In this document: positions 1 through 64,000 of the stretch, one piece after another | Numbering within the stretch: position 1 is the stretch's first letter | Layout: every line of letters starts with the position of its first letter | Origin: Acholeplasmatales bacterium | GTDB taxonomy: Bacteria; Bacillota_I; Bacilli_A; Acholeplasmatales; Acholeplasmataceae | Length of the DNA: 64,000 nucleotides | Direction of reading: 5' to 3' | Assembly: GCA_031284585.1 (NCBI GenBank) | Contig: JAITXT010000028.1 | Coordinates: 1 to 64,000, forward strand | Position numbers and translations under genes: made by a program | The notes under the pieces: generated by a model | Databases searched by the model: none | The model's input: the letters and a program-made list of their open reading frames with translations, nothing else | Told to the model about the DNA's origin: nothing

Positions 1-123
1 GATCATACAGTTATGACAGTTGAACTAATTCATCCAATCGCAATTGAAAAGGGAACTAAATTCTCTATTCGTGAAGGCGGAAGAACTGTTGGTGCTGGTT
101 CTGTTACTAACATTGTTGAGTAA
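1..123 (+). CDS. tuf: Elongation factor Tu, C-terminal end (partial)
   Basis: The window opens inside this gene, in frame 1. The 40 visible residues, beginning [20 protein letters not shown] and ending in TNIVE before TAA, match the last beta-barrel (domain III) of EF-Tu, including the [13 protein letters not shown] segment. EF-Tu carries aminoacyl-tRNA to the ribosome as a GTP complex in the cytoplasm. The GTPase domain lies upstream of the window. A strong hairpin terminator follows the stop, so tuf is probably the last gene of its (usually str) operon. Identity is secure although only the tail is present. Confidence 0.96.
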
Positions 124-148
124 ATCTAATTAAGATTTATATAAAGAT

Positions 149-178
149 GACAGGAAGAATTTTCTTTCTGTCTTTTTT
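149..178 (+). terminator. Rho-independent terminator after tuf
   Basis: GACAGGAAG (149-157) pairs with CTTTCTGTC (164-172) in a 9-bp stem with one G-T pair and a 6-nt loop. A run of six T follows. It lies 26 nt after the tuf stop and ends just before the hslO ribosome-binding region. Confidence 0.85.
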
Positions 179-195
179 ATTAGAAGAAGAGGAAT

Positions 196-1101
196 ATGGA
201 AAATATAAAAGAAAACAATAATAATAATAAATCAGAAGTATTAATAGCTACTCTTTATGATGATAGCTTTAGGATTTATATTGCTAATACGACTAATCTC
301 GTTTTAAAAGCCACTAAAATTCATAAAACAATTAAAACTTCATCGGCAGCACTCGGAAGACTTCTTACTGTAACAGGCCTTATGGGACTTATGTTAAAAC
401 AGGATGAAATCATTAATTGTAAGATTAATGGTGATGGAGAAATTAAATATATATTAGGGGTTGCGGATGCAAATGGAAATGTTAAAGGAGAAATCTCTAA
501 TCCTAATTCGTATATAGTATGCAAAGATAAATTAAATAAACTAAATGTTAGTGAAGCAATTGGAAATGGAACTTTAACTGTGATTAAAGATTTTCATTTG
601 AAAGAACCATTTATATCTAGCATTCCTTTAATTAGTGGAGAAATTGCTGAGGACTTTGCGGAATATTTTTTAACTAGTGAGCAAGTTCCTTCCTCAGTTT
701 CTACAGGCGTATTAGTTTCTAAAAAAGTGATTAATGCAGGAGGGTTTATAATTCAAGTATTACCTAATTGTGATAATGTTCTAATTGATGTAATTGAGAA
801 TAAATTAAAAAGTTTAAAACCATTTACAACTTTACTTTCTGAAAATTTTTCACTTGAAGATATTATAGCAGCGATTAGTGATAATAATTACAAGATTTAT
901 GAAAAAAGATATTTACAATATCATTGTGACTGTAGTAAAACAAGATTTAAAAAGATACTTGGAAGACTAGATGTTAATTCTTTAAAAGAATTATCGCTTG
1001 ATGAGGTAACAGAAATTAATTGTCATTTTTGTCAGAAAAAATATAAGTTTTCAAGAGATACAATTTTAAAAATTATTTCTGATAAAGAAATCAAAAAATA
1101 A
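196..1101 (+). CDS. hslO: Hsp33 redox-regulated holdase chaperone
   Basis: 301 residues, close to the usual Hsp33 length. Hsp33 is a cytoplasmic chaperone switched on by oxidation: four cysteines release zinc and form disulfides, and the linker unfolds to hold unfolding clients. The zinc motif is intact near the C-terminus as CxC (C244, C246) and CxxC (C276, C279), with 29 residues between, which fits the family pattern. The N-terminal core holds the conserved segment TSSAALGRLLTVTGLMG. The ATG at 196 has a GAGG-type ribosome site just upstream. It stands alone between the tuf terminator and a bidirectional hairpin. The N-terminus is asparagine-rich, unlike most homologues. Confidence 0.95.
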   Translation: MENIKENNNNNKSEVLIATLYDDSFRIYIANTTNLVLKATKIHKTIKTSSAALGRLLTVTGLMGLMLKQDEIINCKINGDGEIKYILGVADANGNVKGEISNPNSYIVCKDKLNKLNVSEAIGNGTLTVIKDFHLKEPFISSIPLISGEIAEDFAEYFLTSEQVPSSVSTGVLVSKKVINAGGFIIQVLPNCDNVLIDVIENKLKSLKPFTTLLSENFSLEDIIAAISDNNYKIYEKRYLQYHCDCSKTRFKKILGRLDVNSLKELSLDEVTEINCHFCQKKYKFSRDTILKIISDKEIKK

Positions 1102-1213
1102 CAGTTAATTAAAGAAGAATTTATAAAATTATCGTATAATATTGCTATATTTCTATACTACGTATTCTAATATATTTAAATGGTTTATTAAATCTAGACA
1201 AAGATTTAAAATT

Positions 1214-1258
1214 AGAAAGGGAGAAAGATTAAAGGGGATAGTCTTTCTCTTTTCTTTA
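1214..1258. terminator. Bidirectional terminator between hslO and the ABC permease gene
   Basis: GAGAAAGA (1221-1228) pairs with TCTTTCTC (1242-1249) and the stem extends outward through G-T and A-T pairs. A T-rich run follows on the plus strand, and the A-rich flank at 1207-1218 supplies U residues for minus-strand transcripts. It sits between convergent genes, as expected for a shared terminator. Confidence 0.65.
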
Positions 1259-1264
1259 TCTAAA

Positions 1265-3553
1265 TTACTCCATTTTTTGAACTTCTACCATGTTCAAGTT
1301 TTTTACTTTTTTATAAAATGAATAATTATTAATTACAATTACTAGTATAAAGATACCAGCAGCTAGAACTATATCAAGAAAATTTAATTTGATAGCCATA
1401 TCAAATCCTTCTCCCATAGTACTATTTGAAACTTCTGCTATGAATAATCCAACTGGTATTCCTAAGATAAAACCAATTGTTGATAAAAATAAATTCTGAA
1501 TTAAAATGATATTACTTATAAAAGATGACTGAAAGCCAATAGTTTTTAGTGTCGCAATGTCTTGAAACATTTCTAAATACGAAAGTGTCCCAAGATTAAA
1601 TAAAACTATTATACTTAAGGCTATTGATGCTATAATAAGTAAATAGATTAAAATATTAAATGATTCTAGCATATCATCAAAGAACTTCATATCATCACTT
1701 GTCTTTAAAATGCTTTGAACTCCATCAATTTCAGTGAATGAATCAGAATACAAACTTGAAACTACATAACTAGGTGTTGGTTCGTAACCAAGGCTTTGAA
1801 AGTATTCTTTTGACATAATAATTCCTTGACTTGTTGGATCTCTAAGTATTTGAACTATTTTATCTTGATGAAAGACTTCTTCTCCCAAAATATGCCAAGT
1901 AATGGTATCTCCAATATCAACGGAAAGGACACTTTTTAATTTATAGGTTATGGCAATTCCTGAATTACTTACTTGAACTGGTTGGAAATTAGAATCTACA
2001 TAGGAAAGAAGTGGATTATTTGGATCGCTTATTCTTAAATTTCCAACATATTTATTAGTGTCACTTAATACTTCAACTCCTTTATCTATAACTGCATATC
2101 CATCAGTAAGTGATATGATATTATCTATTTTTTTACTATTTAAATTATCAATTATGGAAATTTTAGTCTTATATAGATAGAGTTTATCGTATCTAAGGCT
2201 CTTAAAGGCTTGCATAGACGTAAAGAATGTCAAGGCGCAAATAAGGATACCTGTAGTTCCTATTGAGCCAAAAATAGACATTATAGTCTTTAGAGCATTC
2301 CTTCTTATATCTCGCAAATTCCATTTAATTGAAAAAGGAACTTTATTTAATGATAAAAGATGTTTATTAGAGAATTTTTTGGAATTAAAACTCTTAAGAC
2401 CATCTACACAAGGCATCATAACAATCTTTCTAGTAGATAGTAAGACAGTTACAATTGTTAATATAATAATTGTAAGGGCAATAAAAATAAAAGAATTATC
2501 ACGATATGGAATCCAATTTGGAATAGTATAAAAAAGGCTCATTGATGGATAAAATAGATATGGGATTGTAACAGGTCCTAAGATATAAGAAAGTACTACA
2601 GCAATAGCAGATATTAAAAATCCATATATTCCATAATGGATGAATAAAGTTTTATTTCTAAAACCTATGGCTTTTAGAGTTGCTATTCCAACTTTTTCCT
2701 TGTTAATTATCCTCTTCATAGTTGTCATAACTATTAATAGTGATATTATTAGGAATATTGGGGGTAGCATTAAAGCAAGTGATTTATGTTGGGAGATTTC
2801 TAGTGACATAGTCTTGTAACTCGCAAGATTCTCTCTTTCTAGAAACATTGTATATTTTCCATCAAGTGCTATTCCTACTTTTTTCTCTACTTCCTTAAAA
2901 TTATTTGTATTTGTTTTGATTAATAATTGATTATAAATCATTGGGGAAATGAAAAAATTAGATTTAGAAAAAGTATTAGTTGAGATAAATGCATAACCTT
3001 TTAGAGCAAAATTACTTGTCATGGAGTCATTATCACGGTAAACATATTCAGGACTTAAAATAAGAGCTACTACCTGTTTTTTTAAACTTATTTCTTGGTA
3101 GCAAAAAGTTATAATATCTCCTAATTTAATATTACTGGCAAGGGCAAAACGGTAATCTAAATATACTCCGTCTATTTCGTTACCATAATCTATTCCTTCA
3201 ATTAGATACATCTTTGAAATAGTATTTTCTTCAATAATATATAAATCTATATCAGGATTTATATCGTTTTCAAGAGTAGTTTTTAAATACAATCTTCTTG
3301 ATGCTTCTTTGATTTCGGTTAGGTTTTTAATTTTATCAAAATTAGTTTCACTTATAGGAGTATTAGTATATACTAAGGAATCTAGGAAATTTGTATCTTC
3401 ATAAAATTTATTTACTTCTTTTTCGATTCCTAAATATTCAGAACTAATCCCAGTATATACATAAAAACTAATAAATATCAAGATAAAAATTGAAAAAAAT
3501 TGGAATAAGTTTCTTTTAAAATCTCTAAGTGTTTTTTTAAGTAAGATCACCAT
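1265..3553 (-). CDS. ABC transporter permease, FtsX/MacB-like, two FtsX domains
   Basis: 762 residues. A first membrane helix lies at about residues 14-36, followed by a large extracytoplasmic domain. Three helices sit at about 255-375, then a second long external domain, then three more helices at about 630-760. This TM-external-3TM repeat is the layout of large FtsX-type permeases of the MacB/Lol superfamily, which are usually mechanotransmitting exporters or lipoprotein/peptide handling systems rather than channels. The segment TLKAIGFRNKTL recurs as TLKTIGFQSSF in the second half, the typical FtsX cytoplasmic loop. Its start overlaps the stop of the ATPase gene by 7 nt, so the two are one operon and one complex. 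Substrate unknown; antimicrobial peptide resistance systems have this form. Confidence 0.88.
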   Translation of the reverse strand: MVILLKKTLRDFKRNLFQFFSIFILIFISFYVYTGISSEYLGIEKEVNKFYEDTNFLDSLVYTNTPISETNFDKIKNLTEIKEASRRLYLKTTLENDINPDIDLYIIEENTISKMYLIEGIDYGNEIDGVYLDYRFALASNIKLGDIITFCYQEISLKKQVVALILSPEYVYRDNDSMTSNFALKGYAFISTNTFSKSNFFISPMIYNQLLIKTNTNNFKEVEKKVGIALDGKYTMFLERENLASYKTMSLEISQHKSLALMLPPIFLIISLLIVMTTMKRIINKEKVGIATLKAIGFRNKTLFIHYGIYGFLISAIAVVLSYILGPVTIPYLFYPSMSLFYTIPNWIPYRDNSFIFIALTIIILTIVTVLLSTRKIVMMPCVDGLKSFNSKKFSNKHLLSLNKVPFSIKWNLRDIRRNALKTIMSIFGSIGTTGILICALTFFTSMQAFKSLRYDKLYLYKTKISIIDNLNSKKIDNIISLTDGYAVIDKGVEVLSDTNKYVGNLRISDPNNPLLSYVDSNFQPVQVSNSGIAITYKLKSVLSVDIGDTITWHILGEEVFHQDKIVQILRDPTSQGIIMSKEYFQSLGYEPTPSYVVSSLYSDSFTEIDGVQSILKTSDDMKFFDDMLESFNILIYLLIIASIALSIIVLFNLGTLSYLEMFQDIATLKTIGFQSSFISNIILIQNLFLSTIGFILGIPVGLFIAEVSNSTMGEGFDMAIKLNFLDIVLAAGIFILVIVINNYSFYKKVKNLNMVEVQKME

Positions 3554-4245
3554 AGAACCTCTTCGACTTCTTTAATATGCTCGTTTATTACAATGTTTTC
3601 TACTTTTCCATTTTTAACATAAATAATTTTATCAGCTATTTCTTTAATTAAGAGATTATGAGTTACTATAACTACTATATGTCCTTTTTTAGTTAATCCT
3701 TTTAGTATTTTTAGGATTTCAACTCCTGTCTTTGTATCTAGTGCACCTGTTGGTTCATCGGATAGAATAAGAAGTGGTTCTTTGATTAATGCTCTAGCTA
3801 TTGAGGTTCTTTGTTGTTCACCTCCACTTAAGTCTTTGGGAAATCTATTTTTTAAATTAGTTAACATAGTTTGCTCAATTACTTTATTGGTATCATACTT
3901 AGTATTAGAAATACTATTTACAATATCTATGTTTTCATAGATAGTTAAATTTTGAATTAGATTGTAAAATTGGAAGATAAAACCAATATTTTTTGCTCTA
4001 TATTTTGTTAACTCTTTTTCATTTAATTTTGTTATATCAGAATCTTTAAAAAAGAAACTTCCAGATGTCGGTTTATCAAGACCTCCAAGGATGTTTAGAA
4101 TTGTTGATTTACCTGCTCCACTGGCACCAAGTATTACTACTAGTTCATTTTCTTCAATGCTAAAATTTATATTTTCAAGTACTTTAGTCTGGTTTGATTT
4201 AGTTCCATAAACTTTACAAATATCTTTAAACTCGATAACTTTCAT
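3547..4245 (-). CDS. ABC transporter ATP-binding protein, MacB/LolD family
   Basis: 232 residues, the normal length for a stand-alone MacB/LolD-type ATPase. Walker A is GASGAGKS at residues 40-47, the signature is LSGGEQQR, Walker B is LLILSDEPTG, and an ITHN-like switch histidine is present as VTHN. The protein energises the FtsX-type permease encoded next, with which it overlaps. The start is preceded by GAGAGGG on the minus strand and an extended -10 promoter (TGCTATAAT) lies 27 nt further up, so this is the first gene of a two-gene operon. Confidence 0.93.
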   Translation of the reverse strand: MKVIEFKDICKVYGTKSNQTKVLENINFSIEENELVVILGASGAGKSTILNILGGLDKPTSGSFFFKDSDITKLNEKELTKYRAKNIGFIFQFYNLIQNLTIYENIDIVNSISNTKYDTNKVIEQTMLTNLKNRFPKDLSGGEQQRTSIARALIKEPLLILSDEPTGALDTKTGVEILKILKGLTKKGHIVVIVTHNLLIKEIADKIIYVKNGKVENIVINEHIKEVEEVLW

Positions 4246-4270
4246 CTTTATTACCCTCTCTTCAGGTATT

Positions 4271-4279
4271 ATTATAGCA
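4271..4279 (-). promoter_or_regulatory. Extended -10 promoter of the ABC exporter operon
   Basis: Read on the minus strand this is TGCTATAAT, a perfect TGnTATAAT element. No good -35 is present, which is usual for extended -10 promoters. It lies about 25 nt before the ATPase start codon. Confidence 0.6.
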
Positions 4280-4384
4280 AAAAAAGTTTAGTTCTTTGCT
4301 AATTTATACTTTTTATAAATAGGAATATAGATAGATATTTTATTTAAAGCGTTATTTATAATTATTTTAAATAGTTTATATTTT

Positions 4385-5197
4385 TTATGAATGAAGTTTA
4401 TAGTAGTGATCAAGAATTCCGTAGACAGGAATTCCTATGAAAAGTATCCATACGATGTCCCAAAGGTTTAAAAAATATCCTAGAACAAAGAACGTGATAC
4501 TAACAAAGATAGTATTATAAATATTAATATTACTTCTTGTTTTCTTGTTAGATATAGTTAGAAGTAAAGGGGTTAAGAAAAATACGAGCAAAGTAATTAA
4601 AAAATCATAGGCTAATAAAGAAATTATAAAATAAATTAAAATATTTGATATTGTTAAAAATATAAGATAATATCTTGGTGGATTAGATTTAAAATAATTA
4701 GTAATTTCTTTATTTCTCGTGATTAATAGAACAATTAAGCTTAGAATTAATAAAATAAATAGAATTAAAAAAGAAGAAAATACAAAATATAAAACTAAAT
4801 TTAAAATAGTAAATGTAATTTCTAAAAGAAAGAGTTTAAGATTCTTAAAAAATATAATTGGAGTTATAGTAGGTATCAAAGTAAGTAACATGAAACTTAT
4901 TTGATAATTTCTAGTCATAAAACCGGTTAAATAAAAAGCAAAAAAGGATATTAAAACAGTTAAGCAAAATAACTTTATTTTTTTCTTTAGAGTAATAAGG
5001 ATTATTGATCCTAAAGGAAGAGTTAAAGTGATCCACGGAATGACAAGTGATTTAAATAGAAATCCTAAAAGAATTCCTGATATAATACTAAAAGCGGTAA
5101 TAATTTCAAATAATAAAAATTTTGAATAAGTTTTATTCTCTTTATCTGAATATTCTTCTATATTATTATTGGAATCACTATTTCTTATTTTTTTCAT
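4385..5197 (-). CDS. Unknown polytopic membrane protein
   Basis: 270 residues. A polar, Asn/Glu-rich cytoplasmic head (1-25) is followed by about eight hydrophobic segments spread to residue 265. The C-terminal part (LWDIVWILFIGIPVYGILDHYY) resembles the short two-helix module often found at the end of small Firmicute membrane sensors and PspC-like proteins, but this is not enough to name a family. No catalytic motif is visible. The start is fixed by GAGGATAAAATG on the minus strand, with an extended -10 (TGATATAAT) just upstream. It is a single-gene unit upstream of the ABC exporter operon and in the same direction; a link between them is possible but not shown. Confidence 0.7.
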   Translation of the reverse strand: MKKIRNSDSNNNIEEYSDKENKTYSKFLLFEIITAFSIISGILLGFLFKSLVIPWITLTLPLGSIILITLKKKIKLFCLTVLISFFAFYLTGFMTRNYQISFMLLTLIPTITPIIFFKNLKLFLLEITFTILNLVLYFVFSSFLILFILLILSLIVLLITRNKEITNYFKSNPPRYYLIFLTISNILIYFIISLLAYDFLITLLVFFLTPLLLTISNKKTRSNINIYNTIFVSITFFVLGYFLNLWDIVWILFIGIPVYGILDHYYKLHS

Positions 5198-5212
5198 TTT
5201 ATCCTCAGTTAA

Positions 5213-5221
5213 ATTATATCA
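5213..5221 (-). promoter_or_regulatory. Extended -10 promoter of the 4385-5197 membrane protein gene
   Basis: On the minus strand this reads TGATATAAT, a perfect TGnTATAAT. It is 16 nt from the start codon, so the 5' leader would be only about 10 nt and would just contain the GAGG ribosome site. Confidence 0.5.
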
Positions 5222-5344
5222 TTTATTTGAATAATAGTTTTATTGAAACTATTTTATTTAGCTAAATATTACATAAAATCGCGTTGAAATTTAGGACAAT
5301 TAAAATTTATTTATAAATATTATCATGTTTTTACCTTTAAGGAG

Positions 5345-5350
5345 TATAAT
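5345..5350 (+). promoter_or_regulatory. -10 element of the ATP-grasp/tatD/htrA operon
   Basis: A perfect TATAAT lies 25 nt before the start of the ATP-grasp gene, and a strong AGGGGG ribosome site lies between them. No convincing -35 is seen, so the promoter is only partly supported. Confidence 0.45.
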
Positions 5351-5374
5351 TTAAAGATAAATAGGGGGTCTTAA

Positions 5375-6568
5375 ATGATTTTTGTATTTATATCACCAAA
5401 TTTTCCAGATAATTATTATAATTTTGTAGTATCTTTAAAAGAAAGAGGAGTTAAAGTGATCGGTATCGGAGATACTAGTTTTCTAAACCTTAGAGAAGAA
5501 CTAAAAGCTTCACTAGAAGAATACGTTCAAACTGATTTGAATAACTATCTTTATGTTAAAAATACTATTGATTATATTTACAAGAAATATGGATTTATTG
5601 ATTTTATCGAATCTAATAATGAGTATTGGTTAGAACTAGATGCTAAATTAAGAACTCAATTCAACGTATCTAGTGGTTTAAAAATAGATGAATTAGAAAA
5701 AATAAAAAGAAAATCTAGAATGAAAGAATGTTTTTTAAATGCAAATATTAAAGTACCTCGTTATATTTTGCCAAGAGATTTAGATGCAGCAATCCAATTT
5801 GTTAACGAAGTTGGTTTCCCTGTTTTTGTAAAACCAGATATTGGTGTTGGAGCTCAAGATAGTCATTCTATTAAAAATCATAGAGAATTAGAACTATTTT
5901 TTATTGGGAATCCTTATCCAAATCGGTTTATTATGGAAGAGTTTGTAGATGGGGATTTAATAAGTTTCGATGGGATTGCAGATAATGAATCTAACGCCTT
6001 ATTTTGTATTAAAGAATGTTTTAAGTACCCAGGAGAAAGAGTAATAAATGAAGATTTAGATGATAGTTATTATTCAGATCCTTTTCTTGACACTGATTTT
6101 GTAGAAATAGGAAAGAGAATTATTAAATCTTTTAATGTAAAAAAAAGATATTTTCATATTGAGTTATTTGTCCTAAAGAAAGATAAAGAGGGTTTAGGGA
6201 AGAAAAAAGATATCATTGGTTTAGAGGTAAACATGCGTTCTCCAGGTGGAAATACGGTTCTACTAATAAACAAAGCATCTGGTGTTTCAACATATGACTT
6301 ATATGCCGATATTATAACTACTAATACTTGTAGTATTGATTCAAACAGAAAGAAATGCTATGCTATTTCTAGTAGTAGAAAAGATCATTATAATTATATT
6401 AATTCAGTAGAAGATATTTTCTCAAAATATGAGGAAAATATATTTTCTTATGGAACATATCCAAAAGAGATTTCAAAAATGATGGGAGATACTTATTTTT
6501 ATGCATCTTTTGAAACTTTAAAAGATCTCAATGAATTTGATGAATTTGTTAGGAAAAAAGTTAAATGA
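5375..6568 (+). CDS. ATP-grasp ligase, carbamoyl-phosphate-synthase-like
   Basis: 397 residues. The N-terminal third forms a Rossmann-like pre-ATP-grasp domain. The ATP-grasp fold follows, with KIKRKSRMKECFLNANIKVP near residue 110, the lysine-bearing strand FPVFVKPDIGVGAQ (about 148-161), the hinge IMEEFVDGDLISFDG and the metal-binding LEVNMRSPGGN (about 288-298). Such enzymes join a carboxylate to an amine or thiol via an acyl-phosphate. Substrates cannot be read from the sequence; homologues act in dipeptide, amino-acid or natural-product ligations. The stop overlaps the next start (ATGA), placing it first in a five-gene coupled operon. Confidence 0.82.
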   Translation: MIFVFISPNFPDNYYNFVVSLKERGVKVIGIGDTSFLNLREELKASLEEYVQTDLNNYLYVKNTIDYIYKKYGFIDFIESNNEYWLELDAKLRTQFNVSSGLKIDELEKIKRKSRMKECFLNANIKVPRYILPRDLDAAIQFVNEVGFPVFVKPDIGVGAQDSHSIKNHRELELFFIGNPYPNRFIMEEFVDGDLISFDGIADNESNALFCIKECFKYPGERVINEDLDDSYYSDPFLDTDFVEIGKRIIKSFNVKKRYFHIELFVLKKDKEGLGKKKDIIGLEVNMRSPGGNTVLLINKASGVSTYDLYADIITTNTCSIDSNRKKCYAISSSRKDHYNYINSVEDIFSKYEENIFSYGTYPKEISKMMGDTYFYASFETLKDLNEFDEFVRKKVK

Positions 6569-7320
6569 TTGATACTCATTCGCATATCTATGAAAGTTAT
6601 TATAAAAATAGAGTGGATGATGTTATTAAAGATGCTCTAGATGATAAGGTTAAGTATATTATTTGTTGTGGGGTTGATAAAGAAACTTCTTATGAATCTT
6701 TTCATTTAGCAGAAAAATATAATGAAGTTTTTTTTAGTGGAGGAATTTTTCCAACTGAAAGTTTTGATAATGATTATTCTTTTCTAGACGAATTAATAAA
6801 ATCAAAAAAAATGGTAGCAATCGGAGAATGTGGGATTGATTTACATTATGAAAATTCTAATTTAGAAGATCAAAAAAATAGGTTTGAGACTCAGATTAAA
6901 TATGCAATTTCTCATGATTTACCTGTAATAATTCATTCTAGAGATGCATTTAATGAAACCTATGAGATTATTAAAAAATATAAAGGAAAACTTCGAGGTG
7001 TAATTCATTGTTTTTCTTATGGATTTCAAGAGTTAAGCAAGTTTTTAGAACTTGGTTTATATATAGGTATTGATGGACCAATAACCTATAAAAATAATGA
7101 CAAATTAAGAGAAATTATTAAAAAAATACCATTAAATAGACTACTCTTAGAGACTGATTCACCTTATTTAACTCCTGTTCCATACCGTAAACTTATGAAC
7201 GAGACGAAATATATTAAAAATATCTATTTGTATGTATCTATTGCTTTAAGTGTTGATTTTAATAATTTTGTTGATATAATTAGACGTAATGCTTTGGCAT
7301 TATTTAGTAAAATTAAGTGA
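6565..7320 (+). CDS. tatD: TatD-family metal-dependent DNase
   Basis: 251 residues, the standard TatD/YcfH size. The amidohydrolase TIM-barrel metal ligands are visible: DTHSH at residues 3-7, the glutamate in AIGECGID, histidine in IIHSRDA, histidine in VIHCFSYG, and the aspartate in LLETDSPYL. TatD proteins are cytoplasmic Mg-dependent 3'-5' exonucleases linked to DNA repair and RNA turnover. The 4-nt ATGA overlap with the ATP-grasp gene indicates coupled translation. Confidence 0.92.
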   Translation: MIDTHSHIYESYYKNRVDDVIKDALDDKVKYIICCGVDKETSYESFHLAEKYNEVFFSGGIFPTESFDNDYSFLDELIKSKKMVAIGECGIDLHYENSNLEDQKNRFETQIKYAISHDLPVIIHSRDAFNETYEIIKKYKGKLRGVIHCFSYGFQELSKFLELGLYIGIDGPITYKNNDKLREIIKKIPLNRLLLETDSPYLTPVPYRKLMNETKYIKNIYLYVSIALSVDFNNFVDIIRRNALALFSKIK

Positions 7321-7327
7321 GGTTATC

Positions 7328-8419
7328 ATGAAAAAAGTATTAAGATTTATTATTTGTTTCGTTCTCCTTATTACAATTATTTCTTGTAAAAAGGTAGATG
7401 GTTTAGAGGAATATACCCCTTATGTAAGCACTAGTGAAAGTGAGAGTTATTTTATAGATTTAGTAAGTGAATTATCTCTTTCAACGGTTGCTGTAAAAAC
7501 AAGTTCTGGTCATGGATCAGGGATTGTTTTTAGAAAAGAAAGTATTAATAACAATTTGTTTCAGTATTCGGTTATAACTAATAGTCATGTCATCAAGAAT
7601 GCTTCTAATATTTCAATTTATTATTCTCCTACTGAAACATATACAGTAATTGATTATGCGGAGAATACATCTTATGATATAGCTATTCTCAGATTTCAAA
7701 CTAATAAAAGCCTTGAATATAAACATGTTCAACAAATAGAAGATAGTATCGGAATTGAATTAGTTCAAGGCCAAACAGTTATTGCAATTGGATCTCCTTA
7801 TTCACTTGAATTATTTAATTTTGTTTCAACTGGCATTCTATCTAAAACTAATCTTACCTATAATGGGATAAAAAATCTATCTTTTATGCATAGTGCAAAT
7901 ATTAATCCTGGTAATAGTGGTGGTCCTTTATTTAATCTAAATGGCGATTTAATTGGGATAAATACTTCTAAAATTCCTTATATTGAATCAGGTGGAGATA
8001 ACATTCCAGCAAGTGCCTTAAGCTACGCGATGAATTTAAATGTTTTTGGTCCTTGGGTTAAAAATTTAAAAGAAAGTGATTACGTTGGAACTGTTAAAAA
8101 ACCAATGTTAGGTGTAACAGTTATGAATATAGATGTTTTTTTAACTGAAGCAGAATCCCTTAATTTAGATCCTCTTCTTATCGCTAATGAAGTTCATGGA
8201 GTGATAGTTGTATATATTGATTCTACGAAAGATGCATATAATAAAGTATTAGTATATGACACGATTACACATATTAATGGACTTTCTATAGCGAATCTAG
8301 AAGACTTTACAAATAAATTGAAAGTACATTTGATATTTGGAAATAGTGTTGAATTAACAATCTCTAGGAAAGTGAGTGGCGTCGATACAGTTATTAAGGT
8401 GAATGTGCTTTTAACATGA
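7328..8419 (+). CDS. HtrA/DegP-like serine protease lipoprotein with PDZ domain
   Basis: 363 residues from the ATG at 7328. An upstream in-frame ATG at 7289 was not chosen because it lies inside tatD and would bury the signal peptide. The N-terminus is a lipoprotein signal with lipobox IISC (Cys20), so the mature protein is anchored outside the membrane. The trypsin-like triad is His87 (TNSHVI), Asp117 (SYDIAIL) and Ser197 (NPGNSGGP). A C-terminal PDZ-like region (about 265-360) includes MLGVTVMNI and DTITHINGLSI. HtrA proteases degrade or refold misfolded envelope proteins. The stop overlaps pncC. Lipid-anchored HtrA is less common than the TM-anchored form. Confidence 0.9.
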   Translation: MKKVLRFIICFVLLITIISCKKVDGLEEYTPYVSTSESESYFIDLVSELSLSTVAVKTSSGHGSGIVFRKESINNNLFQYSVITNSHVIKNASNISIYYSPTETYTVIDYAENTSYDIAILRFQTNKSLEYKHVQQIEDSIGIELVQGQTVIAIGSPYSLELFNFVSTGILSKTNLTYNGIKNLSFMHSANINPGNSGGPLFNLNGDLIGINTSKIPYIESGGDNIPASALSYAMNLNVFGPWVKNLKESDYVGTVKKPMLGVTVMNIDVFLTEAESLNLDPLLIANEVHGVIVVYIDSTKDAYNKVLVYDTITHINGLSIANLEDFTNKLKVHLIFGNSVELTISRKVSGVDTVIKVNVLLT

Positions 8420-8880
8420 ATATAAAAAAAGTTTTAGAATTATTGGTTAAAGAGAAAAAAACAATTGGATTTGCTGAATCGATGACTGGGGGAAGTGCTT
8501 CTGCCGAAATTACTAAACTAGAGGGAGCTTCAAAAGTATTTAAGGGTTCTATTATAACTTATACTAATGAAATCAAAGAAAAGTTTTTAGATGAAGTAAC
8601 TGAGAACGTGATTATTGCTTTTGGTGTTGTTTCGAAAGAAGTAGCTTTAAGAATGGCTAGATCAGTTAGAAAAGCATTAAACGTTGATATAGGAATTTCA
8701 ATTACTGGTTATGCCAGTATCGATAGTTCCATTAAAGAAAGACGTGTTTTTGTGGGTTTCTCGACTGAAAACAATGAAATTGCGTATGAGGTCAAGGTGC
8801 AAAATGAGTCTAGAGTTGAAGTAATTAATTTAACAGTTAATTATATATACACTAAATTAGAGGAGCTTTTAGAATTTTAA
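8416..8880 (+). CDS. pncC: Nicotinamide-nucleotide amidohydrolase (CinA C-terminal domain)
   Basis: 154 residues corresponding only to the C-terminal amidohydrolase domain of CinA, as in E. coli PncC. It hydrolyses NMN to nicotinate mononucleotide for NAD recycling. Family motifs are GFAESMTGGSASAEIT near the N-terminus, GSIITYTNEIKEKFL, GVVSKEVALRMARS and GISITGYAS. The usual GxxGP before the catalytic region reads ITGYAS, a slight departure. ATGA overlap with the HtrA gene. Confidence 0.9.
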   Translation: MNIKKVLELLVKEKKTIGFAESMTGGSASAEITKLEGASKVFKGSIITYTNEIKEKFLDEVTENVIIAFGVVSKEVALRMARSVRKALNVDIGISITGYASIDSSIKERRVFVGFSTENNEIAYEVKVQNESRVEVINLTVNYIYTKLEELLEF

Positions 8881-8881
8881 G

Positions 8882-9688
8882 ATGATTAAATTATTTGAAA
8901 ATGTACCATTTTTACAGAAAGATTATAATAACATTGAAAACTTGGATGCTCCATCGATTAATGAATATATTATAGGAGATGCTAATCATAGACTACCTAC
9001 AATTTTAGTTGTACCAGGTGGGGGATATGTTAGAAAAAGTGATGCGGAAGGAGAACCATTTGCGAAATGGTTAAATGATAACGGCTATAACGCTTTTGTC
9101 CTAAATTACCGAGTATTTCCTTATAATTATCCCGTTCCACTTATAGATATTATAAGAGCTATTAAATATATTAAATATTATAGTGCTCAATTTGGAGTAG
9201 ATGTTAATAATATCGGCGTAATGGGTTTCTCGGCTGGAGCTCACTTATGCAGTTTATTAGGAGAAACTGTTAAAATTGATAGTTTTTATAAAACAAACGA
9301 TAAAATTGATGAAATGACATTTGATGTTTCTTTTTGTATTTTATGTTATCCTGTTATTTCTATGGAGAAAAAATATAGACATGAAGGTAGTTATAAAGCA
9401 TTTCTACCAAATATAAAGAGTAATTATTACATTAATAAATTATCTACTTATAAACATATAGGAGCAAATTTCCCTAAAACTTTCATTTGGCATACTAAAG
9501 AAGATAATTCAGTACCTTATTATAATTCAGTATTATTTGTGGATAGATTAAAAGAATTAGGAATTTATCATGAATTTTATTTATATGAAAAAGGTGCTCA
9601 TGGTCTAAAATTTGCACTTGATGTACCAGGAACAAAAGAGTGGTCTTTAAGATGTTTGGAGTTTATTAAAAAAGTTATTAATAAATAA
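8882..9688 (+). CDS. Alpha/beta-hydrolase, acetyl-esterase/BD-FAE-like
   Basis: 268 residues with the layout of small cytoplasmic carbohydrate esterases (Aes/BD-FAE). The oxyanion loop is VPGGGYVRKS (about 45-54), the nucleophile elbow GFSAGAH (about 117-123), the acid is probably in KEDNSVPY, and the histidine in EKGAHGL (about 240). There is no signal peptide, so the substrate would be imported or intracellular. It starts 1 nt after the pncC stop and ends the operon. Natural substrate unknown; deacetylation of sugars or xylo-oligosaccharides is typical of the family. Confidence 0.85.
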   Translation: MIKLFENVPFLQKDYNNIENLDAPSINEYIIGDANHRLPTILVVPGGGYVRKSDAEGEPFAKWLNDNGYNAFVLNYRVFPYNYPVPLIDIIRAIKYIKYYSAQFGVDVNNIGVMGFSAGAHLCSLLGETVKIDSFYKTNDKIDEMTFDVSFCILCYPVISMEKKYRHEGSYKAFLPNIKSNYYINKLSTYKHIGANFPKTFIWHTKEDNSVPYYNSVLFVDRLKELGIYHEFYLYEKGAHGLKFALDVPGTKEWSLRCLEFIKKVINK

Positions 9689-9690
9689 TA

Positions 9691-9716
9691 AGATAGTTAG
9701 TTTCTATTGTTTTTTT
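9691..9716 (+). terminator. Weak terminator after the esterase gene
   Basis: A short stem (GATAG at 9692-9696 with CTATT at 9704-9708, one G-T pair) is followed by G and seven T. It is at the right place, between convergent genes, but the stem is weak. Confidence 0.3.
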
Positions 9717-9780
9717 GAATATATTTTAATTTTAAGTAAAAATTTAATTTTATTGCTAATTTTTAGAAGAAAGTTCTAAA

Positions 9781-11184
9781 TTATTTTTCTTCTCCCATGA
9801 TATCAGTTACAGGATCATAGATATGATATTGAGACTTACCAGCCTTTTTAGCTTTATACATTGCAAAGTCTGCATGTTTTAATAAACTTGAATAATCACC
9901 ATCATTTGCATTATAATAAGCGATACCCACAGATAAAGACACCTCATAAGTTGAGAAAATTCTTGATTCTTTTCTTAGTTTAATAAATTCTCTGAATAGT
10001 AAATCTGTAAATTTAATAACTTCATCTTTTACTTTAGAATTAAATAAGATAACAAATTCATCTCCACCAAGTCTTGCTACAAAGTTATCTTGTGTATTTC
10101 CTGAGAAAGTCATTCCTCTTAAATCAAGACATGATTGTAGGAAGTTAGCAACTTCTTGTAATACTAGATCGCCTATTAGATGACCTTCGGTGTCGTTTAC
10201 TTTCTTAAAGTTATCTAAATCGATAAATAATGCTGATAATCCTTCACTAAGAGAGTTATCAGATGCTTCATCACGAAGTTTTTCCATTAATTTTGATCTA
10301 TTAGGTAACTTAGTTAAGTTGTCATAATACGCCATAGTTTCAATTCTTGATTGCATTAATTCTGTTTTATTGATAAGTCTATAAATATATATACCACATC
10401 CAACAAAAGTAGTAGCTAAAATAATTAAAAGAACTGATCCAATAATTATAAATGAAGTTTGTAATTGTGAGATACTTTCAGTTGAATAGTCAATACAAAG
10501 AAGATATTTCTTGGCGGCATTAGGAACGACCCCTGTAAAGAATCTTCCATATTGGTCATTTATTTCAACAGACTTATATTTATTAGTAGTATAAGCATCT
10601 GAGAAAAACTTAAATAATATAGGATTATATTCATAACCATTAATACCATCTTCACTTGGAATATTAGTTATATAAGGATAGTGAACCATGTAATTATCAG
10701 GCGTATATTCGTTACCTTCATGATCTCTTGCATTTCTTGGATCATTTGCAGCATCAGTATCATAAATGAATACTATATGGTTTGAATCAGTGAAATACAA
10801 AGTGTAAATAAAGACAAGTTCATTTTTGATTTGAGCATCAATTAATGTATCAATAGCCTTTCTGAAATTTGGATTAGTAACTAAACCTGAAGTAGTTCCA
10901 AATTGAAGATAACTTTTCGCAGCACGTTCTTCAACAGTTAAATCTTTATATTCATCAAGAAGGTCAAATTGATAATCCTCTAAAGTCTTATTACCATCTA
11001 ATTTGGTTTGAAGTAAAGAACTAATATTACTTGAACTATATTTAATAGTATTATAGATACTCTCGTAAAGTAGTTTTTCGGATGTCGTAAAATATAAAAC
11101 CGAAAAGGTTACTAACACTATTGTAAATATTGTGCAAACACTCATGTATAAAATCATTAAATTATACTTTCTTCTTTTGGCCAC
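9781..11184 (-). CDS. Membrane diguanylate cyclase with extracytoplasmic sensor (GGDEF)
   Basis: 467 residues beginning with GTG, preceded by AGGAGT on the minus strand. Membrane helices at about 10-32 and 244-268 bracket an external domain of about 210 residues, likely a Cache/PAS-like sensor. The cytoplasmic GGDEF domain (about 285-460) has DNLTKLPNR, the metal aspartate in FIDLDNFKKVND, and an intact GGDEF at 373-377, so it should make cyclic di-GMP from two GTP. The product-inhibition I-site (RxxD five residues before GGDEF) is missing; the sequence there is TQDN. It is alone in its transcription unit. Ligand unknown. Confidence 0.92.
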   Translation of the reverse strand: MAKRRKYNLMILYMSVCTIFTIVLVTFSVLYFTTSEKLLYESIYNTIKYSSSNISSLLQTKLDGNKTLEDYQFDLLDEYKDLTVEERAAKSYLQFGTTSGLVTNPNFRKAIDTLIDAQIKNELVFIYTLYFTDSNHIVFIYDTDAANDPRNARDHEGNEYTPDNYMVHYPYITNIPSEDGINGYEYNPILFKFFSDAYTTNKYKSVEINDQYGRFFTGVVPNAAKKYLLCIDYSTESISQLQTSFIIIGSVLLIILATTFVGCGIYIYRLINKTELMQSRIETMAYYDNLTKLPNRSKLMEKLRDEASDNSLSEGLSALFIDLDNFKKVNDTEGHLIGDLVLQEVANFLQSCLDLRGMTFSGNTQDNFVARLGGDEFVILFNSKVKDEVIKFTDLLFREFIKLRKESRIFSTYEVSLSVGIAYYNANDGDYSSLLKHADFAMYKAKKAGKSQYHIYDPVTDIMGEEK

Positions 11185-11278
11185 TTGCTACTCCTTTACT
11201 ACTTCAATAAAAAATACATAACATAATTATACTAAAAAAAACAAGACTTTTCTAGTATTAACACTTTAACAAGACTAA

Positions 11279-11938
11279 TTAAAAGTGCAAGATATTAATT
11301 CCCGTTAGTAAAGAGCCGTTTTGGAATATACAAACGGAATCTTCCTTCAATAAAATAATCGGTTTTTCTTCTTTTTTTATTTTATTTAAGTATCTAATTT
11401 CTGTTCTATTTTTATGGTAATGAACTTGAATATAACTATTTTTTAAGAGTGGAAGACCTCTATGGTATGATAATTTAGTATATTTGTCATCTGGAGTTAT
11501 AAAAAATTCAGTAAACTGAATCATAGCTCCAGCACTTGAACCAAAAAATATCTTGTTTTCTTTGTTATATGTAATCGCAGAAATAATATTTTTCTTATGT
11601 ATACGATCCATGAATAAATCAGGAGCTCCTCCTGGGAAATATATACAATCTGCACATTTAATTATCTCAATTGCAAGAGGTGTTAAACTTTTAAAATAAT
11701 CAACAATATAAAATTTATCTTCACTAACACCATAATTTTTAAATGCTTGAACAAGTTTTTTATAGTAATCACTATCACTCCCATAATATTTTATATATTG
11801 ATCTCTGTTTGTAATATCTGAATCAAAAAAAGAGTATAAAATTATTACTACTTGTTTAACATCTTTAAGATAATTTTTTATTAGGGTAATTTGTTTTGGC
11901 CCCTCAAGTAAGGTATGTGAAGTTAATATGTTAATCAT
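11279..11938 (-). CDS. Peptidase S51-like (dipeptidase E/cyanophycinase superfamily)
   Basis: 219 residues, the usual size of peptidase E. The catalytic elbow is FGSSAGAM with Ser135, following the strand YFPGGAPDLFMD (about 100-111) that normally contacts substrate, and a histidine-rich segment (VHYHKNR) lies near residue 172. Family members cleave Asp-X dipeptides or related substrates with a Ser-His dyad or triad in a class-I glutamine-amidotransferase-like fold. No signal peptide, so cytoplasmic. It follows a small membrane protein gene by 8 nt in the same operon as queH. Divergence is large enough that substrate should not be assumed. Confidence 0.75.
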   Translation of the reverse strand: MINILTSHTLLEGPKQITLIKNYLKDVKQVVIILYSFFDSDITNRDQYIKYYGSDSDYYKKLVQAFKNYGVSEDKFYIVDYFKSLTPLAIEIIKCADCIYFPGGAPDLFMDRIHKKNIISAITYNKENKIFFGSSAGAMIQFTEFFITPDDKYTKLSYHRGLPLLKNSYIQVHYHKNRTEIRYLNKIKKEEKPIILLKEDSVCIFQNGSLLTGINILHF

Positions 11939-11946
11939 CTTTCTTT

Positions 11947-12369
11947 CTAATCACCTTCGATTTTTATTTTTTTATAAACTGGTAAGATTAAACAACAAAT
12001 AAATATAAATATATACATCAAAATGTTTGTTGGATAAACTTTTTCGATCGTTATTCCATTCGTAAAGAATGCTTTATTTAGAAAATCCATATCTGAGTCT
12101 TTTGTTTTTATCGTAAATAATTCGGTATCAGTGTATATAGCTAGATAAAGCCATTCATTTTCTTCAGCTGCTTTTTCTAATAAAGGAGATTCATAAATCT
12201 CAACTTTGCTAAATAGACTTGCTTTATCATATAGTTCACTTACATTCGATATTGAAATAGCTTTATTCAAAAGCACTTTACCTTTATAAAAGGCAACATA
12301 GCGATAGTCAAATAAAATCAAAATAAATAAAACTAAAACAAGAAAGAATCTAATAATTATTTTATACAT
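11947..12369 (-). CDS. Small bitopic membrane protein, unknown
   Basis: 140 residues with helices at about residues 5-28 and 110-130 and about 80 residues between them that should face outside, if the N-terminus is inside. No motif recognised. Its start overlaps the queH stop by 8 nt and it is followed 8 nt later by the S51-like peptidase, so the three are co-translated. The external loop is acidic and lacks cysteines. Confidence 0.65.
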   Translation of the reverse strand: MYKIIIRFFLVLVLFILILFDYRYVAFYKGKVLLNKAISISNVSELYDKASLFSKVEIYESPLLEKAAEENEWLYLAIYTDTELFTIKTKDSDMDFLNKAFFTNGITIEKVYPTNILMYIFIFICCLILPVYKKIKIEGD

Positions 12370-12883
12370 TTATTTTATTATTATCGTTTAAAGATATTAT
12401 GCAACCACAATATTTTTGACGATATATCCCTAATTCTTTTGCCATGTTTTGTCCTGTTCTAAAATCTTTTCTAAAATCTTCATAATAAAAATTAATTCCG
12501 TATAACTTTGCGTATTTCTGAGATAATTCTTTAATCAATTCGTGGTTTTGATAAGGACTTATGAGTAATGAAGTCAAAAAGTAGGAAAAACCATTTTCTG
12601 CTGCATATTTCGCAATATAGTTAATCCTAGATTCATAGCACTCATTACATCGTTTTTTATTTTGAGCTAACCACAAATCTATCATATCTTTACTATCTAC
12701 AAATAAGGGAACCTTATATTTACTTGCTACTACTTGTAGTGCTTCAATCCTTGCTATTTTCTCCTTATCTGGATGAATATTTGGATTATAAAATAAAAGG
12801 AAAACCTCATGACCATCTTTCAATAATTTATCAATGATAAAAATTGAACAAGGTCCACAACAACAATGTAATAGTAATTTCAT
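12362..12883 (-). CDS. queH: Epoxyqueuosine reductase QueH
   Basis: 173 residues, close to known QueH (formerly DUF208). It carries out the last step of queuosine tRNA modification, reducing epoxyqueuosine in tRNA with an iron-sulfur cluster, and replaces the cobalamin enzyme QueG. Cysteines visible are C7-C9 and C12 (HCCCGPC), C79 and C82 (KRCNECY) and C159/C161 (KYCGC), which are the cluster and metal ligands of the family. The motif NPNIHP and the segment LTSLLISPYQNH are also typical. It starts 3 nt after the stop of a small upstream protein. No other queuosine gene is in the window. Confidence 0.92.
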   Translation of the reverse strand: MKLLLHCCCGPCSIFIIDKLLKDGHEVFLLFYNPNIHPDKEKIARIEALQVVASKYKVPLFVDSKDMIDLWLAQNKKRCNECYESRINYIAKYAAENGFSYFLTSLLISPYQNHELIKELSQKYAKLYGINFYYEDFRKDFRTGQNMAKELGIYRQKYCGCIISLNDNNKINV

Positions 12884-12886
12884 TAC

Positions 12887-13096
12887 TTATTTTTTCTTAG
12901 TCTCCACGATTTTGATTTTTCCTAAATCAACATTTTCAGGGAAAGGATACATTTCTTCGCGCATTTTTTTGAAAAGTATGTAAATAATTCCTCTTTCAGC
13001 ATCAATTCTAGTTACTATACCAGTATCAGCTTCTCCATCTACAAAAACTTTTTCACCTACAAATGATTTGTAATAATCATAATTTTCCATGTTCAA
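12887..13096 (-). CDS. Small soluble protein of unknown function
   Basis: 69 residues, mixed charge, with a beta-rich pattern (GEKVFVDGEADTGIVTRIDA, then IIYILFKK) like a small SH3/KOW or CarD-like barrel. This is a shape impression only. The start has AAGGAGT upstream on the minus strand and a TATAAT (13115-13120) about 20 nt further. It is the first gene of the unit that continues with queH. Confidence 0.6.
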   Translation of the reverse strand: MNMENYDYYKSFVGEKVFVDGEADTGIVTRIDAERGIIYILFKKMREEMYPFPENVDLGKIKIVETKKK

Positions 13097-13114
13097 TTAC
13101 TCCTTAACAAATAA

Positions 13115-13143
13115 ATTATACTATAAATCTAATAATTTAGTAA
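13115..13143 (-). promoter_or_regulatory. Promoter of the 13096-11279 operon
   Basis: On the minus strand TATAAT (13115-13120) is preceded at 17 nt by TTACTA, a weak -35. The -10 is perfect and ideally placed before the ribosome site of the small protein. Confidence 0.45.
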
Positions 13144-13194
13144 TCTAATAGATATAAAGTAAAAAAATATAAATTTCGGAATAGTTTTTAGGGA

Positions 13195-14187
13195 CTATTT
13201 AATAATTGAAGATAGAACAGAAAATAGTACTTCTTCGTCTTTAATATTTAGAATAGTAGAAAAAAAGTTTTTTGATTCTTCAGTTTTAATATTTGATGAA
13301 ATGGAAAGAATTGTTTTATGAAATAAAGGATGTGTGATATCTAGGATGATTCTTTTAGTATTTTCATCTATTATGAGTTCACTTTTAATATGATTAATAT
13401 TTTCTGGAATTTGAAATGTGAAAATATTATCATTAAAAATCATTCTAAATAATTTAGAAATTTGAAAATTAATAAAGTAATTAACATTACTAGTTGAAAA
13501 AGATTCAAAATCAAATTGAAGTAATTTTTTGATTAGATTGCATCTCCAAAGATATCTATTATTATGAATTAGATTATAATTCTTTGTAATTGCTTCTGTT
13601 AGTTTTTCAAGATTTATTAAATTTCGATCATTTGAAAATTGATATAAAAGTGATTTAATATTCGAATTTTTACTTAAATTGGAGATATTTGCTAGTTCAG
13701 AAATAAATAGATTTTTTTCTCGCATATATTCATTTATAATATTTAGGATGTCAAATTCTTTTTCTTCTCTTAAGACATTTTGATTTTGGAAAGTTATTAA
13801 AGTATAAAAGATATTTTTCTTAGTGGTTTTTTCTAAATTAAGAGAACAAAATCCAATTGAATTATCTTCATAAACACGATTTGTTGGATGCCCTACAATA
13901 TCATTTCTGATAAACTTTAAATCACGTAATGTTTTATTTCTATTTATATTAATAAAATTTTTATCTTTAAAAACATATGAGAGATCATACATTGCATCAA
14001 TTCCTACAAATAGTGATTGAAATAATCCAAATATTGATAGAAGTCTATCTCTAGAGTCATTTATATTTTCTTTATATTCTAAAATTATTTTATCTATTTC
14101 TTGAATTACTTTGAAAGAAACAAGACCTTTTTCTTTTTTTTGATTATTGGGAATTTTATTAATTATCTTTTTAATATTATTTTCCAT
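13195..14187 (-). CDS. Unknown protein with HEPN-type RNxxxxH motif
   Basis: 330 residues, no membrane segment. Residues 25-105 look all-helical and end in FIRNDIVGHP, where Arg94-Asn95 and His100 form the R-polar-x4-H signature that defines the catalytic site of HEPN ribonucleases. The family is not otherwise recognised; the C-terminal 200 residues look like a mostly helical unknown domain. HEPN RNases occur in toxin-antitoxin, abortive infection and CRISPR effectors, but some HEPN proteins are non-toxic. The gene overlaps the 3' end of the 997-residue GGDEF/EAL-like gene by 11 nt, so it is translationally coupled and presumably a partner. The assignment rests on one motif plus context. Confidence 0.55.
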   Translation of the reverse strand: MENNIKKIINKIPNNQKKEKGLVSFKVIQEIDKIILEYKENINDSRDRLLSIFGLFQSLFVGIDAMYDLSYVFKDKNFININRNKTLRDLKFIRNDIVGHPTNRVYEDNSIGFCSLNLEKTTKKNIFYTLITFQNQNVLREEKEFDILNIINEYMREKNLFISELANISNLSKNSNIKSLLYQFSNDRNLINLEKLTEAITKNYNLIHNNRYLWRCNLIKKLLQFDFESFSTSNVNYFINFQISKLFRMIFNDNIFTFQIPENINHIKSELIIDENTKRIILDITHPLFHKTILSISSNIKTEESKNFFSTILNIKDEEVLFSVLSSIIK

Positions 14188-17170
14188 CTTTTATGAGTAA
14201 CTCCCTAAGTTCTGTTTCTGTGAACTTTTTAAATAAATCACTTTCAATTAGTTTGATACCTATATCGTAAAGTTTAGGAAGTGATTCTTTATCTTTAACA
14301 TCATATACTATTAAATAGGCATCATAAGTTAAAGTATATTTTTTTAGTTCCTGTAAGTAAAGAAGTTCTTTAGGACCTTTATCTTTAAATTGATAGAATA
14401 GATATGAATTACCAGGTAAGAAAAATGAATCAAAACTGCGAGATTTAACTAAGATATTTTTTTCTTTAAATAAATTTGTTAGAGAAATAATATTAGGCGA
14501 ACTAAGAGAAAAATCAACAATTAGTGATATATATTTCAAAGGAACTCGGTAATCTTTAGAAAGTATTTCAAAAAAATTAAGAATATTTTCATCTAAATAA
14601 GTTTCAAGAGAAATTGGAATAGAGAGTTTTTGGGCAACTTTATTAGAAAATATTAAGGATGAGAGAAATTTAAAAGTCTTAATGATAATACATTTTTCAA
14701 GACTTACTGTTTTAGAACGTGATTTAGCAATCTCATTGATCACTTTATAGTTTACATCTAAACCCAAAATTGATGGTTCAACAATTAAATCAAAAGTAAC
14801 ATAATCATCTAGATTAGTAATTGTCGCAAAGTTTAAAGAGATTCTATCGTTTTCGATTGCTAAATTAATATGTTTTAAGATATTTTCACGGTAAACATAG
14901 TCTTCATAATCTTTATAAGCAAAATGATATTCTTTCTTGTATTTACTAGATTTCGCTTTATTAAGGGCTATATCTAAATAAATAGATATATGTCTAAAAT
15001 TTTTATCTGAGGTTATAGTTGGGTACCTTACGATCCCAGAATAAAAATAAAATTTTTCATTTCTGATACTAGAAGATACATATTCACTCATTTTTTTATT
15101 ATAAGTATTGATTACATTATTTATTTTGCGAATATCATTAAGTGGTATCACAACAAGAATTTTATATTTTGAATATAAGTAAACTAAATCAGTTTCTAAA
15201 AAACTTTTTGATTTAACGGTAAATTCCCTAAAGTATTCTTCATAAGTATGAATATCGTACAAATATTCATTTTTATTTTCTAGTTCTATTAAAACAAAGG
15301 TTACTTTATTTTCCGTAAAAGAAACTAAATCTTCATAAAATTTTGGCATATTATAAAGTTTAGTTTGATAGTCTAATGTACTTATCTTATAACTTGTCTC
15401 TTTGTCTTCTATAATATCAGTAATATCAAAGAATACAGAAAAGATAGTTACTATATCATTCTTTTTTAAAGATATCATTTTTTCTTTAATAAAAAGATTA
15501 GAAAATTCATAAGTAATTTCTTTAACCTCTCCTTTTGGATTATCAAATAAGTAATTAATAATATTTAAATATTCTCTTTGATACATAGGCTTAATGTTTT
15601 TCCAAAACATCTCATAATAAAATGATTCATCAATTCCAAAAAGAATCGAAGCAGCTTTGTTATTTTTAGTCCGCATTTTATCAATTGTTCTTAAAGGTAG
15701 GATATCGCTTTCGATTATTTTCTGAAAAAAGGTAATATTATCGATAAGAGAAGAATTCTTTTGATAGTTAGTAATTAATGCATCTATTAAATTTGATATA
15801 GTTTTACTTTGGAGAAAAAGGGTATCATTATCTACGTTATCTTTATCTATATGTAAAAGAAGTGCACCTTTTTGTCCAATTTTGATGCAAATTACTCTTT
15901 TGACATATGAGTCATCCTTGTAGAGATTTGAGGTCGCAATATTTTTCTTTTTTTCTAGATTTATAGTGTAAAGATCAATTTCTAAATCTTTAACGATAAA
16001 ATCAAAAATAGGAGTAAGCTCAATGTCAAGTTCGGAAATGTTTTTTTCAAATAATCTTTCTCTGAAAAACCTATAATAATTTGGCTTATTATTTGGAAGA
16101 TAAATAATATATTCATAGATATAAGAAATGTTTTTCGAAAGATTTATCATGAGTAGTCTTAGTATTTCTCTAAACGGAAAAGATAAATCTAGACCATTTA
16201 AGTACTCTAGATTTGAAAATAAATAAGAAGAGTTTTTATCTAAATCTAAAATTTTGAAAAGATGAGGTTCTATTCTTTCAACTAGTACCTCGTTTTTAGA
16301 AACTGTATTTTTTTCTTTTTTGGCTAAAACTTTCTTTAATTTTTCTAATCTTTCTAAATAATGTTCATAAACAACTTTATTTCTTTTATTATCTTTATAG
16401 TATTCGACTAACATAGCATAATATTTTAATTTAAGTTCATCATTAGAACTTGACATTAGATTTTCATATTGGGGTTCTAAGATTTCAATATTCCTACTAT
16501 TTCTTTTTTCGATATTAACTTTTATATAATAGAAGACAACATTTGCATCCTCATAGTTAGCAAGTATTTCCTTGCTGCGATCTAAAAGATCATCCTTTTC
16601 ACCTAGTAAATATAAGAGTTCTATTTCTTCTCCGAAGTAATTGCTTTTAGCATCAGAGGATGTTAATTTTTTGATATAAAAAATTGCTTTTTCATAATTT
16701 TTTAAATTTTTATAATAGTAATAAAGGTCTTCATATAGCAATATCTCATAAGTTAGAGGAAGAGGTTCTTTTTCTAAAATATTCAAATAATCAATTATTT
16801 CTTCCCCAAGTATTTTTTTAAATTTTATTAAATCAAAATAGTATTCATAACTTCTTAATTCGGGAAGTATTTCTTTCTTTTTTTCTAATAAATCAGGAAT
16901 TTTAGAATAATCTTTAGTTAATAAATAATTATTGAAAAGAATAGTAATTACATTTTCGATCGCGTAATCATCGGTAAAGTTTTTATTTTCTAAATAATTA
17001 TTTGATTCTTCAATGGCAAGAGATATTTCACCAATTGAATTTGCGATTTGGATATAATAAAATAAAGCTTTACTTGCATCTTCAATGGATACGATTTCGC
17101 TTAAATAATTTTTAATTATGACTAAAGAATGTGCTTCTTTAGATAGATTTAAAATATCGCTAATCGTCAT
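14177..17170 (-). CDS. TPR-like / PAS / degenerate GGDEF-EAL signalling protein
   Basis: 997 residues, soluble. Residues 1-290 are helical hairpins of TPR type, 330-480 may be a GAF-like domain, and 485-590 end in VFFDITDIIEDKE, the typical exit of a PAS domain. A GGDEF-fold domain follows at about 598-750: LDYQTKLYNMPKF stands for the DxLTxLxNR motif, but the catalytic loop reads YSKYKI (666-671), so it cannot cyclise GTP. The last part (755-990) has an EAL-like course with FDLIVEPSILG in place of the EAL motif and later LIVDFSLS, also without the metal residues. It is therefore probably a c-di-GMP or nucleotide receptor or scaffold. It overlaps the kinase gene before it and the HEPN-like gene after it by 11 nt each. 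Confidence 0.72.
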   Translation of the reverse strand: MTISDILNLSKEAHSLVIIKNYLSEIVSIEDASKALFYYIQIANSIGEISLAIEESNNYLENKNFTDDYAIENVITILFNNYLLTKDYSKIPDLLEKKKEILPELRSYEYYFDLIKFKKILGEEIIDYLNILEKEPLPLTYEILLYEDLYYYYKNLKNYEKAIFYIKKLTSSDAKSNYFGEEIELLYLLGEKDDLLDRSKEILANYEDANVVFYYIKVNIEKRNSRNIEILEPQYENLMSSSNDELKLKYYAMLVEYYKDNKRNKVVYEHYLERLEKLKKVLAKKEKNTVSKNEVLVERIEPHLFKILDLDKNSSYLFSNLEYLNGLDLSFPFREILRLLMINLSKNISYIYEYIIYLPNNKPNYYRFFRERLFEKNISELDIELTPIFDFIVKDLEIDLYTINLEKKKNIATSNLYKDDSYVKRVICIKIGQKGALLLHIDKDNVDNDTLFLQSKTISNLIDALITNYQKNSSLIDNITFFQKIIESDILPLRTIDKMRTKNNKAASILFGIDESFYYEMFWKNIKPMYQREYLNIINYLFDNPKGEVKEITYEFSNLFIKEKMISLKKNDIVTIFSVFFDITDIIEDKETSYKISTLDYQTKLYNMPKFYEDLVSFTENKVTFVLIELENKNEYLYDIHTYEEYFREFTVKSKSFLETDLVYLYSKYKILVVIPLNDIRKINNVINTYNKKMSEYVSSSIRNEKFYFYSGIVRYPTITSDKNFRHISIYLDIALNKAKSSKYKKEYHFAYKDYEDYVYRENILKHINLAIENDRISLNFATITNLDDYVTFDLIVEPSILGLDVNYKVINEIAKSRSKTVSLEKCIIIKTFKFLSSLIFSNKVAQKLSIPISLETYLDENILNFFEILSKDYRVPLKYISLIVDFSLSSPNIISLTNLFKEKNILVKSRSFDSFFLPGNSYLFYQFKDKGPKELLYLQELKKYTLTYDAYLIVYDVKDKESLPKLYDIGIKLIESDLFKKFTETELRELLIKDGK

Positions 17171-18020
17171 TTATTTCACTTAGAAATAGTTTTGCTTGCA
17201 AAAGATAATTTTCTGCAAGTTCTTTAAAGTTAAATTCTAGAATCTTACTTAGTCCAACTTCCTCTTTGAAGGTAGCTACTAAGTACCAATATAAACATTG
17301 GAATGCACGGTAAAATTTTACGTGTGCAATATCTTCTTTAGTATAAGTTTTTAAATATTCTTTCATGAGCATAATACTATCATCTATTGAAATATTTCCG
17401 AAAGATGCAAATTCAAAATAGATAGAATTATTTGCGGCAAATTCAAAATCTAACAAGTAAATTTTCTCATCTTTTAGTACCATGTTACTTCTTTGAGCAT
17501 CGTTATGACATAATACCTTAGGATCATTCCTATATTTTTTATTATATATTTCTATCCAATTAGAAAATAATTCATTAAATAGATCCGAAACAGTTGTTAG
17601 TTCTTTTTGAACTTCTTCAATTCTTTCTAAATAATTAAAGTCATTTTTGATCTTTTTAGATGAATGTAGAATTTTTAGAGTATTAACAATCTTAGATAGA
17701 ACTGGTTTAGGATCACTTTCTGAAAGAACAATTCCCTCAATAAATGAAGAAACTTTATATCCTGTTTGGGTATTAATATAATAAACTCGATTAGTAATAT
17801 TAGAGTGATGAACATTTTCTAGGGCTTCTAATTCATCTTTTCGATCGATAAAATAATTTCCATATTTTCCAACAACTCTAATAACATAAAAATTATCGTC
17901 AAATTTAATTTTATAAGTTAGATGACTCATTCCACCTTTCAGGCGTTCAATTACTTCAATATTATCTTTTTTGATTATCGTACTTGCTACAAGGAGTACG
18001 TATTTTTCAAGCTCATCCAT
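17160..18020 (-). CDS. Choline/ethanolamine kinase-like (LicA/APH fold) phosphotransferase
   Basis: 286 residues. The N-lobe has a glycine loop, LKGGMSHLTYKI (about 28-39), and a strand YVIRVVGKYG with the ATP-binding position. The C-lobe has the catalytic loop CHNDAQRSNMV (Asp near residue 175) and the metal motif LLDFEFA. These fit the LicA branch of the aminoglycoside phosphotransferase fold, which phosphorylates choline or ethanolamine for surface decoration. No other lic gene (transporter, cytidylyltransferase) is nearby, so another small alcohol or amine could be the substrate. It starts 2 nt from the stop of the phosphoesterase gene and overlaps the next gene. Confidence 0.8.
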   Translation of the reverse strand: MDELEKYVLLVASTIIKKDNIEVIERLKGGMSHLTYKIKFDDNFYVIRVVGKYGNYFIDRKDELEALENVHHSNITNRVYYINTQTGYKVSSFIEGIVLSESDPKPVLSKIVNTLKILHSSKKIKNDFNYLERIEEVQKELTTVSDLFNELFSNWIEIYNKKYRNDPKVLCHNDAQRSNMVLKDEKIYLLDFEFAANNSIYFEFASFGNISIDDSIMLMKEYLKTYTKEDIAHVKFYRAFQCLYWYLVATFKEEVGLSKILEFNFKELAENYLLQAKLFLSEINDD

Positions 18021-18022
18021 AA

Positions 18023-18457
18023 TTAACCCACTTTTTTAAATGTTACTTTACCATCTTCATAGATAGTATAACTATTATTGTAACCTAAACTACCAGGATT
18101 TATAAATAAAATATCGTTTTTGGTAAATAATGCCTTGACATGGGTATGACCGAATAACACAACATTCACTTTTTTACCTGTTGCATAATCAATTAACTTT
18201 TGATATCCATACTTCACTTTTTCATTGTGTCCATGTAAGATTAAAAATTTTACTCCATTTAAATTTAAGATGATTTCATCATCTAAGTAACTATTAAAAT
18301 CGCAGTTACCTTTGACAAAAATAACTTCTTCAAAGGAAGAAGTATCTATCTGATTATCCCCACAAGAAATAATACAATCATAATTAGTTTCTAATTCAAT
18401 TACTTTTTTTAATTTTTCTTGATAGCCATGAATATCTGATACAATTACTAATTTCAT
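18023..18457 (-). CDS. YfcE/MJ0936-type metallophosphoesterase
   Basis: 144 residues. Metal ligands of the calcineurin-like fold are intact: SDIHG at residues 8-12, the CGDNQ block (about 32-36), the GNCD block (about 50-53), HGH (about 75-77) and FGHTH (about 102-106). Proteins of this size are Mn-dependent cyclic phosphodiesterases or general phosphodiesterases. It overlaps rdgB by 4 nt (ATGA); the rdgB/phosphodiesterase pair is a frequent Firmicute arrangement. Confidence 0.9.
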   Translation of the reverse strand: MKLVIVSDIHGYQEKLKKVIELETNYDCIISCGDNQIDTSSFEEVIFVKGNCDFNSYLDDEIILNLNGVKFLILHGHNEKVKYGYQKLIDYATGKKVNVVLFGHTHVKALFTKNDILFINPGSLGYNNSYTIYEDGKVTFKKVG

Positions 18458-19050
18458 AATTTTCCTATTTCATCAATTAGTTTTTTAAATGCTTTTGCCC
18501 GGTGGGAAATATTATTTTTAATCTCATCACTTAGTTCGGAAAATCTTAAATTCTGATTAAGAGGAATAAAAATAGAATCATAACCAAATCCGTTACCTAT
18601 TTTTTCGCTTAATGCAATAGTTCCTTCACAGATTTCTTCGATGGATATTATTTTATCATCAATAATAAAACATAAAGCACAAGTATAAAAAGCGTATCTA
18701 TCTCTCTCATTTTCTAATAATTCTAATACCTTTTTATTATTGCTAGAATCAAGCGCAGAGGGAGTAAAGCGTTTCGAGTGAACTCCTGGTTTAAAATTAA
18801 GTGCTCGAATTGATAATCCAGAATCATCACTTATACAAGGATATCCAGTAAGTTTATGGAAAAAAGAGGCCTTTATATATGCATTTTCTTTGAAAGTATC
18901 GCCAGTTTCTTCAATTTCACGGTCAATATTCAAATCATTTAGAGATAATATTTGAATATTAGTTTCTTGAAATAAAATTTTAAATTCTATAACTTTATTT
19001 AAGTTATGAGTACAAATAAGAATTTTATTGTTTGCTAAGGATGACATCAC
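18454..19050 (-). CDS. rdgB: dITP/XTP pyrophosphatase (RdgB/HAM1)
   Basis: 198 residues. It hydrolyses dITP, XTP and related non-canonical nucleotides to monophosphates and keeps them out of DNA. Seen are THNLNKVIEF for the substrate loop near the N-terminus, ISDDSGLSI (about 74-82), PGVHSKRF, GNGFGYDSIFIP and SHRAKAFKKL, all hallmark segments. The start lies within the end of the ktrA gene (26-nt overlap); a slightly later start is possible but the two methionines at the N-terminus make no difference to function. Confidence 0.95.
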   Translation of the reverse strand: MMSSLANNKILICTHNLNKVIEFKILFQETNIQILSLNDLNIDREIEETGDTFKENAYIKASFFHKLTGYPCISDDSGLSIRALNFKPGVHSKRFTPSALDSSNNKKVLELLENERDRYAFYTCALCFIIDDKIISIEEICEGTIALSEKIGNGFGYDSIFIPLNQNLRFSELSDEIKNNISHRAKAFKKLIDEIGKL

Positions 19051-19684
19051 TAAATTTATTAATTTTCTTATGAGTTCCTACCACCATAATTAAATCTTTA
19101 GGGCAGATAGTAGAATCAGCTTTCGGTAAAATTGTCTCATTGTCTCTTTTGATTAAGACTAATGAAACATCATATTTGTTTCTTAAATTCAATTCTATTA
19201 ATGTTATTTCTTCAAAATCTTCTCTTACATAAAATTCATAGATTCCAAAGTCTTCATCAACTTTAAAGTAATCCACAACACTTTTTGCAATTAAACCTCT
19301 TGCTATTCTTTTACCTGTTGATTTTTCAGGGCTAATAGTAAGAGTTGCTCCTAATTTTTGAACTACTTTTTCGTGATATACACTTTTTACCATGACTGTA
19401 ATTTCAGGAATTTTAAATTCAACTAATACCATAGTAGTTAAGATACTATCTTCTATATCTCCTATAGCAACTATGACATGATCTAAATGTTCAAAACCTA
19501 TTTCTTTTAATGATTGATAATCAGTCGAGTCACAAACAGCACTTTGATCGACTATTGATGAAACCTTTCTAATAGAGTTCAAATCTTTATCGATTGCAAA
19601 AACGCTACTACCTAGTTCTTTTAATTCATCTATTAATGCTTTGCCGAAAGCTCCTATTCCAATAACGCCAAATTTCTTTTTCAT
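19025..19684 (-). CDS. ktrA: KtrA-type potassium uptake regulatory subunit (RCK domain)
   Basis: 219 residues, the size of KtrA with one RCK_N plus RCK_C unit. The nucleotide-binding Rossmann motif GIGAFGKAL is at residues 9-17, followed by the acidic end of strand two (FAIDKD) and AVCDSTDYQSLKEIG. RCK rings bind ATP/ADP or c-di-AMP and gate the KtrB membrane subunit. No ktrB or trkH gene is in the window, so the partner must lie elsewhere. It leads the six-gene overlapping run. AAAGGAG precedes the start. Confidence 0.9.
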   Translation of the reverse strand: MKKKFGVIGIGAFGKALIDELKELGSSVFAIDKDLNSIRKVSSIVDQSAVCDSTDYQSLKEIGFEHLDHVIVAIGDIEDSILTTMVLVEFKIPEITVMVKSVYHEKVVQKLGATLTISPEKSTGKRIARGLIAKSVVDYFKVDEDFGIYEFYVREDFEEITLIELNLRNKYDVSLVLIKRDNETILPKADSTICPKDLIMVVGTHKKINKFSDVILSKQ

Positions 19685-19711
19685 AAAAACTCCTTTACTA
19701 ACTTACTACTA

Positions 19712-19720
19712 ATTTTACCA
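19712..19720 (-). promoter_or_regulatory. Possible extended -10 promoter of the ktrA operon
   Basis: On the minus strand this reads TGGTAAAAT, one mismatch from TGnTATAAT, about 28 nt before the ktrA start. There is no clear -35. Confidence 0.35.
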
Positions 19721-19785
19721 TTTATTTTAAATAAGTTTAAAATATAGAATTGAATTAAATAAAAGAATAATATTAAGTAATTATA

Positions 19786-19791
19786 TATAAT
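19786..19791 (+). promoter_or_regulatory. -10 element of the CPBP protease gene
   Basis: A perfect TATAAT lies 17 nt before the ATG at 19809, with GAGG between them. The leader would be short and no -35 is clear. Confidence 0.4.
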
Positions 19792-19808
19792 TAATATGAG
19801 GTACTAAA

Positions 19809-21101
19809 ATGATTGATGATGAAAAAAATGATAATATAGTAGAAAGCCCAGAAAACGAATCTTTAAGTCCTGCTTCGATTGAATCTGAAGAAAAAAACGA
19901 AAAATTTGAAGAACTATTTAAAATTTATGAAAAGAAGCAAGTTAAAACACCATATAAAAAAGAAAGGCGTATTGTTTATTGCATTGCTTTAACTGGTGAA
20001 ATAATTCTTTCTGTTTTTGCTTTAATTTTAGCATCTATTGTTAAATTAGTTCCCTATTTTTATGAGAGCGTAGATGTCGTTGAAGAATCCCTTTCTTCAG
20101 TAGCACTTGATTCTAATGGTATTACATTTATTAGTGAACTTGATTTTCTTGATATTTTTGGAGAAACTTTTTTGACGTATGATTACGAAAATTATAAAGA
20201 TGCTGATAAAGAAACTGGATTCTCATATGTATATGCTGCTGGTAAAACTTTGGATAATTATATTTTAATTATAAATATTTCCAAAAAAGATTTAATTGAT
20301 AATAATTATTTTTATAATCCAGATTCTATTATAGTTACATATTTCTTCTATGATTATAACAATGATATCAAATTTACGGATGGTCAATCTATTAATTATT
20401 ATTCTGGAATTTTAAATTTACCTTCAACTGTAAGAAATGATCCTAAATTTACAGCTGAAATTCTAGTTGAAAAGTTAGGTGATTTTTATATTCATTCTGT
20501 TGCTGTTAAAACATGGGTTCTTTCAGCTATTAATACTATTTGTTATTTAGCTATTTTGGGAATTTTAGTTGTTCTTCTAACAAGGGACATTAAAGAAGAC
20601 TTTAGTGATTTTAAAAAAGAGCATGGAATTAGTTCAAAAATAATCTTAGGAGTATTAGTTACTTATGGATTTAGTCTTTTTTCTGGAATGTTAGTTAGAG
20701 GTCTTAGAAATGCTCTTAAATTAGGTGTTGATTCATCGGTTAATCAAAATGCTATTGAAGAAATGCTATCTAATCCAGTTTCGCTACTACTTCTAATTCC
20801 AGCTGTTTGTATCGTAGGACCATTAGTAGAGGAGTTAATTTTTAGAAAAGCAATATTTGGTCTTATTAATAATTTTGTAGTTGCCTTAATAATTTCTAGT
20901 TTGTTTTTTGGAATATTACATATTACATCTGAAGAAACTATTCTTTTGATGCTTGTGGAAGGAATAAGTTATGTTACAATGGGATTTGTATTTGGTTATT
21001 TATATAAGAAAAATAATTATAATATAATCACTGTATGGCTTATTCATGCGTTATACAACACAGTATCGGTAATACTTTCATTATTACTTATATATTCTTA
21101 A
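19809..21101 (+). CDS. CPBP-family intramembrane metalloprotease
   Basis: 430 residues. A charged acidic N-terminus (1-55) precedes one membrane helix (about 60-85), an external domain of about 150 residues, and then seven or so helices. The CPBP/Abi motifs lie in the C-terminal part: GPLVEELIFRKAIFG (EExxxR), FGILHI, and IHALYNTV. Relatives include type II CAAX prenyl proteases and bacteriocin self-immunity proteins; many bacterial members have unknown substrates. The large external insert before the protease domain is unusual. It is monocistronic and ends at a strong bidirectional terminator. Confidence 0.88.
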   Translation: MIDDEKNDNIVESPENESLSPASIESEEKNEKFEELFKIYEKKQVKTPYKKERRIVYCIALTGEIILSVFALILASIVKLVPYFYESVDVVEESLSSVALDSNGITFISELDFLDIFGETFLTYDYENYKDADKETGFSYVYAAGKTLDNYILIINISKKDLIDNNYFYNPDSIIVTYFFYDYNNDIKFTDGQSINYYSGILNLPSTVRNDPKFTAEILVEKLGDFYIHSVAVKTWVLSAINTICYLAILGILVVLLTRDIKEDFSDFKKEHGISSKIILGVLVTYGFSLFSGMLVRGLRNALKLGVDSSVNQNAIEEMLSNPVSLLLLIPAVCIVGPLVEELIFRKAIFGLINNFVVALIISSLFFGILHITSEETILLMLVEGISYVTMGFVFGYLYKKNNYNIITVWLIHALYNTVSVILSLLLIYS

Positions 21102-21116
21102 ATTTGATAATTTAAT

Positions 21117-21158
21117 TAAAAGCTCCAACCTTAATATATTCAAGGCTGGAGCTTTTTG
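21117..21158. terminator. Strong bidirectional terminator
   Basis: AAAAGCTCCAaCCTT pairs with AAGGcTGGAGCTTTTT around a 9-nt AT loop, with one mismatch. A/T runs lie on both sides, so it serves both the CPBP gene (plus) and the ankyrin gene (minus) that converge here. Confidence 0.85.
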
Positions 21159-21177
21159 TTTTTATAGATTTAATAAA

Positions 21178-22146
21178 TTATATATTTGTATCTAATTCTT
21201 TTAACAAGTTAGCATAAGCTGCTAAATGGTTTTCTTTTGCGTAATCAAGAGCAGTTTTACCAGCTTTTGTATATCCTACGCTTTTCTTTAATCCAATAAA
21301 TTGTTTTAAGGCGTTATAGTCTCTATTTAGAACACAAATTGTAAGTTGATTTCCATTCTCATATTCTTGATATTTACTAGAGTCTTTATAAGTTTCAAGT
21401 AATTCTTTGATATCATATCTTCTCTTTTCAACTGTAGTTTCAAGAATTGTTTCAAATCTTTTGTTTTTTACTTCAAGTAGTGCACCAGAATCAAGTAAGC
21501 ATAAGATTACTTCTCGAGATGAATATCTACATGCGTTAAACAAAGGAGTTTCTAATTCAGAATTTAAAGTATTTGCATCTAGTCCTTTTTTCAATAAAAA
21601 TTCAATCATTTCAAGAGAAGTATTTTTACAAGCATGATGTAGGAATGTATTTCTATCGGTATCATGGGTGAAATAATTGATCCCTGATTTTTCAATTAGC
21701 ATTTCTAAGACAGGAATATTTCCAGATTGAACAGCATAATGGGCTGGTAAATAATCTTTTTCGGTTGAAACGTTAATATTTGCTCCTGATTCAAGTAAAA
21801 GTTTGATAAACTCTTCATTTCCTTTTTTAGAAGCAAGATGAATAGGGTATTCTCCAAAGTTATTAGCGATATTAACTTTAGCTCCATGTTGGATAAGTAT
21901 TTTACCTAAATTTATTTTTGCTTTTCTAGCACAATCAAATAATGGTGTTTCACCATATTTATCGGCTAAATTTATTGAAGCTCCTAGTTCGATTAAGAAT
22001 TTAACTGTTTCAAAAGATCCAGAAATTACTGCATGAAATAATAATGATTTTTTCTTTTCATCTACTTCATTTATGTCGACAAGATAGTCTTTTATTAAGT
22101 TTAAATCATTTAATTGTATTGCTTGAAAAATTGTCATTTTACTCAC
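21178..22146 (-). CDS. Ankyrin-repeat protein
   Basis: 322 residues consisting almost wholly of 33-residue ankyrin repeats. Repeated units such as GETPLFDCARK...LIQHGAKVN, GEYPIHLASKKGNEEFIKLL and NTFLHHACKNTSLEMIEFLL are seen from about residue 10 to 240, followed by one more divergent unit near the end (GKTALDYAKENHLAAYANLL). No signal peptide or membrane segment, so it is cytoplasmic. Ankyrin repeats bind proteins; the partner is unknown. It stands alone, converging on the CPBP gene. Nothing suggests secretion to a host, although ankyrin proteins are sometimes effectors. Confidence 0.88.
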   Translation of the reverse strand: MSKMTIFQAIQLNDLNLIKDYLVDINEVDEKKKSLLFHAVISGSFETVKFLIELGASINLADKYGETPLFDCARKAKINLGKILIQHGAKVNIANNFGEYPIHLASKKGNEEFIKLLLESGANINVSTEKDYLPAHYAVQSGNIPVLEMLIEKSGINYFTHDTDRNTFLHHACKNTSLEMIEFLLKKGLDANTLNSELETPLFNACRYSSREVILCLLDSGALLEVKNKRFETILETTVEKRRYDIKELLETYKDSSKYQEYENGNQLTICVLNRDYNALKQFIGLKKSVGYTKAGKTALDYAKENHLAAYANLLKELDTNI

Positions 22147-22217
22147 CTACCACTAATATTTTACCAAAAAATCATGAGAAATACACGAAATTGAGCCAAT
22201 TATTTATACACTAAAAC

Positions 22218-22226
22218 TGTGGATAA
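22218..22226 (-). promoter_or_regulatory. DnaA box (perfect TTATCCACA on minus strand)
   Basis: Reads TGTGGATAA on the plus strand, identical to the consensus DnaA box. A second perfect copy in the same orientation starts exactly 20 nt later. Confidence 0.7.
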
Positions 22227-22237
22227 GTGGTATAAAT

Positions 22238-22246
22238 TGTGGATAA
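22238..22246 (-). promoter_or_regulatory. DnaA box (second perfect copy)
   Basis: TGTGGATAA on the plus strand, 20 nt (about two helical turns) from the first box, so both faces align. An AT-rich stretch of about 200 nt lies to the right. Confidence 0.7.
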
Positions 22247-22432
22247 GTTCTGTTTTTAGAGTAATATTTGAGGGAATTCCTAAATTCTTGGAAGAAGTTA
22301 TTTATATTTATCAATAAATAACTAGATATTTAGATTGTTTTTATCTCTTTTTAATATTTTTATAGTAATAAGTTTAGATATCTAGATATTCAAATAGATA
22401 AACTTTTAGAGTAGAAAAAAAAATTAAAATTG

Positions 22433-27261
<4,829 letters not shown>

Positions 27262-27262
<1 letters not shown>

Positions 27263-27918
27263 TGGCGAAAAACACATTTAGACCTTATAGATATTCGCAT
27301 TTTAAATCGTATTCTATAAATATTTTAATATTTTATTTAACTAATACAATTACTTTTTTTGGGATTCTGGGATTATTTAATCTATTAGGATTTGAATTTT
27401 TAGAATCATCTTTTTTAAGTCTATTTGTTTTAGAATTATTTTTCTTTATAGTGGATTATTTTGTAAGAGCATTACTTTACCGTTATTTTAGAAAATTGAT
27501 CAATCACACTTTTGGACTAATATTAGTTGTTAGTGGAACAATTTGTTTTTTCTTGTCTACAATTATAACTCCTTTTTTAGAAATAAATGATTATAGACTA
27601 GCCATTGGTTTTATTGTACTAGTTATTATTGTTAGATTTCTAATTAATATAGGTACTGAGAAATTCCTTGTATTTTTCCATAAAAAAAGATTAGAGATAA
27701 TAGATAAACGCGTTAAAAAACAAACTATAAAATTAAAAAATGAAAATTTAAAGAAACTTGAAGTAAAAAAAGATGTTTTGAAAGTGGAACCAAAAGAGAT
27801 AAAAGAGAGTGAGCCTAAACCTACTCAAAGTGTTCCTTTAGAAAACATCAAAGAAGAGAAAAAAAATATACTAAAACTTGAAGAAAATAGTGATACAAAT
27901 GGGGAACCAGGAAGATAA
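27262..27918 (+). CDS. Unknown membrane protein with charged tail
   Basis: 218 residues. Four hydrophobic segments lie between residues 18 and 140, followed by a highly charged Lys/Glu tail (145-218) that looks coiled-coil or disordered and should be cytoplasmic. No recognised motif. Its ATG shares one base with the uvrA stop (TAATG), so it is translated from the ligA-uvrA message. Link to DNA repair is only by position. Confidence 0.65.
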
Positions 27919-28039
27919 ATTAATAATTCTTTTACAAAGTAAATGCTTTTTACATTAAAAAAGTAAATCATAATCTAAATAATGAATATTCTTTTAATTT
28001 AAAAAATATGCTTTAAAAAAAAATAAAATTAAATTATCA

Positions 28040-28045
28040 TATAAT
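28040..28045 (+). promoter_or_regulatory. -10 element placed for a leaderless transcript
   Basis: A perfect TATAAT ends 6 nt before the ATG at 28052. A transcript from this -10 would begin at or next to the start codon, and no Shine-Dalgarno sequence is seen. Confidence 0.4.
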
Positions 28046-28051
28046 ATATAC

Positions 28052-29353
28052 ATGGAAAAAATAATATTGAAAAATGAGTTAATCTACCCTAAAAGGATAA
28101 AAAAATATGATATGGCGCAAGACCCTAAAAAACCTAAAAGAATAATTACTAAATTTCTTATTCCTTTAATTGTTAAATTTGGTCTTTCTTCTCAACCTAA
28201 TACACAAACAATTGATCCCGCATTTTATGAGGTAAAAAAAGGGCAATTTTTGATGTTAATAAATCATATGCAATTTCTTGATTTTTTTGTACAATTTAAA
28301 AATTTAAACAAAGTTCCAATTAATAATATTGTAAATTTAGATGCATATCAAATTCTTCCTTACTGGCTAATGGAACTTGGCGGTTGTATTCCTAAAAGAA
28401 AATTCTCCAGGGAATCTACTTCCATTAGATCTATGAAACATGTTGTTGACAGAGGAGGAAATGTTGGCGTTTTCCCTGAAGCAAGGTATACTATGGTGGG
28501 AAGAACTTCGATTCTTCCTGATTCACTAGGAAAATTTATCAAACTTTTAAATATACCAGTTATAGTTCAACTTAACCATGGGCATCATTTAGTTAATCCT
28601 ACTTGGGGCAATCAAAAGAAAAGAAAATTACCTGTTCATTGTGAAGTTAAAGTTGTTTTAACAAAAGATGAAATTGAAGCATTAACAGTGAATGAAATTA
28701 ATGAAAGAGTTAGAAGTTCTTTTGTCTACGATGAATATGAGTGGCAACTAGAAAATAAAATCTTAATAAAAGAAAAGTATAGAGCAGTTGGATTAGAAAA
28801 AATATTATATAAATGTCCTCATTGCCTTGATGAACATTCAATTAGCAGTAAAGATACACTACTTACTTGTAGTAAGTGCGGAGCAATTTATGAATTAAAT
28901 GAAAATGGAACTTTAAGTTCTCTTAATGGTGAAACAAAGTTTAGCAAAGTTCTTGATTGGTGTGATTGGGAAAGAGAAACTGTTCGTGAAGAAATTCGTT
29001 TAGGAACATATCGTTTTGAAGAAACTATGGAAACTTGGGCGTTCCCTCATCCAAAGAATTTGATTAAAGTACCTAATGCGAAAGTAGTTCATGATCTAAA
29101 TGGATTTAGAGTTGAAGGTAATTATAATGGCTATGATTATGTATGGACTAAAACACCTCTTGAGAATTATTCTGTTCAAATTGAATATTCTTGGCCAAAT
29201 AAGAAATATAAAGATGGATCAAGAGCTAATATATTTGCAATTCATACAAGTAATGATGGTCTTTATTTCTTACCTAAAGATTCTAAAGTTCTTTATAAAA
29301 TTAGTTTAGCGGTGGAAGAATTATATAGAATTAATTCAGTAAAGGGAAAATAA
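28052..29353 (+). CDS. PlsC-like acyltransferase with C-terminal zinc ribbon
   Basis: 433 residues. The first 230 residues have the 1-acylglycerol-phosphate acyltransferase motifs: NHMQFLDFF (NHxxxxD, about 71-79) for catalysis and GVFPEARYTMVGR (about 149-161) for glycerol-phosphate binding. A zinc ribbon follows at about 253-280, with CPHC and CSKC pairs. The last 150 residues are aromatic-rich (WDWERETVREEIRLGTY) and unrecognised. PlsC makes phosphatidate, but the zinc ribbon and tail make this a divergent member that may acylate another substrate. No membrane helix is clear. A strong terminator follows. The start may be leaderless. Confidence 0.8.
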   Translation: MEKIILKNELIYPKRIKKYDMAQDPKKPKRIITKFLIPLIVKFGLSSQPNTQTIDPAFYEVKKGQFLMLINHMQFLDFFVQFKNLNKVPINNIVNLDAYQILPYWLMELGGCIPKRKFSRESTSIRSMKHVVDRGGNVGVFPEARYTMVGRTSILPDSLGKFIKLLNIPVIVQLNHGHHLVNPTWGNQKKRKLPVHCEVKVVLTKDEIEALTVNEINERVRSSFVYDEYEWQLENKILIKEKYRAVGLEKILYKCPHCLDEHSISSKDTLLTCSKCGAIYELNENGTLSSLNGETKFSKVLDWCDWERETVREEIRLGTYRFEETMETWAFPHPKNLIKVPNAKVVHDLNGFRVEGNYNGYDYVWTKTPLENYSVQIEYSWPNKKYKDGSRANIFAIHTSNDGLYFLPKDSKVLYKISLAVEELYRINSVKGK

Positions 29354-29384
29354 TTTCTTATTAAAAGAATTTAATAGTTATTAT

Positions 29385-29421
29385 AAAAAGAGATTTTATT
29401 TTCATTTAAAATCTCTTTTTT
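29385..29421 (+). terminator. Rho-independent terminator after the PlsC-like gene
   Basis: AAAAAGAGATTTTA (29385-29398) pairs with TAAAATCTCTTTTT in a perfect stem of about 14 bp with a small AT loop, ending in a T run. Confidence 0.8.
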
Positions 29422-29530
29422 ACTTATAAAGATAATTTTAAAAAATAAGAATAAAAAAATCTTTTTTGTTTTACCTAATTTTTTATTTATTTTTTTCTTT
29501 GTGATAAAATTTATATGTAAGAAGGTTATT

Positions 29531-31129
29531 ATGAGAAAATTTATTTTTGTTACTGGTGGTGTAGTATCTGGACTTGGAAAGGGAATAACAGCAGCTTCGT
29601 TAGGAAGATTACTTAAGTCTCATGGACTTAGTATTTTTGTCTTGAAATGTGATCCTTATTTAAATGTTGATACATCTAATATGTCACCTTTGCAACATGG
29701 GGAAGTATATGTTACTAACGATGGAGGAGAAACAGATCTAGATCTAGGACATTATGAAAGATTTATCGATGTTGACTTATCTTCAAATTCTAGCCTTACT
29801 ACTGGAAAAGTATATGAAGAAATAATTAGAAAAGAAAGAAAAGGCGAATATAACGGTGAAACTATTCAAATAGTTCCTCACGTAACAAATGAGATTAAGA
29901 GAAGAATTTTTTTAGCTCAAGAGGAATCTCAAGCAGATATTGTTATAACAGAAATTGGTGGAACCGTTGGAGACATTGAATCTCTTCCTTATTTAGAAGC
30001 AATTAGACAAATAAGACGTGAAATTGGAAAAGAAAATACTCTTTTTATTCATGTAACATTAATACCTTTTATTGAATCTTCTAATGAATTAAAAACCAAA
30101 CCAACCCAGCACTCAGTAAAAGAATTAAGATCAATTGGAATTCAACCTGATATTATAGTATGCCGTTCTAATTTTGAAATAGATGATAGTATTAAAAATA
30201 AGGTGAGTTTATTTTGTGATGTAGAAAAGGAATCAGTTTTTTTAGCTAAGGATTTAAAACATGTCTATGAAATGCCATTATTTTTACATGAACAAGGAAT
30301 GGATAATAAAGTTTGTGAATTAATGAACATAAAAAATACAAAGGCAAATTTAGATGATTGGATTCAATTAGTAGAAATAATAAAAACTAGGAAAAATAGA
30401 CTAAATATTGGTTTAGTTGGTAAATATGTTTCTATGCATGATGCATATTTATCGGTCGTAGAAGCATTAAAACACGGTGGATACATAGTTGATTCTAAAA
30501 TAAAGATTAAATGGATTGATTCTGAACAAGTAACGGAATCTAATGTTTCTGAAATGCTTTTTGATTTAGATGGTGTTATTGTACCAGGTGGATTTGGTAA
30601 AAGAGCTGTAGATGGAATGATTACTACCTTAAAATATTGTAGAATTAATAATATTGTTACTTTTGGAATATGTCTTGGTATGCAAGCAATGGCGATTGAG
30701 TTTGCGAGAAATGTTTTAAATATTAAGGATGCTACTTCAGAAGAATACGATAAAAATGCTAAAAACAAAGTGATCAATTATATTGATTCTGGAAAAATGA
30801 GGATAGGAGCACATAATATTAATATTGTACCAAATTCAAAAAGTTCATTTATTTTTGGCACTTCTGTGATTAGTGAAAGATATAGACATCGTTTTGGATT
30901 TAATTTAGAATATACAAAACTATTTGAAGATAATTTATTTATAGTTGGTGGTAGAGGTAAATCTAATTCCGTAGAAATATTAGAACTAAAAAATAATGAT
31001 TTTTATATTGGTATTCAGTCTCATCCAGAATTTAAATCAAGACCTACTAATCCACATCCTTTATTTCAAGAATTTATAAATAAATGTCATCTTCGTTCTC
31101 TAAGTCATGGAGGCAATTTTGATGAGTAA
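29531..31129 (+). CDS. pyrG: CTP synthase
   Basis: 532 residues from the ATG at 29531. An in-frame GTG at 29501 was rejected because the family begins MxKFIFVTGGVVS and AAGAAGG lies just before 29531. It makes CTP from UTP with glutamine as amine donor. The N-terminal synthetase domain has GGVVSGLGKG, DPYLNVD and EIGGTVGDIESLPY. The C-terminal glutamine amidotransferase domain has the nucleophile cysteine in GICLGMQ and the histidine/glutamate in QSHPEF. It overlaps the next small gene by 8 nt. Confidence 0.98.
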   Translation: MRKFIFVTGGVVSGLGKGITAASLGRLLKSHGLSIFVLKCDPYLNVDTSNMSPLQHGEVYVTNDGGETDLDLGHYERFIDVDLSSNSSLTTGKVYEEIIRKERKGEYNGETIQIVPHVTNEIKRRIFLAQEESQADIVITEIGGTVGDIESLPYLEAIRQIRREIGKENTLFIHVTLIPFIESSNELKTKPTQHSVKELRSIGIQPDIIVCRSNFEIDDSIKNKVSLFCDVEKESVFLAKDLKHVYEMPLFLHEQGMDNKVCELMNIKNTKANLDDWIQLVEIIKTRKNRLNIGLVGKYVSMHDAYLSVVEALKHGGYIVDSKIKIKWIDSEQVTESNVSEMLFDLDGVIVPGGFGKRAVDGMITTLKYCRINNIVTFGICLGMQAMAIEFARNVLNIKDATSEEYDKNAKNKVINYIDSGKMRIGAHNINIVPNSKSSFIFGTSVISERYRHRFGFNLEYTKLFEDNLFIVGGRGKSNSVEILELKNNDFYIGIQSHPEFKSRPTNPHPLFQEFINKCHLRSLSHGGNFDE

Positions 31130-31502
31130 ATGCGAATATTGTGGAACATCTTTAGGTAGGGAAGTGATAGATAAATGCCCTTATTGTGGCGCTAAAATCT
31201 CTAATGAAAATACTTCTTTGAAGAGAACAATTGCAAATTTGACAGATAGTATTCAAATTTCTAGAAGAACATTAGATAATGATCCTAAAGATCAAGCGGA
31301 AAAAGGAGAAATAAAATATAAAGATATCATCAAATTTATTATTTACTGGATTTTATCTTGTGGAATACTTCCTTTTTTGCATGGATTAAGATTAATAAAG
31401 AAAAGAGAATATCTTAACGGATGGTTTAGGATTATTTATGGAATGCTATTGTTCATTAATATTTTAAGTTATGCTCAAAGTGGAAGGCTCTTTTATTTTT
31501 AG
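31122..31502 (+). CDS. Zinc-ribbon membrane protein
   Basis: 126 residues from the ATG at 31122, chosen because GGAGG lies 8 nt upstream; a start at 31107 would lack this. Two CxxC pairs (CEYCG at residues 4-8, CPYCG at about 20-24) form a rubredoxin-like zinc ribbon at the N-terminus, followed by about 50 polar residues and one or two membrane segments (about 70-120). It overlaps pyrG. Similar to its downstream neighbour in design, but the sequences outside the ribbon are not alike. Function unknown. Confidence 0.75.
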   Translation: MSKCEYCGTSLGREVIDKCPYCGAKISNENTSLKRTIANLTDSIQISRRTLDNDPKDQAEKGEIKYKDIIKFIIYWILSCGILPFLHGLRLIKKREYLNGWFRIIYGMLLFINILSYAQSGRLFYF

Positions 31503-31537
31503 AGTGAATTGATTAATTTTTTTAAAAGGAGATTATT

Positions 31538-31846
31538 ATGAAGTGTGAATATTGTGGTTCAAGCGTTAAAAATAGTGAAAAATTATCTAAGTGTCCATTT
31601 TGCGGTGCAAATCTAAAGATTGTTGAAAATCAGGTAGTAAATAATATTTCTAATCAAATTAATAATTTGTCTGAAAAACTTGGTGCAAACTTGAATAATT
31701 TTGTCCAAAACAATAGTGATCACAAACCGAGTAACGAGAAGAAAATTAAAATTAATGTTCCTTTTTTAATTGTTAGTCTTTTTTTTCCACCACTTCTTTT
31801 CTTCTATTTTATCTATATTATAGTACAATTTTCGAAAAATAAATAA
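31538..31846 (+). CDS. Zinc-ribbon membrane protein, second copy
   Basis: 102 residues. Residues 3-25 form a zinc ribbon (CEYCGSS...CPFCGAN), followed by an Asn/Gln-rich linker and a single C-terminal membrane helix (about 75-98). AAAGGAG precedes the start. Such membrane-anchored zinc ribbons are common in uncultured Firmicutes and have no known function. It is the last gene of the plus-strand run and converges with the endonuclease gene 8 nt away. Confidence 0.72.
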   Translation: MKCEYCGSSVKNSEKLSKCPFCGANLKIVENQVVNNISNQINNLSEKLGANLNNFVQNNSDHKPSNEKKIKINVPFLIVSLFFPPLLFFYFIYIIVQFSKNK

Positions 31847-31853
31847 TTATTTT

Positions 31854-33149
31854 CTAAATTTCTGATAATATAATACTAAAATATTCAGGATGATCAATAA
31901 AAGGGTTTCTATTGTGTTGATAATTATAAATGATATCATTTCTATGACGTTCGAAATCATCGACTGGATCTTCTATATTCCAAGCTAAAAGTACGCTTAA
32001 ATCACCTATGGCTGCGGATGACATTTGGTATGGGGAATAATTATTTAAGACATTTAAATTACTTTCAAGTTTTAAAAAATCATACATTACATACATGTAA
32101 AGAAGAATTCTTGCTACATCACCTTTATCATTTGCTCCTGGATAAAAGGCATTTGTGCCAACAGTATGTCCAATATATGGATTTAATTCATCATTTACAA
32201 AATATCTATCACTTCTTTTTTGATTTATAGTTGTACTATGTACACCACCAATTGCTCTTAGATTATGTAGATCTGACGCTTGATTTTTTCCACTTGATGT
32301 TACTCTATCCATTCCTAATCTAGAATTACACCAAACATGTTCTCTTTCAAAATTAGTTCCATTTTTCCAATCTCTTTCAAAATGTGTACCATCATATATT
32401 CCTAAAACATAGTCTTCTTTGTATGGTGTATCTGCTTCTATTAAGATAGCCCCTTTTCCTGCTTCGTTATAAGAATGCTTAATAAATCCACTTGTAAGTA
32501 ATTCTCTTAGGCTTGAAATATTTATAGATTCTAAATTAGAATAATAATTCCCGCTATATGATGGATAAGTATTGAGATTATTAGGTATTTCGACTAAGTC
32601 AACTTTTTCTAAAACATCTTCAAATAAATAAGCATATAGTTCTAAATCTTGATTGAAATCTAAGTAGGCTTTAGAATCATTATTGTACTCATTTCCATCT
32701 TTATCGAACCAGCGAATAGAAAATGAAGTACTATCATCAAAAAAGTCTTCAATTAAAGGAAAATTATCTCCAATACTTTCTCCTGCTTTTAATGATGCAT
32801 AGTAATCAAAATATGAAAGTGAAATATTTTTTTCATCTGTATCATATTCTAACAAACTTTCATCAATATAAATAAAGTAGACTTTTAGGGGAAGAAGATA
32901 CCAGATAGAGATTAAAGCAATCATTAGCATACCTAATATAATACTTGTTAGACCTAATTTTACTTTTTTCTTGCTCTTTTTTAGATTATTAAAAGTAATA
33001 GTACTATTTTTACTAGTATTTGAAGTCTTGTTAGTAGTACTTAAAGTCTTATTAGTAGTACTTAAAGTCTTATTAGTAGTTACTTTTTTTCCTACCTCAC
33101 TCTTATTTGATTTAAATTTTTCTTCTTTTTTAACTGGTTTCTTTTCCAT
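31854..33149 (-). CDS. Membrane-anchored endonuclease I (EndA/NucM family)
   Basis: 431 residues. A basic Ser/Thr/Lys-rich N-terminus (1-60) encoded by 21-bp tandem repeats precedes one membrane helix (about 66-88), so the rest is outside the cell. Residues 115-165 resemble an InlB-type (Listeria-Bacteroides) repeat ending in LELYAYL. The nuclease domain (about 200-430) carries the family's HNH-like core: REHVWCNS, then SDLHNLRAIGG and NQKRSD. It should cleave extracellular DNA, for nutrient use or uptake. The typical REHVWPxS proline is Cys here. Single-gene unit. Confidence 0.85.
   Translation of the reverse strand: MEKKPVKKEEKFKSNKSEVGKKVTTNKTLSTTNKTLSTTNKTSNTSKNSTITFNNLKKSKKKVKLGLTSIILGMLMIALISIWYLLPLKVYFIYIDESLLEYDTDEKNISLSYFDYYASLKAGESIGDNFPLIEDFFDDSTSFSIRWFDKDGNEYNNDSKAYLDFNQDLELYAYLFEDVLEKVDLVEIPNNLNTYPSYSGNYYSNLESINISSLRELLTSGFIKHSYNEAGKGAILIEADTPYKEDYVLGIYDGTHFERDWKNGTNFEREHVWCNSRLGMDRVTSSGKNQASDLHNLRAIGGVHSTTINQKRSDRYFVNDELNPYIGHTVGTNAFYPGANDKGDVARILLYMYVMYDFLKLESNLNVLNNYSPYQMSSAAIGDLSVLLAWNIEDPVDDFERHRNDIIYNYQHNRNPFIDHPEYFSIILSEI
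33023..33085. repeat. Three 21-bp tandem repeats inside the endonuclease gene
   Basis: Units at 33023-33043, 33044-33064 and 33065-33085 share AAGTCTTRTTAGTAGT. They encode seven-residue repeats (TTNKTLS) of the cytoplasmic N-terminal tail. The length is a multiple of three, so copy-number change keeps frame. Confidence 0.85.
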
Positions 33150-33282
33150 ACAAGCTCCTTACTATTTTATTAATTATAACTTTTTTAATGAAATTCACAT
33201 TGAAAAATTCAAAATATGTTAATTATTTAAATATATAATTTTATTCTTATTCTAAACGAGTAAATAGAAAGACAAGAAAAAT

Positions 33283-35538
33283 TTATTTTAAGAATTCTGG
33301 AACTAAATTTTTGTATATCGCGACAGTTTTTTTATCATTATTGATATAGGCAACTAAATACTTTGTTATGTTATTATTATCAAGATAAGTACCAATAGCC
33401 CTAATAGGGAGATTAATAGCATATTCATAGAACAATTCTTTGATAGTATCATCGATAGAATGAATAAAATCATATAACTTAATATAAATTCTCTTTGCTC
33501 TAATATTATCTAGTTCATTTAATTTTGAAATTGGAAAATCTTGATCTACTTTTTCTTTTGTCTTCCTTAAAGTTGGAAAATTAACTTTATTATTTTGGAA
33601 AATATATGATTTAAGTTCTATTGGTTCTGAAAAATAAGAGTAGATCGAATTTTTTCCAAGTGAAATAGTGTATTTACCACTTTTAACTATATAGTTTGCA
33701 TAAGAAAGAGAATATTCAATTAAATTAAGATAAGGAATAAGGATTTTTATATCTTTTACTTCAAGGGTATCTAGGGTTATTTTAGAAAAATAAATTAGTC
33801 GTTTGTAGTTATTCTCATCTTCTAGATATATTTGTATAATATCTGATATTTTAAGATTAGTAGTATTTGAAACGCTAATTGTAATTTCTAGAGGAAAATC
33901 ATTTTCATTTCTACTCACTACTTTAAATCCTAGGTATTTAATTTCATTGTATTTCAAACCATAACCAAAAGGGAATAACAATTCTTCTTTATGATTAGTA
34001 TAGTACCTATAACCACTAAAGATATTTTCACTATAATTATTAGTAAAAATATCATTTTGTGAATCTTTTAAATAACTCTCAAAGTTATTCTTACTATATG
34101 ATTCTGCTAACCTTCCTTGAAAATCATTTTTTCCTGTTATTAAACTAAATAGGGCACTTGAGCCAAATGATCCTGAAAAATGTTTAAGGATAACTCCTCT
34201 CACTTTATCAATCCAAGGAATTAAAATACTTGAACCAATCTCTAAGACAACTATTACTTTATTGCTATACTTAGTTACCTCATCTATTAATAGTGTCATG
34301 TTTTGGGGGAGGTTCTTATCTTTTCTATCTACAGCTTCCGTTTCTATGATACTTGAAACAAATACAATGGAGATATCGCCATTAGAAGCCAAATCTTTAA
34401 TATTATCAAAGGTTGAATTAATTGTATAATCCTCATTTAATGCGGGAATATATTTAAACTTTATTTTATTTTTTTCTAATATTTCTATGAAGTTATCACT
34501 ATATCTTGGATTAACTTTACTTGATCCGTAACCTTGAATGACTGGATGCTCTGCATTAATTCCAAATATATTAATTGAATTACTTAAGTTAAGTGGCAGA
34601 ATATTAGATTCATTTTTTAAGAGTACCATGGAAGAAAGAGATGCTTCAAAAGAAATTCTATCTATAAATTTATAGTTAGCTTTTCTTTTCTTAAAATCGC
34701 ATTTTTCTGCTAAAGTTAAGAGTTTAGTAATTCTTTTATCTATTAATTTTTCTTTTATTTTATTTGCTTCAATTTTATTAAGAATATCTATCCTAGTTTC
34801 TAAACATTTTCCAGGCATTTCTAGATTTAGTCCTGCTTGAAATGATTTTATTGAACTTGAGGTAGCATTCCAATCCGAAATAAATAAACCTTTGAAATCA
34901 AAATTCTTTTTTGCGATATCAATTAACTTTTTATTTTCCGTAGCATAGATTCCATTAACCTTATTATAAGATAGCATTAATCCCTCTGGTTTTTTCCTTA
35001 ATGCGTAAAAAAATGGTTTTAAATATAGTTCCATAGCTGAATATTCATCAATATTACTAGATGCAGTTGTTCTATAATTTTCTTGATTATTTAAAGCAAA
35101 GTGTTTTAAAGTTGCAAATACTTTTGCTCTATGCAATCCTTCAATAAACTTAGATCCCATTAAGCCATTTAAAAGGGAGTCTTCACTAAAGTATTCAAAA
35201 TTTCTACCACAAAGTGGGGTTCTTTTAATATTAACTCCAGGTGCTAGGATCATATTGGTTCCAAACTCTTTTGCTTCAGTTCCGATGGAATAGGCAACTT
35301 TTTCGACTAAATCTAAATCAAAAGTAGAGGCAAGAGCGGAAGGAGATGGATATGACATAGATTTTATTTTTTTATTATCTTCATAGGCTACAAGACCACA
35401 AGGACCATCAGATACTAAAAGTGAAGAAATATTAAATCTCTCTATCTTAGAAGTGGTCCAAGTTGAATCACCGAATAAAAGAGATACTTTTTCATGAATA
35501 GTAAGATTATTTAGTAACTCTCTAGTCTTTTTCGTCAT
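33283..35538 (-). CDS. Glycoside hydrolase family 3 beta-glucosidase-like
   Basis: 751 residues, no signal peptide, so intracellular. The GH3 TIM-barrel has NILAPGVNIKRTPLCGRNFEYFSEDS (binding region, written here only in part: APGVNIKRTPLCGRN), then TLKHFALNNQE, and the nucleophile aspartate in FISDWNAT (about residue 216). The alpha/beta sandwich follows, and a fibronectin III-like domain in the C-terminal third (SVSNTTNLKISDIIQIYL). It should release terminal beta-linked sugars. It overlaps the MBL hydrolase gene by 17 nt and ends the sugar operon. Confidence 0.9.
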   Translation of the reverse strand: MTKKTRELLNNLTIHEKVSLLFGDSTWTTSKIERFNISSLLVSDGPCGLVAYEDNKKIKSMSYPSPSALASTFDLDLVEKVAYSIGTEAKEFGTNMILAPGVNIKRTPLCGRNFEYFSEDSLLNGLMGSKFIEGLHRAKVFATLKHFALNNQENYRTTASSNIDEYSAMELYLKPFFYALRKKPEGLMLSYNKVNGIYATENKKLIDIAKKNFDFKGLFISDWNATSSSIKSFQAGLNLEMPGKCLETRIDILNKIEANKIKEKLIDKRITKLLTLAEKCDFKKRKANYKFIDRISFEASLSSMVLLKNESNILPLNLSNSINIFGINAEHPVIQGYGSSKVNPRYSDNFIEILEKNKIKFKYIPALNEDYTINSTFDNIKDLASNGDISIVFVSSIIETEAVDRKDKNLPQNMTLLIDEVTKYSNKVIVVLEIGSSILIPWIDKVRGVILKHFSGSFGSSALFSLITGKNDFQGRLAESYSKNNFESYLKDSQNDIFTNNYSENIFSGYRYYTNHKEELLFPFGYGLKYNEIKYLGFKVVSRNENDFPLEITISVSNTTNLKISDIIQIYLEDENNYKRLIYFSKITLDTLEVKDIKILIPYLNLIEYSLSYANYIVKSGKYTISLGKNSIYSYFSEPIELKSYIFQNNKVNFPTLRKTKEKVDQDFPISKLNELDNIRAKRIYIKLYDFIHSIDDTIKELFYEYAINLPIRAIGTYLDNNNITKYLVAYINNDKKTVAIYKNLVPEFLK

Positions 35539-36430
35539 TTTGCAAAATATCTATTGCTTCTTTAATCGAATTAAAAGTTTTATTAGCGGTATTTTTGATA
35601 TTTTTAACTATTTTTTGAGTTTTATCATTGATTGCTAAATTAATAGAATCTTCTAATTTTAATTTAGAATAATCTACTTTTGCAAAAATTTTAACATTTT
35701 TGTAATTAGATACCCTTGAAATTCCTATTTCGTCTAAGTATAATTCTCCCTTTTTAAGAATTGCATCTTTAGCAGCATTAATATAATTATCAATTATATC
35801 CTTTTTAGTATCAGTTGAATGATGTCCTGGGTATATATATTCAAACTTATCTCGGTAATTATCTAATTTTTCCATGGAAGAAAGGAATATTTCTGGTGTT
35901 AGAGAATAATCTAAATTAAGGAGAACTAAGATTGGAACTAAAGTGTCACCACCATAAATTGTTTTTGAACCTTCATCTAAAAGACAAATTGATCCAGGAG
36001 TATGTCCTGGAGTATGTATAACCTTGATGGATCTATCTCCTAATTCAAATACTTTGGTATCATCAATAGTAATAAGATTACTTTCAATCGGTTTTTTAAG
36101 TTTTTTAGCAAATAAGCTTAAAGGAAATTTAATTTTCGATATAAAATATTTTCTAAAAATACTTGAATTTTGAAAATTATAAACATCAACATCTTTTTCA
36201 TGAATATGAACTTCTTTAAAGTAAGAATTAGAACCGATATGATCGATATGACCATGAGTATTAACCACAATTATTTCCTTATCAGTTATTTTTTTAACAA
36301 TTTTAGAAATATTTTTTAATCCAATACCCGTATCAATAAGTAAGGCTTTTTTCTTTCCAATTAATAAATAACAGAAACAGACATCTTTAATTAAGTAAGT
36401 ATTCTCATTTAATTTAATAACATTTTTCAT
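35522..36430 (-). CDS. Metallo-beta-lactamase-fold hydrolase
   Basis: 302 residues. The metal motif is intact: NTHGHIDHIG (HxHxDH, about 58-66), then HTPGHTPGS (about 136-144), an aspartate in YGGDT, and the last histidine in YPGHHSTD (about 200). The C-terminal 80 residues are helical and lysine-rich. Members hydrolyse thioesters, lactones or phosphodiesters; the substrate is unknown. Being placed in a sugar operon and overlapping the GH3 gene by 17 nt, it may detoxify or process a metabolite of the same pathway. Confidence 0.85.
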   Translation of the reverse strand: MKNVIKLNENTYLIKDVCFCYLLIGKKKALLIDTGIGLKNISKIVKKITDKEIIVVNTHGHIDHIGSNSYFKEVHIHEKDVDVYNFQNSSIFRKYFISKIKFPLSLFAKKLKKPIESNLITIDDTKVFELGDRSIKVIHTPGHTPGSICLLDEGSKTIYGGDTLVPILVLLNLDYSLTPEIFLSSMEKLDNYRDKFEYIYPGHHSTDTKKDIIDNYINAAKDAILKKGELYLDEIGISRVSNYKNVKIFAKVDYSKLKLEDSINLAINDKTQKIVKNIKNTANKTFNSIKEAIDILQNDEKD

Positions 36431-36546
36431 TTTTTTATCTTCCTTTATTTTCTTTAATTATACTCTTTTTTTAGTTTTTAATAATAATAAATATATATTT
36501 TCTAATAATTATGATTGAATAAGTAATATTTAGAAATTTTAGAAAA

Positions 36547-37332
36547 TTAGAGTTTTCCTTCTTCAATTGTTTTAAGAATAGTATTGTAGGAAAAAGGAAT
36601 TGCTTCACTATATTTAATAGATTTAATTTGACAATTATTAAATAGAATTCGCTTAATTAGTTTTGAGGAAAACATTTTTGTTTCTCTAGCTCTATTTTTA
36701 GCAACTACGCTTCCTTTAACATTAGTATTTCCAGTGAGCCGCATTTCTTTGGTATTAAGAGATGGATGAATCACAAAAAAGTATTGATTATCAGGTAAAT
36801 TTCCCAAATCATTAAAGATATCTGAACTTCCTTTTATTGAAGGAAGATTATAATAATATTTATGATTAATCAAACTATTTTCTAAACAATATTTATCAAG
36901 TTCTTCACTTAGTCCTTCAATATATATCTCTGGTAACATATGGGTATCTAAATAAGAAATTTTATATCCAATATCGATTAGTTTTTTATGTTGCATTTTA
37001 ATTTCATTTAGAATTATTTTAATTGTATCACTCTTTTTAGTAAAGTTATTAAAGTCACTTAAAAAGTAATTATTATCATCAACTAAATTAGATGATTTAT
37101 CTATTTTAGATATTGGACCCCATTTTACAAAATCCCATTCAGAATTTATAGTTACATGTAATCCAAAACAAATATCCATTCCTTTTGTTAAATTATAAAA
37201 ATCTGCTATATAGGGAGTACAAGCCATTAACGACACATTTTTAACTATTTTATTTTTGATTACTTTATAAATTGCTTTGTTGGCAGATAAAGATGAACCT
37301 GCATCATCTGCTCTAAAAATAAAAGTTTTCAT
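36547..37332 (-). CDS. ChbG/YdjC-like carbohydrate deacetylase
   Basis: 261 residues. The YdjC fold begins with a metal-binding RADDAGSS (about 7-14), followed by FGLHVTINSEW (His about 59) and YLDTHMLPE (His about 127). Known members remove acetyl groups from chitobiose or diacetylated sugars inside the cell. No signal peptide. It overlaps the esterase gene by 4 nt. In this locus it suggests the imported oligosaccharide may carry acetyl groups or N-acetylated sugars. Confidence 0.85.
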   Translation of the reverse strand: MKTFIFRADDAGSSLSANKAIYKVIKNKIVKNVSLMACTPYIADFYNLTKGMDICFGLHVTINSEWDFVKWGPISKIDKSSNLVDDNNYFLSDFNNFTKKSDTIKIILNEIKMQHKKLIDIGYKISYLDTHMLPEIYIEGLSEELDKYCLENSLINHKYYYNLPSIKGSSDIFNDLGNLPDNQYFFVIHPSLNTKEMRLTGNTNVKGSVVAKNRARETKMFSSKLIKRILFNNCQIKSIKYSEAIPFSYNTILKTIEEGKL

Positions 37333-38204
37333 TGGATGTGATTTTCAAAAAAGTCAAGATATCCGTTAATTGATTCATCAAGGAAAAAATGCTTAGTTGC
37401 TCCCATATGATAACCTTCTTCTAAAATGTCTAGTACAACTTCTGTTTTCTTACTTAAAAGGGTTGCATAAGCAGACCAATCGCTACAATTAATAATTGGA
37501 TCTAGTCTTCCTAATTGAAAATAGAATGGAGGAATTTTATCTTGTAAATAATAACTTAAATCACAGTTGTAAAAGTTGTCTTTATTCTTTGGAATATATC
37601 CTAAATAATCTTTAAACATCTTTCTTAGAACTAGTCCTACAAGAGGACGTTTATGATAACGTAACCAGATTGGGTAACAATCAATTACAGGACATAGCGC
37701 CGCAACCCCTCTAATAGTAAATTCTGGATTATTTGCATTTTTTGCACCTAGAATAGAAGATAGTGATCCGCCAGCACTTGCTCCGTAAATGAAAATATTA
37801 TTAACATCAATTTTATATTTATCTTTGTTTTTTATTAAATATTCTAATGCTAAATCACAATCTTCAATTTGACTAGGACATTTAAACTTAGGAGCTAAAC
37901 CATATTCAATAGATATCATCATATAACCTCTTTCAATCCAAAAGAATCCAGGGTATATTCCCCAATCTCTTTTTTGCATATGACTAAATCCTCCACCATG
38001 AATATGGATTAAAAGTGGATATTTATCTAAGTTTTTATTATTTGGATAATAGATATCTAAAATTTGATGTGGTTTAGAACCGTAAGGAACATCAAATAAT
38101 TTATTTTCTATCCAATCTGTTTTTGGTTCTGGAATATTAGGAGTTAAATCCATATATTTTTCACTAAAATTCGCATCTTTCATATGTTGTTTTTTACGTT
38201 TCAT
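37329..38204 (-). CDS. Alpha/beta-hydrolase (hormone-sensitive-lipase-like esterase)
   Basis: 291 residues, cytoplasmic. The HGGG oxyanion motif is IHGGGFSHM (about 68-76), the nucleophile elbow GASAGGSL (about 140-147), the acid in LGRLDPII and the histidine in EEGYHMG. This is the HSL/BD-FAE carbohydrate esterase type. It overlaps both neighbours (ATGA-type), so it belongs to the sugar operon, where deacylation of oligosaccharides would be a fitting role alongside the ChbG-like deacetylase. Confidence 0.85.
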   Translation of the reverse strand: MKRKKQHMKDANFSEKYMDLTPNIPEPKTDWIENKLFDVPYGSKPHQILDIYYPNNKNLDKYPLLIHIHGGGFSHMQKRDWGIYPGFFWIERGYMMISIEYGLAPKFKCPSQIEDCDLALEYLIKNKDKYKIDVNNIFIYGASAGGSLSSILGAKNANNPEFTIRGVAALCPVIDCYPIWLRYHKRPLVGLVLRKMFKDYLGYIPKNKDNFYNCDLSYYLQDKIPPFYFQLGRLDPIINCSDWSAYATLLSKKTEVVLDILEEGYHMGATKHFFLDESINGYLDFFENHIQ

Positions 38205-39676
38205 TTCTGTGCCTCACTGTATTTACCTTTAAGTAATACTTCTGCTTCTTCTCTTCCAATTTCTCCATGATTGCATTTAGTCATTATTTGAACATCTTTA
38301 TCTCTTAGTTTATAAAATCTAAACAAAAATACTCCCAGGATTGCTCCAATACAAGGTATAAGAGTAAATAGTAACCAAACACCCGTTTCAACTGATTTTG
38401 GTTGTTCTATTTCAAACCAATCTAGGTTTGGATCAGTTTTAAAATTCATAATTTGAAGAGATACAGTTACGATTGCTGCTTGAAGTGCAGAAATTAGTTT
38501 TGCACTAAATGTTTGAATAGAATAACTAACACCTTCAGCCCTAACTCCTTTTGCATAATGACCATACTCAATTATATCTGCAGTAAACCCATATGCCATC
38601 AAAGAAATACCTACAAAAAAGATTCCTCTTATTATCGTCATGATAAAGAAAGCAGTTAGATTTGTATATCCAATAAAATATGCTAAGATAGAAGTAACTA
38701 TTGTACCAATATTAAAGAAGATAAATAAACGAAATTTATCAAACTTTTTAGCAAAATAAGGAATAAAGAAAGGGACCACAAAGATAGGTGCTATGGTTGC
38801 TAACATAGCATAGGTTAAAAGGCTAGGATCTTTTAAAACATATCTTGATAAATAGACAACAACTCCTTGAATAGTGGAAGTCCCAAAACTTATTAAAAGA
38901 GCAAAATAATAAATGATTAGATATTTATTTCTGGCAAGTGCTTGAAATATATCTTTAAATTTTGTTTTTTCTTTTTGATTTGGTAAAAATCTTTCTTTAC
39001 CATTAAATGGTAACCAAACACTAAAGACAAAATATAATCCCGCAAATATAATACCTAAGTAGATATAGTCCCAATGTAGAACTTCATGTAAAAGTTGAAA
39101 TATCAAGAAAGCTAATAATAAACCAATTCCACTAAAGAATCCAGATCTTGAAAAGATGTAGGTCCTTTCCTCAACTATATTTGTACAAGAAAGAGTAAGT
39201 CCAAATAAAGGGATATCTGTAAAAGTAAATACACCTTCAACAAGCACATAAAAGGCCACGATATATACTACTTTAATAGGAGTTGGCCAGTTAGGCTGAA
39301 GGGCGAAAAACATGATAAGGAGAACAGGAAGAGCAAAAACTCCAAGTTTCAACCAAGGAATGTATTTTCCACTTTTGAATTTTGATCTTTCAATTACAAT
39401 TCCACCTAGTGGATCATTTACTGCATCCCAGACTTTAGTAATTATTAAAATAATAGTAACCATCCATGGTTCGAAACCATTATCTGTGAAAAATGGACTT
39501 ATTAACGAAGCACCAAACGCTGTATTAAAAATAAATCCACCAATTCCGTGAGAATAGTATGAATAACGTTCTTTTTTCTTTACATAGAATCCTCTTTTGT
39601 CTTTTTCGTATAATTTCTCATTTTTCGGATCGACTAATGAAGAATTATCATTTCTTTCTACTAATTCATTTTCCAT
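38201..39676 (-). CDS. GPH-family sugar:cation symporter
   Basis: 491 residues with about twelve membrane helices. The loop VWDAVNDPLGGIVIERSKFK (about 85-104) with the Asp/Pro/Gly and the following GKYIPWLKLG is the signature of the glycoside-pentoside-hexuronide (MelB/XynP) family of the MFS fold. It should import an oligosaccharide or glycoside with Na or H. In the same operon as GH3, GH13, deacetylase and esterase, so it is the likely uptake route for the locus. The N-terminus (1-35) is polar and longer than MelB. Confidence 0.9.
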   Translation of the reverse strand: MENELVERNDNSSLVDPKNEKLYEKDKRGFYVKKKERYSYYSHGIGGFIFNTAFGASLISPFFTDNGFEPWMVTIILIITKVWDAVNDPLGGIVIERSKFKSGKYIPWLKLGVFALPVLLIMFFALQPNWPTPIKVVYIVAFYVLVEGVFTFTDIPLFGLTLSCTNIVEERTYIFSRSGFFSGIGLLLAFLIFQLLHEVLHWDYIYLGIIFAGLYFVFSVWLPFNGKERFLPNQKEKTKFKDIFQALARNKYLIIYYFALLISFGTSTIQGVVVYLSRYVLKDPSLLTYAMLATIAPIFVVPFFIPYFAKKFDKFRLFIFFNIGTIVTSILAYFIGYTNLTAFFIMTIIRGIFFVGISLMAYGFTADIIEYGHYAKGVRAEGVSYSIQTFSAKLISALQAAIVTVSLQIMNFKTDPNLDWFEIEQPKSVETGVWLLFTLIPCIGAILGVFLFRFYKLRDKDVQIMTKCNHGEIGREEAEVLLKGKYSEAQK

Positions 39677-39693
39677 TTTTTCCCTCTCCTTTT

Positions 39694-41274
39694 TTATTTT
39701 ACTTGAATGATTCTTACCTCATAGGGTTTTAATTTAGAATTATCATTCACTTGATAATTAGAAAATATGATGTTATTATTTTTTAAATCTATACTTATAA
39801 TTTCCTTTGAATAATTAAATACACACATAATTTGATGAGATTTATAGATTCTATTATAAATTATTAATGGCAATGAAACATTTATAAATTTAACCTTCCC
39901 AAATTTTAAGGGAAGATTGCGACGTTTTAAGTTAATAATTTTTTTAAAATAACTTAAGATCGAACTCTGATCTTTTTCAAATTTACTAACATTTATTTTA
40001 AGGTAATTAGGGTTTATTACAGACCAAGGAGTATTTTTAGTAAATCCAGCATTTAGTGAATCATCCCAGTGCATAGGGGTTCTTCCATGATCACGAGCTT
40101 TAAGATTTATGTAACTCAATATTTCTTTTTTATCTTTGAAACTAGCAAAAATATTTTTTGACTCAATATCTATTAATTCTTCTCCTGATTTGAAATTGTA
40201 GTTAGTCATCCCTATCTCATCACCTTGAAAACAAAATATAGTCCCCTTTAAAAGATAAACTAAACTTAAAATTAAAGAATTTGAGTAAAAAGGGATATCT
40301 TTATCTGCAAATCTTGAAGTGTATCTTGGTTGATCATGATTATCTAAAAACAAAGTGTAAGGTCTCTTTGAATCATGGATTAAGGAATTAAATTTTAAGA
40401 CCTCTTTGATCTCTTTAACTGTTACTAATCTGTTGTTCCACTTATAGGTCTCACTGCCGTCAGTATTCATTAAATCAAAAGTAAAGACAAAATCTAAATA
40501 TTTATAGTATTTTAAAGATTTCTTGGGAGTTAATCCACTACCTTCACCTATACTTATCGCCCCATATTTTTTTAAAAGAGTACTAATTTCTTTTAAATAC
40601 TTAAAAATATTTTTTCCGTTTGCGATATTTTTAAAATCACTATATAATGATTCATTTATTTCATAATCAATAAATTTTTTAGGTTTTGAAATTAAGCTTA
40701 TAACATCAAACCTAAAACCATCTACTCCCATTTTCAAATAATACTCTAATATATCAAGTATTTCATTTCTTAAGTTTTTAGAATTATAATTAAAATCTAC
40801 TTGATATTTAGAAAATAAGCCAAGATAATATTCCCCGTTTACTTCATGCCAAGCAGAACCACCAAATTGAGAACCTAAGTTGTTTAAAGGTTTATCGGCA
40901 AAAAAGAAATATTCACGGTACTTAGAATCCTTATTTTCTAAAGCTTCAAGAAAATATTTATTTTTATCTGAAGTATGGTTTAATACAAAATCAAGAATTA
41001 TTTTAATGTCTAATTCATGAGCCTTTTTGATTAATTTTATTAAATCATCCATGGTTCCGTATTCTTTATTTATTTTATAGTAATCACTAACATCATAACC
41101 TAAATCTTTATTTGGAGATTCAAAAATAGGACTTAACCAGACATGAGTTACTCCTAAATTTTTTAAATAGTCTAACTTAGAAATTACACCATTTAAATCA
41201 CCAATTCCGTCATCATTACTGTCCATAAAGCTTCGTACATAAATTTCGTAAACCAAATAATCTAATTTATTCAA
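39694..41274 (-). CDS. GH13 alpha-glucosidase (oligo-1,6-glucosidase-like)
   Basis: 526 residues, cytoplasmic. The (beta/alpha)8 barrel of GH13 subfamily 31 type is seen: LSPIFESPNKDLGYDVSDY, FVLNHTS, the nucleophile aspartate in GFRFDVISL, the acid glutamate in SIGEGSG and the stabilising aspartate in FLDNHDQPR. It cleaves terminal alpha-1,6 or alpha-1,4 glucose. It is the first gene of the sugar operon; a promoter for it should lie in the 86-nt gap to the AraC gene, but none is strong. Confidence 0.92.
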   Translation of the reverse strand: MNKLDYLVYEIYVRSFMDSNDDGIGDLNGVISKLDYLKNLGVTHVWLSPIFESPNKDLGYDVSDYYKINKEYGTMDDLIKLIKKAHELDIKIILDFVLNHTSDKNKYFLEALENKDSKYREYFFFADKPLNNLGSQFGGSAWHEVNGEYYLGLFSKYQVDFNYNSKNLRNEILDILEYYLKMGVDGFRFDVISLISKPKKFIDYEINESLYSDFKNIANGKNIFKYLKEISTLLKKYGAISIGEGSGLTPKKSLKYYKYLDFVFTFDLMNTDGSETYKWNNRLVTVKEIKEVLKFNSLIHDSKRPYTLFLDNHDQPRYTSRFADKDIPFYSNSLILSLVYLLKGTIFCFQGDEIGMTNYNFKSGEELIDIESKNIFASFKDKKEILSYINLKARDHGRTPMHWDDSLNAGFTKNTPWSVINPNYLKINVSKFEKDQSSILSYFKKIINLKRRNLPLKFGKVKFINVSLPLIIYNRIYKSHQIMCVFNYSKEIISIDLKNNNIIFSNYQVNDNSKLKPYEVRIIQVK

Positions 41275-41360
41275 AATATAAACATCCTTATATAATAATA
41301 TTATATCAATAAATTTGAAATTACAGTAATATTTTTTTATTGTTTAATAATAAAATTTAT

Positions 41361-42056
41361 TTAATCTTCTCTAAAATCTCTATAATTTGAAGGAGTCATG
41401 TCATAAATGCTCTTGAAAACATTAGTGTAATATGATTCATTACAAAAATTATAGAGATAACAAATTTCCCCAATTTCAAGATTTGTATGTTTAAGATAAA
41501 AAGTAGATTCTAAGGCTTTGATTTTATTGATATATTTAGTAATAGTAGTTCCAGTTTCTTTTTTAAAAGCAGAAGATAAATAGGGAGGAGATATAAATAT
41601 ATTTTTGCAAATTATATCTAAAGATAATTTTTCTTTAACATTTTTATTGATGTACTGCATTGCTTTAATAGTAACATTAGAATATGAACTCACAAGTTTC
41701 TCTCTCGATTTTTTAATATATCTTTCTAGCATTTTAAATTCAAATTGAAGAACTTCTTCTTTGTTATTAATTTTTTCTATTTCTAGAATCATAATATCTG
41801 AAAGTTTAAAAGCTATTTCATCTTTGACCCCTGCTTTAATAATAGCTCGACAGAAGAGGCAACAACTACAAATTACGGAATTTTTAATTGATCGTAATTC
41901 ATCTTCTGATAATTTTGCTTTTGGTTTTTTATTTATTTCCTCTAAAAGTGAATTTGCTAAAGTTAAATCTCCTACCTCAATTGCATTAACTAATTGAAGT
42001 TCAAGGAGATAAGAAGATTGAATTAGATATTCGTTTTCAAATTCATAATTTTCCAT
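41361..42056 (-). CDS. AraC-family transcriptional regulator
   Basis: 231 residues from the ATG; an upstream TTG would add one residue. The C-terminal 100 residues are the AraC double helix-turn-helix: LSLDIICKNIFISPPYLSSAF, then EIGEICYLYNFCNESYYTNVF and the conserved MTPSNYR. The N-terminal half is helical, with CSCC/C cysteines, and is not the AraC cupin, so the inducer is not clear. It follows the PFK gene by 15 nt and precedes the sugar operon, so it probably controls one or both. Confidence 0.88.
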   Translation of the reverse strand: MENYEFENEYLIQSSYLLELQLVNAIEVGDLTLANSLLEEINKKPKAKLSEDELRSIKNSVICSCCLFCRAIIKAGVKDEIAFKLSDIMILEIEKINNKEEVLQFEFKMLERYIKKSREKLVSSYSNVTIKAMQYINKNVKEKLSLDIICKNIFISPPYLSSAFKKETGTTITKYINKIKALESTFYLKHTNLEIGEICYLYNFCNESYYTNVFKSIYDMTPSNYRDFRED

Positions 42057-42071
42057 CAAAAATATCTTTTA

Positions 42072-43349
42072 TTAATCACAACCGTCACAATTTTCAACAG
42101 GGATTTTTTTATATAAAATTTTATTTAATTTTGCGAATCTTGGAAGTCCATCTTCTTTCTTTAATTGATTTTCACCTTGAATTAAAGGAAGTAGATAATT
42201 AATAAAGTCATCAGTTAATCCTGTATTATCTTCTTTTATCCATTCAAGTGGAATTGATTTTTCTTTGTTGGCTACATCTTCTAGTGGAACGTAGACATAT
42301 TCAATCTCATATGGTGAATCTGAAATTCTTTTAAATGCTACCATAATATCAGTTTTGGCTTCATCTACTGCCGCAATCACTGCTTTTTCACCAGTTTTAA
42401 ATGCTTCCATAATATCAGTGGAAGAAGCAAGATGAGATGCACATCTTTGTAAGAGAGATAACTCAATAGATCTTACTTTAATTTTAGTTTTTTTACTGAT
42501 TTCATTAGCAAGGACCACTGCTGTTCCACCAAGTTGGGCATGACCAAATGAATCCTTTTCAACAGTTGAAAACAATTCTCTCATATATTTATTATCGCTT
42601 GTTTTAATACCTTCGCTGATTGCTACAATACATTTTCCTTTTTCTTGAACAACTTTTAGTACTTGTTCAAAAAAGAGGGAATCATCAAATGGTTTTTCTG
42701 GTAAATAGATTAGATCTGGTCCAAATCCTTTATGGGTTGCTAAAAAAGAGGAGGCAGTTAACCATCCTGCATTACGTCCCATAACTTCCACAATAGTTAT
42801 TTGTTTAGTATCATAGACTGTTGCATCTAAATAAAGTTCCATGAATGTAGTAGCTATATATTTTGCAGCCGAACCATAGCCAGGAGAGTGATCAGTTAAA
42901 TCTAAATCGTTATCGATAGTTTTAGGAATACCTATACAACGACATTCATAACCGGTGCTATTAATAAATTTAGAAATTTTATTACAAGTATCCATGGAGT
43001 CATTTCCGCCGTTATAAAAGAAAAACCTGATGTTATATTTTTTAAAGATGGAAAGAATTTTAATATATTCTGCTTCATCTACTTGAATATCTTTTAATTT
43101 GTATCTTACTGAACCAATAGCAGAACTAGGAGTCGTTAATAATAGTTCTAGTTCTTCTATATTTTCTTTTCTGATATCGTAAAATTCTTCATTTAAAATA
43201 CCTTTTATTCCGTGCGATGCAGCTAAAATTTTAGTTACGTTTTCTTTTTTTAGTGCTTCTAAAAAAACTCCAGCCGCACTAGAATTAATCACACTCGTTG
43301 GACCACCTGATTGTCCTAACAACACTGCTCCAGTTAATTGTTTTGCCAT
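42072..43349 (-). CDS. pfp: Pyrophosphate-type 6-phosphofructokinase
   Basis: 425 residues, larger than the 320-residue ATP-type PfkA. The phosphate-donor site reads YNGGNDSMDT, with Asp in place of the ATP-type glycine, and IPKTIDND has Lys where ATP-dependent enzymes have Gly. Both are established markers of PPi dependence. Further family blocks are GRNAGWL, PEKPF and VRSIELSLLQRC. It makes fructose 1,6-bisphosphate, reversibly, at the heart of glycolysis and gluconeogenesis. GAGGTGAATG lies upstream. Donor use cannot be proved from sequence. Confidence 0.85.
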   Translation of the reverse strand: MAKQLTGAVLLGQSGGPTSVINSSAAGVFLEALKKENVTKILAASHGIKGILNEEFYDIRKENIEELELLLTTPSSAIGSVRYKLKDIQVDEAEYIKILSIFKKYNIRFFFYNGGNDSMDTCNKISKFINSTGYECRCIGIPKTIDNDLDLTDHSPGYGSAAKYIATTFMELYLDATVYDTKQITIVEVMGRNAGWLTASSFLATHKGFGPDLIYLPEKPFDDSLFFEQVLKVVQEKGKCIVAISEGIKTSDNKYMRELFSTVEKDSFGHAQLGGTAVVLANEISKKTKIKVRSIELSLLQRCASHLASSTDIMEAFKTGEKAVIAAVDEAKTDIMVAFKRISDSPYEIEYVYVPLEDVANKEKSIPLEWIKEDNTGLTDDFINYLLPLIQGENQLKKEDGLPRFAKLNKILYKKIPVENCDGCD

Positions 43350-43683
43350 TCATTCACCTCTTAATATCTTATATAATCATATCATTTTTTTAAAAAAAAT
43401 TGGAAAAAACGGATTCATTTGCAATAAAAATTAAAAAACTAATTGTTTAATATTAATAATTCACTTTAGAAATTATTATTAAATTACAAATTTTTTTATT
43501 TCAAATTTATTTTTGTCGATATATTAGGTAGAAAATTGTGTTAATATTTTTTACAATTTTCAAGATTACAGAGCCTTTTTCTCTTTAATTCTCATTTGTT
43601 TTACAAAAAGGGTATAATTTATAAAAAAAATATTGTTTAATGTATAATTATTAATAAAGTGTGCAAATATTAGGAGGAGCAAG
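43350..43683. other. Divergent promoter region between pfp and the SAP-like membrane protein gene
   Basis: 334 nt with no gene. Perfect TATAAT sequences occur at 43613-43618 and 43643-43648 facing the plus-strand gene, each with a weak -35, and the AGGAGGAGC ribosome site follows at about 43672. The left part, 43383-43560, is A/T runs with no structure I can support. Confidence 0.5.
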
Positions 43684-45321
43684 ATGGCGTACAAGCATAT
43701 AACAAATGACAGTGTAATAACTGTTGGAGGGAAAAAGCAAAGTATTCAGGAGGTAATTGAAAATCTCATCTATTTACCATCAAGAACTATCAAGGAGTTT
43801 TTTGATACTTTAAATCTAAAAGTTCCTCGTGAAACAAGAATTTTTGTTCTAAGAGAAGTTTTAAGAGAACCAGTAATCGAAAAAAGAAGATCTAGATTAT
43901 CGATGGCAGATGAGCTTGCTTATCGTTTATCTTGGTTTACTGAATTTGGTGAAACTCAGCTTGAAAATCTTCTAGTATTTTTTCATGATCCTGAAATTAA
44001 TACAGACTATTATCGCACTTTATGGTTTGAATTATTAGATTATTTATTAGAAAAAGAAGTTTCTCAATCAAATATTGATAAATTATATGACCAAGCTTTA
44101 ATTAACGTTAAAACTAATGGTAAAACTCTACCTGAACCAAAGGATTTCAATCGTAAACTTTCAAGACTATTTTATGATTCTTATGGAAGAATTGATGGTT
44201 TAATTATTGATAAATTTAGACCAGTTCTATATAAAGCTTCTACTTTAATTGAAATAAGAGATATTGGAGAAAAATATGAAGTTGATGTTCCAAGGCGTCT
44301 TAAAAAAGAACAATTAAAAGAAATCGTTATTAAAGGTATGCTTGATAGAGATATTTATACTAAAGAGGCTGCGGATGCACTAGAATCAATGAATGTAACT
44401 GAAATTCAACGTTTTGCTCTTGATAATGATATTAAAGCAAGTGTTGAACTAAAGAAAGAAGAAATTATTGAATATATTCTTCAAAATGCTCAAGAGACAA
44501 AAGATAATTATATTGCTCCTGAAACAACTAACGTATATGATAAAGAATTTATTGATATTTCTGATAGATCTTTTGAAGAGATTTTTGGAGTTGAAGAAGT
44601 TAAAGCAAATGATACTGAAGTAGATTTAAGTTTACCACTTTCCGATATTACTTCTGAATCTGTTAGTCCAATATTAAGTAAAGAAGAAAAGAAACCAACT
44701 AAACCGTCCCCTGCTCAGTTTGTTGGCGGAACTGTTAATGTTGATCTTACTCCTGTCATTAAAGAACTTAAAGCAATTAATGAAAAAATAGTTGCATTAA
44801 CTCCGAAAGTAGATGATTTAACTCCAGTTTTAGATGATGATTTAATAATTGGTGAAAAAGAAAATGTTACTGAAACTCTTGATGAAGTTTATGAAGAAGA
44901 TGAAGAATTATATGAAGAAGTTGATGATGATACACCTAATGAAACTATCTTTATTAATGCAGCAAGCTTTCTTGGTAAGAAAGGTGAGTTCAACGCATTA
45001 AGATTAACTGAGGCAAGTTTAGATAAAGAAAGAGCTAATAATACAAGAGCGCAAAATAAAAACGTGCAAAAGTTTTATAAAAAGATGCCTTTTATTCCAG
45101 ATGCTGATGGAAAACTTATATTTAAAGAACCTAAAAAGAAACTTCCTTTCGAAGTTAGATTTATTATTTGGCTTTCTGTTGCTATAGTTGGTCTTTTAGT
45201 ATTGTTCTTAATATTCGCACTTGTTTGCACATTCGTTCCAGATCTCGAGGCTTGGACCGTTGAAAATATTCCATTTTTGGAAGCATTTATTAACTGGCTT
45301 AAAGGTATCTTGGGGAACTAA
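43684..45321 (+). CDS. Unknown protein with SAP/Rho-N-like repeats and C-terminal membrane helix
   Basis: 545 residues. Residues 1-190 are helical and basic (LREVLREPVIEKRRSRLS). Two SAP/Rho-N-like helix-extended-helix units lie at about 195-285 (VPRRLKKEQLKEIVIKG and ASVELKKEEIIEYILQN). An acidic, disordered linker (285-420) follows, then one membrane helix at about 493-518 and a short tail. This is the shape of a cytoplasmic nucleic-acid-binding module tethered to the membrane. The AGGAGGAGC ribosome site is the strongest in the area, so it is probably well expressed. Function unknown; it precedes mutS by 12 nt. Confidence 0.7.
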   Translation: MAYKHITNDSVITVGGKKQSIQEVIENLIYLPSRTIKEFFDTLNLKVPRETRIFVLREVLREPVIEKRRSRLSMADELAYRLSWFTEFGETQLENLLVFFHDPEINTDYYRTLWFELLDYLLEKEVSQSNIDKLYDQALINVKTNGKTLPEPKDFNRKLSRLFYDSYGRIDGLIIDKFRPVLYKASTLIEIRDIGEKYEVDVPRRLKKEQLKEIVIKGMLDRDIYTKEAADALESMNVTEIQRFALDNDIKASVELKKEEIIEYILQNAQETKDNYIAPETTNVYDKEFIDISDRSFEEIFGVEEVKANDTEVDLSLPLSDITSESVSPILSKEEKKPTKPSPAQFVGGTVNVDLTPVIKELKAINEKIVALTPKVDDLTPVLDDDLIIGEKENVTETLDEVYEEDEELYEEVDDDTPNETIFINAASFLGKKGEFNALRLTEASLDKERANNTRAQNKNVQKFYKKMPFIPDADGKLIFKEPKKKLPFEVRFIIWLSVAIVGLLVLFLIFALVCTFVPDLEAWTVENIPFLEAFINWLKGILGN

Positions 45322-45333
45322 AACACTTTATTG

Positions 45334-47841
45334 ATGAATGATTATTCTCCAATAATAAAACAATATTTGGCAATAAAAGAAGACTATCCGGATGCGATAG
45401 TCTTCTTTCGACTTGGTGACTTTTATGAAATGTTTTTCGATGACGCAATTGTTGCCTCTAAAGTTTTAGAAATTGCTTTAACAAAAAAAAATAAAAATGA
45501 AAAAATTCCTATGTGTGGGGTACCCTATCACGCTGTCAAAGCGTATTTGCAAAAACTAATTAATAATGATTTTAAAGTTGTTATTGTTGAGCAATTTGGA
45601 GAACCTGGAAAAGGTTTAGTTGAAAGATATGTGACTCGAATTATCACAAAGGGAACAATTTTGGAAGACGAGATTCTTGATCCTGCTAAAAATAATTATT
45701 TAGCGTCGCTAGTTTTATGTGAGTTTGGTTACACTATGTCTTTTGTGGATATATCTACTGGTGAAGCAGCAATTTATGATTCTTTAATGATTTCAGAACT
45801 TATAGAATTACTTAAAGTTCATAAAATAAAAGAAGTTATTATTAAAACAGACACTATGGAATCCCTAGTCGACTCACTTAAAAAAATGGATATTTTAGTT
45901 TCTTATTTTGATGATTCTTCTATATCTAATCATAAAGCTATTGCTAATCTTAATACTTCAGGGAGAGTAGCAAGTTCATTATTAATAAATTATTTAAATA
46001 ATATTTTTAAAATTGATATCAAACATTTACAATCTTTTCAAGTTTTATCTTTGAAAAAATATTTAAAATTATCAAATCGAGAGAGAAAATCATTAGAATT
46101 AGAAGAATCCCTTTCTAATGAGTATAAGTCAACACTTTTTTCTATTTTAGATGCAACTAGAACAAGAGCTGGAAAAAGAAAATTACATCAATTTTTAGAG
46201 AATCCTTTATATGATAAAAATGCTATTCTTGAGCGTTATGATTATGTAGATGGGTTTTTAGAGTATGAATTAATGGATAAATTAGGGAGTGTTCTTGATA
46301 ATGTTCATGATATAAATAGAATAATTAGTAAGATAAATTATAACACTTTAAGTCCAAGAGATTTAATTAATTTAAAGGATACCTTAGTTATCTTACCAAA
46401 ATTAGTTGAAATATTATCAAGTTATAAAAGTGAAAAAGTACGATGTATTGGTAGTTCTATTAACTTACATGAGGATTTAGTTAATGAACTTGAAAAAAGT
46501 ATTGATGAATCATCTCCCTTTTTATTAAAAGATGGAGGCGTTATCAAAGAAGGATACAATAGCGACTTAGACGAACTTAGGCTTATTTCTCAAAATGGAA
46601 AAAAATATATTGATAACTATTTACAAGCTGAAAAAGAGCGAACTAAGATTGATAAATTAAAAATTGGTTATAATCATGTTTTTGGTTATTTTTTAGAAGT
46701 TACTAATTCACTTTTACCATTAGTTAAAGATGAATTTTTATATATAAGACGTCAAACATTAACTAATTGTGAACGATATACAACGATTGAATTAAAGAAA
46801 TTAGAAGATTTAATTATTAATTCTAATTTTAAATCTTTGACTTTAGAAAATAGTATTTTTAAAGATGTTCTTAATTTTGTTTCTAAATATCAAGACTCAC
46901 TTCAAAATTTAGCATATGTTTTAGCAAATATTGATGTATATTTAGCATTTGCTAAAAATGCTATTAAATATAATTACACTAGACCAATAATTAATGATTC
47001 TAATGAAGTTACAATTAATGATGCTAGACATCCTGTAGTTGAAAGAGAAACTAAATATATATCAAATAATATTAAAATGAAAAAAGGTGAGATATTTTTA
47101 ATTACTGGTCCGAACATGGCTGGTAAATCAACTTATATGCGCTCAATGGCTTTAATTGTTATCATGGCACAAATCGGTTCTTTTGTTCCTGCTAGTTACG
47201 CAAATTTAGGGCTATATGATGCTATATACACTAGAATAGGTTCCAGTGATGAACTTATTTCTGGAAAGTCAACTTTTATGGTTGAGATGTTAGAATGTAA
47301 TTATGCACTTAACAATGCTACCTCAGAAAGTTTATTAATCTTTGATGAGATAGGGCGAGGCACTTCAACCTATGATGGAATTAGTCTAGCTTATGGAATT
47401 ATTAATTATGTAAATAAAAAAATCCATGCCCATACTTTCTTTTCAACTCATTACCATGAACTTATTTCCTTCCTTGATAAAGATAAAAACTTTACTTTCC
47501 TTTTTGTAAAAGCTATTACAAGTAAAGATACAATTAGTTTCTTACATAAAGTTGAATATGGTATTTCTGATCGAAGTTACGGTATTTTAGTAGCAAAGCT
47601 TGCAGGACTACCTGATTCACTTTTAAAAGTTAGTAATAAAGTATTAGAAGAACTTGAGAATAAAGATAGTTCTTATGATAAAAATTTATTTAATGTTGAT
47701 GTATTCAAAGAACTAGATGAGGGAACTGGAATAAACTTGAAAATAGTTGATGAAATTTTAAATATTTCAACTGATAATATAACTCCTTTCGATGCTTTAC
47801 TTTTACTTAAAAATTATCAAAATAGGTTAAAAAACAAATGA
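45334..47841 (+). CDS. mutS: DNA mismatch repair protein MutS
   Basis: 835 residues from the ATG at 45334; a TTG codon precedes it. The mismatch-recognition domain has GDFYEMFFDDA (Phe-x-Glu wedge, about 29-33). The ATPase has Walker A TGPNMAGKST, Walker B LLIFDEIGRGTSTYDG and the TFFSTHYHEL switch. It binds mispairs and recruits MutL. The stop overlaps mutL (ATGA), giving a conventional mutSL operon. The C-terminal tail is short. Confidence 0.98.
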   Translation: MNDYSPIIKQYLAIKEDYPDAIVFFRLGDFYEMFFDDAIVASKVLEIALTKKNKNEKIPMCGVPYHAVKAYLQKLINNDFKVVIVEQFGEPGKGLVERYVTRIITKGTILEDEILDPAKNNYLASLVLCEFGYTMSFVDISTGEAAIYDSLMISELIELLKVHKIKEVIIKTDTMESLVDSLKKMDILVSYFDDSSISNHKAIANLNTSGRVASSLLINYLNNIFKIDIKHLQSFQVLSLKKYLKLSNRERKSLELEESLSNEYKSTLFSILDATRTRAGKRKLHQFLENPLYDKNAILERYDYVDGFLEYELMDKLGSVLDNVHDINRIISKINYNTLSPRDLINLKDTLVILPKLVEILSSYKSEKVRCIGSSINLHEDLVNELEKSIDESSPFLLKDGGVIKEGYNSDLDELRLISQNGKKYIDNYLQAEKERTKIDKLKIGYNHVFGYFLEVTNSLLPLVKDEFLYIRRQTLTNCERYTTIELKKLEDLIINSNFKSLTLENSIFKDVLNFVSKYQDSLQNLAYVLANIDVYLAFAKNAIKYNYTRPIINDSNEVTINDARHPVVERETKYISNNIKMKKGEIFLITGPNMAGKSTYMRSMALIVIMAQIGSFVPASYANLGLYDAIYTRIGSSDELISGKSTFMVEMLECNYALNNATSESLLIFDEIGRGTSTYDGISLAYGIINYVNKKIHAHTFFSTHYHELISFLDKDKNFTFLFVKAITSKDTISFLHKVEYGISDRSYGILVAKLAGLPDSLLKVSNKVLEELENKDSSYDKNLFNVDVFKELDEGTGINLKIVDEILNISTDNITPFDALLLLKNYQNRLKNK

Positions 47842-49592
47842 GTATAATAAATGTAATGAGCGATGAGCTCTCAAATGTAATTGCGGCGGGAGAAGTAGTT
47901 GAACATTTGTCATCAGTAGTTAAAGAATTAATTGAAAACTCTATTGATGCAAGGGCTAGTAGTATAACAATTAAGATTCTGAATTCAGGTAAAAAATTAA
48001 TTGAAGTGATAGATGATGGTTGTGGAATGGTAGAAGAAGATATTAAAAAATCTATCTTGAGGAATGCTACTTCTAAAATATCAAATCGAATTGACTTGAA
48101 TCATCTAAAGACTCTTGGTTTTAGAGGTGAAGCACTTGCTTCTATTTCTTCTGTTTCTAGATTTTCTATATTATCTAAAACTATAGATAGCGATGCCTTT
48201 TTTTATCAAACTGAGGGAAATAAGGAAAAGGAGTTTAGAGCATCTTCGGGAAATCCTGGTACTACTATTAGAGTAGAAGATATATTTTTTAATACACCAG
48301 CAAGATTTAAATTTTTAAGTAACGATAAATTAGAAGAAAGAAATATCATTGAAATTTTCTATGCTTTTGCTTTAACTAATCCGCATATTAGGTTTAAGTT
48401 ATATATAGATGATAAATTATTTAAAGAAACTTTTGGAACTAATAAAGTGCTAGATACTTTTATTAGTCTTTTCGGGGAAAAAATATCTTCTAATTTGCTA
48501 TATTTTGAGACCCTTAATAAAAATGTTAAAATAAATGGATATCTTGTTAGTCCTTTTATCACTAAATCTAATAAGAGAGATATTTATCTTACGGTTAATA
48601 ATAGATTAATTAAAAATCCTAGACTTATAAATGCGGTTGTGGATGGATTTCATTCTTTTATCATGCTTAATAGATTTCCAATAGCTTTAATTAATATTGA
48701 AGTTGATACGACTTCTATTGATCCAAATGTTCATCCTCAAAAATTATTTATTAAAATTGCTAATGAATATCAAGTAGCTTACCAAATTGAAAAAATTGTG
48801 AAGGACACTTTGGTATCTAAAACTATTTCACCTCTTGATAATAAAATTAATAATAATTTTCATAATACTTATCAGAATGATTCGTCAAGATTATTCAATA
48901 ATGATTTTAAAGGTGATTCATTATCTACGAACCCTATATATGATTCACCAAAAGAAATGCTATCTTTATTTGAAAATAATGATTCTCTTGAAGAAATAGA
49001 TTTACTTACAAATAGTGATGAAAAATTACCTTATTTTGATTACGTAGGTACACTTTTTCAAACTTATCTATTATTTCAAAATGAAAATGGTATGTATTTA
49101 ATAGATACACATGCTGCCGCTGAAAGGATACGTTATGAATATTATTATAATTCTTTTTCTAGGTTTCATTCGGGAACAACTAATCTTTTAGTTGAGTATA
49201 GTATTAATTATCTTCGGGATGATGAAATAAATTTGTTAAACAGTAAAAAAGATATTTTAGCAAATTTAGGTATAGGTATTAATGGTAAATTAATAAATAG
49301 TATTCCTAATTTTCTAAGGGATAAAGATATAGATTCATTTTTAGAAATAATTCTTAGTTATTTAATAGATGATAAAGAAATTGATTTATCAAGAATATTT
49401 GATAATTTAGCTAAAAGTGTTTCTTGTAAAGGAGCAGTAAAAGCTAATCATCAACTTTCAATTTTTGAAATCAATACTTTGATTTCTGATTTAAGAAAAT
49501 GTGATAACCCTTATACTTGCCCTCATGGTAGACCAGTAATGATACTTATTTCCGATAAAGAAATCGAAAAATTATTCAAAAGGATTGTTTAA
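47838..49592 (+). CDS. mutL: DNA mismatch repair protein MutL
   Basis: 584 residues. The N-terminal GHKL ATPase has VIAAGEVVEHLSSVVKELIENSIDA and DDGCGM, then TLGFRGEALASISSV and GNPGTTIRVEDIFFNTPARFK. The C-terminal domain has an endonuclease motif DTHAAAERIRYE starting at Asp423, with Thr where the family usually has Gln, plus SCKGAVKANH and CPHGRPV, so it is probably the nicking type used in organisms lacking MutH. Overlaps mutS and miaA. Confidence 0.97.
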   Translation: MSIINVMSDELSNVIAAGEVVEHLSSVVKELIENSIDARASSITIKILNSGKKLIEVIDDGCGMVEEDIKKSILRNATSKISNRIDLNHLKTLGFRGEALASISSVSRFSILSKTIDSDAFFYQTEGNKEKEFRASSGNPGTTIRVEDIFFNTPARFKFLSNDKLEERNIIEIFYAFALTNPHIRFKLYIDDKLFKETFGTNKVLDTFISLFGEKISSNLLYFETLNKNVKINGYLVSPFITKSNKRDIYLTVNNRLIKNPRLINAVVDGFHSFIMLNRFPIALINIEVDTTSIDPNVHPQKLFIKIANEYQVAYQIEKIVKDTLVSKTISPLDNKINNNFHNTYQNDSSRLFNNDFKGDSLSTNPIYDSPKEMLSLFENNDSLEEIDLLTNSDEKLPYFDYVGTLFQTYLLFQNENGMYLIDTHAAAERIRYEYYYNSFSRFHSGTTNLLVEYSINYLRDDEINLLNSKKDILANLGIGINGKLINSIPNFLRDKDIDSFLEIILSYLIDDKEIDLSRIFDNLAKSVSCKGAVKANHQLSIFEINTLISDLRKCDNPYTCPHGRPVMILISDKEIEKLFKRIV

Positions 49593-49593
49593 A

Positions 49594-50478
49594 TTGAAAA
49601 AAGCTATTCTACTTGCAGGAGCAACCTCTTCGGGAAAAACTAAATTATCAATTGAAATTGCTAAAAAATATGGGTTTGAAGTTATAAATTGTGATTCTGT
49701 ACAAGTTTATAGTGACTTAAATATCGGATCTATGAAAATTAGTGAATCCGAGATGGAAGGTGTAAAACATCATCTTTTATCTCTTGTGAGTTCAAAAGAA
49801 AAATATTCAGTAGCCGATTTTAAAATCAAGTTTTTAGAAATTGAAAAGAATTTAGAAACTTTGTTTTTAGTCGGTGGGTCTGGTTTATATGCCAAAGCAC
49901 TTTTATTCTCTTATGATTTAAAAGGTACTCCTCATGACATTAATTATTCGAATGTAGTTAAAGATAAATCTAGCGATATTTTATTTGAAGAAATTCTAGC
50001 AATAGATCCTTTCAATAAAGTAGATAGTAAAAATAGAATAAGATTAGAGCGGATGCACGAAAGAGTGGTTTTTCGTAAAGAAATAGTTCCAAAAGTAAAA
50101 AATACTCCTAATTTTGATAATCTAGTTATCTATTTAGATGTTCCAAGAGATATCCTTAAGGAAAGACTTGAAAAAAGACTTGAAGAACAATTAAAACTAG
50201 GTTTTATAGATGAGGTTAAATCATTAAAAGATAACGGTACTAGTCTAAATATTATTGGTTACAGAGAAATTGGATTATACTTAAATAATGAAATCTCTCT
50301 TGATTCTTCAAAAGAAAGGATCATTAAATCATCAATGCGATTAGCAAAAAAACAAAAGACTTGGTTTAAAAATCAATTTGATTGTTCCATAATAAACGTT
50401 TGTGAAAATAATTTTAAGATAAAAGTATATAATTTAATAGATACTTTTTTAGGTATTGGTGAAAGTGAGGGAGAATGA
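49594..50478 (+). CDS. miaA: tRNA dimethylallyltransferase
   Basis: 294 residues from the TTG at 49594, chosen because AAAAGG lies about 10 nt upstream; another TTG at 49585 would have no ribosome site. The P-loop is GATSSGKT, followed by DSVQVYSDLNIGSMK, and the segment GFIDEVKSL with NIIGYREIG. It transfers dimethylallyl to A37 of tRNAs reading U-starting codons. It starts 1 nt after the mutL stop, a common neighbourhood for miaA. Confidence 0.96.
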   Translation: MKKAILLAGATSSGKTKLSIEIAKKYGFEVINCDSVQVYSDLNIGSMKISESEMEGVKHHLLSLVSSKEKYSVADFKIKFLEIEKNLETLFLVGGSGLYAKALLFSYDLKGTPHDINYSNVVKDKSSDILFEEILAIDPFNKVDSKNRIRLERMHERVVFRKEIVPKVKNTPNFDNLVIYLDVPRDILKERLEKRLEEQLKLGFIDEVKSLKDNGTSLNIIGYREIGLYLNNEISLDSSKERIIKSSMRLAKKQKTWFKNQFDCSIINVCENNFKIKVYNLIDTFLGIGESEGE

Positions 50479-50966
50479 GAATTTATCTAATTGGATTACC
50501 AGGCGTCGGAAAAACTACTATTGGAAAATTTTTAAATGAGTTAACTGCATTTAGTGTTTTTGATGTCGACAAATTAATTGAACAAGATGAAAAGAAAGAA
50601 ATATTAGAAATATTTAATGTTAATGGTGAAAGTTATTTTCGCGATTTAGAATCTAATAAACTAAAGGAATTATTAAAAGTTGATAAAGCAATTATTTGTT
50701 GTGGTGGTGGAATTGTTGAAAGATTAGAAAATAAGGATTTTATGGATGGATTAATTATTTATTTAAAAGGTAATTTAGATTTAATTAAATCACGTGTAAA
50801 TATGGCTTCTCGCCCGCTTCTAAAAACTATTTCTTTAGAAGATTTATACGAAAGAAGAGGGGCGAAATATGAATATTTCGCTAATGTTTCGATTAATTTA
50901 TCTGATACTAGTAGGTTAACTGCTCAAGAAATATACATGTATCTTAGGAAAAATAGTTTATTATGA
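50475..50966 (+). CDS. aroK: Shikimate kinase
   Basis: 163 residues. P-loop GLPGVGKTTIGKFL is at residues 6-19. Substrate-contact residues are visible as FDVDKLIE, then GESYFRDLE and CCGGGIVER, and the lid arginine in NMASRPLL. It phosphorylates shikimate at the 3-OH. ATGA overlaps with miaA before and aroQ after, so the shikimate genes ride on the mutSL message. Other shikimate genes are not in the window. Confidence 0.93.
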   Translation: MRIYLIGLPGVGKTTIGKFLNELTAFSVFDVDKLIEQDEKKEILEIFNVNGESYFRDLESNKLKELLKVDKAIICCGGGIVERLENKDFMDGLIIYLKGNLDLIKSRVNMASRPLLKTISLEDLYERRGAKYEYFANVSINLSDTSRLTAQEIYMYLRKNSLL

Positions 50967-51403
50967 AACTTCTAATTGTAAGTGGTCCTAATCTTAATAA
51001 ACTAGAACTTAGAAATAAAAATTCCTATGGTGGATTTTCATATATTGATTTAAAAGAGAGCATTTTAAAAAGTTATCCAGAAATCGAGTTTGAATTTTTC
51101 CAAAGCAATCATGAAGGTAGTATAATTGATAAGTTAGAAGAATTTTTAACTTATGATGGAATCATTATTAATCCTGGTGCATTAACTCATACATCGGTAG
51201 CCATTCGAGATACTTTAGAATATATTACTATTCCTAAAGTTGAAGTTCATCTTTCAAATATAACTACTAGGGAAGATTTTAGAAAGATAGATTATATTTA
51301 TGATGTTGTTTCTAAAAGGTTTATGGGCGAAAAGTTAAATTCTTATTATCAAGCAATAGATTATTTAAAAAATCTTAAATTAAAGGAAAGAGGTGAAAAA
51401 TGA
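50963..51403 (+). CDS. aroQ: Type II 3-dehydroquinate dehydratase
   Basis: 146 residues, the dodecameric type II size. The N-terminal block is SGPNLNKLELRNKNSYGG, which differs from the common LLGxREPxxYG but keeps Arg and Tyr. FFQSNHEGSIID, INPGALTHTSVAIRD and VEVHLSNITTREDFR supply the His and Arg that hold the substrate. It removes water from 3-dehydroquinate. Coupled with aroK and followed by a lipoprotein gene with an ATGA overlap. Confidence 0.93.
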   Translation: MKLLIVSGPNLNKLELRNKNSYGGFSYIDLKESILKSYPEIEFEFFQSNHEGSIIDKLEEFLTYDGIIINPGALTHTSVAIRDTLEYITIPKVEVHLSNITTREDFRKIDYIYDVVSKRFMGEKLNSYYQAIDYLKNLKLKERGEK

Positions 51404-51858
51404 AAAAATTAAATCTTATATTAATAGTTATTTTAATGGGTTTATTGGTGTCTTGTCAAAAAACTGAAACTATTACTGAACCACTAAAAGCGACTATTAC
51501 AAATTATTCATATTCAAAAACAGAAAAACAATTAATAAGAAATAGAGAAAGACTTACTTCTATTATTTCAAATTATGACAAAAATAGTCAAGAAGCTCTA
51601 GCTCAAGATCTTGAAAAGTACGACTCTGAGTTCTTCAAAGAAAAGATTATAGTCTTAGTTAATTTTAGAGATAGTTCTCCTGATACATTATTTGAACTTA
51701 AAAGTGCAGTAATTATAAAAGGTGTTATTTATGTTACTTTTAATAAAAGGGTTGCTGCAGATCCAAAACCAGGCTCAATTTCTTGGAATTATTTCATCGA
51801 GATTAGAGAAACTGAAAAAATAACTAGAATTGATTATAAATTTATAAATTTAAGTTAA
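51400..51858 (+). CDS. Small lipoprotein of unknown function
   Basis: 152 residues. The signal peptide ends in the lipobox LVSC (Cys19), so the rest is anchored outside. The mature part is about 130 residues, with a beta-rich second half (FFKEKIIVLVNFRDSSPDTLFELKSAVI). No family recognised. It is the last gene of the mutS operon, overlapping aroQ. A gap of 116 nt separates it from efp. Confidence 0.75.
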   Translation: MKKLNLILIVILMGLLVSCQKTETITEPLKATITNYSYSKTEKQLIRNRERLTSIISNYDKNSQEALAQDLEKYDSEFFKEKIIVLVNFRDSSPDTLFELKSAVIIKGVIYVTFNKRVAADPKPGSISWNYFIEIRETEKITRIDYKFINLS

Positions 51859-51974
51859 TTGCTTATTTTTAATCATTAAATGGATAAAAAGAACAATAAA
51901 AGTGCTTTTTTTTGTAAATTTTGTTATGATTATATAGTCATAATAAATAAATATTTAAATTAAGGAGATAATTT

Positions 51975-52538
51975 ATGGTAAGTACAAATGATTTTAAAAC
52001 AGGAATTACAATTGAATACGAGGGAGAAATATATCAAGTGTTAGAATTTTTACATGTTAAACCAGGTAAAGGTAATACATTTGTAAGAGCTAAAATTAAA
52101 AATTTAAGGACTGGTTCAACAGTTGATTATCGCTTTGATGCTGGAATTAAAATAAAACTTGCAACTATTGAAAAGAAACCTATGCAATATTTATATGCAG
52201 ATGGATCTAAGAGAGTCTTCATGGATACTTCTACTTACGAACAAATAGAAATCGAAGAAGATGTTATTAAAAATGAGATTTTGTATATTAAAGAATCTAA
52301 TGAAGTTCAAATAAACTTTTATGGTTCTGAGATTTTAGGTATAACATTACCAGATAAAGTAGTTTTAGAAGTTGTGGACACAATAAGCGGTGTTAAAGGA
52401 GATAACACTAAGACTAATTCTTTAAAAGATGCTGTTTTGGAAACTTCTCTTTTAGTAAAGGTTCCAATGTTTATTGAAAATGGAGATAAAATTATCGTTT
52501 CTACTTGGGATGGTACTTATGTATCTAGGGAGAAATAG
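51975..52538 (+). CDS. efp: Elongation factor P
   Basis: 187 residues with three beta-barrel domains. The loop that reaches the ribosomal P-site is HVKPGKGNTFVR, with Lys32 in the PGKG context that in Bacillus EF-P is modified by 5-aminopentanol. It relieves stalling at polyproline. AAGGAGA lies upstream. The C-terminal domain ends in KIIVSTWDGTYVSREK, as in the family. No modification enzyme is next to it. It sits after aroQ as in many Firmicutes. Confidence 0.97.
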   Translation: MVSTNDFKTGITIEYEGEIYQVLEFLHVKPGKGNTFVRAKIKNLRTGSTVDYRFDAGIKIKLATIEKKPMQYLYADGSKRVFMDTSTYEQIEIEEDVIKNEILYIKESNEVQINFYGSEILGITLPDKVVLEVVDTISGVKGDNTKTNSLKDAVLETSLLVKVPMFIENGDKIIVSTWDGTYVSREK

Positions 52539-52570
52539 ATAGTGTTAAAATTAACTATTTTAGTTTTAGT

Positions 52571-53302
52571 ATGGTAAGAATAAATAAATATTTAAGTAAT
52601 CACGGTATTGCTTCTAGACGTAAAGTTGAAGAATTTATTCTAGAGGGTAGAGTTACTGTAAACAATGAAGTAATTAAAAATCTAGGTTTCCAAGTTGGAC
52701 CTAATGATAAAGTTTATTTTGATGGTAATTTAATAGCTGAAGTTGATAAAGTTTATTTTTTGATGAATAAACCAAGAGGTATTATTACATCAGTTAGCGA
52801 TGAAAAAGGAAGAAAAACGGTTATTGATCTTTTAAATGATGAAGATAAAACCTCGAGAGTATATCCAATTGGTCGTTTAGATTATGATACAAAAGGGGTA
52901 TTGTTACTAACAAATGATGGAGAATTAACAAACATTTTATCACATCCTAAAAATGAGATTGAAAGAGAATATTTAGTTAGAGTAGGAAGTGTTGTCATTA
53001 AAGATGTTGTTAGAAAACTACGAGTAAGAGCTTATATCGATGATTCAACTTATGTTAAACCTAAATATGTTAAAATTGATGAATTAGATAAAAATAACAC
53101 TTCTACATTAATAAGAATGATCCTAGTAGATGGTAAAAATCATGAAGTTAAAAAAATATTTGAGCATCTTGGTTATAAAGTAATTCACCTCACTAGAGTG
53201 AGGTATGCATTTCTTGATACTGAGGGTTTAAAGGAAGGTTCATATCGACCTTTGAAAATTCATGAGATAAAGAAACTATATTCCTATAAAAAAGGTATTT
53301 AG
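52571..53302 (+). CDS. rluB: Pseudouridine synthase, RsuA/RluB family
   Basis: 243 residues. The N-terminal S4 RNA-binding domain is VRINKYLSNHGIASRRKVEEFI. The catalytic aspartate lies in YPIGRLDYDTKGVLLLTND (about residue 105). The C-terminal block is KNHEVKKIFEHLGYKV. It turns uridine to pseudouridine in rRNA; RluB (23S 2605) is the best fit in Firmicutes, though RsuA (16S 516) cannot be excluded. No ribosome site is obvious upstream. It starts 32 nt after efp. Confidence 0.88.
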   Translation: MVRINKYLSNHGIASRRKVEEFILEGRVTVNNEVIKNLGFQVGPNDKVYFDGNLIAEVDKVYFLMNKPRGIITSVSDEKGRKTVIDLLNDEDKTSRVYPIGRLDYDTKGVLLLTNDGELTNILSHPKNEIEREYLVRVGSVVIKDVVRKLRVRAYIDDSTYVKPKYVKIDELDKNNTSTLIRMILVDGKNHEVKKIFEHLGYKVIHLTRVRYAFLDTEGLKEGSYRPLKIHEIKKLYSYKKGI

Positions 53303-53341
53303 GTTAATTATTGTTATTTTAGATATTAATTTAGATAAGTA

Positions 53342-53350
53342 TGGTATAAT
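53342..53350 (+). promoter_or_regulatory. Extended -10 promoter of the cmk-rpsA-der-gpsA operon
   Basis: TGGTATAAT, a perfect TGnTATAAT, lies 20 nt before the cmk start, with GGTGGAGG between them. It opens the four-gene run to gpsA. Confidence 0.6.
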
Positions 53351-53370
53351 TTTTAAGGTGGAGGACTCAA

Positions 53371-54033
53371 ATGGTTGGTTTTATATTGGCAATTGATGGA
53401 CCTGCGGGTAGTGGAAAAACTACTGTTAGTATCGAAGTTGCGAGAAAGTTAGGCTGGACACATATTGATACTGGTGCAATGTATCGCGCAGTTACCTATT
53501 ATGCACTTCTAAACAAAATAGACCTTTTTGATGAGAATCTATATGGTTTTTTGGAAACTATCGATATTAATTATAAAGAAAATCAGCTATATTTAAATGG
53601 AATTAATATTTCGGCTGAACTTAGATCTGTAGAAGTAACTAAAAATGTATCATTAGTTTCTTCACTAAAAGTTGTACGAGATAATCTTGTATCTTTGCAG
53701 AGAAAAGTTGCTGCAAAAATTAAGTTTGTTGTCATGGATGGCAGGGATATCGGTACAGTTGTGCTTCCAAATGCTAATCTAAAAATTTACTTGACTGCTT
53801 TGATTGAAGAAAGAGCGAAAAGGAGATTATTAGAAAATACTAATGTATTCAAAAATTCTTCTTTAGAAGAAATTATTGAAGACATTAAATTACGTGATTT
53901 TAAAGATTCTAATCGCGATATAAGTCCTCTGACTAAATCAGATGATGCGATTGAAATAGATACTACCTATATGACAATAGATGAAGTATCAGATGAGATT
54001 ATAAAAATTATTAAATCAAGGAGAATTAATTAA
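53371..54033 (+). CDS. cmk: Cytidylate kinase
   Basis: 220 residues. The P-loop is IDGPAGSGKTT, followed by HIDTGAMYRAVTYYAL and VMDGRDIGTVVLP, the CMP-binding signature. It phosphorylates CMP and dCMP. GGTGGAGG precedes it. Cmk next to rpsA and der is the conserved Firmicute order. Confidence 0.96.
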   Translation: MVGFILAIDGPAGSGKTTVSIEVARKLGWTHIDTGAMYRAVTYYALLNKIDLFDENLYGFLETIDINYKENQLYLNGINISAELRSVEVTKNVSLVSSLKVVRDNLVSLQRKVAAKIKFVVMDGRDIGTVVLPNANLKIYLTALIEERAKRRLLENTNVFKNSSLEEIIEDIKLRDFKDSNRDISPLTKSDDAIEIDTTYMTIDEVSDEIIKIIKSRRIN

Positions 54034-54036
54034 TTT

Positions 54037-55467
54037 ATGTCAGAAAACGAATATAATTATCAAGATTTACCTCTTTTTCCAAAGACGGGAGACAAATATA
54101 AAGGGATTGTTACTAGGGTTGAAAGCGATACTTTAACTATCGATTTTGGTTTTCCTATTGAAGGAAAAATTCATCCAGAATATTATTCTAGTCCTAAAGT
54201 TTCAACTTTTGAGGGATTAATTAAAGTAGGAGATGAAATTGAATTTATTGTTTCTTCAGTTTTAGATGGTGATGGAGCTATTGCTTTATTATCTAGACTT
54301 CCATTACAAAAGGAAGAAAAATATAATGAATTTAAATTAACTTATGATCCTAATAAAGTTTATAAGTTTAAAGTAGTTGAAAAACTAAAAACTGGTGTAA
54401 GAGGTAAAGTAGAAGGTTACGATGCTTTTCTACCATTAAGTCTTTTAAGTGTTAAAATTCCTGATGATTTTAAGAAATTATTAATTGATGTAATTATTCT
54501 TGAAGTTCCAGATCCTCTTGATAGGAAAAAAAGTGTTTTAGTTTCTAATTCTCATGTAGTTAAAAGAGAAAATCATGCTAAATATGAAGAAAAACAAGTT
54601 CTTAAAAAGATATCTTATGACAAATTGAATGCATCAGATATCGTTGAAGGTACTGTTGGAGATGTAACTGATTATTGTTATTTTATAAATATTGAGAATA
54701 CTAGAGGTATTTTAAGATTTTCTAATCTTGATTATTCAAGAGTTAATAATCCTAAAGAATTTTTGCATATTGGGGATACTGTTACAGTTAAAATTTTAAG
54801 TAAAGAAAAAGATAAACTTGAATTATCGATTAAAGATGCTAAACCTACTCCTTATGAAGAATATGCTAGTTTGCATAACGTTGGAGAAACTGTTAAAGGA
54901 AAAATTTATAAGAAACTTCCTAGTTTAACTTTAGTTGAACTTGCTAAAGGAGTGATTGGTGGACTTCATATATCTGAATTAACTTGGAATCCTAATGATA
55001 ATTCTGAAGGATATTTAAAAGTTGGAAATGAAATCGAAGTTAAAATCATTAAATTGGATGCTGACTCACAAAGAATTTCTTTATCTAAAAAACAAATTGA
55101 AAGTAATCCATGGGATGATTTTTCATATAGACAATTTGATGTTGTAAAATGCACAATTACTTCAATTACTAATGAGGGAATTGGCGTATCACTTGGAAAA
55201 GTTGATACTGTAATAGCTAGAAGAGATTTACCTCTATCTGTAAAGAATTTAGAATCTCATTATGTTGTTGGTGAAGTAGTTGAAGCTCAGATTGTTGAAC
55301 TTAATGTTAAAAATTGGCATATTAGATTATCAGTTAGAAAAATAGTTGAGCAAAATGAACGTGTTGAATATGAAAAATATTTAGGCACTCAAGATGATAA
55401 TGACTCCTTCAAACAAACAGTCGGTGGATTGTTAAAAAAAGAAGTTAGAGATAAAGAAAAGAAATAA
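54037..55467 (+). CDS. rpsA: Ribosomal protein S1-like RNA-binding protein
   Basis: 476 residues with five S1-type OB repeats: about 15-95, 105-180, 200-270, 285-355 and 365-440. Typical GxVxxVxxxGxxVxL patterns recur, e.g. GTVGDVTDYCYFINI and GKIYKKLPSLTLVEL. The best-kept repeat is GGLHISELTWN. Firmicute S1 homologues are shorter than the E. coli six-repeat form. It binds mRNA during initiation, or acts more loosely as a translation helper. Follows cmk by 3 nt, after AAGGAG. Confidence 0.88.
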   Translation: MSENEYNYQDLPLFPKTGDKYKGIVTRVESDTLTIDFGFPIEGKIHPEYYSSPKVSTFEGLIKVGDEIEFIVSSVLDGDGAIALLSRLPLQKEEKYNEFKLTYDPNKVYKFKVVEKLKTGVRGKVEGYDAFLPLSLLSVKIPDDFKKLLIDVIILEVPDPLDRKKSVLVSNSHVVKRENHAKYEEKQVLKKISYDKLNASDIVEGTVGDVTDYCYFINIENTRGILRFSNLDYSRVNNPKEFLHIGDTVTVKILSKEKDKLELSIKDAKPTPYEEYASLHNVGETVKGKIYKKLPSLTLVELAKGVIGGLHISELTWNPNDNSEGYLKVGNEIEVKIIKLDADSQRISLSKKQIESNPWDDFSYRQFDVVKCTITSITNEGIGVSLGKVDTVIARRDLPLSVKNLESHYVVGEVVEAQIVELNVKNWHIRLSVRKIVEQNERVEYEKYLGTQDDNDSFKQTVGGLLKKEVRDKEKK

Positions 55468-55470
55468 GAG

Positions 55471-56784
55471 ATGTCTTTTAAAGTAGCTATTGTTGGAAGA
55501 CCTAATGTAGGCAAATCAACACTTTTTAATCGGTTAGTTGACAAAAGAATAGCTATTACTGATGATAAAAGCGGTACTACAAGAGATAGATTATATGGAA
55601 CGGTTAATTGGTTATCCAAGCAATTTTCGGTTATAGATACAGGTGGATTAGATTTTAAATCTACTACTTTTAGTGAACTTATTAAAAATCAAGTTGAGTT
55701 AGCAATCTTAGAAGCTGATCTTATCTTATTTTTAACTGATGCATATGATGGTTTATTAGCAGATGATGAAGAAATAAAAAAGTTATTATTAAAACGCAAA
55801 AAAACTGTTCTTTGTGTTGTTAATAAAGTTGATAGTAATGATTTTCTAGAAAAAACATATGATTTTTATTCTCTTGGTTTTGATGATGTTGTTTGTATTT
55901 CTGCTTATCATGGAAGAGGAATTGGAGATTTATTAGATAAAATTATTTCATACATGGTAGAAACTGATAGTATAGATAATGAGTCTAAAATACCTTTTTG
56001 TATTATTGGGAGACCTAATGTTGGAAAATCTTCATTAACTAATGCAATTTTAGGTTTTGAAAGAGTAATAGTAAGTGAAGTTCCTGGAACTACCCTTGAT
56101 CCGACTCATACTTTTTTTGAGAGAGATAATAAAGAATATGTAGTAGTTGATACAGCAGGTATTAGAAAAACTAGTAAATTCGAAGAAGCTTTAGAAAAGT
56201 ATTCATTATTTAGAACAATAGATGTTGTGGAGCAAAGTGATGTTTGTTTATTAGTTATTGATGGAAGTGTTGGAGTTCAAGAACAAGATAAACATGTTTG
56301 TAGTTATATTACTGATGCAAATAAAGCAATCGTTATTATCGTTAATAAATGGGACTTAGTTGAAAAAGAAACTAATACCATGAAAGAAATGGAAGATAAA
56401 ATAAGAGATGAATTTAAATTTTTAAGTTATGCTGAAATAGTATTCTTATCTTCCCTTGAAAATAAAAGAATAGATAAGATTTTTGGTCCAATTGACAGGG
56501 CATATGAAAATTTTCATAAGAAAATAAAAACTTCTATCATTAATGAAATCTTAAATGATGCGATTTTATTTACTCCTCCTCAACCATTTAATCAAAAAAA
56601 AGCTAAGTTCTATTATGCACTTCAAGTAGGTACTTGCCCACCTAAAATAAGCATTTATGTAAACGAACCATTAAGCGTTCATTTTAGTTATGAGAGATAT
56701 CTAATTAATCAATTTAATAAATCTATTGATTTTACTGGAACTCCATTACTATTATTTTTTGAGAGAAAGATTACTACTGATTAG
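55471..56784 (+). CDS. der: GTPase Der (EngA)
   Basis: 437 residues with two tandem GTPase domains and a C-terminal KH-like domain. G1 motifs are GRPNVGKSTLFNRL (about 8-21) and GRPNVGKSSLTNAIL (about 179-193), with DTGG and DTAG for G3 and NKVD and NKWD for G4. It is needed for 50S ribosome assembly. Follows rpsA by 3 nt. Confidence 0.98.
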   Translation: MSFKVAIVGRPNVGKSTLFNRLVDKRIAITDDKSGTTRDRLYGTVNWLSKQFSVIDTGGLDFKSTTFSELIKNQVELAILEADLILFLTDAYDGLLADDEEIKKLLLKRKKTVLCVVNKVDSNDFLEKTYDFYSLGFDDVVCISAYHGRGIGDLLDKIISYMVETDSIDNESKIPFCIIGRPNVGKSSLTNAILGFERVIVSEVPGTTLDPTHTFFERDNKEYVVVDTAGIRKTSKFEEALEKYSLFRTIDVVEQSDVCLLVIDGSVGVQEQDKHVCSYITDANKAIVIIVNKWDLVEKETNTMKEMEDKIRDEFKFLSYAEIVFLSSLENKRIDKIFGPIDRAYENFHKKIKTSIINEILNDAILFTPPQPFNQKKAKFYYALQVGTCPPKISIYVNEPLSVHFSYERYLINQFNKSIDFTGTPLLLFFERKITTD

Positions 56785-56811
56785 TTATATTTTAAATTAA
56801 GGAGTATAGAG

Positions 56812-57804
56812 ATGAAAATTTCAATTTATGGTGGAGGTGCTTGGGGTTCTACTTTAGCTCAGGTACTTGCACAAAATGGTAATGAAGTACTAATTTTTGA
56901 CAAAAATGTTAATTACATTGAGAGTATTAATAAAGGAATTCATCCTGTTTTTAATGTTAATCTAGATTTAAAAATTAAAGGAACTCTTGACCTTGCTGAA
57001 GGGGTTAATTTTTCAAATATTTATTTGCTTGTCTTACCAGTTTTATATTTAAGAGGAGTCTTAAAAGATATAAATAAAGTTCTAAGAAAGAAAGTATGTT
57101 TTATTAATGCAAGTAAAGGAATTGAAGTTTTAACTTTAAAAACTCCTTCTATTATTGTTAAAGAAGAGATTGCTCCTTCAAAGCTTAATGGCTTTGTTAG
57201 TTTAACTGGACCAAGTCACGCTGAAGAGGTAATTAGAAGAAGAGTTACTCTTCTCACAGCAGCAAGCATTAATTGTAGTTTGGCTAAACAAGTACAAGAT
57301 CTTTTTTCTAATTCATATTTAAGAATCTATACATCTCTTGATACTATTGGCGCAGAACTTGCTGGTGTTACAAAAAATGCAATTGCTGTATCAAGTGGGA
57401 TAGTTCATGGAATGGGTATGGGTGAGAATGCAAGAGCTGCTCTAATTACTAGAGGTTTAATTGAAATAATTAAAGTAGTAGAGACATTTGGTGGAAAAAA
57501 AGAAACTGTTTATGGGCTTGCTGGATTAGGAGATTTAATTGTAACTGCTTCTTCAACTTTATCAAGGAATTTTAAAGCTGGTGTTAGAATTGGACAAGGT
57601 GTTCCACTTGAAACAATTTATAGTGAGGAAAAAGAAACAATTGAAGGTATTAGAACAATTCAAGCCTTAGCAGAATTATCTAAGAAAAACAATATTGAGT
57701 TACCAATAATAAATTCTACTTATGAAATTATTTTTAATAATTTATCTGCTCCTGATGCTTTAGAAAAATTACTATCTAGAGATCTTAAAGAAGAGGACTA
57801 TTAA
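56812..57804 (+). CDS. gpsA: Glycerol-3-phosphate dehydrogenase [NAD(P)+]
   Basis: 330 residues. The N-terminal GGGAWGSTLA motif binds NAD(P). The catalytic lysine lies in GAELAGVTKNAIAV (about 180-193) and GLAGLGDLIVT follows. It makes sn-glycerol-3-phosphate for phospholipids. AAGGAGT lies upstream, 27 nt from der. The PlsC-like gene at 28052 would be a distant pathway partner. Confidence 0.96.
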   Translation: MKISIYGGGAWGSTLAQVLAQNGNEVLIFDKNVNYIESINKGIHPVFNVNLDLKIKGTLDLAEGVNFSNIYLLVLPVLYLRGVLKDINKVLRKKVCFINASKGIEVLTLKTPSIIVKEEIAPSKLNGFVSLTGPSHAEEVIRRRVTLLTAASINCSLAKQVQDLFSNSYLRIYTSLDTIGAELAGVTKNAIAVSSGIVHGMGMGENARAALITRGLIEIIKVVETFGGKKETVYGLAGLGDLIVTASSTLSRNFKAGVRIGQGVPLETIYSEEKETIEGIRTIQALAELSKKNNIELPIINSTYEIIFNNLSAPDALEKLLSRDLKEEDY

Positions 57805-57885
57805 GCGGAAATGAGACTATAATAACATAAAAAAAACATAAATGTAGATAATTGTATTTATATAAAAAAAAACAATAATTTAGAA

Positions 57886-57891
57886 TATAAT
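57886..57891 (+). promoter_or_regulatory. -10 element of the hup gene
   Basis: TATAAT lies 43 nt before the ATG. The intervening sequence carries GGGAGG, a strong ribosome site. The -35 is weak. Confidence 0.45.
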
Positions 57892-57934
57892 TAATAAGAT
57901 TACTTATATTTTATAAGAAAAGGGAGGATATAAG

Positions 57935-58228
57935 ATGACAAAATCTGAATTAATTCAAGTGGTTGCTAAGAGAGCTGATGTAACCCAAAAGGAAGCTGAA
58001 ACAGTTATTAATGCACTAACTGCTACTATAACTGAAACACTAGCTAAAAGAGATGAACCAGTTATTATTTCTGGCTTTGGTTCATGGGTAGTAAGAAAAA
58101 GAGCTGCTAGAGCAGGGGTTGCACCTAGAGATGGAAAACCTATTCAAATTCCTGAACAAAAGTCTCCAGCTTTCAAAGCAGGAAAAGCTTTAAAAGATGC
58201 TGTTAAAGGTGTATCAAAAGCTGAATAA
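57935..58228 (+). CDS. hup: HU-family DNA-binding protein
   Basis: 97 residues. MTKSELIQVVAKRADVTQ at the start and GFGSWVVRKRAARAGVAPRDGKPIQIP for the DNA-grasping arm are typical HU blocks. It bends and compacts DNA. The GGGAGG ribosome site is strong, and the codon use is regular, as expected for an abundant protein. A 17-bp hairpin follows as terminator. It borders the accessory island to the right. Confidence 0.96.
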   Translation: MTKSELIQVVAKRADVTQKEAETVINALTATITETLAKRDEPVIISGFGSWVVRKRAARAGVAPRDGKPIQIPEQKSPAFKAGKALKDAVKGVSKAE

Positions 58229-58276
58229 AAGGCTTTAAATTTAATCTCTTTCATACTTTGAGTATAAATAGATTTT

Positions 58277-58314
58277 AAAAATAACTCTATACATTGTGTA
58301 TAGAGTTATTTTTT
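58277..58314. terminator. Very strong terminator after hup
   Basis: A perfect 17-bp stem (AAAATAACTCTATACA with its complement) closes a 3-nt loop (94-96 of this line) and ends in a T run. The A run on the other side would serve minus-strand transcripts too. Confidence 0.9.
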
Positions 58315-58325
58315 ATTATAAATTA

Positions 58326-58605
58326 TCAAATCCATACAATATTAGTTTGTAGGTTATCATGTTTGTCCATAAATTCAATATGATTTTTGTAGTAAAACTT
58401 TGTATTCATTTACTTTTTACGTAATGCATATATTTTAGAGTTACTTATCTCGTTATATTTAAGTATATTTTTTAAAATCTATATTTCAAAAAGGAATATG
58501 TGGATAAATATAATATTTTCCCGTAAATGTTTTTTCATCAATTAAATTATTATTTTTTACTTTTTTATCTTCTTCAATTATTAACAATAAAATCTCCTTT
58601 TATAT
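58326..58605 (-). pseudogene. Possible decayed gene fragment
   Basis: Reading minus, AAAGGAG stands before a TTG at about 58590 that opens 33 codons (…DEKTFTGKYYIYPHIPF). After a stop and a frame shift come ILKNILKYNEISNSKIYALRKK, stop, then in the same frame MNTKFYYKNHIEFMDKHDN and on to a stop at 58326. The pieces are polar and protein-like, unlike the random Phe/Leu runs on the other strand. No family recognised. In such AT-rich DNA this could be chance. Confidence 0.25.
58499..58507 (-). promoter_or_regulatory. Single DnaA box
   Basis: TGTGGATAA on plus, identical to the two boxes before ligA. It is alone here, so its meaning is unclear. Confidence 0.4.
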
Positions 58606-58757
58606 TGTGTATTAAATCAATAATATCGATAGAATATATTGAAAAACAGACAATATTCTTATTTTTATTATTCTATGTGAATAAAATTCTAAACTTTAAA
58701 AATTATTAAGTTACATCTCAAAATCTATAGTGTATTTATTATGAAATTAACTAATGA

Positions 58758-58787
58758 TTGACATGTAGAAGAAAATAATTACATAAT
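58758..58787 (+). promoter_or_regulatory. Sigma-A promoter candidate of the envelope cassette
   Basis: A perfect -35 TTGACA (58758-58763) is followed after 18 nt by CATAAT (58782-58787). A second possible -10, TATAAT, lies at 58812-58817 with no -35. Both lead into the short coupled ORF at 58847. Confidence 0.5.
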
Positions 58788-58846
58788 TTTCAAAAAAAAA
58801 TCTTTTTACTATATAATTAGACTATAAAAAGCAAAAAGGGGTATCT

Positions 58847-58900
58847 ATGAAGTTATTTTTAAAATTATATGGGAATAAAATATTAGTAAAGATTTTATGA
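58847..58900 (+). CDS. 17-residue leader ORF coupled to the lipoprotein gene
   Basis: ATG AAG TTA through TTA TGA encodes MKLFLKLYGNKILVKIL. A good ribosome site (AAAAAGGGG, about 58833-58841) lies 5-6 nt upstream, while the lipoprotein gene itself has no ribosome site. The stop TGA overlaps the lipoprotein start (ATGA at 58897-58900), the classic geometry of translational coupling. The peptide is basic and hydrophobic. It is either a coupling leader or a regulatory (attenuating) peptide. It has not been seen to be longer or to share sequence with the other genes. Confidence 0.5.
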   Translation: MKLFLKLYGNKILVKIL

Positions 58901-59700
58901 AAAAGAAGATTTTTTTACTCACGGTTTCCTTTTTCTTTGTATTTGTTCTTTCAAGTTGTGAATTTTTTTTCTCTGACAAAATAACACACAAGAGAAATTC
59001 TATTTGGAAAGACGAAAATGACATACTTAGTTTTAAAATAATAGGTTTTCAAGATCAGAGTGGTAATGGTACCATTGTAATTAAAAATGAAACTTACGAT
59101 GTGAATTGTTATTTCACTCGCAATGTACTATTTATAGTATTTATTGATGATGCACCAACACCGAGACTACTAAAGACTGGTGTTGATGGTACAATTACAT
59201 TTGTAAAAAATAATTTTAAATACGTAGAAAATCAAATTAAGGTAGATATTGATTTTTTTTTATCTGAAGATGAAGGAATTTATATGCCTCTTGTCTTATT
59301 TAACGAAAAGTTACCTGATTCAGAAATAGATGCAAAAAAAATGTTTGATTGTACATTTACTAGTGAATTTATTGAATTTTATTCTGTAGATCTCAAAGTA
59401 ACAAAGGGAAAATTAATAATGTTATATTCGAGATATTGTAATAAATCATTTTCATTTTATGGAATAAATAGAACTAATGATAGTTTAATTAAAGTAATAT
59501 TTGAAGATAATAGACTTACTATTTACAATATTGATGAAAAAGGAGAAATAACTTCAATTTTACTAAGTGGAACATATACAACTAAAGTTAATGTTGATCA
59601 AATGACGTTTAAATTAGATCCTTTATTTACTATTAATGATAGTTCTGAAGATATTATTTTCAATATACATAATTTTGGCGAGAGTTTTCCATATGAATAA
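58897..59700 (+). CDS. Lipoprotein, paralogue of the 61499 protein
   Basis: 267 residues. The signal peptide ends in LSSC (Cys21), so the mature protein is lipid-anchored outside. The rest is beta-rich: GTIVIKNETYDVNCYF, then DAPTPRLLKTGVDGTITF and IKVIFEDNRLTIYNIDEKG. These blocks recur in order in the protein at 61499: DAPTNELL, then DCYFTS for DCTFTS, IKVYFQENNKVSIYIVDKNG, and LLSGTYKTSIN for LLSGTYTTKVN. No known family. It has no ribosome site of its own and appears coupled to the 17-codon leader. AT content is higher than in the housekeeping genes. Confidence 0.8.
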   Translation: MKKKIFLLTVSFFFVFVLSSCEFFFSDKITHKRNSIWKDENDILSFKIIGFQDQSGNGTIVIKNETYDVNCYFTRNVLFIVFIDDAPTPRLLKTGVDGTITFVKNNFKYVENQIKVDIDFFLSEDEGIYMPLVLFNEKLPDSEIDAKKMFDCTFTSEFIEFYSVDLKVTKGKLIMLYSRYCNKSFSFYGINRTNDSLIKVIFEDNRLTIYNIDEKGEITSILLSGTYTTKVNVDQMTFKLDPLFTINDSSEDIIFNIHNFGESFPYE

Positions 59701-59768
59701 GGTTAATTCATAAATATTTCCGACTTTAATTATGTTTATTTTCAATTAAAATAACATTTTTACATTAA

Positions 59769-59799
59769 TTTACAAATTATCTAATTAATACGTTATATT
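59769..59799 (+). promoter_or_regulatory. Promoter candidate for the 59823 gene
   Basis: TTTACA (59769-59774) and TATATT (59794-59799) are spaced by 19 nt, one or two mismatches from consensus. GGAGGGGG lies between it and the start at 59823. Confidence 0.4.
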
Positions 59800-59822
59800 A
59801 AAGTTAAAGATTGGAGGGGGTC

Positions 59823-60491
59823 ATGAAAAAGTATTTTTTATTTTTATCAATTTGTTTTATTTCCATTTTAGCAGTTTCTATAAACGGTTTCATTTTTAGT
59901 TATAGCTTTCCACTTGAACGAGAGCTTGTAACAGGTTGGGAAAATGATAAAAAAGCATGTAAAGAATATCTTAATTCATTTTCTGAAGTTAAATTAATTG
60001 AAACTGAAACAAGAACAGTTTATTCATCTCAGACAAATGCTAGAAATATTTATGGATATAATAATCTCGAACTTAGTTCTGAGATTCAAAACTCAACAGT
60101 AATATACGAAGCCAACTATATTAGTGGGATTAATGTCATTTATGTAGACGTTAGTCTCGTTAATAGTGATAGCGGTGAAGTTATAGATCACTTAAAGTAC
60201 ATTGGTTATGGATTTACTAATGATCAGGGGAAAAAGGATATAACTTTTGATCATGGTGGTCTTCAATTTTTAGGATCAAATGTACTTTCAATCGACATCG
60301 ATAATACGAAATCCATAAATTCATCGATTAATTTTGGAGATTTTGGAGATTTTGGCGATGATAATGGAGGTCGTTTTTTACTCCCATCCATCTATATTAG
60401 TGTCGCTATTGTTGGATTATCTACTGCTGATAGAATCTCTGCTGCGATCATAACCGCCCCAATTTATTTGTTCATGGCCCATTACCAGTAA
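59823..60491 (+). CDS. Secreted or membrane protein with Gly-Gly and hydrophobic tail
   Basis: 222 residues from the ATG at 59823, with a very strong ribosome site GGAGGGGG 2-3 nt closer than a TTG at 59811 would allow. Residues 4-28 are a signal or anchor helix. Residues 30-165 are polar and beta-rich. Then comes a GDFGDFGDD repeat (172-180), NGG (181-183) and a 39-residue hydrophobic tail (RFLLPSIYISVAIVGLSTAD and on) with one or two helices. No family recognised. It lies 8 nt before the predicted cysteine protease gene, so the two are coupled. The Gly-Gly before a hydrophobic segment resembles a C39 leader site, but here it is near the C-terminus. Confidence 0.68.
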   Translation: MKKYFLFLSICFISILAVSINGFIFSYSFPLERELVTGWENDKKACKEYLNSFSEVKLIETETRTVYSSQTNARNIYGYNNLELSSEIQNSTVIYEANYISGINVIYVDVSLVNSDSGEVIDHLKYIGYGFTNDQGKKDITFDHGGLQFLGSNVLSIDIDNTKSINSSINFGDFGDFGDDNGGRFLLPSIYISVAIVGLSTADRISAAIITAPIYLFMAHYQ

Positions 60492-60499
60492 TTTATCAC

Positions 60500-61381
60500 A
60501 TGGCAAAAATGCTAATTATTGAAAATGGATTTAATAAAAATTCTCAAAATACTCCAGTAAGCGGTTATATAAATGATCAAAATAATAGGAAATGGGAAGA
60601 TTGGGATTTCGGTTTAACTACTATGAAGAATGCAGGATGTGGTGTAATATCAATTTACAATTTTTTATATTCAACAGGAACTCAAGTTGATTTGGCAACT
60701 TTAATTGCTTTGGTACAATATTCAAACGCGGATCTATTGCTTGGCTATTTTGGTACAAATCCTATACCTGAGGATTTAATGTTTATTGGTTCAAACTTAA
60801 TATTTACTCTTTTCAATATAATTGCTTACCCGATTATTATAGAGATTGTCATTCCAGTAGTAGCGGGTTTAATAGTTGCTTTGGAGATTGGACTACTTAG
60901 TTGGTTCTACCAAATTTTTTTATGGCCAAATTATCCAGCTTTAGTCCTTGGTGTTTCATCGGTTTTGCAAATCGCTTTTTCAGTTGCGATTTTTAGTATT
61001 GAAACTTTCGTCAGTTACTATTTTTGGCAACTTAACGACATTACGGATGTATTAGGCTTATATGGTGTTAACAATAGTTTAACTTCATATTGGCCACTTA
61101 ATGACTTTACTAGTTTTGAACAAGGAGCAGCTCTTCAAAGTAAATATATTATTTTAACTTTTTTCAATGAACTTTCCTCAGATGGAAATATAAATATAGA
61201 AAAAGGAATCCATACAATATTTATTTATTATGACCCAATTACAAATAAATATTACGGATATAATAATGGTTATGGAGTCGAAATCCACTCTGATTTGTGG
61301 CAATTTATGAGTTATTACAATACTTATTCAAAAAACGATTCGAAGAAGTTATTCGTTTCTGGAATAGCTGTTATACAATAA
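60500..61381 (+). CDS. Predicted papain/C39-like cysteine protease with inserted membrane helices
   Basis: 293 residues. NAGCGVISIYNFL holds Cys47 at the start of a helix, as in C39/papain-like folds, and GIHTIFIYYD (His238) with NKYYGYNNG (Asn255) follows in the C-terminal half in the usual order for the His and Asn/Asp. Between them, residues 96-176 form about three membrane helices, so the protease would be embedded in or pinned to the membrane. There is no signal peptide. No ribosome site is visible; the start is 8 nt after the previous stop, so translation is coupled. A hairpin terminator overlaps its 3' end. The family is not identified and activity is inferred from residue order alone. 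Confidence 0.55.
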   Translation: MAKMLIIENGFNKNSQNTPVSGYINDQNNRKWEDWDFGLTTMKNAGCGVISIYNFLYSTGTQVDLATLIALVQYSNADLLLGYFGTNPIPEDLMFIGSNLIFTLFNIIAYPIIIEIVIPVVAGLIVALEIGLLSWFYQIFLWPNYPALVLGVSSVLQIAFSVAIFSIETFVSYYFWQLNDITDVLGLYGVNNSLTSYWPLNDFTSFEQGAALQSKYIILTFFNELSSDGNINIEKGIHTIFIYYDPITNKYYGYNNGYGVEIHSDLWQFMSYYNTYSKNDSKKLFVSGIAVIQ

Positions 61382-61406
61382 TTCATAAGAATTTATTGTT
61401 TTTTTT
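61376..61406 (+). terminator. Terminator overlapping the 3' end of the cysteine-protease-like gene
   Basis: CAATAATTC (61376-61384) pairs with GAAtTTATTG (one bulged T, ending 61398) around ATAA. A run of eight T follows. The stem begins inside the last codons. It splits the cassette into two transcription units. Confidence 0.6.
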
Positions 61407-61498
61407 ACTTAATTAAAACTATTATTAGAAAGTTAATTTTTATATAAAAATTAAACTTAAATATTTCAGAATAAAAAAAAGATTAAAGAGGTATTAAC

Positions 61499-62365
61499 AT
61501 GTTATCAAAATTACTTAGCAAAAAAAAACTAAAAAAGGCATTAATGGTATTAACTACAATTTATGTTCTTTTCTTAAGTGTTTTTTTTATTATAAGTTTT
61601 TTTAAAACAGAGAATCATGAAATGTTAAACGATTTTTCTAATGTCTTATTAGTTGATGAAAATAAAATTTTAGAAATATATATATCAGGACCAAATAATT
61701 ATAGCGGTTTTGGAGAAATAAATATTAAAGAAAATGCATATAAAATATACTGGATTATTTCAGAAGGAAAAAACAGAAAAATACATTTAGAATTTATTAA
61801 AGACGCTCCTACAAATGAACTGCTAAATAAAGGATTGGATTTCAAGTTTTTATTAGAAAGCAATATATTAACAAGTCGCAAAAAAACATTAACTGTCACA
61901 GGAACAATAAAGCTACAATCAAAAGAAAGAATTAAAATTAATTTAAGTTTAAGTATTTATAGTCTAGATGACGCAGATATAAATTCTAAAAATATGGTAG
62001 ATTGCTATTTTACTAGCAATAGCGGAATATCATTTTATACCACGAGTTTAGGAATAAACAAAAGAAAACTAAAAAAAATTAATTCTCTTAATTCTTATCA
62101 ATTCTTATCTTACTATGGAACAAATTCAAAAGATTCAAATAATTTCATAAAAGTATATTTTCAAGAAAATAATAAAGTAAGTATTTATATAGTTGACAAA
62201 AATGGTAATATAATTGATTCTTTACTAAGTGGTACTTATAAGACAAGTATTAATATTCCTGAAATGATAATCTCATTAGATGAAAATACCACACTAAATG
62301 GTAACAAAAAAGATATCATTTTTGATATTAGTCCAATAACTAGTAAAACAACTTATAATCTCTAA
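61499..62365 (+). CDS. Membrane-anchored paralogue of the 58897 lipoprotein
   Basis: 288 residues. The N-terminus (SKKKLKKALMVL) is a basic head plus one helix (about 12-33) with no lipobox, so it is a membrane-anchored form. The rest aligns by eye with the lipoprotein at 58897: DAPTNELLNKGLDF, DINSKNMVDCYFTS, SYYGTNSKDSNNFIKVYF, VDKNGNI and LLSGTYKTSINIPEMIISLD. No known domain. AAGAGG lies upstream. Its stop shares one base with the start of the serine protease gene, so the two are coupled. Confidence 0.78.
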   Translation: MLSKLLSKKKLKKALMVLTTIYVLFLSVFFIISFFKTENHEMLNDFSNVLLVDENKILEIYISGPNNYSGFGEINIKENAYKIYWIISEGKNRKIHLEFIKDAPTNELLNKGLDFKFLLESNILTSRKKTLTVTGTIKLQSKERIKINLSLSIYSLDDADINSKNMVDCYFTSNSGISFYTTSLGINKRKLKKINSLNSYQFLSYYGTNSKDSNNFIKVYFQENNKVSIYIVDKNGNIIDSLLSGTYKTSINIPEMIISLDENTTLNGNKKDIIFDISPITSKTTYNL

Positions 62366-63068
62366 TGAAAAAAATACATATAATAAATATAACACTAAAC
62401 ATAATAACATTTTTGGGAATTTCTAGTTTAATTTTTTTTAATAAATTCTATTCTGCTGATAGCATTTTTGATCGCTCTATTCATTCTGTTTTTGAAGTAA
62501 AATGCGAAACTGAGGGAGATATATCGTATGGATCAGCTGTAGCATTTGAAAAAGATTTATTGGTTACAAATTTTCATGTAATTTCTTATAATACTACAAC
62601 AACAAGGAAAATCCATGATTTCATAATGCTTAGGAGCCCTTTTAGCAATGATTATTTTGAATGTACTGTAAAAACATACGATGAAAATAACGATATTGCT
62701 ATTTTAGAGAAAATGAGTTCGGTAAAATTAGAAATTAAAACAATTAAAACAGCCAAAAAAAATTCGAAACCGGGAGAAAAATGTTTTGCAATCGGAAATG
62801 CAAATAATTTAGGAATAGGTATTACAGAAGGAAATATCGTAAATAATTCCGTTAGTATAAAAATTAATGACTTTTCTAGAAAAATGATTCAAGCAAACGT
62901 TACGTCGAGTAATGGTTCAAGCGGTGGTGCTTTATTAAATAAAAAGGGTGAATTAATAGGAATAACTACTCTTAAACTAGTTGATAGTTATGGATTATTA
63001 TAGAGGGTTACATTTATTCCTTTCCAATTAATTTAGTATTTAATTTACTAGAATTAGATTCAAATTGA
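62365..63068 (+). pseudogene. Trypsin-like serine protease (HtrA type), frameshifted near the end
   Basis: The uninterrupted part (62365-63003) gives 212 residues: a membrane helix (10-27), then His71 (TNFHVI), Asp110 (NNDIAIL) and Ser186 (GSSGGALLN), the full triad. It stops at TAG 63001 after LVDSYGLL. In the -1 frame the codons from 63003 to 63068 read EGYIYSFPINLVFNLLELDSN and then stop. This matches the closing strand and helix of HtrA-like proteases (GxAYSxPIN type), so a one-base loss near 62995-63002 is likely, either in the genome or in the assembly. No clear slippery heptamer is present. With no PDZ domain it is shorter than the 7328 protease. No ribosome site; coupled to 61499. Confidence 0.75.
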
Positions 63069-63245
63069 AGTTATTAGTTAAAAACATATAAGGTTTTTAT
63101 TATGAAATTATTATTTTATACTAACTATTTTAATTTAATATAATTTTTTTTATGAATAAATATTTAAGTTATTCTAAAGAGTCATATATTTTTAAAATTT
63201 TATAAACTAGTTATATAATATTTAATAAAATAAGGAGATATAAAT

Positions 63246-63638
63246 ATGAAGGAAGTTCTAAAGTTTTTGAAAGATAGTGAGGTTTATTATATAGCAACTA
63301 ATGATAACGGTACACCAAGAGTAAGACCTTTTGGTACAATTAACTTGTTTGAAGATAAGCTCTATATTCAAACGTCTAAAGTTAAATCTTTTTCTAAACA
63401 AGTTAGTTTAAATAATAAAGTTGAGATTTGTGCTTTGTTACAAGATAGATGGATTAGAATAGAGGCAAATTTGATTGAGGATAATAGAATAGAACCTAAA
63501 GAAAAAATGCTTGAAGCTTATCCAAATTTGAGAAGTCTCTATAAAGCATCTGATTCAAATAATCAAGTATTTTATTTAAAAGATGCGACTGCAACAATTT
63601 ATGGATTTTCTAAAATAGAGAAAGTAATTAAATTTTAA
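63246..63638 (+). CDS. Pyridoxamine 5'-phosphate oxidase-like flavoprotein
   Basis: 130 residues, the size of small PNPOx-like split-barrel proteins. The N-terminal block VYYIATNDNGTPRVRPFGTI and LYIQTSKVKSFSKQV are typical of the NimA/general-stress-protein-26 group, which bind FMN or F420. AAGGAGA lies upstream. Reaction unknown; members include nitroimidazole reductases and heme or flavin storage proteins. It is monocistronic between the cassette and fba. Confidence 0.82.
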   Translation: MKEVLKFLKDSEVYYIATNDNGTPRVRPFGTINLFEDKLYIQTSKVKSFSKQVSLNNKVEICALLQDRWIRIEANLIEDNRIEPKEKMLEAYPNLRSLYKASDSNNQVFYLKDATATIYGFSKIEKVIKF

Positions 63639-63667
63639 ATTCATATATTTTACTTAATTCATAAAAT

Positions 63668-63698
63668 TTGTAACAATATATCTAAACTGAGGTATAAT
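63668..63698 (+). promoter_or_regulatory. Promoter of fba
   Basis: TTGTAA (63668-63673) and a perfect TATAAT (63693-63698), spaced 19 nt, lie 25 nt before the start, with AAAAGGAGA between. Confidence 0.5.
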
Positions 63699-63723
63699 TA
63701 ATAGGTAAAAGGAGATAAATTAT

Positions 63724-64000
63724 ATGTTAGTTAACGCAAAAGAAATGTTGGAGAAGGCGAGAGATTCTCATTATGCTGTTGCCCATATCAATATCAATAA
63801 TTTAGAGTGGATTAAGGCAACTTTACTTTCTGTACAAGAATTAAAATCACCAATAATCCTTGGTGTTTCGGAAGGAGCAGCTAAATACATGGGTGGATAT
63901 ACTGTGGTTGTGGAATTAGTTAAAGCTCTTGATAAAGCTTTAAATATCACTGTTCCTGTAGCAATTCACTTAGATCATGGTTCATATGAAGGAGCTAAGA
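63724..64000 (+). CDS. fba: Class II fructose-bisphosphate aldolase, N-terminal part (partial)
   Basis: The window ends inside this gene after 92 codons. MLVNAKEMLEKARDSHYAVAHININNLEW is the usual N-terminus, and LKSPIILGVSEGAAKYMGG with PVAIHLDHGSYEG includes the first zinc histidine and the catalytic aspartate (HLDHG). It splits fructose 1,6-bisphosphate into the two triose phosphates and so uses the product of the PPi-PFK at 42072. AAAAGGAGA precedes the start. Confidence 0.97.
   Translation, partial: MLVNAKEMLEKARDSHYAVAHININNLEWIKATLLSVQELKSPIILGVSEGAAKYMGGYTVVVELVKALDKALNITVPVAIHLDHGSYEGAK

What the first reader, a model, noticed from the sequence alone, without database searches (positions are those of the whole stretch)
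58847..63068. Candidate undescribed envelope cassette: paralogous anchored proteins plus a cysteine and a serine protease
Between hup and a PNPOx-like gene, five coding regions share no recognised family but form a clear set. There is a lipoprotein and its membrane-anchored paralogue, a secreted protein with a Gly-Gly and hydrophobic tail, a C39/papain-like protein with inserted membrane helices, and a trypsin-like protease. The order is doubled: (envelope paralogue, then substrate-like protein plus protease) and (envelope paralogue plus protease). All neighbours are housekeeping. The pattern suggests peptide maturation or surface proteolysis, perhaps with self-protection. The genes and motifs are seen; the system is inferred.
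Basis: partly seen in the sequence, partly recalled or inferred. Interest (0 to 1): 0.72.

Follow-up and report, generated by a model that had tools for sequence, protein, structure and literature searches.

The report
Modular secreted effector operon with lipoprotein partner
A bacterium of the Acholeplasma group carries a small operon that makes a secreted papain-like enzyme, a membrane lipoprotein that probably protects its owner from it, and a serine protease that probably releases it; the same parts recur, are swapped and decay across many bacteria in the way of toxin-immunity weapons.

Summary
The real unit is a four-part operon: secreted domain X (59823-60491), papain/C39-like domain (60500-61381), lipoprotein-family protein (61499-62365), HtrA-type serine protease without PDZ (62365-63003). 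The gene at 58897 is an extra, probably orphan, copy of the lipoprotein family; the order is not doubled. In Acholeplasmataceae and other Bacilli, X and the C39-like domain are one secreted protein followed by lipoprotein and HtrA. A second, divergent copy lies in the same genome across a contig gap. The C39-like domain (invariant Gln, Cys, His, Asn; no Pfam family) also ends Rhs, TSP3-type and CBM surface proteins, with a lipoprotein of an unrelated family directly downstream. One relative carries X with a different C-terminus (DUF4474), a different lipoprotein (DUF5104) and the same HtrA. Between two related operons the effector's C-terminus and most of the adjacent lipoprotein are replaced together (46% DNA identity) between flanks of 83% and 93%. 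Best reading: a polymorphic-toxin-like secreted effector with lipoprotein immunity and a releasing protease. Toxicity, immunity and cleavage are inferred, not shown. The window copy looks damaged: X and C39 lie in different frames and the HtrA gene is frame-shifted.

The parts
58847..58900 (+). 17-codon ORF whose TGA overlaps the ATG of the next gene (ATGA); possible translational coupling
   Evidence: sequence
58897..59700 (+). Extra copy of the lipoprotein family, lipobox VLSSC; candidate orphan immunity/inhibitor gene
   Evidence: 35% identical to 61499 product; solo members in seven relatives
59823..60491 (+). Domain X: signal peptide, alpha/beta domain, Gly-rich linker; N-terminal half of the secreted effector (mechanical ORF start 59811)
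   Evidence: fused to the C39-like domain in G023, G024, L066, L075; good Shine-Dalgarno GGAGGGGG
60500..61381 (+). C39/papain-like domain, Gln27-Cys47-His238-Asn255, with ~85-aa hydrophobic insert (about residues 95-173); candidate effector domain
   Evidence: invariant residues in 13 diverse relatives; hhalign to a Peptidase_C39_2 alignment with Cys and His in register
61499..62365 (+). Cognate lipoprotein-family protein (membrane anchor, no lipobox Cys); candidate immunity/inhibitor
   Evidence: position conserved directly downstream of the C39-like domain
62365..63003 (+). HtrA/DegS-type serine protease, one N-terminal TM, triad His71-Asp110-Ser186, no PDZ; truncated here by a frame slip near 62990
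   Evidence: TAATG overlap with the previous gene
62314..62440 (+). 127 bp repeated at 94% in contig C7:308-434 next to a tRNA-like gene: remnant of another cassette copy

Best explanation
The cassette is a modular, polymorphic-toxin-like secreted effector operon. Sec exports a protein made of constant domain X and an exchangeable C-terminal enzyme domain, here a papain/C39-like cysteine peptidase. The membrane-anchored HtrA-type protease, with its catalytic domain outside, cuts the Gly-rich linker and releases or activates the enzyme. The lipoprotein on the producer's own surface binds that enzyme and protects the producer; extra and orphan lipoprotein genes extend protection to other variants. 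Shown by sequence: operon structure, X-C39 fusion, catalytic residues, swapping of effector domain and lipoprotein, joint replacement block. Inferred: toxicity, immunity, cleavage site, target.
For: Order effector-lipoprotein-HtrA in G023, G024, L066, L069, G018 contig C2 and G315; order effector-HtrA-lipoprotein in G251; a second own-genome copy split between C9 end and C1 start. Within the family X and the C39-like domain were found only in cassettes. The C39-like domain is at the C-terminus of a 2,357-aa Rhs protein (Rhs_assc_core 1.5e-19), and of TSP3- and CBM2-bearing proteins, followed by lipoproteins of at least three further unrelated families, tandem in L067 and L068. X is fused to DUF4474 with a DUF5104 lipoprotein and HtrA in G008 (X homology z=28). 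G023 vs G024: 83% / 46% / 93% DNA identity, the low block running from the effector's last ~50 residues to lipoprotein residue ~171, LR 472 against a null maximum of 99; G018's two copies show 99% / 66% / 91%. Between G023 and G024 the lipoprotein is 51% identical but HtrA 94%. Decayed copies: C7, G077, G027, G018 C102.
Against: No activity data. The lipoprotein's C-terminal third is conserved across the swapped block, so it is not a clean whole-gene swap; surface antigenic variation could give joint divergence of two surface proteins. Most known immunity proteins are cytoplasmic (PMC3482391). The papain fold is not confirmed by structure: model pLDDT 61, no Foldseek match with E<=0.001. Some C39-like domains are standalone without a lipoprotein (L070, L072, L090-L093), and L071 is exported without one. 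In the window and C9 the C39 half lacks its own signal peptide.
Confidence: 0.55

Rival explanations
1. A secreted cysteine-protease operon for feeding or host-protein cleavage, working like staphylococcal sspABC: X is a propeptide, the HtrA-type protease is the activating serine protease, the lipoprotein is the staphostatin-like inhibitor that protects the producer.
For: Same three functions side by side as in sspABC (V8 protease, staphopain B, staphostatin B; PMC4490255); Bacteroides C10 proteases are co-transcribed with exported, partly lipoprotein inhibitors (PMC3462683).
Against: X also carries DUF4474, so it is not a papain-specific propeptide; the C39-like domain rides on Rhs and TSP3 carriers; joint replacement of effector end and lipoprotein.
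Confidence: 0.25
2. Surface antigen/protease set: lipoprotein and effector tail diversify under selection by predators, phage or host, and the proteases only do quality control.
For: Both diversify; lipoprotein paralogues exist alone in relatives.
Against: Coupling of lipoprotein position to the exported C39-like domain even when the lipoprotein family is unrelated; invariant catalytic residues.
Confidence: 0.1
3. Peptide (bacteriocin) maturation: X is a precursor with a hydrophobic C-terminal peptide, matured by the C39-like protein.
For: Gly-Gly followed by hydrophobic tail in the window and C9 X proteins.
Against: The tail corresponds to a linker inside a fused protein in relatives; no ABC transporter in the cassette; tails not conserved.
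Confidence: 0.05
4. Relative of the mycoplasma MIB-MIP immunoglobulin-cleaving pair (recalled from general knowledge).
For: Tandem lipoprotein paralogues next to a serine protease.
Against: No MIB or MIP family match; DUF31 only at E=0.94, not over cut-off; serine protease is DegS-like.
Confidence: 0.02

Closest known systems
Polymorphic toxin systems, especially Tox-PLC39 (Zhang et al. 2012, PMC3482391)
   Same: Modular secreted protein, C-terminal papain/C39-like domain, Rhs carriers, adjacent partner gene, joint exchange, orphan partner copies
   Different: Asn rather than Asp as third residue; new carrier domain X; partner is a surface lipoprotein (listed immunity proteins are nearly all cytoplasmic; none listed for Tox-PLC39); dedicated HtrA gene in the operon
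S. aureus sspABC (staphopain B / staphostatin B / V8)
   Same: Cysteine protease, serine protease and inhibitor-like gene in one operon
   Different: Staphostatin is cytoplasmic; exchange of the enzyme domain on a constant N-terminus is not described for it in the papers read
Bacteroides C10 proteases with Bfi/Bti inhibitors (PMC3462683)
   Same: Exported papain-like protease beside an exported, often lipoprotein inhibitor
   Different: Different protease family; no HtrA partner described there; no carrier swapping described
HtrA/DegS
   Same: Membrane-anchored trypsin-like domain with conserved triad
   Different: No PDZ domain; gene fixed in the effector operon

Membership tests
Polymorphic toxin system | Constant N-terminal export region with exchangeable C-terminal domains | tested here: met
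   X with C39-like or DUF4474; C39-like on X, Rhs, TSP3, CBM2 carriers
Polymorphic toxin system | Partner gene directly downstream, often duplicated or orphan | tested here: met
   Lipoprotein downstream in nearly every exported case (exception L071; HtrA in between in G251), tandem in L067/L068, extra copy at 58897, solo copies in seven genomes
Polymorphic toxin system | Toxin end and partner exchanged together | tested here: met
   83/46/93% mosaic in G023 vs G024
Polymorphic toxin system | C-terminal domain is toxic and the partner gives immunity | not testable with these tools
   needs expression and competition assays
Papain/C39-like peptidase | Ordered Cys, His, Asn/Asp triad with a Gln before the Cys | tested here: met
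   Invariant Q, C, H, N in 13 relatives
Papain/C39-like peptidase | Detectable relationship or fold match to C39 | tested here: inconclusive
   No Pfam hit; hhalign score 24, P=0.003 against 9-13 in controls, but low probability; Foldseek uninformative
HtrA family | Trypsin_2 domain with His-Asp-Ser triad | tested here: met
HtrA family | C-terminal PDZ domain (typical members) | tested here: not met
   Full-length relatives end at ~234 aa without PDZ
MIB-MIP | MIB and MIP/DUF31 family match | tested here: not met
sspABC-like protease operon | Serine protease activates a cysteine-protease zymogen; third gene inhibits it | not testable with these tools
   gene content compatible; activities unknown

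The most novel reading that the evidence does not exclude
An undescribed class of polymorphic secreted effectors in Bacilli and Clostridia: a new export/processing module (domain X plus a PDZ-less HtrA in the same operon) that carries interchangeable enzyme domains and is neutralised at the cell surface by rapidly evolving lipoproteins, present even in the Acholeplasma group, where bacterial antagonism is little known.
Probability: 0.45. Interest if true: 0.68.

Novelty: new variant of a known kind. Interest (0 to 1): 0.58.

Why it matters
If true, it adds a secretion/processing module, a papain-like toxin domain without a Pfam family and several families of surface (lipoprotein) immunity proteins to bacterial conflict systems, and it gives a testable case of bacterial antagonism in the Acholeplasma group, whose members lack a cell wall. 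The mosaic pairs tell which parts of enzyme and lipoprotein should set specificity.

Tried and rejected
Foldseek on the fusion model gave nothing usable. The lipoprotein model was too poor to search (pLDDT 48). Viral, phage and plasmid collections: no relatives. PADLOC: apart from one chance-level hit of X, only generic trypsin-type matches, to the serine protease. The wide X search returned housekeeping noise outside known cassettes, so X is counted only where signal-stripped alignment z-scores support it. Programmed -1 frameshift between X and C39: C9 has an in-phase T_TTA_AAA just before the C39 ATG (chance about 0.07-0.25 for that stretch) but the window copy has none in that stretch; left open. 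(My notebook entry 2 says that no heptamer was in phase; that was a misreading, corrected.) Bacteriocin maturation and MIB-MIP considered and disfavoured.

Full report
Source. The window is G000:C10:1-64000, part of a 1.23 Mb draft genome with 77% completeness. Its family contains a genome titled Acholeplasmataceae bacterium SMBSF03 (L065, the same contig as G024), so the family is taken as Acholeplasmataceae.

Anatomy. Five ORFs lie between an HU-like gene and a PNPOx-like gene. Only the last has a Pfam family (Trypsin_2). 58897 (lipobox) and 61499 (signal anchor) are paralogues, 35% identical. Relatives give the true unit. G023 and G024 carry a single 537/522-aa secreted protein whose N-terminal half matches the product of 59823-60491 and whose C-terminal half matches that of 60500-61381. 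It is followed by a lipoprotein and a 234-aa HtrA-type protease, closely packed, with start/stop overlaps in G024. L066 (Bacillales) has the same order; G315 has it with the effector cut by the contig end; G251 has the last two genes swapped; Clostridia L069 has the same layout with a shorter, insert-free C39-like domain and an unrelated lipoprotein. G018 shows C39-lipoprotein on two contigs, one with HtrA. The window's own genome has a second divergent copy: X, C39 and the start of a lipoprotein at the end of contig C9, and the end of a lipoprotein plus HtrA at the start of C1 (the join is inferred). The 'doubled order' is therefore one unit plus one additional lipoprotein gene.

State of the window copy. 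X and C39 are in different frames. In C9 the -1 frame upstream of the C39 ATG reads FWSDGLIQYIFGNFK, resembling the fused linker IWYDGPMKYFMWKVK, so the split comes from an ancestral fusion. C9 has an in-phase T_TTA_AAA there; the window does not. The serine protease stops at YGLL although the following frame continues the family's C-terminus. Either this copy is decaying or the assembly has small errors; both breaks in one 3-kb unit favour caution.

The enzyme domain. Thirteen divergent domains share invariant Gln, Cys, His and Asn in papain order. The Bacilli forms on X carry an ~85-aa hydrophobic insert that the Clostridia forms lack. Pfam, NCBIfam and PDB sequence searches find nothing. 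Profile comparison with a Peptidase_C39_2 alignment built here aligns Cys with Cys and His with His over about 100 columns, score 24 against 9-13 for shuffled and unrelated controls, but with low probability. The AlphaFold model is too weak (mean pLDDT 61) for a fold match. So it is papain-like by signature; C39 membership is probable but unproved.

Modularity. The same domain ends a 2,357-aa Rhs protein in G485 (RHS repeats, Rhs_assc_core 1.5e-19) and TSP3- or CBM2-containing proteins (L067, L073; the TSP3 matches themselves are weak). In these and in X-carried cases a lipoprotein gene follows. Pairwise z-scores put the lipoproteins into unrelated groups: Bacilli, L068/L069, L067/L073, L076. 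Some lipoproteins are tandem duplicates (L067, L068). In G008, X is fused to DUF4474 (1.8e-15), followed by a DUF5104 lipoprotein (2.9e-19) and HtrA. X homology there is solid (z=28 to L068 X, 8-12 to the two own-genome X proteins). Thus X and HtrA are the constant parts, and enzyme and lipoprotein are the variable parts. Exceptions exist: L068 has no HtrA, L071 is exported but has no lipoprotein downstream, and standalone forms without partners occur (L070, L072, L090-L093).

Joint exchange. Comparing G023 and G024 along the operon, DNA identity is 83% up to the last ~50 residues of the effector, 46% from there to lipoprotein residue ~171, and 93% through the rest and HtrA (likelihood ratio 472, block-shuffled maximum 99). 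The two G018 copies show 99/66/91% (LR 123, null maximum 65). HtrA is 94% and the lipoprotein 51% identical between G023 and G024. This is the pattern expected when effector end and matching partner are replaced together. Decayed copies are frequent: C7 next to a tRNA-like gene, G077, G027, where a C39 C-terminus remnant (SSYSSRNEQFISGIAIKG) precedes the lipoprotein, and G018 C102. The family distribution is patchy: C39-like in 5 and X in 4 of 88 family genomes, lipoprotein family alone in several others.

Mechanism proposed. X carries the enzyme out through Sec (shown: signal peptide). The HtrA-type protease, anchored with its domain outside, cuts the Gly-rich linker (inferred). The papain-like domain acts on neighbouring cells (inferred). 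The lipoprotein binds it at the producer's surface (inferred from position, duplication, swapping and joint divergence).

Relation to the known. Zhang et al. 2012 list a Tox-PLC39 toxin domain with Rhs carriers, a C, H, D signature and no immunity protein, and state that nearly all immunity proteins are cytoplasmic (PMC3482391). This system matches the architecture but differs in carrier, third catalytic residue and lipoprotein partner. The main rival is an sspABC-like protease operon (PMC4490255, PMC3462683), which shares the protective-inhibitor idea but does not explain DUF4474 on the same X or the Rhs carriers.

Limits. No activity, binding or structure is shown. Most relatives are draft metagenome assemblies, several at contig ends. 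Genome sampling was capped, so frequencies are rough.

Noticed in passing
G000:C7:308-434 (L004): 127 bp, 94% identical to window 62314-62440, beside a tRNA-like (Cys anticodon by reading) gene: remnant of a cassette copy.
   Followed up: partly
window 58847-58900: 17-codon ORF with a Shine-Dalgarno-like sequence whose TGA overlaps the lipoprotein ATG; 58897 itself lacks a clear ribosome site.
   Followed up: no
L019 5044-5050: In-phase T_TTA_AAA heptamer directly before the C39 ATG in the second own-genome cassette; possible programmed -1 frameshift making the X-C39 fusion.
   Followed up: partly
L020 2365, 4508, 8007, 9922; L021 about 5318-5524 and 8915-8979: Dispersed intergenic repeats (ATGGGTTG..GACCTATTTTAATACAATTACGCACCC) around the operon in G023 and, on both sides of it, in G024, though the neighbourhoods are otherwise not syntenic.
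   Followed up: partly
L090, L091, L093 (G301, G266, G442) and L083 (G458): Related C39-like domains as ~150-275-aa proteins without signal peptide, three of them near a pseudouridine synthase gene: a likely housekeeping branch of the domain.
   Followed up: no
L104 1841-4038 (G009); L105 1039-3681 (G019): The same short HtrA type next to other secreted proteins (a DUF6973 protein in G009; a Gly-rich protein in G019), perhaps further effector types.
   Followed up: no
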